Under the pieces are notes generated by a model. That model searched no databases, was not told the DNA's origin, and worked only from the letters and a program-made list of their open reading frames with translations. Below, piece after piece: positions 1 to 32,417 of a DNA stretch of 32,417 bases (its first letter is position 1; each line of letters starts with the position of its first letter). The stretch is from an uncultured Bacteroidota bacterium. GTDB lineage: Bacteria; Bacteroidota; Bacteroidia; Flavobacteriales; Flavobacteriaceae. The DNA lies in the NCBI GenBank assembly GCA_902577515.1, contig CACGZJ010000003.1:1-32417 (forward strand), given 5' to 3'. The translations under genes and the position numbers were made by a program.

Positions 1-1
1 A

Positions 2-1006
2 AAAGGATTTGGAGTTATTATTCGAACAGTAGCAAAAAATAAAACTGTAAGTGAGTTAGAAGGAGATCTAAAAGATTTGATTCTAAGATGGAAAAGGCTT
101 TGTATTAACTTTAGTAAAGCAGACTCATATCCAACAAAAATCTTAGGTGAAGTTAATAGAACTACATCAAAATTAAGAGATATATTTGATGATTCATTCT
201 CAAGTATATATTTAGATGATCCTAATTTATATTCTGAAATAAAGGAATACATAAAAGTTATAGCTCCAGGCAAATCATCAATAGTTAAATTGTATAAAGG
301 TGTAACTCCAATTTTTGAAAAATATGGAATTGAAAGACAGATTAAATCATCATTTGGTAGAACTGTCTCAATGCAAAAAGGAGCATATCTTATTATTGAA
401 CATACTGAAGCTCTTCATGTAATTGATGTAAATAGTGGAAACAGATCCAACAAATCAAAAACACAAGAAGAGACAGCTATGGAAGTAAACCTAATAGCTT
501 CAGCAGAAATTGCTAGGCAATTAAGGTTAAGAGATATGGGAGGAATTATAGTCGTCGATTTTATAGATTTAACTACTAGAGAAAACAGAAAAAAGCTTTT
601 TGATCATTTCTGTGCTGAAATGGCAAAAGATAGAACAAAACATAAAATTCTTCCACCAAGTAAGTTTGGATTAATTCAAATAACAAGGCAAAGGGTAAGG
701 CCTGAAATGAGTATTAAGACAAAAGAAGCAAATCCAAATAAAGACTTAGAAGTGGAAGCGCCTATTCTGCTCGTTGACAAAATCAATGCTGAACTTAACA
801 AAATAGTTAAGAATTCGCGCTATAAAAGAGGAACAATATATATTCATGTTCATCCATTTGTAGCAGCGTATATAAATAAAGGTCTATTTTCATTGAAGAA
901 TAGATGGAGATTTCATTATAAAAGGGTAATTAAAGTTGTACCTAGGGACTCATATTTATACCTTCAATACAACTTTACTAATAATAGATCTAAAATTTTG
1001 AAATAA
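2..1006 (+). CDS. rng: Ribonuclease E/G family protein (RNase G), 5'-truncated by window edge
   Basis: The reading frame is open from base 2, so the true start lies upstream; the TTG at 77 is internal. The visible part begins with the RNase E/G segment KGFGVIIRTVA and continues through the catalytic region. Metal-binding aspartates are expected in IDVNSG (about 422-439) and VVDFIDL (about 550-570). The C-terminus, with HVHPFVAAYI and VPRDSYLYLQYNF, is the usual Bacteroidota ending. The enzyme cuts single-stranded AU-rich RNA in rRNA maturation and mRNA decay. The CPxCxGxG zinc-link motif of E. coli RNase E/G is not visible: after RPEMSIKTKEANPN the chain runs directly into EVEAPILLVDKI. A strong terminator follows the stop codon. 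Family assignment is firm; RNase G rather than E is inferred from the lack of any long C-terminal scaffold. Confidence 0.93.
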   Translation, partial: KGFGVIIRTVAKNKTVSELEGDLKDLILRWKRLCINFSKADSYPTKILGEVNRTTSKLRDIFDDSFSSIYLDDPNLYSEIKEYIKVIAPGKSSIVKLYKGVTPIFEKYGIERQIKSSFGRTVSMQKGAYLIIEHTEALHVIDVNSGNRSNKSKTQEETAMEVNLIASAEIARQLRLRDMGGIIVVDFIDLTTRENRKKLFDHFCAEMAKDRTKHKILPPSKFGLIQITRQRVRPEMSIKTKEANPNKDLEVEAPILLVDKINAELNKIVKNSRYKRGTIYIHVHPFVAAYINKGLFSLKNRWRFHYKRVIKVVPRDSYLYLQYNFTNNRSKILK

Positions 1007-1014
1007 ATGATAAT

Positions 1015-1047
1015 AAAACCGCTTAGAATTTCTAAGCGGTTTTTTTT
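1015..1047 (+). terminator. Rho-independent terminator of the RNase G gene
   Basis: A 13-bp perfect stem (1015-1027 with 1031-1043, core ACCGCTTAGA/TCTAAGCGGT) encloses a 3-base loop and runs into eight T's (1040-1047). It starts 8 bases after the RNase G stop codon and lies just before recX. It argues against the upstream ATG at 1007 as the recX start, because that reading would translate through the hairpin. Confidence 0.93.
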
Positions 1048-1057
1048 ATATTATAAT

Positions 1058-1507
1058 ATGGAATCATCGGTAAAAAGAAAAATTGAAAATTATTGTGCAT
1101 ATCAGGAAAGATGTCATTCTGAAGTCAAGAGAAAATTAAATAGTTTAGGTGTATATGGACAAGATATTGATGAGTACTTATGCTACTTGATTGATGAGAA
1201 CTTTTTATCTGAAACTAGATTCTCTGAGGCTTATGTGAGAGGTAAGTTTAATAATAATAATTGGGGTAAGATTAAAATTATTAAGGAGTTAAAATCTAGA
1301 AATATTTCAGATTGGAATATTAATAATGCATTAGATCAAATTAGTGAAAAAGAATATAATGATAAGCTTAAAAACTTATGTAAAAAAAAGGTTGATTTTA
1401 ATGATACCCCTCCACCTAAATTAAAAGATAAAATAATTAAAAGTCTAGTGTATAAGGGTTGGGAAATAGATAAAGTAATAAAATTACTTAATCAACTAAT
1501 AAAGTAA
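1058..1507 (+). CDS. recX: Regulatory protein RecX
   Basis: A 149-residue RecX-family protein, a modulator that binds the RecA filament and inhibits its recombinase activity. It has the tandem three-helix repeat pattern, with the conserved SETRFSEAYVRGKF segment at about residues 52-65 and the later WGKIKIIKELKSRNIS helix. I start it at ATG 1058 rather than the in-frame ATG at 1007: the longer version would add 17 residues encoded by the preceding gene's terminator hairpin, and RecX proteins normally begin close to the first helical repeat. A TATAAT-like string immediately precedes the ATG, but I would not call it a promoter. The 3' end overlaps the convergent atpC gene by 20 bases. recA is not in the window. 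Confidence 0.85.
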   Translation: MESSVKRKIENYCAYQERCHSEVKRKLNSLGVYGQDIDEYLCYLIDENFLSETRFSEAYVRGKFNNNNWGKIKIIKELKSRNISDWNINNALDQISEKEYNDKLKNLCKKKVDFNDTPPPKLKDKIIKSLVYKGWEIDKVIKLLNQLIK

Positions 1508-1763
1508 CTTGGTTATTATTCATCTCAACTGTTCCTGACTCAATTTTTAGTATTGTTTCTTTCTCAAAAATTTCAAATTGATCCTTAATGCTAGAATCAA
1601 GATTTAATTTTCCTATAATTTTAACTTCTCCTTTCTTTAAAGTAGATACAATAGGTGCATGATTATTTAATACTTGGAAATTTCCTAATGAACCTGGAAA
1701 GAGGACTGAATCAACTTCTCCTTTAAAAAGAGTTTGCTCTGGAGTAATTATTTCTAAATACAT
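1488..1763 (-). CDS. atpC: F1Fo ATP synthase epsilon subunit, short form
   Basis: A 91-residue epsilon subunit, which couples the F1 central stalk to the c-ring. The N-terminal beta-sandwich is recognisable: MYLEIITPEQTLFKGEVDSV, then the PGSLGNFQVLNNHAPIVS segment at about residues 28-45. The protein stops where that domain ends, so the two-helix C-terminal domain that inhibits ATP hydrolysis in E. coli (139 residues there) is absent. As far as I recall this short form is usual in Bacteroidota. It lies 2 bases downstream of atpD in the same operon. The other F1Fo genes are not in the window, consistent with the split atpDC locus of many Bacteroidota. Confidence 0.93.
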   Translation of the reverse strand: MYLEIITPEQTLFKGEVDSVLFPGSLGNFQVLNNHAPIVSTLKKGEVKIIGKLNLDSSIKDQFEIFEKETILKIESGTVEMNNNQVTLLVD

Positions 1764-1765
1764 TT

Positions 1766-3289
<1,524 letters not shown>

Positions 3290-3305
3290 TTATAAAATTA
3301 AAGTG

Positions 3306-3313
3306 CAAATATA
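3306..3313 (-). promoter_or_regulatory. Probable -7 promoter element of atpDC
   Basis: Read on the minus strand this is TATATTTG, a full match to the Bacteroidota -7 consensus TAnnTTTG. About 19 bases further upstream the -33 site reads TTT rather than TTG. The position, 26-33 bases before the atpD start, is suitable. The octamer is expected by chance a few times across AT-rich intergenic DNA, so this is a candidate only. Confidence 0.4.
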
Positions 3314-3400
3314 TGTTGTATGATTATATTTTAAAAGCTAAAATGCCTTCAATTTTGATAATTTATTAAGAAAAAATATAACAATAAAATAGATGCTTAA

Positions 3401-4474
3401 TCAGAGCTCAATTTTTTGTTTTTCTATTGATTTTATTGCTAAAAATGAGTAAGCTTTTACAACCAGGTTAAGGTATTTAAAACGGGTATCTTTGGTAAAT
3501 CCATTTTTATATCTAAAATATATTTGTTGAACAATTACAGCAATTTTAAATAGTCCAAATACAAAATAAAAGACAATATTTTCTATACTATTTCCAAATT
3601 TTTCATAGTATAAATGAAGAATCTTATTTCTTGTTGGGTTCTTGGTATCCATAGTTATATTAAGACCAACTCCTTTAATAAAATCTGGATCATTGTGTTG
3701 AATCCAATAAGCAAGAGATGTCCCTAGGTCCATAAAAGGATCACCTATAGTACACATTTCCCAATCGAGTATAGCTTTAATTGATAAATCATTCTCATCT
3801 AAGACTAAATTGTCATATTTAAAATCATTATGAATCAGTGAGACATATTTAGATTGAGATATATTAGACTTAAGCCAGTCCATGACTAATTCCATTTCCT
3901 TTAATTCCTCTGTTTTTGAATTCTTATATCTTTTACACCAGCCATAAACTTGTCTGGAGTTATAGCCTTCAGGATTTCCAAAATCACTTAATCCAATTTT
4001 ATTTATATCAAGCTTATGAAGTTCAACAAAGGAGTCTACAAACTGTTCTGCAAGAAAATTAAATTGAGATTTATCATTAATGATTTGACTATAATTGTTA
4101 CTCCTTAAAATAACACCTTTAACTCTCTCCATTAAATAAAAATCTGATCCAATAATATCCTTATCAGAACAATAATGAATTGGGTCAGGGGTTTTATGAT
4201 AGTGATCTTTAAGTGAGGAAAGAACTTTAAACTCTCTTGACATATCATGTCCAGATTTTATTTTTGCACCATGAGGTGGTTTTCTTAGAACGTATTCCTT
4301 TTCATTTGACTTAATTAGATAAGTAAGATTAGAGTACCCTGAAGGGAACTGAAGAATATCAAAACTTTCAATATCATGATCTATAATCTCTGAAAGGTAT
4401 TCGAATAACTTTGAATTATTGAGTTTTTCATCATTTCGAATTTCTGTGGGCCTATCAATTAATTTTTTAGACAT
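3401..4474 (-). CDS. APH-family phosphotransferase, ACAD10/11 kinase-domain type (LvaA-like)
   Basis: A 357-residue aminoglycoside-phosphotransferase-fold kinase. Kinase features are complete: phosphate-anchoring lysine in VLRKPP (K65), a helix-C glutamate in SREFKVL (E81), the catalytic loop HNDFKYDN (H215, D217, N222) and the metal-binding DWE (D237) followed by GDPFMDLGTSLAYW. The RKPP(H/P)G segment and LDWE..T.GDP pattern are typical of the subfamily fused to, or adjacent to, acyl-CoA dehydrogenases, including the N-terminal part of mammalian ACAD10/11 and LvaA of the P. putida levulinate pathway. Those kinases phosphorylate the 4-hydroxyl of 4-hydroxyacyl-CoA. It is the last gene of a leftward operon, 25 bases after the acyl-CoA dehydrogenase. 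Subfamily confidence is good; the substrate is inferred. Antibiotic resistance is unlikely. Confidence 0.85.
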   Translation of the reverse strand: MSKKLIDRPTEIRNDEKLNNSKLFEYLSEIIDHDIESFDILQFPSGYSNLTYLIKSNEKEYVLRKPPHGAKIKSGHDMSREFKVLSSLKDHYHKTPDPIHYCSDKDIIGSDFYLMERVKGVILRSNNYSQIINDKSQFNFLAEQFVDSFVELHKLDINKIGLSDFGNPEGYNSRQVYGWCKRYKNSKTEELKEMELVMDWLKSNISQSKYVSLIHNDFKYDNLVLDENDLSIKAILDWEMCTIGDPFMDLGTSLAYWIQHNDPDFIKGVGLNITMDTKNPTRNKILHLYYEKFGNSIENIVFYFVFGLFKIAVIVQQIYFRYKNGFTKDTRFKYLNLVVKAYSFLAIKSIEKQKIEL

Positions 4475-4499
4475 TATTTAATTGAACTTTAAGGTTTTT

Positions 4500-5687
4500 T
4501 TATTTTTGATATGACTTAAGGATAAGTCTAGCTAACCTAGTTTTATGAACTTCATCTGCTCCATCATAAATTCTGGCTGCTCTTTCATGCCTGTAAAATG
4601 ATGATAGTATAATATCATCTGTTACTCCTAGTGCACCATGGACTTGAATAGCATAATCAACAACTTTTTGAAGCACGTTAGCACAATAAAATTTGATAAT
4701 TGAAATCTCAGCTCTTGCATTGGAAGCTCCAAAAGAATCTATTTTCATTGCAGTTTCTTTTACCAATAATCGAGCTGCATTAATTTCAGCCCTAGACTCT
4801 GCAATCCAGTTTTGAATTGTTTGCTTATCTGAAAGGTAAACTCCATCTTCTAACTCTCTTGATATTGCTCTTTCGCACATTAGGGTAAATGCTCTTTCGC
4901 ACATACCGATCCATCTCATACAATGATGAATTCTTCCAGGTCCAAGTCTTTTTTGAGCAATAGCAAAACCATCTCCCTCAGAACCAAGTATATTTGATTC
5001 GGGTACAATAACATTTTTAAATTTAATTTCTGCATGACTCTCCCAACCTCCACCAGGATGTCCCATTATAGAAACATTTCTAACAAACTCAACTCCTTCA
5101 GTGTTAGTAGGTACTATAATTTGACTTGCTCTTTTATAGGGGTTTGCCTCATTAGGATCAGTCACTACCATTACTATTGCAAAGTCTGCTCCATCAAAGC
5201 TGGAAGTAAACCACTTATGTCCATTTATAATATAGTTTCCATTTTCTTTTTTTGCTACTGTGCCCATTCTTGTAGGATTTGACCCTGCATATCCAGGTTC
5301 AGTCATGGCAAAGCAACTTCTTATTTTACCCTCTAAAAGAGGTGTTAAGTAATCTTTTCTCTGTTGAGAAGTCCCTACTTCAATTAAAATTTCCATATTA
5401 CCAGCATCAGGCGCTTGACAATTAAATAAATAAAACCCATATGGACTTCCACCAAGGATTTCACTAATTTCACCATGTTGTTCAAGTGAAAGACCAATGC
5501 CTCCATAATCAGTTGAGATTTGAGGTAACCAAAGTCCCATTTTTTTAACTTTTTCTCTAAGTTCATTGAGTTTAGGAAGTTTTTCATCCCATTCACAGCT
5601 GTATATCCATGGTTCTAATGAATACAGTTCTTCTTTTACAAATTTTACTATTTTGTCTTTTAATTCTTTAAATTCTTTAAATTCCAT
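4500..5687 (-). CDS. Acyl-CoA dehydrogenase, ACAD10/11 (LvaC) type
   Basis: A 395-residue flavoprotein with all acyl-CoA dehydrogenase domains: an N-terminal helical domain, the middle beta domain with CFAMTEPGYAGSNP and NGHKWFTSSFDGAD, and the C-terminal helical domain with RLGPGRIHHCMRWIG and VHGALGVTDD. Where classical short- and medium-chain enzymes have the catalytic glutamate in YEG, this protein has IYDGADEVH (D375). An aspartate there with DEVH following is, from memory, characteristic of the ACAD10/11 branch. The gene next to it encodes the matching kinase, so the pair looks like a split ACAD10/11. Possible activity: converting 4-phosphoacyl-CoA to 2-enoyl-CoA, or ordinary alpha,beta-dehydrogenation. 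It lies 22 bases after the MaoC gene in the operon. Confidence 0.88.
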   Translation of the reverse strand: MEFKEFKELKDKIVKFVKEELYSLEPWIYSCEWDEKLPKLNELREKVKKMGLWLPQISTDYGGIGLSLEQHGEISEILGGSPYGFYLFNCQAPDAGNMEILIEVGTSQQRKDYLTPLLEGKIRSCFAMTEPGYAGSNPTRMGTVAKKENGNYIINGHKWFTSSFDGADFAIVMVVTDPNEANPYKRASQIIVPTNTEGVEFVRNVSIMGHPGGGWESHAEIKFKNVIVPESNILGSEGDGFAIAQKRLGPGRIHHCMRWIGMCERAFTLMCERAISRELEDGVYLSDKQTIQNWIAESRAEINAARLLVKETAMKIDSFGASNARAEISIIKFYCANVLQKVVDYAIQVHGALGVTDDIILSSFYRHERAARIYDGADEVHKTRLARLILKSYQK

Positions 5688-5709
5688 ATTATTAGTATCT
5701 GTAATTGCT

Positions 5710-6189
5710 TTAATTTGGCATAGAATATATTAACGAAATTGTTTCAGCAACACATACAGGTTTTATTTCTCCTTCTACCTCAAAAATTATTTTAAAAGTA
5801 TATTTTGCTCCACCCTCAACATCCTCTATATTTATTAGCGAAACCCTACCTCTAAACTTTGATTCTGCCGGTGTAGCATTAGGAAATCTCACTTTTTCTA
5901 AACCGTAATTTACAGCAAGAGCAATGTTATTTAACTTGAGTGTCTGGAACACAACCTGAGATGCAAAAGACAAAACATGGAATCCATGAGCTATAGTTTT
6001 CTTATATGGAGAATAGAGTTTTGCTTTCTCCTGATCAATATGTATCCACTGTTTATCTTGAGTTAATTCTGCAAATGAATTTACTTTGTCTTGAGTCATT
6101 TCAAACCAATCTGAAATACCTATTTCTTTATTAAGATATCTATTAAGATCTTCTAAATTTTCTATTTCCGTTGAATAAGATTTTTCCAT
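5710..6189 (-). CDS. MaoC-like (R)-specific enoyl-CoA hydratase
   Basis: A 159-residue single hot-dog-fold protein. The hydratase motif D-x4-H is present as TQDKQWIHID (D45, H50), followed by IAHGFHVLSFAS, a standard MaoC-dehydratase/NodN-like signature. Such enzymes add water to trans-2-enoyl-CoA to give (R)-3-hydroxyacyl-CoA. It sits between the SDR (9 bases upstream) and the acyl-CoA dehydrogenase (22 bases downstream), so it would hydrate the enoyl-CoA made by the dehydrogenase, with the SDR as a candidate for the next or a preceding redox step. The product name is firm at family level; chain-length preference cannot be read from sequence. Confidence 0.87.
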   Translation of the reverse strand: MEKSYSTEIENLEDLNRYLNKEIGISDWFEMTQDKVNSFAELTQDKQWIHIDQEKAKLYSPYKKTIAHGFHVLSFASQVVFQTLKLNNIALAVNYGLEKVRFPNATPAESKFRGRVSLINIEDVEGGAKYTFKIIFEVEGEIKPVCVAETISLIYSMPN

Positions 6190-6198
6190 ATTATATTT

Positions 6199-6975
6199 TT
6201 AATTTATCATATATCCGCCATCTATATTAAAGGTCTCTCCAGTAGTGTAGCTAGATGCATTTGATGCCAAGTAAAGTGCCATTCCTGATATTTCTTCAGG
6301 CTCTGCAGCTTTTCTAATTGGTAGATCTTTGAGCCATATTTCTAACATCTCGGCATTTTGCCATAATACTGAGCTAAGTTTTGTTTTAACTAATCCGGGA
6401 CAAATTGCATTTGATCTAATTCCATATTTACCCCACTCCTTTGCTTGGGACTTTGTTAACATACTAATTGCTGCCTTGCTAATTGAATATACTCCCAGGC
6501 CTTTATCTGGTTTATGTCCTTCAACTGATGAAATATTAATGATAGATCCTGAATTATTTTCTTTCATATATTTCATAACCATATTTGAAAGTTTAAATGC
6601 AGCTTTGACATTAATATCAATAATTTTATTAAATAATTTATCATCTGCATTTTCAAGTCTATCAAAAACTGGATTAATTCCTGCATTATTAACTAATATG
6701 TCGATTTTACCATATGTCTTTATCGTTGTTTCAACTAGATTTTTTAGTTGCTCCTCTTCACCAACATGACACTCAACAGCCTCTGCCTCAAAGCCATTTT
6801 TTTTAATATTTACTGCAATTTCGTCTACACTTTCTTTATTCCTGCTGCTTAAAACTACACTTGCTCCAAATTCAGCAAAAGCTTCAGCTATTGATGCACC
6901 GATACCTCTACTAGATCCAGTTATAATAGCAACTTTATCAGTCAAATCAAAAAGGTTCTTATACTTAATACTCAT
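6199..6975 (-). CDS. Short-chain dehydrogenase/reductase (SDR), FabG/LvaD-like
   Basis: A 258-residue classical SDR with a Rossmann fold. Visible motifs are the nucleotide-binding TGSSRGIG (T19-G26), NNAG (96-99), and the catalytic S150, Y163 and K167 in ISSVEG and YSISKAA. The C-terminal NIDGGYMIN is standard. It is the first gene of the leftward SDR-MaoC-ACAD-kinase operon, and its start faces the acyl-CoA synthetase across a 197-base divergent region. It may oxidise (R)-3-hydroxyacyl-CoA, or reduce a 4-oxoacyl-CoA to 4-hydroxy in the manner of LvaD. Sequence alone does not separate these. Activity as 3-oxoacyl-ACP reductase is possible but less likely in this context. Confidence 0.88.
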   Translation of the reverse strand: MSIKYKNLFDLTDKVAIITGSSRGIGASIAEAFAEFGASVVLSSRNKESVDEIAVNIKKNGFEAEAVECHVGEEEQLKNLVETTIKTYGKIDILVNNAGINPVFDRLENADDKLFNKIIDINVKAAFKLSNMVMKYMKENNSGSIINISSVEGHKPDKGLGVYSISKAAISMLTKSQAKEWGKYGIRSNAICPGLVKTKLSSVLWQNAEMLEIWLKDLPIRKAAEPEEISGMALYLASNASSYTTGETFNIDGGYMIN

Positions 6976-7097
6976 CTCTAATATTTTTATAACTCTGTAA
7001 TATACTAATTGATTTAATTTTCTAAACTAAATAGTATGTAAAAGAAAGAAAAAGATATTTTGCTAATATTTTAATTGAGGTAGTATTTTTTTAAAGA

Positions 7098-7111
7098 TGA
7101 AAATATTCTCA
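7098..7111. promoter_or_regulatory. Imperfect dyad in the divergent lipid-gene regulatory region
   Basis: TGAAAATATTCTCA is a near-palindrome (six of seven base pairs match) in the 197-base region between the divergent SDR operon and the acyl-CoA synthetase. Such dyads can bind TetR- or FadR-like regulators of fatty-acid degradation, but no regulator gene is nearby and AT-rich DNA produces such dyads by chance. No TAnnTTTG octamer is visible on either strand of this region. Confidence 0.2.
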
Positions 7112-7172
7112 TATATTTATTTAAACTGATTGTTAATTTAATTTAGATTAATAATTAAAAAACCAACTGATT

Positions 7173-8852
7173 ATGAGCGCAAATCAAGAACTATTTGAAT
7201 TCAAATTTTACGAATGGGAAGAAAAGTTTAAAGATAAACCTTACCTAAAACAACCTTTTGGTGATGAGTGGGAAGAATATACTTGGGGAGAGGTAGGTGA
7301 TATGGCCAGAAGACTTGCTACAGGACTAAGATCTTTAGGTCTCAGAGATGGTGCTCATATTGGAATTTACTCAAAAAACTGTAGAGAATGGATAATCTCT
7401 GACTTAGCAATTGTTATGGCAGGATACGTATCAGTTCCTTTTTTCCCTTCTTTAAATGGGAAGGAGCTATCATATATTATGGAGTATGGTGATGTTGACG
7501 CACTTTTTTTAGGAAAAATTGAAACATGGGATGAAATTAAAAATGATTTACCAGACGATATGCCAATGATAACATTCCCTCATTATAAGGGGTGTTCTGA
7601 GGTAACAAAAGGGTTTAAGTGGCATGATTTTATAAATAGCTATGAGCCAATTCAAAATCCAAATAAACCTAAATTATCAGATCTATGGACAATAATTTTT
7701 ACATCAGGTACTACTGGTAATGCTAAAGGAGTAATGCTTACGTACCAGGCAATTGATGGTATTAAGGTTGTATTAGATGATCCGAATAATCCTTTAGGAA
7801 TAAAACATGATGGAAATAACGATTTTATATCTTATTTACCATTGAATCATATTTTTGAGAGAGTTGTAATTGAGTGGTGTTCTTTTAGATATGGAGGTAT
7901 TATTTCATTCGTAGAATCTATTGATACTTTTGGTAAAAATTTAAAAGCTGTTCAGCCGCATGTTTTCGCAGCTGCTCCTAGGGTATGGACAAAACTACAA
8001 GTAGGAATTCTATCTAAATTTTCTCAAAAAACATTAGATATTTTACTTAGTATTCCATTATTATCAGGAGTATTTAAAAAGCTGATTCAAAAAGGACTTG
8101 GATTTACAAGAATTAGGATTGCTGTTTCAGGATCTGCTCCTATGCCAGTTGAGCTAATTGAGTGGTTCAGAAAAGTTGGTATTTTTATAACTAATGGTTA
8201 TGGGATGACGGAGAATTGTGCAATTTGTAGCTCTGTAGATGGTAAAGACTTTGAAAAATTACATACAGTTGGTAAACCACAAAAAGGAGTTGATCTAAAA
8301 ATTGATGAGGAAACTGGTGAAATTTTAATGAAGGGGCCTTTTGTAATGACTGGTTATTATAAAAATCAAGAACTAACTGAGCAGACTCTTAGAGGTGGTT
8401 GGCTTCATACTGGTGATAAAGGATTTTTAGATGAGGACAACTATCTTCATATTACTGGAAGAGTTGCAGATAGCTTCAAAACATCAAAAGGGGAATACAT
8501 TGAGCCATTAACTTTAGAGCAATATTTTGTAAATATTAATGAGATAGAAGAAGTCTGTGTTGTTGGACTAGGTATTGCTCAGCCAATTTGTCTTGTTCAA
8601 TTATCTGATATAGGTAAAAAGTGCTCAAATGAAGAAATTTCAGAGATGTTATTAAGTAGGTTAGATGAGGTGAACAGTGAACTTGTAAATTATAAAAAAA
8701 TCTCTACGTTAATAATAGTAAAAGATAACTGGACTCAAGAAAACGGTATAGTTGGTCCAACTCAAAAACTAAAAAGAGGAAAAATTCAGGATAAATATTC
8801 AAAAAACTATCTAAAATGGCATGAATCTGATGAAAAAATCATCTTTGAATAA
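7173..8852 (+). CDS. Long-chain fatty acid-CoA ligase (AMP-forming)
   Basis: A 559-residue ANL-superfamily enzyme that activates a fatty acid with ATP to acyl-AMP and then acyl-CoA. Motifs in order: the AMP-binding loop TSGTTGNAKG (177-186), LPLNHIFERVV, the NGYGMTENC adenylate-binding segment (about 339-347), HTGDKGFLDEDNYLHITGR (about 411-429) and a C-terminal region with the expected catalytic lysine near LKRGK. The length, shorter than plant or yeast LACS enzymes, and the HIFERV segment fit the bacterial FadD15-like/LACS type. It is transcribed away from the SDR-MaoC-ACAD-kinase operon, so it probably supplies that pathway's acyl-CoA; it could also activate exogenous fatty acids for general use. 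The cognate fatty acid is unknown. Confidence 0.92.
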   Translation: MSANQELFEFKFYEWEEKFKDKPYLKQPFGDEWEEYTWGEVGDMARRLATGLRSLGLRDGAHIGIYSKNCREWIISDLAIVMAGYVSVPFFPSLNGKELSYIMEYGDVDALFLGKIETWDEIKNDLPDDMPMITFPHYKGCSEVTKGFKWHDFINSYEPIQNPNKPKLSDLWTIIFTSGTTGNAKGVMLTYQAIDGIKVVLDDPNNPLGIKHDGNNDFISYLPLNHIFERVVIEWCSFRYGGIISFVESIDTFGKNLKAVQPHVFAAAPRVWTKLQVGILSKFSQKTLDILLSIPLLSGVFKKLIQKGLGFTRIRIAVSGSAPMPVELIEWFRKVGIFITNGYGMTENCAICSSVDGKDFEKLHTVGKPQKGVDLKIDEETGEILMKGPFVMTGYYKNQELTEQTLRGGWLHTGDKGFLDEDNYLHITGRVADSFKTSKGEYIEPLTLEQYFVNINEIEEVCVVGLGIAQPICLVQLSDIGKKCSNEEISEMLLSRLDEVNSELVNYKKISTLIIVKDNWTQENGIVGPTQKLKRGKIQDKYSKNYLKWHESDEKIIFE

Positions 8853-9068
8853 TCCCATTTTTTACCAAGTAAAACTTTTCAAAATAACTGCTGACTTAAT
8901 TTTCTATTTGTCAGATGGAAAAATTTATATTAACTTCAACTTCAAATCAGATTAAGTTTAGTGGCGGGATATGCTAAAAATCGATAATTCCCACCATTAT
9001 TCTTGTCTAAAAACAAATAAACTAGTTAGACTTAAGAATTAACTTTCGTATAACAAAACCTAATTAAT
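8853..9068 (+). other. Leader region before the TonB receptor: hairpin and short reading frame
   Basis: This 216-base gap is the longest in the window. It contains an imperfect hairpin, arms 8961-8969 (GTGGCGGGA) and 8989-8997 (TCCCACCAT) with one mismatch. Its GC-richness stands out against very AT-rich flanks. A 20-codon ATG frame (8915-8977, starting MEKFILTSTS) ends within the hairpin loop. A 5-bp inverted repeat, CTGAC/GTCAG, lies earlier (8891-8895 and 8910-8914) and could be a weak terminator remnant for the ligase gene. I do not recognise a known riboswitch class. The closest promoter-like octamer, TAACTTTC near 9042, is one base off consensus. Treat this as a possible structured 5' leader. 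Confidence 0.3.
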
Positions 9069-11993
9069 ATGAAAAATATTTTAAATAAGTATTATTTAGC
9101 CTTTATGGCTGTAATTCTGTTTGGTAGCGTTTATTCTCAAACACAAATATCTGGTTCAGTTGGGGACTCAGATACAATGGTTGGTATTCCTGGAGTAAAT
9201 GTTATTATAGATGGAACAAATATTGGGACCGTAACTGATTTTGATGGGAATTTCTCATTAAGTACAAGTCAAGAGCTCCCATTAACAATTGTTATTAGCT
9301 ATGTAGGATATAGCGCAGAACGTGTTAATGTAACTTCTGCTAATCAAGATATTAGCGTGATGTTATCTGCAGGGCAAAACCTTGAAGAAGTTGTTATTTC
9401 AGCTTCTAGGCGTGCTCAAAAAGTTACTGAAGCTCCTGCCTCAGTAAGTGTAATATCTACAAGACAAATTGAGAATTCTGCACAAGTAACAGAACCAACT
9501 AGAGTACTCGTTTCTGTTCCAGGTGTTCAAATTCAACAACAAACTGCTAACTCTCTTAACATAGAGATGAGAGCTGGATCTGGAGTTTTTGGTACATCTA
9601 CATATGTAATGAGAGATAATAGAGGGTTAATAACACCAGCTGCAGGAACTTTCTTTAGTTTCCAGCAAGGTCTATCAAATCTGGATCTAGCCTCAGTTGA
9701 AGTAGTAAGAGGTGCTGCAGGTGTTCTGTATGGACCAGGTGTTACTTCAGGTGTTGTTCACTTTAGAAGCAAAAGTCCTATTGACTTTACAGGTAATTCT
9801 GCATCTTTTTGGGGTGGAGAACTAAATACTTTTGGTTCAGAGTTTAGAATTGCCAGAGCAAACGATAGTAAAACTTTTGGATGGAAAATTAATGCTAGAT
9901 ATAACTCTGGTGATGATTTTACTTATGATGAGGATGAAGCAACATTGGCTGGTCGAGTTGGTGGAATTAACAGTATAATCAGACAACCTGTTATTAAAGA
10001 TATGATGGTTGACCCTATTGCTTCTCAAAATGGTAGTGTACTTTATGATTTTACCGGAGGAAACGCTTTAATAGATGATTACAGCAATATTGCATTTGAC
10101 ACAACTCTAGAATGGAGACCAAGTGATGATACTAACTATCAAGTTAGTGCCGGAATGAGTAATGGTGGTGGTCTATTTTTTCAAGATCTAGGTATTGCAT
10201 ATGCAGATGGAAGTACTTACTGGGGACAAGTTCAAGCAACAATGGGTAACTGGTATGCTCAAGCATTTATAGATCACAATGATGGTGGTGGAGATGATAA
10301 CCCAACGTTCTTATATGGTACAGGTTTACGTCAGGTTGCAAAGAGAACTAGTATTGAAGCACAGATTCAGTATAACTTTGATATGCCATGGTTTTTTGAC
10401 TCAGAATGGACAGTTGGATATGATTATAGAGACACAAATTCTGACTCAGAATACACTTTATGGGGAAGAAACGAAAACACTGATGACTATATAACTAACG
10501 GTTTTTATGGTCAAGGTACTCTTAAAATGTCAGAAAAAATGGATTTAGTAGTAGCTGGAAGATATGATCAAGCTAGTTTTATTAGCGCAGGAGAATTTGC
10601 TCCTAGAGCTGCTCTTGTTTATAAAGCTTCAGACAAAACAACATGGAGATTAGCATACAACAAAGCTCTGTCAGGACCTACTGCACTTGGAATGTACATT
10701 GACTTCCCAATTACTACTGCAGTACCTGGAGTTTTAGGTGCATGGCTAAGTGGTCAAAGTACTCCGCAGCAATTTGGTGACCCGTCAACTCAAGTAATTG
10801 ATTTAGCAGGAATCCCTATTGATATTCCTGTTTCAGCAGCAGGTGGTGGATTACCATTAGCTATTCCATATGGTTCTGTTGCATCTGCAGCTCTTGCAGG
10901 TTTGTATGCACAAGCTCCTTCATTACAACCTCTACTAACACCTTTCTTTGCAAGTTATGCAGGGCCGGCTGGTGGTTCAGGGATCTTAAGTCCTTATGAT
11001 TTCTTTGAACCTACTCAAACTACTGGTAATAGAGATACAGGAAGGGGAAGATTCAGCTCTGTAGAGAACATAGAGCTTGGTGTTACTAGTTTTATCGGTA
11101 AAAAGTTAAGAGTTAGTGCTGATATATATTCATACACTAACAGTGGTTTTACAAACTTTAATGCAATTGGTGATACATATGCATTAGTTGGATCAGATAT
11201 ACCAACAGATCTTGGAGCAGCTGTTGCTGCTGATGCTACGGCATATGTTACTAATGCAATTACTGCAGTTACAACTCAGACATACCAGGGTGTTGCTGCA
11301 CAGTTTGGGCTTCCATTTAGTGTTGTTGCCTCTGGTGCTCTTGCAGCACAAGGTGTACCTGCACTTCAAACTGCAATTGCAGGTGGTGTGGCACAAACTC
11401 TTGGAGGAATTAACGGTGCATTTCAAGCAGGAGGTCAAGGTTTCGTTAATCAATTAGGTCCATTATTTGGTGCAATAGGTGCTGTTGAATCCAATAGAGT
11501 CCCTCAAGGAGATGGAATTACTCACATTACAACTGGATATACTAATTATGCTGATGCTAAAAGATCTCACTTTGGAGCTGACTTCAGCTTGGATTATACT
11601 GCTACTAGTGATTTAAGATTATGGGCAAATGCTTCCTGGTTAAGTCAAAATGAGTGGATTCCTGGAGAAGATAATGATGACGACTTACTTAGTACATCAT
11701 ATCTGAATGTGCCAATGTGGAAATACAGAATGGGTGTTGATTATACTCCACTTACTGGATGGAATTTCTCAGTATCATTCCAACATGATGATAAATTTAG
11801 ATCAGTTCAAGGTTTCTGGAATGGTATGGTTGAAACTAAAAACCTAATTGATGCAAGTTTAGGTTATAGGTTTAGTCCTAATCTTAGATTTGATCTATCT
11901 GCAACTAACCTTACAGATAAACCATATCAAACTTATCCAAACCTACCTACAATTAGAAGAAGAGTATTAGGAAAACTAACTTTCAACTTCTAA
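9069..11993 (+). CDS. TonB-dependent outer-membrane receptor with hydrophobic Ala/Gly-rich segments
   Basis: A 974-residue outer-membrane active transporter. Residues 1-23 form a signal peptide ending in SVYSQ. A CarboxypepD_reg-like beta-sandwich follows (about 25-100, with GTVTDFDGNFSL), then a TonB-box-like LEEVVISAS (105-113), the plug (about 118-240, with VEVVRGAAGVLYGPGVTSGVV) and the beta-barrel, ending in LGKLTFNF. Two long segments of the barrel part are unusually hydrophobic and Ala/Gly/Pro-rich: about residues 540-647 and 714-814. Most barrel loops are polar, so these may be surface loops that contact a hydrophobic ligand. C-ending codons appear more frequent than in neighbouring genes, as in highly expressed genes. 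The adjacent acyl-CoA ligase and beta-oxidation genes suggest a lipid or fatty-acid substrate; this is inference. No SusD partner is present. Confidence 0.9.
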   Translation: MKNILNKYYLAFMAVILFGSVYSQTQISGSVGDSDTMVGIPGVNVIIDGTNIGTVTDFDGNFSLSTSQELPLTIVISYVGYSAERVNVTSANQDISVMLSAGQNLEEVVISASRRAQKVTEAPASVSVISTRQIENSAQVTEPTRVLVSVPGVQIQQQTANSLNIEMRAGSGVFGTSTYVMRDNRGLITPAAGTFFSFQQGLSNLDLASVEVVRGAAGVLYGPGVTSGVVHFRSKSPIDFTGNSASFWGGELNTFGSEFRIARANDSKTFGWKINARYNSGDDFTYDEDEATLAGRVGGINSIIRQPVIKDMMVDPIASQNGSVLYDFTGGNALIDDYSNIAFDTTLEWRPSDDTNYQVSAGMSNGGGLFFQDLGIAYADGSTYWGQVQATMGNWYAQAFIDHNDGGGDDNPTFLYGTGLRQVAKRTSIEAQIQYNFDMPWFFDSEWTVGYDYRDTNSDSEYTLWGRNENTDDYITNGFYGQGTLKMSEKMDLVVAGRYDQASFISAGEFAPRAALVYKASDKTTWRLAYNKALSGPTALGMYIDFPITTAVPGVLGAWLSGQSTPQQFGDPSTQVIDLAGIPIDIPVSAAGGGLPLAIPYGSVASAALAGLYAQAPSLQPLLTPFFASYAGPAGGSGILSPYDFFEPTQTTGNRDTGRGRFSSVENIELGVTSFIGKKLRVSADIYSYTNSGFTNFNAIGDTYALVGSDIPTDLGAAVAADATAYVTNAITAVTTQTYQGVAAQFGLPFSVVASGALAAQGVPALQTAIAGGVAQTLGGINGAFQAGGQGFVNQLGPLFGAIGAVESNRVPQGDGITHITTGYTNYADAKRSHFGADFSLDYTATSDLRLWANASWLSQNEWIPGEDNDDDLLSTSYLNVPMWKYRMGVDYTPLTGWNFSVSFQHDDKFRSVQGFWNGMVETKNLIDASLGYRFSPNLRFDLSATNLTDKPYQTYPNLPTIRRRVLGKLTFNF

Positions 11994-12012
11994 TTAATCA
12001 TAATATTATCAT

Positions 12013-12044
12013 AAAAAGAGCAACTTTGGTTGCTCTTTTTTTTT
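12013..12044 (+). terminator. Rho-independent terminator after the TonB receptor gene
   Basis: A perfect 12-bp stem, AAAAAGAGCAAC (12013-12024) with GTTGCTCTTTTT (12029-12040), closes a TTTG loop and continues into more T's to 12044. It begins 19 bases after the receptor stop codon, so the receptor appears to be its own transcription unit. Its T-run directly abuts the -33 element of the following mvaS promoter. Confidence 0.93.
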
Positions 12045-12071
12045 GGATAAACTTTTATGTAACTATATTTG
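12043..12071 (+). promoter_or_regulatory. Bacteroidota-type promoter of mvaS-etfBA
   Basis: TTG at 12043-12045, an 18-base spacer, then TATATTTG at 12064-12071. This matches the Bacteroidota vegetative consensus TTG-N(about 17-23)-TAnnTTTG in both elements. The predicted transcription start falls about 8-10 bases before the mvaS ATG at 12088, giving a very short leader. The TTG shares bases with the end of the upstream terminator. Confidence 0.6.
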
Positions 12072-12087
12072 ACTCTAAGCATTGGCA

Positions 12088-13530
12088 ATGAAAAAAGTAG
12101 GTATTGACTCTATATCATATTATGTCCCATCTCTATATGTAGATATAGAGGAGTTGGCTGAGAAAAGAAATATATCAGCAGAAAAGCTCAAAAATGGATT
12201 AGGGCTAAAAAAGATGGCAACTCCTGATTATGATGAGGATGCTGCATCTATTGCTGCAAATTCTCTTTTTAGACTGATTACTGAAAATAATATTAATCCC
12301 AAGGAAATAGGAAGAGTGTATTTAGGAACAGAGAGTGGTGTTGACTCCTCAAAACCAACGTCATCTTATGTTGTTGAGATACTTGAAGAAGTATTTAAGG
12401 ATAAATATGGGGAAAGATGTTTTATGAACTGTGATATTGTTGATTTAACATTTGCTTGTGCAGGTGCTGTTGATGCGCTACAAAACTGTTGCGATTGGGT
12501 TCGAAATGGTAATAATAGAAAAGCAGTTGTGATTGCGTCAGATATTGCTAAATACGAACTAAACTCAACCGGAGAATATACTCAAGGTGCTGGTTCTGTA
12601 TCCATGCTTATCTGCAAAGAACCATCCATTATTTCATTTAATGGCTCGTGGGGAGTATCTTCAAAAGGTATTGGTGATTTTTTTAAGCCAAGAAGACAGT
12701 ATAACAAGGCTAATATATTAATTGAGGCAGCGAAAATTCTCAACAAAGAAGTTTCCAAACAAGAAGCGGAAGAATTACTAGAAAAATCAAAATCAAAATT
12801 CTGGTCTGATACAAATGATATTATTGAGGTACATAAAGAAGAGCCAATTTTTGAAGGTCAGTTTTCTAATGAGAGTTATAAAGAAAGAGTCTATGAGGCG
12901 ATTGAAGATTTCAATAATCAGAATGAAAGTAATATTTTAAAAGATTGGGAGAATATAATTTTTCATCTTCCATATGCATACCACGGGAGAAGAATGATAA
13001 CAGATAAATGGATAGAGTGGATGGGAAAAAACGGAGATTCTGAGCTTATTTACTCAGAAGTTGGTAATCCAAAGTCTAACTTAGATAAAGATTGGATAAA
13101 AAAAGTTTCAAAGTCAAGTATGTATAAAAATTTTGTTGACCACAAGATTGCTCCTGGCGAAAAGGCATCTTCTGAGATTGGAAATATGTATACTGCCTCA
13201 ATTTTTATGTCATTAATTAGTTCGTTAGTTGAAGCTTTATCAAATGGTAATGAATTTACTAATAAGAAAATTGGATTTATTAGTTATGGTAGTGGTTCCA
13301 AAGCAAAGGTTTTTGAGGGTACTGTCCAAACTAATTGGAAAGATAAGATTGAAAGTATTAAACTATTTCAAAGTTTAGACTTGAGAAAAAAGATTAGTAT
13401 AGATATTTATGAGAAACTTCACAAAAGAAAGATCTCATCTAATATTAACAACAACCAAGGGATTATCAAGTTAAAGAATATTGATAAAGGTCAATTTACT
13501 GAAGGTCTAAGGAGCTATTTTAAATATTGA
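12088..13530 (+). CDS. mvaS: Hydroxymethylglutaryl-CoA synthase
   Basis: A 480-residue thiolase-fold enzyme that condenses acetyl-CoA with acetoacetyl-CoA to HMG-CoA, the first committed step of the mevalonate pathway to isoprenoids, which Flavobacteriia use in place of MEP. Catalytic residues are visible: E82 in LGTESGVDSSKP, the nucleophile C124 in DLTFACAGAVDAL, and H293 in FHLPYAYHG. GSGSKAKVFEG near the C-terminus is also typical. ATG 12088 is preferred to an in-frame TTG six bases earlier, because MKKVGIDSISYYVP matches the family N-terminus. At 480 residues it exceeds the roughly 390-residue Gram-positive enzyme; the extra length is mainly a Glu/Lys-rich insertion at about 205-285 and a C-terminal extension. 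etfB follows after 7 bases. Confidence 0.93.
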   Translation: MKKVGIDSISYYVPSLYVDIEELAEKRNISAEKLKNGLGLKKMATPDYDEDAASIAANSLFRLITENNINPKEIGRVYLGTESGVDSSKPTSSYVVEILEEVFKDKYGERCFMNCDIVDLTFACAGAVDALQNCCDWVRNGNNRKAVVIASDIAKYELNSTGEYTQGAGSVSMLICKEPSIISFNGSWGVSSKGIGDFFKPRRQYNKANILIEAAKILNKEVSKQEAEELLEKSKSKFWSDTNDIIEVHKEEPIFEGQFSNESYKERVYEAIEDFNNQNESNILKDWENIIFHLPYAYHGRRMITDKWIEWMGKNGDSELIYSEVGNPKSNLDKDWIKKVSKSSMYKNFVDHKIAPGEKASSEIGNMYTASIFMSLISSLVEALSNGNEFTNKKIGFISYGSGSKAKVFEGTVQTNWKDKIESIKLFQSLDLRKKISIDIYEKLHKRKISSNINNNQGIIKLKNIDKGQFTEGLRSYFKY

Positions 13531-13537
13531 TTGTGAT

Positions 13538-14284
13538 ATGAATATATTGGTTTGTATTAGTAATGTACCTGACACTACCTCAAAGATTAATTTTACTGAC
13601 GGTGACTCTAAATTTGATAAAAATGGAGTTCAATTTATAATCAATCCAAATGATGAATTCGGTTTAACAAAAGCTGTATGGATGAAAGAATCAAACAATG
13701 CATCAGTTACTGTTCTCACTGTAGGTGATTCCTCTGCTGAAGCTATTTTGAGAAAATGTTTGGCAATTGGAGCTGATAAAGCAATAAGAATAGACTGTAA
13801 AGCAGAAGATGCTTATTCTGTAGCAAAAGAAATCGTCTCTCATTGTGAAACTGTTAAATATGATTTAATAATATGTGGTCGTGAATCTATAGATTATAAT
13901 GGTGGTCTTATACCAGGTTTATTAGCTGGTTATTTAAATTACAATTTTATTACTAATTGTGTGAGCCTTGAAATTGAGTCAGGAAAAGCAAAATGTGCTA
14001 GAGAAATATCTGGTGGAACAGAGTTTAGTGAATGTGATCTTCCTTTAGTTGTTGGTGCTCAAAAAGGATTAGTTGAAGAGAGTGATTTAATCATTCCTAA
14101 CATGAGAGGTATAATGATGGCGCGTCAAAAACAATTAGATGTATATAAAGCTCAAAATATAAATAGTAGAGCTGTTGATAAGAGGTTCTTTAAACCTGAA
14201 GAAAAAGGTGAAGTTAAATTGGTAAGTTCAGATGAACTTGATAAGTTGATTGATTTACTGGAAAATGAAGCGAAAGTAATTTAG
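13538..14284 (+). CDS. etfB: Electron transfer flavoprotein beta subunit
   Basis: A 248-residue EtfB, which with EtfA forms the soluble FAD/AMP heterodimer that takes electrons from acyl-CoA dehydrogenases and passes them to ETF-quinone oxidoreductase. It has the N-terminal MNILVCISNVPDTTSKINF, the conserved NPNDEFGLTKAVW region, CGRESIDYNGG and the C-terminal recognition-loop region with NMRGIMMARQKQ. Length and motifs are normal. It is co-transcribed with mvaS (7-base gap) and etfA (4-base gap). ETF-quinone oxidoreductase is not in the window. The linkage fits the nearby acyl-CoA dehydrogenase, although that gene is on the other strand. Confidence 0.95.
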   Translation: MNILVCISNVPDTTSKINFTDGDSKFDKNGVQFIINPNDEFGLTKAVWMKESNNASVTVLTVGDSSAEAILRKCLAIGADKAIRIDCKAEDAYSVAKEIVSHCETVKYDLIICGRESIDYNGGLIPGLLAGYLNYNFITNCVSLEIESGKAKCAREISGGTEFSECDLPLVVGAQKGLVEESDLIIPNMRGIMMARQKQLDVYKAQNINSRAVDKRFFKPEEKGEVKLVSSDELDKLIDLLENEAKVI

Positions 14285-14288
14285 AAAT

Positions 14289-15239
14289 ATGTCGGTATTA
14301 GTATACTCAGAATCTGAAAACGGTAAATTAAAAAAATCATCATTTGAGACTGCATCATATGGAAAAGCCTTATCTGAAAAGTTAGAATCCAAGCTAATAT
14401 GTACAAGCTTTAATTGTTCCGATTCAGAATTATTAAATAAATATGGAGCAGATAAAATAGTTAATGTTGAAAGTAGTAACCTTAAGGAGTTTACCGCCAA
14501 GACATACTCTCATGCATTATCGCAAGTTATTGAAAAAGAAGATGTTTCAGTAGTCATACTTTCTTCATCTGCAGATGCAAAGTATCTTGGAGCTTATCTG
14601 GCTGGAATTACAGATTCAACATATATTTCAAATGTTGTTGAACTACCTGAAAGTATAAATCCATTTATAGTTAGGAGAAGTTGTTTTACAAATAAAGCAT
14701 TCTCTTCTACAGAAATTGGTGGTGATCTAAAGATTATTAGCATTTCGTCAAATTCATTTGGACTAAAAGAGAATAGTGGAGATGGAATTTTAGAAACATT
14801 GAATATTAAAGAGATAAATACAACTTTTAAAGTCTCCAATGTAGAAAAACAAAGTGGTAAAGTTACTATAGCGGATGCTGATATAGTAGTTTCTGCAGGA
14901 AGAGGTCTAAAAGGACCTGAAAATTGGAATATGATTGAAGACCTAGCAGATGTTCTTGGTGCAGCAACAGCATGTTCAAAACCCGTGTCTGATATGGGAT
15001 GGAGACCACACAGTGAACACGTCGGTCAAACTGGTAAACCTGTATCTTCTAATTTATATATTGCAATTGGTATTTCAGGAGCAATTCAACATCTTGCTGG
15101 AATAAATTCCTCTAAAATTAAAGTTGTCATAAATAATGATCCTGAAGCACCATTCTTTAAGGCAGCTGATTATGGTATAGTTGGAGATGCATTTGAGATT
15201 GTTCCAGAATTAATAAGCAAGCTTAAGTCAAGACAATAA
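14289..15239 (+). CDS. etfA: Electron transfer flavoprotein alpha subunit
   Basis: A 316-residue EtfA. The C-terminal FAD-binding domain is clear: VVSAGRGLKGPENW (about 201-214), LGAATACSKPVSDMGW, the HSEHVGQTGKPVSSNLYIAIGISGAIQHLAG signature split across about 239-270, and NNDPEAPFFKAADYGIVGDAFEIVP. The N-terminal domain (MSVLVYSESENGKLKKSSFE) is the usual Bacteroidota form. It is the last gene of the mvaS-etfB-etfA unit; beyond it lie 139 very AT-rich bases and then a convergent gene. Confidence 0.96.
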   Translation: MSVLVYSESENGKLKKSSFETASYGKALSEKLESKLICTSFNCSDSELLNKYGADKIVNVESSNLKEFTAKTYSHALSQVIEKEDVSVVILSSSADAKYLGAYLAGITDSTYISNVVELPESINPFIVRRSCFTNKAFSSTEIGGDLKIISISSNSFGLKENSGDGILETLNIKEINTTFKVSNVEKQSGKVTIADADIVVSAGRGLKGPENWNMIEDLADVLGAATACSKPVSDMGWRPHSEHVGQTGKPVSSNLYIAIGISGAIQHLAGINSSKIKVVINNDPEAPFFKAADYGIVGDAFEIVPELISKLKSRQ

Positions 15240-15347
15240 GAAAAAATTATTAATTAATTTTTATCATAATATTTTATTATATAAAACTTAATTTATATAA
15301 TTATTTTAATAAATATTATCTGTATAGTGAATAATATATAAGAATTA

Positions 15348-15370
15348 AATATACTAAAGTATATTAGTAT
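15348..15370. repeat. Overlapping AT inverted repeats between convergent genes
   Basis: Two nested dyads share bases: AATATACT (15348-15355) with AGTATATT (15358-15365), and ATACTAA (15351-15357) with TTAGTAT (15364-15370). They can form alternative hairpins. They lie in the 139-base, very AT-rich gap between etfA and the convergent DUF4270 gene, where a two-way terminator would be useful. There is no GC core or clear T-tract, so intrinsic termination is only a possibility. Confidence 0.35.
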
Positions 15371-15378
15371 AATATTTT

Positions 15379-17184
15379 CTAATATTTACTGTAGAGAATT
15401 TCAAGCTTTAATCCGTTTTCAAGTTCTAGATTGCCAGAATTTGAACCATTTATAATAACTGGAAATGGATATGTTAGCGAATGAGCAGGGACCTTTATTT
15501 TTTGTTCATCACTTAAAAAAGCATTCTTAAGATTTATATCATTAATATCAGAGGTTACGGTTAAACCAAGATCTATGTTTAGCGAGTCATACCTAATAAT
15601 ATTTGCAATATGATTTGTTACATTGAATTTATAACTTACCGGCATATTATTAGAATCGTATTGGAGTAGTCCTCCGAAAACATATTTATTCACATTGACT
15701 TCAGATTCAGTGAAAGCCTCTGTAAAATCTTTATTATAATCTTCTATTGGATCTCCATTATCATAAGAATAAAGATATAATCTTTTTGGCAAGATATTTA
15801 TGTCTGGCGAACTAAGAGTTTTATCAATAAATAAAACAATATTAGCTTCATTAATTAAAACGTCTTTCTCTTTGAAATTTTTTAAATCATTAGTTATCTC
15901 AAAACTATTTTTAGAGAATAACTTTAACTTTGATATATAATCAGATCCATTTAAAACTATTTTATCCGTTAGACCTTCCTCTACTAGCCTATTATTACCA
16001 TGTAAATTATTATATTGATTAACATGGACTCCACCCAATGGAATTGAATTAGATTTAGTCTTTCTCTCTATTATATCATCTGAAACATCAGGCGTCCCAT
16101 TTGTGTTATAAAAATTATAATTATACTGTAATACAATTCCCGCATTTGAAATATCTAGGATCATATATAAGTCATCTGAAAAGTTATCAGCGTGAACAAT
16201 CAATCCTCTCATATGATTATCAAAGTTTGCCTTATTAATTAGTGGGTCTTTACCTTCAAGATCAATTATTTTAGATTGAAAGAAATTTAAATCTAAGGGT
16301 ATCCTTACTCTTGGGGTCTCATAATAATTTATTTCCTCAAGCTCATTGCTGGCAGTTTCTGGATCGTCATCAAAAAATAAAACAGGTACTTCACTAAAAT
16401 CCAAATTAATCGTTTGATCAAACAACAGTCTACCTGCATATCCATTTTCATAAAAATTAAAATCTGAATAATACTCTGTTTCAGACTCAAAATTATTATT
16501 AGGATCAAGGGGGCTAAGATAATACTTCAACTCGTGAACTTTTAAATTGAAAGTTGCAGCCCTGTTTCCATAAACAGAATCTATCTCATAGACTCTTTTA
16601 TTAGAGTCATAACCTTCATTTTCTGTATCATCTGCATCTAAAATACCATCTCCATCAGAATCAGTACTCAAAGGATTTAATCCAACCCTAAACTCTTCAA
16701 TATCTGTTAGGCCGTCTCCGTCTGAGTCACTTGAACTATTATTAGGGTCGACATCATATAGATCTATAACCCCGTCTGAATCTTTATCATTTGAATTATT
16801 AAAAAACGGGATATCAAGAAAAACATTGATTAGTTCTTCTTCTTCGTCAATTATCCTAATATCTGTATCACTTCCTTCATCTTCAGTCGCTTGTGAGAAA
16901 TCGCCAAAAATATCAAGGCTAGTCACATCAAGTTGAGAGACAAAGCTTGATCTTATTAAGCCAAAGGATTCATCGCTATATTGGCCAAGGTGAACATTTG
17001 AAAGATTATTTGATTGAACTCTATCTAGTTTTTTTTGATACGAATATATAGGAAAAGAAATTGATTCAATATCTATAAATTGTGCATCATATAATTCAAT
17101 TCCGGTTGAAAAATATTCTTTATTGCACGATATTATAAGGGATATGGTCAATAAGCACAATATATTCTTAAGTTTTTTGATCAT
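15379..17184 (-). CDS. DUF4270-family lipoprotein with inserted TSP3-like calcium repeats
   Basis: A 601-residue predicted lipoprotein: a hydrophobic N-terminus with lipobox LIISC (C20) for lipidation. The body matches the Bacteroidota DUF4270 family in pattern (IDIESISFPIYSYQ, LGQYSDESFGLIRSSFVSQ, later KRLYLYSYDNGDPI and VTNHIANIIRYDS). Function is unknown. Residues 133-188 carry DSDGV, DSDGDGLTD and DSDGDGILD repeats typical of thrombospondin type 3 calcium-binding modules, set in a loop after VFLDIPFF. A very acidic stretch precedes them (about 101-117). It directly follows the glycogen-synthase-like gene with no gap, so the two are probably co-transcribed and translationally coupled. A surface or periplasmic location is inferred from the lipobox. 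Confidence 0.82.
   Translation of the reverse strand: MIKKLKNILCLLTISLIISCNKEYFSTGIELYDAQFIDIESISFPIYSYQKKLDRVQSNNLSNVHLGQYSDESFGLIRSSFVSQLDVTSLDIFGDFSQATEDEGSDTDIRIIDEEEELINVFLDIPFFNNSNDKDSDGVIDLYDVDPNNSSSDSDGDGLTDIEEFRVGLNPLSTDSDGDGILDADDTENEGYDSNKRVYEIDSVYGNRAATFNLKVHELKYYLSPLDPNNNFESETEYYSDFNFYENGYAGRLLFDQTINLDFSEVPVLFFDDDPETASNELEEINYYETPRVRIPLDLNFFQSKIIDLEGKDPLINKANFDNHMRGLIVHADNFSDDLYMILDISNAGIVLQYNYNFYNTNGTPDVSDDIIERKTKSNSIPLGGVHVNQYNNLHGNNRLVEEGLTDKIVLNGSDYISKLKLFSKNSFEITNDLKNFKEKDVLINEANIVLFIDKTLSSPDINILPKRLYLYSYDNGDPIEDYNKDFTEAFTESEVNVNKYVFGGLLQYDSNNMPVSYKFNVTNHIANIIRYDSLNIDLGLTVTSDINDINLKNAFLSDEQKIKVPAHSLTYPFPVIINGSNSGNLELENGLKLEILYSKY
16621..16788 (-). repeat. Encoded TSP3-like Asp/Gly repeats (three units)
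   Basis: Within the DUF4270 gene, residues 133-188 contain three aspartate-rich units (DKDSDGVIDLYD, DSDGDGLTDIEE, DSDGDGILDADD) about 17-23 residues apart. The spacing and the alternating Asp/Gly oxygen donors are those of thrombospondin type 3 repeats, which bind several calcium ions and stiffen linkers in secreted proteins. Confidence 0.8.
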
Positions 17185-17988
17185 TTAGGTTAAATTAAGG
17201 AAACCTATCAGTTTATCGTCATCTTGAGAATCAGAGTAGGACAAATAGTCTTTAGAATTTTTATTAATAATATTTATTATTTTCTTATCAGTTTTATTAC
17301 TTGACAAAATAATGGAGTCTGAGTATTTTATCATAATATCAGTTAAATTATAGAAGTTTGGATCTGATAGTATATCAAGATTTTCTTCAACTCCATCAAA
17401 TTTAATTTTTTTAACAAGTGATTTAGAAAGACAGCCATCAAAAGGTTTTGAATAAATAGATGAAACAATTTTACTTTTAAAAAATATAGGCTCTTCTGCA
17501 AATATTGTTTTAAAATATAAGGGGAAAAGGGAAGCAAACCAGCCATTCAGATGAATTATATCTGGAGACCAATTAAGTTTTTTAACTGTCTCTATAACAC
17601 CTTTAGTAAAAAATATCATTCTTTCATCATTATCTTTTAACAACTTTTCTTTTTTATCTAATAATAAATCATTTCTTTTAAAATACTCTTCATTGTCAAT
17701 AAAATATACTTGCATTCTTTCTTTTGGTATAGAAGCAACTTTAATAATCAGCGGCATGTAAAGGTCATTAATTATCATATTCATTCCTGATAATCTTATT
17801 ACTTCATGAAGTTGATGTCTTCTCTCATTAATTATACCATACTTTGGCATAAATATTCTTGTCATTCCACCATGATCATTAATTTTTTTGGAAATTGAAA
17901 AAGAATTAACTGCTTTTTCGGTTTGAGGAAGGTAGGGTACTACCTCAGATGAAATGACTAATATCTTTTTATCTTTCAGTAATTTCAA
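17185..17988 (-). CDS. GT5 (glycogen/starch synthase) N-terminal-domain-like protein
   Basis: A 267-residue protein resembling only the N-terminal Rossmann domain of GT5 glycogen synthase. Recognisable pieces are ILVISSEVVPYLPQTEKAV at the start, FMPKYGIINERRHQLHEVIRLSG, and SPDIIHLNGWFASLFPLYF (about 141-159), equivalent to DVVHAHDW in GlgA. The second GT-B domain (GlgA is usually about 475 residues) is missing, and the KTGG substrate-binding motif expected near residues 20-25 is replaced by QTEKAV. Catalytic glycogen synthesis is therefore doubtful. As I recall, short proteins of this kind recur in Flavobacteriia next to DUF4270 and panC, so this looks like a family rather than a recent truncation. 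The stop codon abuts the DUF4270 start. Confidence 0.75.
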   Translation of the reverse strand: MKLLKDKKILVISSEVVPYLPQTEKAVNSFSISKKINDHGGMTRIFMPKYGIINERRHQLHEVIRLSGMNMIINDLYMPLIIKVASIPKERMQVYFIDNEEYFKRNDLLLDKKEKLLKDNDERMIFFTKGVIETVKKLNWSPDIIHLNGWFASLFPLYFKTIFAEEPIFFKSKIVSSIYSKPFDGCLSKSLVKKIKFDGVEENLDILSDPNFYNLTDIMIKYSDSIILSSNKTDKKIINIINKNSKDYLSYSDSQDDDKLIGFLNLT

Positions 17989-18013
17989 AATCTAAATATT
18001 GGCTATAGAAAGG

Positions 18014-18021
18014 CAAAATTA
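18014..18021 (-). promoter_or_regulatory. Possible -7 element for the GT5-like/DUF4270 unit
   Basis: On the minus strand this reads TAATTTTG, matching TAnnTTTG, 26 bases upstream of the GT5-like start. No TTG is seen at the expected -33 distance. On the plus strand of the same 89-base divergent gap, TATCTTTA (18054-18061) is a one-mismatch candidate for panC. Both are weak. Confidence 0.3.
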
Positions 18022-18077
18022 CGAAAATTATAAGAGTTACTCTATAAAAACCCTATCTTTAATTTAATTTCTCATTA

Positions 18078-18893
18078 TTGAGAGTGTTCTCATCCCATAA
18101 AGAGCTTCTAAAGTCAATAGATTCAGATAAACTATTAGGTCTAGTACCTACAATGGGCTCTCTTCATCAAGGTCACCTTTCACTAATAAATAGATCGATT
18201 GTTGAAAATGCTCAAACAATAATTACAATCTATGTAAACCCTACTCAATTCAATGATAAAAATGACTTAAATAAATATCCTAGAAACCTGAAGAATGATT
18301 TAGATAAGCTTAAGCATTTTAAAAATATATTTATTTATACTCCCCAAGATAAAGATCTTTATAAAAAGGTTGAGCCTAAAAAATATGATCTAGATGATTT
18401 AGATAAAATTTTGGAAGGCAGGTATAGGCCAGGGCATTTTAATGGGGTTGCTACAATAGTGGAAAAATTTTTTCGTTTATTCAATCCAAACAATGCTTAT
18501 TTTGGAGAGAAAGATTTTCAGCAATTAACCATAATAAAGACAATGGTGAAAAAAATGAATCTTAACATTAATATAGTTGCATGTGAAACTGTCAGAGAGA
18601 TAAATGGATTAGCGATGAGTTCAAGAAATAGTCATATGAGTAAAGAAGAAATACAAAATGCAGGGATGGTCACTAATATAATGATAAAGGCAAGAGAAAT
18701 TTATAATAAAACAGAAGTGATACCTAATAGCCTAAAAAATGAAATAAATAATTTAAAAAATTGTCGACTTGAGTATTTTGAGATTGAAAATTTATCAAAA
18801 TATAGTGGATGTATAGAAGATGATGGTAATAGGATTTTTATTGCTTTTTGGGTAGGTAAAATAAGAATAATAGACAACATAAAACTTAAATGA
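18078..18893 (+). CDS. panC: Pantothenate synthetase (pantoate-beta-alanine ligase)
   Basis: A 271-residue cytoplasmic enzyme joining pantoate and beta-alanine with ATP to make pantothenate, the coenzyme A precursor. Motifs: VPTMGSLHQGHLSLI with the HxGH nucleotide signature (H30, H33), YVNPTQF, RPGHFNGVATIVEKFF, FGEKDFQQL and AMSSRNSHMS (the KMSKS-like loop). The start is TTG at 18078: an in-frame stop lies at 18060-18062, no ATG intervenes, and the only alternative is GTG 18084. The encoded (M)RVFSSHKEL aligns with family N-termini. It diverges from the GT5-like gene and is the first gene of a long rightward run. panD, often the next gene in Flavobacteriia, is not there. Confidence 0.96.
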   Translation: MRVFSSHKELLKSIDSDKLLGLVPTMGSLHQGHLSLINRSIVENAQTIITIYVNPTQFNDKNDLNKYPRNLKNDLDKLKHFKNIFIYTPQDKDLYKKVEPKKYDLDDLDKILEGRYRPGHFNGVATIVEKFFRLFNPNNAYFGEKDFQQLTIIKTMVKKMNLNINIVACETVREINGLAMSSRNSHMSKEEIQNAGMVTNIMIKAREIYNKTEVIPNSLKNEINNLKNCRLEYFEIENLSKYSGCIEDDGNRIFIAFWVGKIRIIDNIKLK

Positions 18894-18894
18894 T

Positions 18895-19845
18895 TTGAAA
18901 AAAAAGCTTAAAATATTAATACCTATAATAGTTGGGCTATTCTTTATTTATTTAACTTTTGAATTAACTACCCCGAAAGAAAGAGCTTTAATATGGGGTT
19001 ATATGAATTCTGCTAAAATTGAGTTTGTTTTAGCAGCGATGTTACTAGGAGCTTCTGCTGATGTTATAAGAGGGCTTAGATGGCAACTACTATCGAAATC
19101 TTTGGGTTATAATTGTAATAATATAATTAGTATTGCTAGCGTATTTATGTGTTATACCTCGAATATGGCAATTGCCAGATCTGGTGAATTTGTTAGAGCG
19201 TCTGTTCTTAGCACCTATAATAATATTCCTTTAGGAAAGACATTGGGAACTATTGCTGCAGAAAGAGTTGTTGATGTCTCTATATCACTGTTAATATTAA
19301 TATCCATTTGGATTCTTCAATATGAATTAATAATTGAGTCACTATTTAATGATGAATTATTATTCTATATTGACGATAATATAAGAGCTATCGGTCTGGT
19401 AGTTTTATCTTTTATAATTGCTTTAATTCTTTTAATTAAAAAAGTAAAAAAACTGAGAATGTTTTTTAAAACTATTTTAGAAGGATTTTTTTCGATAACA
19501 AGACTTAAAGCAAAAATGATTTTGTTTGTTGTTTACTCGCTATTTATATGGACATGCTATATTCTTGCTTTTTCAGTAATTAAGTTTTCTGTTCCAGAAC
19601 TAAGTTCTATTGATTCAAGTTTAATCTTTCCAGCATTTGTTGTTGGAGTATATAGTATTTCTCTTTCAAATCATGGATTAGGTGTATACCCATTAGCAAT
19701 ATCATTATTCTTAGTTAATTTTGGAATTAATACTGAGATAGGTTTAACTTATGGTTGGTTAGCTTGGTCATGTCAGGCAATTATAACTTTGATTTTTGGA
19801 GCTCTATCTTTTTTTGTACTACCTTTGTTAAACGCAAGTGATTGA
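18895..19845 (+). CDS. Flippase-like (UPF0104 / LPG synthase TM-type) membrane protein
   Basis: A 316-residue polytopic inner-membrane protein with roughly seven to eight hydrophobic segments, the first at about residues 5-24 and the last at about 285-312. The pattern GASADVIRGLRWQLL, ARSGEFVRASVLS and AAERVVDVSISL matches the UPF0104/lysylphosphatidylglycerol-synthase transmembrane family, often described as lipid flippase-like (AglD/MprF N-domain). There is no cytoplasmic aminoacyl-transfer domain, so it is not an MprF. The start is TTG 18895, one base after the panC stop; no ATG is available until after the first membrane segment. Its place beside panC is, as I recall, conserved in Flavobacteriia but unexplained. 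The lipid substrate is unknown. Confidence 0.8.
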   Translation: MKKKLKILIPIIVGLFFIYLTFELTTPKERALIWGYMNSAKIEFVLAAMLLGASADVIRGLRWQLLSKSLGYNCNNIISIASVFMCYTSNMAIARSGEFVRASVLSTYNNIPLGKTLGTIAAERVVDVSISLLILISIWILQYELIIESLFNDELLFYIDDNIRAIGLVVLSFIIALILLIKKVKKLRMFFKTILEGFFSITRLKAKMILFVVYSLFIWTCYILAFSVIKFSVPELSSIDSSLIFPAFVVGVYSISLSNHGLGVYPLAISLFLVNFGINTEIGLTYGWLAWSCQAIITLIFGALSFFVLPLLNASD

Positions 19846-19846
19846 A

Positions 19847-21187
19847 ATGGACAAAATTATAAAACAATTTTTATCACAAGTAAATCAAAAAAACCAAAAT
19901 GAGCCTGAATTTATGCAGGCTGTCACTGAGGTTGCCGAAACTGTAATTCCTTATATAGTTACTCAAGATATTTATTACGGTCAAAATATTTTGCTTAGAA
20001 TGGTTGAGCCTGAAAGAGTAGTATCCTTCAGAGTAGCATGGATTGATGATAATGAAGAAATTCAGGTTAATAGGGGATATAGAATTGAGATGAACTCTGC
20101 AATAGGCCCATACAAAGGGGGGTTAAGATTTCACCCATCTGTTAATTTAAGTATATTAAAGTTTTTAGCTTTCGAACAAGTATTTAAAAACGCACTAACA
20201 ACACTTCCTATGGGAGGTGGAAAAGGGGGTTCAGATTTTGATCCAAAAGGAAAATCTGATACTGAAGTGATGAGATTTTGTCAGAGCTTTATGACAGAGC
20301 TTTTCAGACATATTGGTCCTAATAAGGATATCCCTGCAGGAGATATAGGAGTTGGCGGAAGAGAGATAGGCTACTTATTTGGTCAATATAAAAGATTAAA
20401 AAATGAATTTTCAGGTGTACTAACAGGTAAAGGAATATCATGGGGTGGTTCGTTGATTAGACCTGAAGCAACAGGCTATGGTGTTGTTTATTTCATTGAT
20501 GAGATGTTAAAAAATATAGGAGAGAGCATGAAAGGAAAAAAAGTTACTATATCTGGATCTGGAAATGTAGCACAATATGCTACAGAAAAATGTATTGATA
20601 TGGGGGCAAAGGTTTTAACTCTTTCTGATTCTTCTGGATTTATATATGATAAAGATGGTATTGATTCTGAAAAACTAAAACATATTATGGAGCTTAAAAA
20701 TGAAAAAAGAGTCAGAATCTCTGAGTATACAAAGAAATATTCTAAAGCAGAATTTTATTCAAAAAAATCTCCATGGAATATAAAATGTGATATTGCAATA
20801 CCATGTGCTACTCAAAATGAATTGGGTAAAGATGATGCAATGTCTCTTATAAAAAACGGATGTAATGCGCTTGGAGAGGGAGCAAATATGCCATGTACTC
20901 CAGATGCCATTAAACAATTCATTAACAATAAAGTACTGTATGCACCTGGTAAAGCCTCAAATGCTGGAGGAGTTGCAGTATCTGGATTAGAAATGGCTCA
21001 AAACTCCTTAAGGTACACTTGGACTCGAGATGTTGTTGATGGTAAACTAAAAGAAATAATGTCTGATATACATGCTTCCTGCGTTAAGTATGGTTCGACA
21101 AAAGATGAGATAAATTATTTAAAGGGGGCTAATATTGCAGGGTTTGTTAAAGTAGCTGATGCAATGCTTGCGCAAGGAGTAGTCTAG
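19847..21187 (+). CDS. gdhA: Glutamate dehydrogenase (NADP-type)
   Basis: A 446-residue hexameric-type glutamate dehydrogenase, interconverting 2-oxoglutarate plus ammonium and glutamate. Visible motifs: IGPYKGGLRFHPSVN, the catalytic-lysine segment LPMGGGKGGSDFDPKG (K126), DIPAGDIGVGGREIGYLFGQY, TGYGVVYF and the nucleotide-binding SGSGNVAQYA. Length and motifs match E. coli GdhA (447 residues), which supports NADPH-dependent ammonium assimilation. ATG 19847 is chosen over the in-frame GTG at 19838: it lies one base after the upstream stop and gives the family N-terminus. recO starts one base after its stop, so it is part of a dense operon whose other members are unrelated in function. Confidence 0.96.
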   Translation: MDKIIKQFLSQVNQKNQNEPEFMQAVTEVAETVIPYIVTQDIYYGQNILLRMVEPERVVSFRVAWIDDNEEIQVNRGYRIEMNSAIGPYKGGLRFHPSVNLSILKFLAFEQVFKNALTTLPMGGGKGGSDFDPKGKSDTEVMRFCQSFMTELFRHIGPNKDIPAGDIGVGGREIGYLFGQYKRLKNEFSGVLTGKGISWGGSLIRPEATGYGVVYFIDEMLKNIGESMKGKKVTISGSGNVAQYATEKCIDMGAKVLTLSDSSGFIYDKDGIDSEKLKHIMELKNEKRVRISEYTKKYSKAEFYSKKSPWNIKCDIAIPCATQNELGKDDAMSLIKNGCNALGEGANMPCTPDAIKQFINNKVLYAPGKASNAGGVAVSGLEMAQNSLRYTWTRDVVDGKLKEIMSDIHASCVKYGSTKDEINYLKGANIAGFVKVADAMLAQGVV

Positions 21188-21188
21188 A

Positions 21189-21908
21189 ATGCCCAATTCA
21201 AAAGGTTTTGTTGTAAAATCAATTAAGAATGGAGAGACCAGCATGATTGTCTCATGTTATCTTGAAGATATTGGTTTAAAAAGCTTCATAGTAAAAGGGA
21301 TCTATGGAACAAAAAATCCTAAGTTTAGTAAGGCACATTTTCTTCCACTTAATTTCATCAACATAAACTATAATTTAAGTAGGCCCGACAGATTAAGCTA
21401 TATAAAAGAAGTAAAACCTGTATTTATCTTCAACAGCATACATTCCAGTATTGAAAAAAGTACTGTTATAATTTTTTTATCAGAGATTTTAAATAGTGTA
21501 TTTAGAGAGGAAGGTGATAAAAATCAAAATTTATTTGATTTTTTAGATGAATCAATAAGCTGGTATGATAACCAAGAGAACTGTAATAATTTTCACATAA
21601 AATTCTTAATTGAGCTAACGAGACATATAGGATTTTATCCAAATATTCGAAGCCAAGAAGACAGGTTCTTTAATCTTGAATCTGGATCTAGCTCAACTAT
21701 AAAACCCATATCAAACTTTATTGAATTAGATGACTATGAATTATTCAAGCAGATGTTAGGCATGAAATTTGAGGATTTAAATTATATGGTAATAAAAAAA
21801 GATTCTAGACTAAGATTACTTAATCATATAATTGACTATTATTCTTTACATTTACAAATGTTCAAATTCCCTAAATCAATTGATATTTTTAGTGAAATTT
21901 TCAAATAA
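21189..21908 (+). CDS. recO: DNA repair protein RecO
   Basis: A 239-residue RecO, which with RecR and RecF helps RecA load onto SSB-coated single-stranded DNA. The N-terminal OB-fold is recognisable (KGFVVKSIKNGETSMIVSCYLEDIGLKSFIVKGI), followed by the helical C-terminal part with FLIELTRHIGFYPN. There is no CxxC zinc motif, as in many Gram-negative members. ATG 21189 follows the gdhA stop by one base. Its last 17 bases overlap the start I propose for the downstream TonB receptor, which suggests translational coupling. Confidence 0.92.
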   Translation: MPNSKGFVVKSIKNGETSMIVSCYLEDIGLKSFIVKGIYGTKNPKFSKAHFLPLNFININYNLSRPDRLSYIKEVKPVFIFNSIHSSIEKSTVIIFLSEILNSVFREEGDKNQNLFDFLDESISWYDNQENCNNFHIKFLIELTRHIGFYPNIRSQEDRFFNLESGSSSTIKPISNFIELDDYELFKQMLGMKFEDLNYMVIKKDSRLRLLNHIIDYYSLHLQMFKFPKSIDIFSEIFK

Positions 21909-24384
21909 TTCCATACTAATTTGTAAGAAGATACTTCTATTTTTTTTGTTTACTAGTGTTTCTTTTGGACAACAAATCACTGTCAGGGATAGTGAAACAA
22001 ATGAAGTTTTATCAGATGTTGCAGTATTTAATGATAGTAAAGATAAATCAACAATAAGTGACCTAAACGGAAATGTTAACCTCGGGTTATTTTCTGATGA
22101 AACAAAAGTATATTTCCAATTGCTAGGCTATTCTTTTTTAGAACTTTTTATTGAAGACATTAAAGAAGGCAGTACAGTATTATTATATCCCGAAAGTCAA
22201 AATCTCGATGAAATTATTTTATCTGTTGCAAGATCTGCATCCAATGTAAACCAAATTGCAGAAAAGGTCTCAGTTATTAAATCTGAAGATCTCTTTATTT
22301 CATCTCCTAGTTCAGGCGCAGAAATGCTTGAGTTAAGTCCTGGAGTTAGGATTCAAAAAAGTCAAGGTGGAGGAGGGAGCCCTATTATAAGAGGTTTTGA
22401 AGCGAATAGGGTACTAATTGTTGTTGATGGTGTAAGAATGAATAATGCTATTTATAGATCTGGACACTTACAGAATGCTATTACAATAGATCCTAGCAAT
22501 ATTGAAAGAGCAGAAGTAATATTTGGATCTTCATCTGTTGGTTATGGTTCGGATGCAATGGGTGGTGTAATTCATTATTATACAAAGAATCCAATACTAA
22601 AAAACTCTCAAAAAATATCATCAAGCTTTACTTCAAACTTTAGCTCAGCTAACAATAGTATTTCAAGTAATTTTAATACTAATTACAGTTCTGATAATTG
22701 GGGCAGCATCACTTCGATTTCAATATCAAAATATGGTGATATAAAGATGGGGGAAAAAAGGAATCATGGTTTTCAAGATTGGGGGTTAAATCCAATTTTT
22801 TCTGAAAATTCAAGATATGACTATTATACCGAGCCCTCAATTAATAATGATCATAATATTCAAAAGAATACAGGCTATAGTCAAATTGATCTATTTCAAA
22901 AGTTTCTATTTAAAATAGGGGATGATAATCTTCTTAATTTAAATATTCAGTTTTCTGAATCAAGTGATATAGACCGATATGATCAATTAAGCGTTGTGAG
23001 AGATGATTCATTAAAATTTAGCGAGTGGTATTACGGCCCTCAAAAAAGATTACTGATTTCTCCCAGTCTTAAAATATTTCCAAAAAAGAAATTTATGGAT
23101 AAGGGAGCTATAACTCTTGGTTTTCAGAAAATTAATGAAAGCAGAATTAAAAGAAAGTTTGAGTCCTTAAATAGATCTCATCAGATTGAGGATTTAACAG
23201 TCCTAAGCTTAAATGGTGACTTTGATAAATCGTTTATTAATGGACATACCATTTCTTATGGAATGGAAACAACTTATAATAAAAATTATTCAGAAGCATA
23301 TGATAGAGTTTTAAAGGTTAACGGTAATAAAGTGGTAGGAATGGGTGAAAAAAATGCAATACCAACGAGGTATCCTAGCGATGGAAGTTCTTACACAAGC
23401 TTTGCATCTTATGTTAACTGGTCATGGAATATGAGTGAATTTTTTACATTCAATGTTGGAGCGAGATTAACTTTTACAAAATTAAAAGCAAGCTGGAATG
23501 ATATAATATCTGTAAATCCTCAATTATCTCAAGTTAACTTAAATTCAGAAGCACTAACAACTACTGTATCTATGAAATTAAGACCTAGTAATAAAATTCA
23601 AATTAGTACAGTTTTATCAAGTGGTTTTAGGAACCCAAACATTGATGATATTGGAAAGATTAGAGAAAACAATGGGTTATTAGTTGTTCCTAATACATTT
23701 TTAAAGCCTGAATACGCATATAATCTTGACTTAGGAATTGATTTTAAATCTCTTAACAATAAAAACTTTTTCTCAATTAGAGGTTTTAGTACAATTATTT
23801 CAAGACATATTGGTAGAGCAGAATATATAGTTTTCTCGGACATTACAACCTCTGATTTATCAACTATTATATATAATAATGAGGAGGTAACAACAATAGC
23901 AAATAAAAATCTTGGAAATAGATTTATTCACGGATTTTCACTTGATGGATATAATGGTTTAAATAAAAAACTAAAATTTAATTACAGCTTAACTTATACA
24001 AAAGGAGATAATAATGAATCATATGGGCCATTACCCTCTATCTCACCTTTATTTGGATCACTCGCTCTTAGCTATGTGAATAAAGACCTAAAGATTCAAG
24101 GTGTCTTCAAATTTAGTGATTCAAAAGATCCTAATGAATACAGTAGAGGTGGAGAAGATGGTCTTGATGAAACTCCATTCATTATTAATCAAGATGGGCT
24201 AAAGGACTTCCTAGGAACACCAAAATGGTCAGATCTTTCTATCTATGCAAGTAAAAAAGTTTCATCTAACTCTACGTTAAGACTGGGAATTACAAATATT
24301 TTTGACATACACTATAGAACGTTTGCATCTGGAATTTCTGCACCTGGGAGATCTTTCCAAGCTGGTTTAAATCTTAAATTATAA
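21892..24384 (+). CDS. TonB-dependent receptor, heme/siderophore-like
   Basis: An 830-residue outer-membrane receptor. I choose GTG 21892, inside the end of recO, because it yields (M)KFSNNSILICKKILLFFLFTSVSFGQQ, a textbook signal peptide; earlier in-frame starts only add recO-overlapping sequence and no ATG fits. A CarboxypepD_reg-like domain (about 27-105) is followed by LDEIILSVARSAS (TonB box/plug start), a plug with SPGVRIQKSQGGGGSPIIRGFEANRVLIVVDG split around residue 165 and NNAIYRSGHLQNAITIDP, then the barrel. FRNPNIDD and the C-terminal FASGISAPGRSF resemble heme/hemoglobin-type receptors, but ligand histidines cannot be judged here. An iron or heme role is likely but unproven. It lies between recO and ileS. 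Confidence 0.88.
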   Translation: MKFSNNSILICKKILLFFLFTSVSFGQQITVRDSETNEVLSDVAVFNDSKDKSTISDLNGNVNLGLFSDETKVYFQLLGYSFLELFIEDIKEGSTVLLYPESQNLDEIILSVARSASNVNQIAEKVSVIKSEDLFISSPSSGAEMLELSPGVRIQKSQGGGGSPIIRGFEANRVLIVVDGVRMNNAIYRSGHLQNAITIDPSNIERAEVIFGSSSVGYGSDAMGGVIHYYTKNPILKNSQKISSSFTSNFSSANNSISSNFNTNYSSDNWGSITSISISKYGDIKMGEKRNHGFQDWGLNPIFSENSRYDYYTEPSINNDHNIQKNTGYSQIDLFQKFLFKIGDDNLLNLNIQFSESSDIDRYDQLSVVRDDSLKFSEWYYGPQKRLLISPSLKIFPKKKFMDKGAITLGFQKINESRIKRKFESLNRSHQIEDLTVLSLNGDFDKSFINGHTISYGMETTYNKNYSEAYDRVLKVNGNKVVGMGEKNAIPTRYPSDGSSYTSFASYVNWSWNMSEFFTFNVGARLTFTKLKASWNDIISVNPQLSQVNLNSEALTTTVSMKLRPSNKIQISTVLSSGFRNPNIDDIGKIRENNGLLVVPNTFLKPEYAYNLDLGIDFKSLNNKNFFSIRGFSTIISRHIGRAEYIVFSDITTSDLSTIIYNNEEVTTIANKNLGNRFIHGFSLDGYNGLNKKLKFNYSLTYTKGDNNESYGPLPSISPLFGSLALSYVNKDLKIQGVFKFSDSKDPNEYSRGGEDGLDETPFIINQDGLKDFLGTPKWSDLSIYASKKVSSNSTLRLGITNIFDIHYRTFASGISAPGRSFQAGLNLKL

Positions 24385-24445
24385 AGTACCTAATTAACTT
24401 TATTTTGATCTAAAATCATTAATTTCGCCTTTAATTCTAGGTCTA

Positions 24446-27400
24446 ATGGGATTTAAAGAGTCAAAAAATTTTTCACTTAATTCAATTGCAAAAGAGATTG
24501 AAGATTTCTGGGCTAAAAATAATGTCTTTATCAAATCATCAAACAGAAATAACAGAGAAAACTTTGTGTTTTTTGAAGGTCCTCCTTCTGCAAATGGCAA
24601 GCCTGGAATTCATCATGTAATGGCAAGAACGATAAAAGATGCTTTTTGTAGATATAAGACTATTAAAGGATTTAACGTTAAGAGAAAAGCCGGATGGGAT
24701 ACCCACGGACTTCCAGTTGAATTAGGCGTAGAAAAGGAACTGGGGATTTCAAAAGATGATATTGGAAATAAGATCAGTGTGTCGGAATATAATAGGCAAT
24801 GTAAAGAAGCTGTGATGAAATATACTTCTGACTGGGAATCTTTAACAAAAGAGATGGGTTATTGGATTGATATGTCTGATCCTTATGTAACATTTGAATC
24901 TAAATATATGGAATCAGTATGGTGGATTATAAAAGACATTTACAAGAAGAATTTGATATATAAAGGCTATACTGTTCAGCCCTATTCACCTGCTGCTGGA
25001 TCTGGTTTAAGCTCACATGAACTTAATCAGCCTGGTGCATATAGAGATATTACTGATACATCTGTTGTTGCTCAGTTTAAATCTGTAAAAAAAGGGCTAC
25101 CTAATGAATTAATTAATCTATATCCATTTTATTTTCTTGCTTGGACAACTACACCGTGGACACTCCCCTCAAACACAGCATTAACAATTGGTAAGAAGAT
25201 TAAATATTCTTTTGTTAAAACGTATAATCAATACACTAAAGAGTTAGTAACTGTTGTAATAGCTACTAAACTAATTGATAAGATTTTTTCTAAAATTTTT
25301 TATGAGGTAAAAACTGAGAAAGAATTTGACTCATATGATACTAAAAGGTCCAATATACCTTATTTAATATTTCATGAAGTGTCTGGTAAAGATCTAGAAA
25401 ATATTAGATATGAAAGAATTTGGCAAGAATCTCCTATGCCATTGGATAATCCAGAAAATGCATTTAGAGTAATAATTGGAGATTTTGTTACTACTGATGA
25501 TGGAACAGGAATTGTTCATACGGCTCCGACATTTGGAGCAGATGACTATAAAGCTGCAAAATCAGCAAAACCTGAAGTTCCACCATTACAAGTTTTAGAT
25601 AAAAACGGCATTAAAGTTCCACTTGTTGATCTTAAAGGAAAATTTATTGACGGTATTGGATTAATAAGTGGCAAATATGTTAAAAATGAATATTATGAAT
25701 CAGATTCTATGCCAGAAAAATCTGTTGATGTTGAAATAGCTATTAGACTTAAAGAATTAAATCGCGCATTTAAAGTAGAAAAGTATTCACATTCTTATCC
25801 TCATTGTTGGAGAACTGATAAGCCAGTTCTTTATTATCCAATGGAATCTTGGTTTATAAAGATGGATAGCTTATCGAACAGAATGTTTGAATTAAATCAG
25901 GAAATTAATTGGAAACCTAAGTCAACTGGTGAGGGTAGATTTGGTAACTGGTTAAAGACTGCTAATGATTGGAATCTTTCAAGATCAAGATTTTGGGGAA
26001 TTCCTCTACCTATATGGACTGATGAAGAAAATGAAGAAATCAAAGTGATTGGTTCTGCAAAAGAGCTTATTAATGAAATTGAAACTTCAGTGAAAAATGG
26101 TCATATGTTATCTAATCCCTATTCGGATTTTGATATTGGTAATATGTCAGATGAGAATTATTTAAATTTAGATCTTCATAAGGATATTGTCGATGAAATA
26201 ACTCTTACATCAAGTAAAGGAAAGCCCATGAAAAGGGAGAAAGATATTATTGACGTTTGGTTTGATTCAGGATCAATGCCTTATGCCCAATTTCATTATC
26301 CTTTTGAGAACAAAGATTTAATTGATAATAAAATTAATTTTCCAGCAGATTTCATTGCAGAGGGGGTTGATCAAACAAGAGGATGGTTCTATACTCTTCA
26401 CGCTATTTCAACTTTAGTGTTTGACTCAATTTCATATAAAAACGTTGTATCAAATGGTTTAGTTCTTGATAAAAATGGACATAAAATGTCTAAGAGACTG
26501 GGAAATGCGGTAGATCCATTTAAAATGATAGATGAATATGGTGCTGATGCAGTTAGATGGTATATGATTTCAAACTCAAACCCATGGGACAATTTAAAGT
26601 TTGATCAGGAGGGTGTAGCTGAAGTTAAACGAAAGTTTTTTGGCACGTTACATAATGTATACAGTTTTTTTAGTCTTTATGCTAATATTGACAATTTTTC
26701 ATATAAAGAAGAAATAATAGAGTTTGAAAAAAGATCAGAATTAGATCAATGGATACTGTCAGAATTGAACTCTTTAATAAAAAAAGTAGATAATCATTAC
26801 AATGAATATGATTTAACCCCTGCCTCAAGAGAAATTAGTGATTTTGTTCAAGAAAAACTAAGTAATTGGTACGTTAGATTATCTAGAAGAAGATTTTGGA
26901 AGGGTGAGTATAATAATGATAAAATTTCTGCATATCAGACTCTATATGAGTGCCTAGCCTCCATTAGTAAAGTTATTTCACCAATTGCTCCTTTTTACTC
27001 GGAATATATTTTTCAATGCATTAACACAGTTACTAAAAAAGAGGACTATGAATCAGTTCATTTATCTGAATTTCCTTCTTCAGATGAGGATTTAATTAAT
27101 TTAGAATTAGAAAAGAAAATAAATCAAGTACGAAATATTTGTTCACTTGCTCTATCAATTAGAAAAAAAGAAAAGCTAAAGGTTAGACAGCCACTTAAAA
27201 AGATTATCATCCCTGTTAAAGATAAAAATGAAAAAAATGAGATTGAAAATGCTAAAGCTCAAATACTATCTGAAATTAATGTAAAATCTATTGAATTTTT
27301 GGATAGTAAAGATTCATTGCTAATTAAGGAACTGAAACCTAATTTCAAAATTCTAGGACCAAGATATGGCTCAATAATTAATGATGTTTCTAATGTGATC

Positions 27401-27847
27401 AAAGGCTTCTCTCAAGAGCAAATTGAGAATTTAGAAAGAAATGAAAGAACAAATTTTATGATTAATGAAACTAATGTTACAATTGATCTGGACGATGTTG
27501 AAATAAACTATAAAGACATTGAGGGATTATCCGTGGCAAGCGGTGATGGTATAACTATTGCTTTAGACCTCAAACTTGATGATAATCTTATAAATGAGGG
27601 TATTGCTAGAGAACTTGTTAATAGGATTCAAAATATAAGAAAGAGTAAAGGCTTAGAAGTAACTGACAAAATTGAGGTTAACATCAAAAAATCTGAAAAA
27701 TTGGAAAATGCTATTAAGTCAAATTTAGACTATATCAAAGGTGAAACATTGGCAAATAAATTATATTTTAGCGAGAATTTTGAGTATGAAGGAGAAACTT
27801 TAGAGTTTGATGATATTAAAACTGTGATAACTATAAACAAAATTTAA
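24446..27847 (+). CDS. ileS: Isoleucyl-tRNA synthetase
   Basis: A 1133-residue class I aminoacyl-tRNA synthetase charging tRNA-Ile. The HIGH-type signature is PPSANGKPGIHHVMA (GIHH at 54-57), the adjacent AGWDTHGLPVE is intact, editing-domain pieces such as WTTTPWTLPSNTALT and DGTGIVHTAPTFGADD are present, and KMSKR occurs as GHKMSKRLGN near residue 680. The C-terminal anticodon-binding region (LSNWYVRLSRRRFWKG) and a long tail are present. The length and the GIHH variant fit the longer, eukaryote-like IleS of Bacteroidota rather than the 940-residue E. coli type. It begins 61 bases after the TonB receptor; the following gene starts one base after its stop. Confidence 0.97.
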   Translation: MGFKESKNFSLNSIAKEIEDFWAKNNVFIKSSNRNNRENFVFFEGPPSANGKPGIHHVMARTIKDAFCRYKTIKGFNVKRKAGWDTHGLPVELGVEKELGISKDDIGNKISVSEYNRQCKEAVMKYTSDWESLTKEMGYWIDMSDPYVTFESKYMESVWWIIKDIYKKNLIYKGYTVQPYSPAAGSGLSSHELNQPGAYRDITDTSVVAQFKSVKKGLPNELINLYPFYFLAWTTTPWTLPSNTALTIGKKIKYSFVKTYNQYTKELVTVVIATKLIDKIFSKIFYEVKTEKEFDSYDTKRSNIPYLIFHEVSGKDLENIRYERIWQESPMPLDNPENAFRVIIGDFVTTDDGTGIVHTAPTFGADDYKAAKSAKPEVPPLQVLDKNGIKVPLVDLKGKFIDGIGLISGKYVKNEYYESDSMPEKSVDVEIAIRLKELNRAFKVEKYSHSYPHCWRTDKPVLYYPMESWFIKMDSLSNRMFELNQEINWKPKSTGEGRFGNWLKTANDWNLSRSRFWGIPLPIWTDEENEEIKVIGSAKELINEIETSVKNGHMLSNPYSDFDIGNMSDENYLNLDLHKDIVDEITLTSSKGKPMKREKDIIDVWFDSGSMPYAQFHYPFENKDLIDNKINFPADFIAEGVDQTRGWFYTLHAISTLVFDSISYKNVVSNGLVLDKNGHKMSKRLGNAVDPFKMIDEYGADAVRWYMISNSNPWDNLKFDQEGVAEVKRKFFGTLHNVYSFFSLYANIDNFSYKEEIIEFEKRSELDQWILSELNSLIKKVDNHYNEYDLTPASREISDFVQEKLSNWYVRLSRRRFWKGEYNNDKISAYQTLYECLASISKVISPIAPFYSEYIFQCINTVTKKEDYESVHLSEFPSSDEDLINLELEKKINQVRNICSLALSIRKKEKLKVRQPLKKIIIPVKDKNEKNEIENAKAQILSEINVKSIEFLDSKDSLLIKELKPNFKILGPRYGSIINDVSNVIKGFSQEQIENLERNERTNFMINETNVTIDLDDVEINYKDIEGLSVASGDGITIALDLKLDDNLINEGIARELVNRIQNIRKSKGLEVTDKIEVNIKKSEKLENAIKSNLDYIKGETLANKLYFSENFEYEGETLEFDDIKTVITINKI

Positions 27848-27848
27848 A

Positions 27849-28232
27849 ATGAGTAAAAGTTCAAAAAATAGATATTCAGATAAAGATTTAGAAAGCTTTA
27901 GAAAAATAATTAATAAAAAGATTGAAAAGGCTCAGGTCGATCTAGATCTACTAAAGAGTGCTTACATGAACGATAGCAATAATGGAACTGACGATACGTC
28001 CCCTACCTTTAAGTCATTTGAGGAAGGTTCAGAGACAATGTCAAAGGAGGCAAATACTCAACTAGCCCTTAGGCAAGAGAAATTTATTAGAGATTTAAAA
28101 AATGCATTAGTTAGAATAGAAAATAAAACTTATGGTATTTGTAGGGTCACTGGAAAGCTAATCAATAAAAAAAGACTTAAAATAGTTCCTCATGCTACAC
28201 TAAGTATTGAAGCAAAAAATATTCAAAACTAA
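27849..28232 (+). CDS. TraR/DksA-family protein lacking most zinc-finger cysteines
   Basis: A 127-residue protein with an N-terminal coiled-coil region (about 10-90) and a C-terminal DksA/TraR-like zinc-finger fold, YGICRVTGKLINKKRLKIVPHATLSIEAK (about 95-123). DksA proteins bind the RNA polymerase secondary channel and, with ppGpp, redirect transcription. Only C98 remains of the expected CxxC-x17-CxxC set (T101, S119 and A122 occupy the other positions), with H115 nearby, so zinc binding in the usual mode is unlikely. From memory this is the common Bacteroidota form. A short acidic stretch (about 41-50) could occupy the tip region where DksA has its DxxDxA motif. It sits one base after ileS and before lspA. 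Confidence 0.82.
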   Translation: MSKSSKNRYSDKDLESFRKIINKKIEKAQVDLDLLKSAYMNDSNNGTDDTSPTFKSFEEGSETMSKEANTQLALRQEKFIRDLKNALVRIENKTYGICRVTGKLINKKRLKIVPHATLSIEAKNIQN

Positions 28233-28244
28233 AAAAATGAAAAC

Positions 28245-28883
28245 TTGATTCCTTTTGTTAAAAATATTGATGCTAAAAAGTCATTAATTCTAATCTTAGC
28301 TTTAATATATTTAGATCAGGTAGTTAAGTTTTATATAAAATTAAATTATCCATTGACTATTTATGGTGAATCTCCAATAATTGATTGGGGGTTTTTTAAA
28401 CTCTTATTTATCGAAAATAAAGGTATGGCAATGGGGGCTCGATTGAATACATTATTACCATTTCTTGATGATAATACTGCAAAGCTAATCCTAACATTAT
28501 TTAGAATTTTTGCCTGCATTGGTATCAGTTTGTGGTTAAGGAATATCATGAGAAAGAAAAATTCTCAACTATTAGTGTTTTGTCTATGTTTAATATTGGC
28601 TGGGGCAGTTGGTAACCTAATTGACTCAGTATTTTATGGTGTTATTTTTTCTTCAAGCATTGGACAGGTCGCAACTTTATTTCCTGAGTTTGGATATGCA
28701 CCACTTTTTTATGGAAGTGTAGTAGATATGATTCAGTTTCCATTAGTAACATGGGTATGGCCGGAATGGATTCCTGTTGTTGGAGGTCAAGAGTATACCT
28801 TTTTTGAGTATGTTTTTAATCTTGCAGATTCATACATAAGCACCGGTATTATTCTACTATTATTATTTAATAATAAAGCTTAA
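28245..28883 (+). CDS. lspA: Lipoprotein signal peptidase (signal peptidase II)
   Basis: A 212-residue integral membrane aspartyl protease that removes signal peptides from prolipoproteins after diacylglyceryl transfer. Motifs: DQVVK (D24), IENKGMAMG (57-64), AGAVGNLIDSVFYG with catalytic D127, VVDMIQFP, and FNLADSYIST with catalytic D195. The 60-odd residues between the catalytic aspartates make it longer than E. coli LspA (164), as usual in Bacteroidota. The start is TTG 28245; a nearby ATG (28237) is in another frame and encodes only three residues before a stop that overlaps the TTG. Its products would include the lipoproteins encoded at 15379 and 32049. Confidence 0.94.
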   Translation: MIPFVKNIDAKKSLILILALIYLDQVVKFYIKLNYPLTIYGESPIIDWGFFKLLFIENKGMAMGARLNTLLPFLDDNTAKLILTLFRIFACIGISLWLRNIMRKKNSQLLVFCLCLILAGAVGNLIDSVFYGVIFSSSIGQVATLFPEFGYAPLFYGSVVDMIQFPLVTWVWPEWIPVVGGQEYTFFEYVFNLADSYISTGIILLLLFNNKA

Positions 28884-28887
28884 AATT

Positions 28888-29457
28888 TTATTTAAAATCA
28901 TAGATTGAATTTGGTGTTACACAAATATCCATACTAACATCATAGTTATTTATGTCAATTATTTCTTCAACAGGTTCAAATAGTGATAGTCCTATTTTTA
29001 CTGTATTTGAATTTAATGATTTTAGAAATCTATCATAATAACCCTTTCCATATCCAACTCTATGACCAGACAAATCAAAAATGATTAGAGGGATAAATAT
29101 TATATCTATTTTTTCAATATTTATTTGAGTTCCATTGATAGGTTCATTTATTCCATAATTATTTAACTTAAAATCAGTGCTATCATCAATTTTAAAATGA
29201 AGTAGTCTATTATTTTGAATTTTAGGAATAATTATTTGTTTTTGTTTAGCAGATAAAAAGTTTATCAAGAAATATGTATTTAATTCATTATTTTCTAAAA
29301 TAGAATTGTAAATATGATAATACGTTTTATCCCATATTTTCATTTTTTGTAATTTATTAGTTACGCTATAACTAAGACTGTTAATTTCTTTTTTTTCCAT
29401 AGAACGTCTTTCGCTTAGATATTTTGTCCTTAAATAAATTTTATTGTTAGATATCAC
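28888..29457 (-). CDS. 5-formyltetrahydrofolate cyclo-ligase
   Basis: A 189-residue cytoplasmic enzyme that uses ATP to convert 5-formyl-THF to 5,10-methenyl-THF, returning folate to the one-carbon pool. The diagnostic block IPLIIFDLSGHRVGYGKGYYDRFL (about 126-149), with the GYGKGYYDR loop, is intact. The N-terminal RTKYLSERRSM is the usual substrate-binding arginine/lysine-rich start. It converges on lspA with only four bases between stop codons, and diverges from uvrC across 40 bases. No TAnnTTTG element is seen in front of it. Confidence 0.93.
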   Translation of the reverse strand: MISNNKIYLRTKYLSERRSMEKKEINSLSYSVTNKLQKMKIWDKTYYHIYNSILENNELNTYFLINFLSAKQKQIIIPKIQNNRLLHFKIDDSTDFKLNNYGINEPINGTQINIEKIDIIFIPLIIFDLSGHRVGYGKGYYDRFLKSLNSNTVKIGLSLFEPVEEIIDINNYDVSMDICVTPNSIYDFK

Positions 29458-29458
29458 T

Positions 29459-29492
29459 TTGCATATTTTAATCTAAAATAGGTTTAATTTTG
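29459..29492 (+). promoter_or_regulatory. Possible uvrC promoter
   Basis: TTG (29459-29461), a 23-base spacer and TAATTTTG (29485-29492) fit the Bacteroidota consensus at its longest spacing. The octamer ends only five bases before the uvrC GTG, so if it is used the transcript would be almost leaderless. Chance occurrence is plausible. Confidence 0.25.
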
Positions 29493-29497
29493 TTCTA

Positions 29498-31234
29498 GTG
29501 AAAGACAGTAAACTACATATACTTGCTAAATCATTTCCTAACGAGCCTGGGGTTTATCAATTTTTTGATATTGATAATAAAATCATCTACATAGGAAAAG
29601 CAAAAGATCTAAAAAAAAGAGTCTCATCTTACTTTACCAAGAATCATGAAAGTAAAAAAACAAGGATCCTCGTAGGTAATATATGGAAAATTGAAAAAAT
29701 AGTAGTTGATACTGAAATGGATGCATTATTGTTAGAGAATAATTTGATAAAAAAGTATCAACCTAAATATAACATTCTGTTAAAAGACGATAAATCATAC
29801 CCATGGGTGTGTATTGTAAAAGATCCTATCCCTAACATATTTTATACTCGAAAAATTGAAAATAGAAGAGGAGAGTATTATGGTCCTTTTACAAATGTAT
29901 ATAGTGCTAAATTTCTTATTAAATTAATTAAGGACATCTACCCTTTTTTAAATCATGAATTAAATCATCTCATAAAAAAAGAAACTGAGGAAACAATAAA
30001 AATAAAGTTTTCAGATAATATTAAATCTATTAGATATTTAATCAAAGGTAATTTTAAGAAGTCCATATCTGACTTGAAGCTTAAAATGAATAGCTTATCT
30101 AAAAATCTAGAATATGAGAAGGCACAAGATATTAAGGAGAAGATTGATATATTAAAAAATTATCAAGCTAAATCAACAATTGTAAATGCTAAGATTAGTA
30201 ATGTTGATGTTTTTGCTTTAGTTTCTGATGAGTCATATGCCTATATAAATTATCTACAAATTTCATATGGTGCAGTAATTAGATCATTTACGTTAGAGGT
30301 TAAAAAAAAGCTAGAGGAGACTGATGTTGAAATTCTAAGATTAGCGATTATTGATCTTAAACAAAGGTTTTCTTCTGAGAGTAAAGAAGTAATTGTTCCT
30401 TTTGAAATTAATCTTCCTAAGTCAATTAAACTTACTGTACCAAAAAGTGGGGATAAAAAGAAGCTAGTAGAACTCTCGGAGAGAAATGCAAAATTCTACA
30501 GAATAGATAAATTAAAGCAAACAAGAATTATCGATCCAGAGGCTCATATAAATCGAATCTTACTACAAGTAAAAAAGGATTTGCAATTAGATGAAAAGCC
30601 TTTTCACATAGAGTGTTTTGATAATTCAAATCTTGGCGGAACTAATCCTGTTGCATCATGTGTTGTTTTTAAAAATGGTAAGCCATCTAAAAAAGATTAT
30701 AGGCAATTTAAAATTCGAGATATTCATGGACCTGACGATTTTGCTTCAATGGAACAAGTAATATATAGAAGACTAAAAAGACTTTCGGACGAGAAACAAC
30801 CTTTACCTAACTTAATAATAGTGGATGGTGGAAAAGGTCAGCTTTCTTCTGGGCTAAAAAGTATCAAAAAATTAGAGTTAGAAAATGATATTACAATAAT
30901 TGGTATTGCCAAAAAGCTTGAGGAAATTTTTAAACCAGGTGATAAGCTTCCGTTATATATTGATAAGAAATCTGAAACTTTAAAGTTAATTCAACAGTTA
31001 AGGAATGAGGCTCATAGGTTTGCCATAAACTTTCATAGGGATAGGAGAAGTAAAAGTGCCCTAAAATCAGGAATTGATGATCTTAAAGGAGTTGGTCCAA
31101 TTTTAAAAGAGAAGATATTAAATAAGTATAAATCATTTAAAAGATTGAAGAGTGCAAGTGAAAAAGATTTGATTGCATTTCTAGGAAACTCTAGAGGTCA
31201 ATCCATTTTTAATCAATTAAAAAATTTATTTTAG
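29498..31234 (+). CDS. uvrC: UvrABC system protein C (excinuclease subunit)
   Basis: A 578-residue nucleotide-excision-repair nuclease that makes both cuts around a lesion held by UvrB. In order: a GIY-YIG nuclease domain (PGVYQFFD...IIYIGKAKDLKKRVSSYF, about 17-46), a UVR UvrB-binding motif (about 190-225, KNLEYEKAQDIKEKIDIL), the RNase H-like C-terminal nuclease domain (IECFDNSNLGGTNPVASCVVF, LIIVDGGKGQLSSGL), and a C-terminal helix-hairpin-helix (LKGVGPILKEKILNKY). GTG 29498 is chosen because the 16 residues before PGVYQ match the family's N-terminal length. It is slightly shorter than E. coli UvrC (610) but complete. DUF3108 follows after 17 bases. Confidence 0.96.
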   Translation: MKDSKLHILAKSFPNEPGVYQFFDIDNKIIYIGKAKDLKKRVSSYFTKNHESKKTRILVGNIWKIEKIVVDTEMDALLLENNLIKKYQPKYNILLKDDKSYPWVCIVKDPIPNIFYTRKIENRRGEYYGPFTNVYSAKFLIKLIKDIYPFLNHELNHLIKKETEETIKIKFSDNIKSIRYLIKGNFKKSISDLKLKMNSLSKNLEYEKAQDIKEKIDILKNYQAKSTIVNAKISNVDVFALVSDESYAYINYLQISYGAVIRSFTLEVKKKLEETDVEILRLAIIDLKQRFSSESKEVIVPFEINLPKSIKLTVPKSGDKKKLVELSERNAKFYRIDKLKQTRIIDPEAHINRILLQVKKDLQLDEKPFHIECFDNSNLGGTNPVASCVVFKNGKPSKKDYRQFKIRDIHGPDDFASMEQVIYRRLKRLSDEKQPLPNLIIVDGGKGQLSSGLKSIKKLELENDITIIGIAKKLEEIFKPGDKLPLYIDKKSETLKLIQQLRNEAHRFAINFHRDRRSKSALKSGIDDLKGVGPILKEKILNKYKSFKRLKSASEKDLIAFLGNSRGQSIFNQLKNLF

Positions 31235-31251
31235 TTAATTTTGAAAAATAG

Positions 31252-32049
31252 ATGATCAAAATTATTGCCCTATATTTTCAAATTCTCCTATTAAGTATAA
31301 GTTTAACTTATGGACAGAATATCCTATCTGATTCAAAGCCTTTTATAGCAGGAGAAAATCTAGAGTATATTGTACATTATGGGATTTTCAATGCTAGCTA
31401 TGCATCACTTAAATTATCTGATGAAAAATTAGACGGTAAAGATTTTTTATTAGCATCTGGATATGGTAAAACTATTGGTTTAGCAAGACTTTTTTTTAAG
31501 GTTGAAGACTATTACAGCAGCTACTTTGATGATACAGTTGTTACGCCATATTTTTTTAAAAGAAACATTTATGAGGGTGGATACACGAAAAATTTGGAAG
31601 TAAAGTTCAATTCAGAGCTTCAAAATGCTACAGTAAACAACATAAAAAATCAAACCATCGAGACAATTAATACAGAGGAGAATGTACAAGACTTAATTTC
31701 TTCACTATATTATTTAAGGAAAAATTTTTCTGAAGAAAAAGTAAGTATTGGAGAGCCATTTATAATTAACATGTTCTACGATTCAAAAAATAGAGAATTA
31801 CCATTAAGATACTTAGGTAAGGATATAATTAAGACAAAATTTGGTAAGATTGAATGCCTAAAGTTTATGCCAACAACAAGTAGGAGTAGAATTTTTAAGG
31901 GTGAGGGAAGTATTACTATTTGGCTAACAAATGACAAAAACAGAATTCCTATACGAGTTCAAGCAGACCTTTTAGTAGGTTCAATAAAAGCTGACTTAGA
32001 AAAATTCTCAGGTATTGCTAACCCTCTAGAAATTGTAATTAAAAATTAA
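31252..32049 (+). CDS. DUF3108 exported protein
   Basis: A 265-residue predicted periplasmic protein: a cleavable signal peptide (residues 1-21, ending SLTYGQ), then a beta-rich body starting FIAGENLEYIVHYGIFNASYASL, the recognisable DUF3108 opening. Other family-like segments are KVEDYYSSYFDD, PYFFKRNIYEGGY and KFGKIECLKFMP. Function is unknown. The stop codon overlaps the ATG of the next gene (TAATG), so the two are translationally coupled, and that neighbour is an M23-type cell-wall peptidase. A shared role in the envelope is a reasonable guess. TAATTTTG at 31236-31243 could be a -7 element, but no -33 TTG accompanies it. Confidence 0.83.
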   Translation: MIKIIALYFQILLLSISLTYGQNILSDSKPFIAGENLEYIVHYGIFNASYASLKLSDEKLDGKDFLLASGYGKTIGLARLFFKVEDYYSSYFDDTVVTPYFFKRNIYEGGYTKNLEVKFNSELQNATVNNIKNQTIETINTEENVQDLISSLYYLRKNFSEEKVSIGEPFIINMFYDSKNRELPLRYLGKDIIKTKFGKIECLKFMPTTSRSRIFKGEGSITIWLTNDKNRIPIRVQADLLVGSIKADLEKFSGIANPLEIVIKN

Positions 32050-32417
32050 TGAAGAAATTATTTACATTACTAACTATTGCCGTATTATTTTCTTGCAGCT
32101 CAGAGGATAATAACAAAGTCAAGGAGGCCCCTATAATATATAAATATGGCTATGATCAAAGCAAATATGTTTTTGAAGAAAGAAAAGTAAGAAGAGGTGA
32201 CACATTTGGAGATATACTTGAAGATCAAGGCATTGACTATCCTGAAATATACCAAGCGATTGAAAAAACAAAAGATGATGTTAGTTTTAGAAAACTTCAA
32301 TTAGGTAAGCCTTATACGTTAATTTTTACAAATGACTCAATAAGAAAGCTTAAAGCATTCGTTTATCACCCGACAATTGAAGGATATTCATTTATTCAAC
32401 TTAGGGATAGTGTATAC
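32049..32417 (+). CDS. M23-type peptidase lipoprotein, N-terminal part (cut by window edge)
   Basis: An open frame from ATG 32049 runs off the window (123 codons visible). It begins with a lipoprotein signal peptide, MKKLFTLLTIAVLFSC (lipobox cysteine 16), followed by a linker and a LysM- or OapA-like segment, KVRRGDTFGDILEDQGIDYPEIYQ (about 49-72), and LQLGKPYTLIF. This is the usual N-terminal half of Bacteroidota M23 peptidoglycan endopeptidases; the catalytic domain would lie beyond the edge, so enzyme identity is an inference from the N-terminus and the DUF3108 neighbour. Its start overlaps the DUF3108 stop. Confidence 0.7.
   Translation, partial: MKKLFTLLTIAVLFSCSSEDNNKVKEAPIIYKYGYDQSKYVFEERKVRRGDTFGDILEDQGIDYPEIYQAIEKTKDDVSFRKLQLGKPYTLIFTNDSIRKLKAFVYHPTIEGYSFIQLRDSVY

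What the first reader, a model, noticed from the sequence alone, without database searches (positions are those of the whole stretch)
3401..8852. Possible 4-oxo/4-hydroxy fatty-acid catabolic module: split ACAD10/11 with SDR, hydratase and ligase
Seen: adjacent APH-type kinase (H215/D217/N222, D237) and acyl-CoA dehydrogenase with IYDGADEVH in place of YEG, co-operonic with a MaoC hydratase and an SDR, divergent from an acyl-CoA ligase. Known: mammalian ACAD10/11 fuse these kinase and dehydrogenase types and process 4-hydroxyacyl-CoAs through a 4-phospho intermediate; P. putida LvaA, LvaC, LvaD and LvaE (kinase, ACAD, SDR, CoA ligase) do the same for levulinate. Inference: this set could activate a 4-oxo or 4-hydroxy acid, reduce it, phosphorylate the 4-hydroxyl, eliminate phosphate to the 2-enoyl-CoA and hydrate it. 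Such acids arise by lipid peroxidation, plausible in sunlit seawater. The small LvaB partner is not present.
Basis: partly seen in the sequence, partly recalled or inferred. Interest (0 to 1): 0.68.

Follow-up and report, generated by a model that had tools for sequence, protein, structure and literature searches.

The report
Split ACAD10/11-type hydroxyacyl-CoA kinase–dehydrogenase module
A small Bacteroidota genome carries, as two neighbouring genes, bacterial counterparts of the two halves of the mammalian enzymes ACAD10/11, which phosphorylate a 4-hydroxy fatty acid and then remove the phosphate so that it can be burned; the dehydrogenase half belongs to a widespread sister branch for which I found no enzyme that has been tested.

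Summary
Kinase (3401-4474) and acyl-CoA dehydrogenase (4500-5687) are an unfused LvaA/LvaC-ACAD10/11 kind of pair. The ACAD keeps the residues shown to matter in ACAD11 (Arg626, His634, Arg637, HCMR, catalytic Asp753); the kinase keeps the catalytic and CoA-site residues. The same 17 of 149 family genomes and the same 27 of 395 phylum genomes hold both genes. New: the ACAD lies in a sister clade ('A') of the ACAD11 clade, spread over at least eight phyla. In relatives, kinases of the window's lineage are paired with ACAD11-like enzymes instead, which argues that both clades use the same 4-phosphoacyl-CoA. One relative has a 4-hydroxybutyryl-CoA dehydratase between kinase and ACAD. The SDR accompanies the pair in 15 of 16 family relatives; a TonB receptor flanks the operon in four of the five closest, the ligase in two. 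Those five also carry PimC/PimD-like ACADs and a crotonase, not found in this 78%-complete genome, so a bulky or branched substrate is possible. The 4-oxo reduction, the MaoC step, uptake and the substrate remain inference. Missing LvaB is no objection: the P. citronellolis cluster lacks it too.

The parts
3401..4474 (-). 4-hydroxyacyl-CoA kinase (APH fold, LvaA / ACAD10-11 kinase-domain type), 357 aa
   Evidence: PF01636 141.9 bits; best PDB hits 9o56 (1.3e-77) and mouse ACAD11 (1.2e-44), best drug kinase 4.3e-4; HxD, N, D and the two CoA-site Arg invariant in the 64 kinases aligned
4500..5687 (-). 4-phosphoacyl-CoA-eliminating acyl-CoA dehydrogenase of clade A (sister of the ACAD11 clade), 395 aa
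   Evidence: 274-276 bits to ACAD11 against 129 to the best conventional ACAD; RLGPGRIHHCMR and catalytic Asp as in ACAD11; tree
5710..6189 (-). MaoC-type enoyl-CoA hydratase, 159 aa
   Evidence: PF01575 66 bits; present in 5 of 5 closest relatives' operons, 44-53% identical
6199..6975 (-). SDR oxidoreductase, 258 aa: LvaD-like 4-oxoacyl-CoA reductase or (R)-3-hydroxyacyl-CoA dehydrogenase
   Evidence: PF13561 224 bits; an SDR at least 49% identical lies at the pair in 15 of 16 family relatives
7173..8852 (+). acyl-CoA ligase (AMP-forming), 559 aa, divergent from the operon
   Evidence: PF00501 235 bits; orthologues at the same locus in G081 (69%) and G095 (59%), on another contig in G136 (55%), weak partial hits in G052, none in G137 at E <= 1e-30; one of two AMP-binding ligases found in the genome, the other being acetate-CoA ligase
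9069..11993 (+). TonB-dependent receptor, 974 aa; probable outer-membrane importer of the substrate (inferred from position only)
   Evidence: PF13715, PF07715, PF00593; a TBDR 42-45% identical flanks the operon in 4 of 5 closest relatives, the fifth operon running into a contig end

Best explanation
The locus lets the cell burn acids that carry an oxygen at carbon 4. The kinase phosphorylates the 4-hydroxyl of a 4-hydroxyacyl-CoA with ATP; the dehydrogenase uses its Asp base and FAD, plus an Arg/His/Arg phosphate pocket, to expel the phosphate and leave a 2-enoyl-CoA without net oxidation; hydratase, dehydrogenase and thiolase then finish beta-oxidation. Supported here by sequence and evolution: identity and pairing of kinase and ACAD. 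Inferred: import by the TonB receptor, activation by the ligase, possible 4-oxo reduction by the SDR, hydration by MaoC, and the natural substrate. None of it is shown biochemically for these proteins.
For: ACAD: the residues corresponding to R626, R631, H634, C635, M636, R637, D753 of ACAD11 and its conserved proline are all present; PMC12440821 section 7 reports that changing R626, H634 or R637 ablates this activity in ACAD11. Kinase: catalytic and CoA-site residues all present, 157 bits to ACAD11. The same 17/149 and the same 27/395 genomes hold both genes; in six of the 27 the genes are more than 3 kb apart or on different contigs (the latter may be assembly breaks). Partner exchange: flavobacterial operons whose ACAD is 54.5-58.5% identical to ACAD11 have kinases that nest with the window's kinase lineage (19 rows, 97*); holding 26 kinases of clade-B ACADs together is rejected, p-AU 0.00058. 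A 4-hydroxybutyryl-CoA dehydratase-family protein (762 bits to 6vjr) lies between kinase and ACAD in G081 and occurs in 2 of 149 family genomes, both holders of the pair (chance 0.012). A 3HCDH/ECH protein and a thiolase are present for the later steps.
Against: The ACAD is only 41% identical to ACAD11 and lies in clade A, for which I found no tested enzyme, so its substrate may differ. P. putida LvaA and LvaC themselves were not fetched. Ligase and TBDR are not at the locus in every relative. Context in relatives (PimC/PimD-like ACADs) fits bulky or branched substrates as well as linear 4-hydroxy acids. The AbfD evidence is two genomes. A kinase of 100 bits or more was seen within 6 kb in only 23 of 31 clade-A loci and 23 of 53 other loci outside the family; many of those contigs are short.
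Confidence: 0.8

Rival explanations
1. Same kinase and elimination chemistry, but the true substrate is a bulky, branched or cyclic acid (terpenoid, sterol side chain or similar), not a linear oxidised fatty acid; the window organism keeps a shortened version. (Compatible with the best explanation; it differs in the substrate.)
For: All 5 closest relatives carry PimD-like and PimC-like ACADs beside the kinase (47-74% to those of G052 in the other four); the PimC-like one is nearest in the PDB to the Tcur3483 ACAD and 4x28, which I recall as steroid alpha2beta2 ACADs. Three actinobacterial loci (L094, L107, L109) have kinase + ACAD + MaoC + PimC + PimD. Biotin-dependent carboxylase genes lie next to the ligase in G081 and G136.
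Against: The window lacks that ACAD pair at this place, and the other three ACADs found in the genome score at most 84 bits to PimD and 80 to PimC, where the relatives' proteins score 338-623; the operon stands without them. AbfD in G081 points to short chains. The genome is 78% complete.
Confidence: 0.35
2. The SDR and MaoC are a (R)-3-hydroxyacyl-CoA branch of beta-oxidation (MaoC hydrates, SDR oxidises), not a 4-oxo reductase step; the substrate enters already as a 4-hydroxy acid.
For: MaoC and SDR are neighbours in the window and in 5 of 5 closest relatives; the SDR passes only a generic NCBIfam subfamily cut-off (PRK07231, 258.7 of 215 bits), while the best-scoring model, PRK07035, is missed (298.8 of 373 bits).
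Against: The SDR stays beside the ACAD in type-B operons and in clade-A loci of other phyla where no MaoC is adjacent, as an SDR (LvaD or its homologue) does in P. putida and P. citronellolis (PMC6692424, passages).
Confidence: 0.4
3. Ordinary: a conventional acyl-CoA dehydrogenase next to an unrelated small-molecule kinase (drug, choline or thiamine kinase).
For: Pfam and NCBIfam give only generic names, with weak hits to choline kinase, ThiK and APH(3').
Against: Those NCBIfam hits are far below cut-off (best 40.9 of 299 bits); phosphate-pocket residues, Asp base, tree placement (100/99*) and identical genome sets contradict it.
Confidence: 0.04

Closest known systems
Mammalian ACAD11 and ACAD10 (PMC12440821, PMC11342911)
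   Same: Kinase plus ACAD with the same catalytic and phosphate-pocket residues; ACAD11 is the best-scoring solved structure for the ACAD and the second-best protein for the kinase.
   Different: Two separate proteins; 41% (ACAD) and 31.5% (kinase) identical to mouse ACAD11 over the aligned parts; no HAD domain among the eight proteins scanned; ACAD in a sister clade. ACAD10 itself was not compared.
[quoted passage not shown] lvaABCDEFG) and the P. citronellolis LA18T cluster (PMC9399607 and PMC6692424, passages only)
   Same: Unfused kinase, ACAD and SDR, with an acyl-CoA ligase near by; like the P. citronellolis cluster, no LvaB.
   Different: MaoC in the operon, divergent ligase, TonB receptor. 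PMC11342911 gives LvaC 56% identity to ACAD11 while the window ACAD has 41%, so it is probably not a strict LvaC orthologue. LvaA/LvaC sequences were not compared directly.
4hr3, Mycobacterium abscessus putative ACAD (249.5 bits); nearest mycobacterial entry, whether it is 'FadE36-type' was not checked
   Same: Same superclade with the Asp base; HAMR in place of HCMR.
   Different: Falls in clade B with ACAD11; 39% identical.
9o56, 'Aminoglycoside phosphotransferase' (PDB)
   Same: Nearest solved kinase, 265 bits, 40% identical.
   Different: Depositor's name only; no paper holding '9o56' in the library; its partner ACAD is unknown to me.
4-hydroxybutyryl-CoA dehydratase (AbfD; 6vjr, 1u8v)
   Same: Same net reaction on 4-hydroxyacyl-CoA (recalled); a family member lies inside the operon of G081.
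   Different: Unrelated protein family; not found in the window's genome at E <= 1e-40.

Membership tests
ACAD10/11-LvaC type acyl-CoA dehydrogenase | Asp instead of Glu as catalytic base (ACAD11 D753) | tested here: met
   IYDGADEVH aligned to LADGPDEVH
ACAD10/11-LvaC type acyl-CoA dehydrogenase | Phosphate-pocket residues R626, H634, R637 and HCMR motif | tested here: met
   RLGPGRIHHCMR identical to mouse ACAD11; the roles are from PMC12440821 section 7
ACAD10/11-LvaC type acyl-CoA dehydrogenase | Groups apart from conventional ACADs | tested here: met
   82 rows against 6 conventional ACADs, 100/99*; outgroup branches are long and the program warns of it
ACAD10/11-LvaC type acyl-CoA dehydrogenase | Lies inside the clade that holds ACAD11 (clade B) | tested here: not met
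   Window in clade A (37 rows, 100/99*), ACAD11 in clade B (38 rows, 99/84*)
ACAD10/11-LvaC type acyl-CoA dehydrogenase | Turns 4-phosphoacyl-CoA into 2-enoyl-CoA | not testable with these tools
   needs an enzyme assay
LvaA / ACAD10-11 kinase | Catalytic Asp220, Asn225, metal Asp and the CoA-site Arg residues | tested here: met
   All present, invariant in the 64 rows aligned. The paper's 'R86' is taken to be the Arg before the alpha-C Glu, which by my count is R84.
LvaA / ACAD10-11 kinase | Pairing with a phosphate-eliminating ACAD | tested here: met
   17 of 149 and 27 of 395, identical genome sets
LvaA / ACAD10-11 kinase | Phosphorylates the 4-hydroxyl of 4-hydroxyacyl-CoA | not testable with these tools
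   needs an enzyme assay
lva-type levulinate operon | Small LvaB partner | tested here: not met
   No ORF of 90 aa or more between the operon genes. PF19802 (which I recall, unverified, as LvaB's family) gives 0 matches in the 78%-complete genome. The P. citronellolis cluster lacks it too.
lva-type levulinate operon | LvaD-type 4-oxoacyl-CoA reductase | tested here: inconclusive
   SDR conserved beside the pair but only a generic family match
lva-type levulinate operon | LvaE-type ligase in the operon | tested here: inconclusive
   Ligase divergent; same locus in 2 of 5 closest relatives
Fused ACAD10/11 protein | Kinase and ACAD in one polypeptide | tested here: not met
   Two ORFs with a 25-bp gap

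The most novel reading that the evidence does not exclude
Clade A is an old, phylum-spanning, biochemically untested branch of phosphate-eliminating acyl-CoA dehydrogenases that swaps with ACAD11-type enzymes on the same kinase lineage. In the window's genome and its small-genome relatives it is the core of an uptake-to-oxidation locus (TonB receptor, ligase, kinase, ACAD, SDR, MaoC) for oxidised lipid or terpenoid acids, with a substrate class (branched or cyclic 4-hydroxyacyl-CoA) that, as far as I saw, neither LvaC nor ACAD10/11 has been shown to use, and one lineage has added a 4-hydroxybutyryl-CoA dehydratase for the same net step.
Probability: 0.3. Interest if true: 0.68.

Novelty: new variant of a known kind. 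Interest (0 to 1): 0.5.

Why it matters
4-Hydroxy acids are largely incompatible with ordinary beta-oxidation (PMC12440821, abstract); the enzymes that handle them in mammals were named only in 2024-2025. Finding a kinase-ACAD pair kept in an assembly of about 1.2 Mb (78% complete), with a separate ACAD clade that exchanges with the ACAD11 clade, gives a natural cross-complementation test of the unusual FAD-dependent phosphate elimination, and a gene marker for this catabolism in metagenomes.

Tried and rejected
Conventional ACAD plus unrelated kinase: rejected on residues, tree and shared genome sets. Promoter and terminator scan: nothing above shuffles. Curated families (NCBIfam) for substrate: no cut-off passed among the matches shown for kinase, ACAD, MaoC and ligase; for the SDR, among the 25 of 238 matches shown, one generic subfamily cut-off was passed (PRK07231, 258.7 of 215 bits), not informative. 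TonB receptor: no close solved structure (best 6.6e-7) and no NCBIfam cut-off passed, so its substrate stays open. Literature searches for 9o56, for the pair with steroid gene clusters, and for 4-hydroxybutyryl-CoA dehydratase in Bacteroidetes gave no paper that I could connect (listings only). LvaA/LvaC of P. putida were not obtained: the one genome-contig scan kept its 80 best loci of 587, and none was P. putida. Structure prediction was not run, since sequence matches to solved structures were already strong. The DUF6285 test for LvaB rests on an unverified memory.

The first ACAD tree had '-' strand loci translated on the wrong strand and is discarded; one search replaces it. A set of lines headed 'PimC Lxxx' comes from a wrong column index in my script and is ignored; the dictionaries there are right. 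The first ORF-based context table of the far loci failed on GC-rich loci and was replaced by tblastn.
Full report
What is there. The window is contig C3:1-32417 of a 1.16-Mb, 30-contig, 78%-complete assembly. The relative G081 of the same family has a contig C3 of 86,568 bases, as has the record CACEKG010000003.1 titled 'uncultured Bacteroidetes bacterium isolate AG-390-P11', which holds the same ACAD, kinase and AbfD genes, so the host is very probably a member of Bacteroidota; its family has no name in these tools. Kinase, ACAD, MaoC and SDR are on one strand with gaps of 25, 22 and 9 bp; the ligase is divergent after 197 bp, and a TonB-dependent receptor follows the ligase after 216 bp. The GC content of the module is that of the window (0.314 against 0.309).

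The pair is of the ACAD10/11-LvaA/LvaC kind. Against all PDB sequences the ACAD scores 274-276 bits with ACAD11, 249.5 with M. abscessus 4hr3 and 129 with the next, conventional ACAD. The kinase scores 265 bits with 9o56, 153-157 with ACAD11, 141.5 with 3dxp and 23.4 with the best drug kinase. PMC12440821 (outline with abstract, passages and section 7 seen) reports that R626, H634, R637 and D753 of ACAD11 form the pocket that holds and expels the 4-phosphate and that non-conservative changes of R626, H634 and R637 were the most disruptive. All of them are in the window protein, in the identical string RLGPGRIHHCMR and the Asp of IYDGADEVH, together with a proline (NCQAP) that I take to be the one noted in PMC11342911. 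In 105 aligned ACADs, R626, H634 and D753 are invariant and R637 is present in 103; this count is biased, because 80 of the 105 rows come from a scan whose patterns contained GPGRIHHC or [YA]DG[AP]DEVH. The 16 family relatives, which were brought in by the kinase search, are free of that bias and keep all of these residues. The kinase residues that correspond to D220, N225, R176, the Arg before the alpha-C Glu and the metal Asp are invariant in the 64 kinases aligned.

The pair is kept together. At E <= 1e-60 (ACAD) and <= 1e-40 (kinase), 17 of 149 family genomes hold the ACAD and the same 17 hold the kinase, with gaps of 22-1551 bp. In the phylum draw 27 of 395 genomes hold each, again the same 27, spread over 18 of 171 genera. 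By my count on the listed places 21 of the 27 have the genes within about 3 kb; G425, G332, G417 and G529 have them on different contigs, G451 about 100 kb apart and G321 about 8 kb apart. The two draws share some genomes, and genomes are not independent events, so the combinatorial chance values are only a yardstick.

Two ACAD clades. A tree of 88 of the 137 ACAD rows that I had (42 far loci, 5 phylum loci and 2 family loci left out to keep it tractable) separates 82 rows of this superclade from six conventional ACADs (100/99*). The window lies in clade A: 37 rows, 100/99*, with records labelled Bacteroidota, Chloroflexota, Planctomycetota, Myxococcota, Thermodesulfobacteriota, Acidobacteriota, Spirochaetota and Pseudomonadota (mostly metagenome bins), plus a Gemmatirosa plasmid. 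ACAD11, 4hr3 and the ACADs of 9 of the 11 'type B' family relatives (the other two were left out of the tree) lie in clade B (38 rows, 99/84*), the sister of A (99/95*). Seven further rows lie outside both. Type-B ACADs are 54.5-58.5% identical to mouse ACAD11, type-A ones 40.5-41.9%. PMC11342911 gives LvaC 56% to ACAD11, so I expect LvaC in clade B, but I could not fetch it. Outgroup branches are long and the program warns of this.

Partner exchange, the main new argument. In the kinase tree (64 rows, quick method, midpoint root) the 11 kinases of type-B family operons and the type-A family kinases fall together (19 rows, 97*), inside the group that holds the clade-A kinases and away from the group with ACAD11 and most kinases of Pseudomonadota and Actinomycetota (20 rows, 99*). 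Bacillus L110 shows a similar mixed pairing: clade-B ACAD, kinase in the clade-A group. Holding 26 kinases that partner clade-B ACADs together is rejected (178 log units worse, p-AU 0.00058; 55 rows after dropping nine, simpler model). Of those 26, 20 have their ACAD placed by the tree and 6 were assigned by similarity alone. The group was defined from the ACADs, but after I had seen the quick kinase tree. The simplest reading is that the ACAD partner was exchanged while the kinase lineage stayed, so clade A and clade B accept the product of the same kinase. Because clade B holds ACAD11, which has been tested, this supports 4-phosphoacyl-CoA as the clade-A substrate class.

A second hint. In G081 the gene between kinase and ACAD encodes a protein with 762 bits to 6vjr and 558 bits to 1u8v, the 4-hydroxybutyryl-CoA dehydratase / vinylacetyl-CoA isomerase family. 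Among 149 family genomes it occurs in two, G081 and G018, and both hold the pair (chance 0.012). It performs the same net step, 4-hydroxyacyl-CoA to enoyl-CoA, by another mechanism (recalled).

The wider locus. All five type-A relatives (G095, G052, G137, G136, G081) share PimD-like ACAD, PimC-like ACAD, kinase, ACAD, crotonase, MaoC and SDR in this order, with AbfD inserted in G081. A second SDR ('SDR2') follows in four of five and a TBDR lies at that end in four of five; the G136 operon runs into a contig end. The ligase orthologue is just beyond the TBDR in G081 (69%) and G095 (59%), on another contig in G136 (55%), while G052 gives only weak partial hits and G137 none at E <= 1e-30. atpD lies on the other side in four of five (not G136), as in the window, and genes beyond the TBDR end are shared with the window in the three relatives where I looked (G081, G095, G052). 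The window organism therefore has a shortened version without PimC, PimD and crotonase at this place. Its genome shows four ACADs (the three outside the window score at most 84 bits to PimD or PimC of G052), one ECH-domain protein (3HCDH/ECH, next to a thiolase) and two AMP-forming ligases, of which one is acetate-CoA ligase.

Other loci. In 84 loci from genome contigs and plasmids (L042 left out as identical to G081; many contigs are short; clade A taken here as at least 51% identity to the window ACAD), a kinase of at least 100 bits lies within 6 kb in 23 of 31 clade-A loci and 23 of 53 others; the window-type SDR in 12 of 31 and 6 of 53; a histidine-phosphatase-like gene in 7 of 31 and 1 of 53; a ligase match in 1 of 31 and 13 of 53; PimC plus PimD in 0 of 31 and 5 of 53, three of these also with kinase and MaoC. 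So outside the family the ligase and PimC/PimD are not regular companions of clade A. In the family, an SDR at least 49% identical to the window's lies at the pair in 15 of 16 relatives (G099 is the exception). In P. citronellolis the lva cluster has kinase, histidine phosphatase, ACAD and SDR without LvaB (PMC6692424, passages), the same kit as Azoarcus L039.

How it most likely works. Import (TBDR, inferred), CoA activation (ligase, inferred), possibly 4-oxo reduction (SDR, inferred, rival role (R)-3-hydroxyacyl-CoA dehydrogenase), phosphorylation of the 4-hydroxyl (kinase, supported), elimination of phosphate with transient use of FAD (ACAD, supported; mechanism as discussed in PMC11342911, section 10 part 1 seen, and PMC12440821), hydration (MaoC or the ECH-domain protein, inferred) and thiolysis. 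The substrate is open: linear 4-hydroxy or 4-oxo acids are the conservative choice, a branched or cyclic acid the alternative suggested by PimC/PimD in relatives.

Verdict. Observation confirmed; interpretation right in its core, unproven in its outer steps, and to be corrected in the placement of the ACAD and in the extent of the locus. It is a new variant of a known kind. In the searches (listings) I saw no paper that describes clade A or this locus; the library lacks most subscription journals, and Rand et al. 2017 is known to me only through the papers cited.

Noticed in passing
L025:9976-11487 (G081), and G018:C1:57905-59407: 4-Hydroxybutyryl-CoA dehydratase (AbfD type) in 2 of 149 family genomes, in one of them inside the kinase-ACAD operon.
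   Followed up: partly
L021-L025, e.g. L022:6564-8887: PimC/PimD-like ACAD pair beside the kinase in all five closest relatives; the PimC-like one is nearest to the PDB entries of Tcur3483 and 4x28. Similar pairs stand beside kinase and ACAD in actinobacterial loci L094, L107 and L109.
   Followed up: partly
L026:7170-7883, L039:9426-10097 and further clade-A loci: Histidine-phosphatase-like genes recur beside the kinase-ACAD pair (7 of 31 clade-A loci); also reported from P. citronellolis. Possibly removal of dead-end phospho-intermediates. The L026 protein has only weak family matches.
   Followed up: partly
window 12082-15239: HMG-CoA synthase-like gene (277 of 360 bits, below cut-off) directly followed by two ORFs that look like the ETF subunits (ETF domain found in the first; the second not scanned), downstream of the TonB receptor on the same strand.
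   Followed up: no
L139:7786-12179 and L142:2668-7063: Carboxyltransferase, biotin carboxylase and crotonase genes (acyl-CoA carboxylase-like set) next to the ligase in G081 and G136.
   Followed up: partly
L030:8312-8695; ORFs of similar length and place in L031, L034, L035, L036: A 127-133 aa ORF directly downstream of the kinase in type-B operons; the one in L030 has no Pfam or NCBIfam match. A candidate for an LvaB-like partner.
   Followed up: no
L021:13357-15753 (G095): 798-aa protein made of two ACADs in tandem, in the operon.
   Followed up: no
L002 (G000:C9:6892-7548): Second APH domain of the genome, in an open frame of 1012 aa.
   Followed up: no
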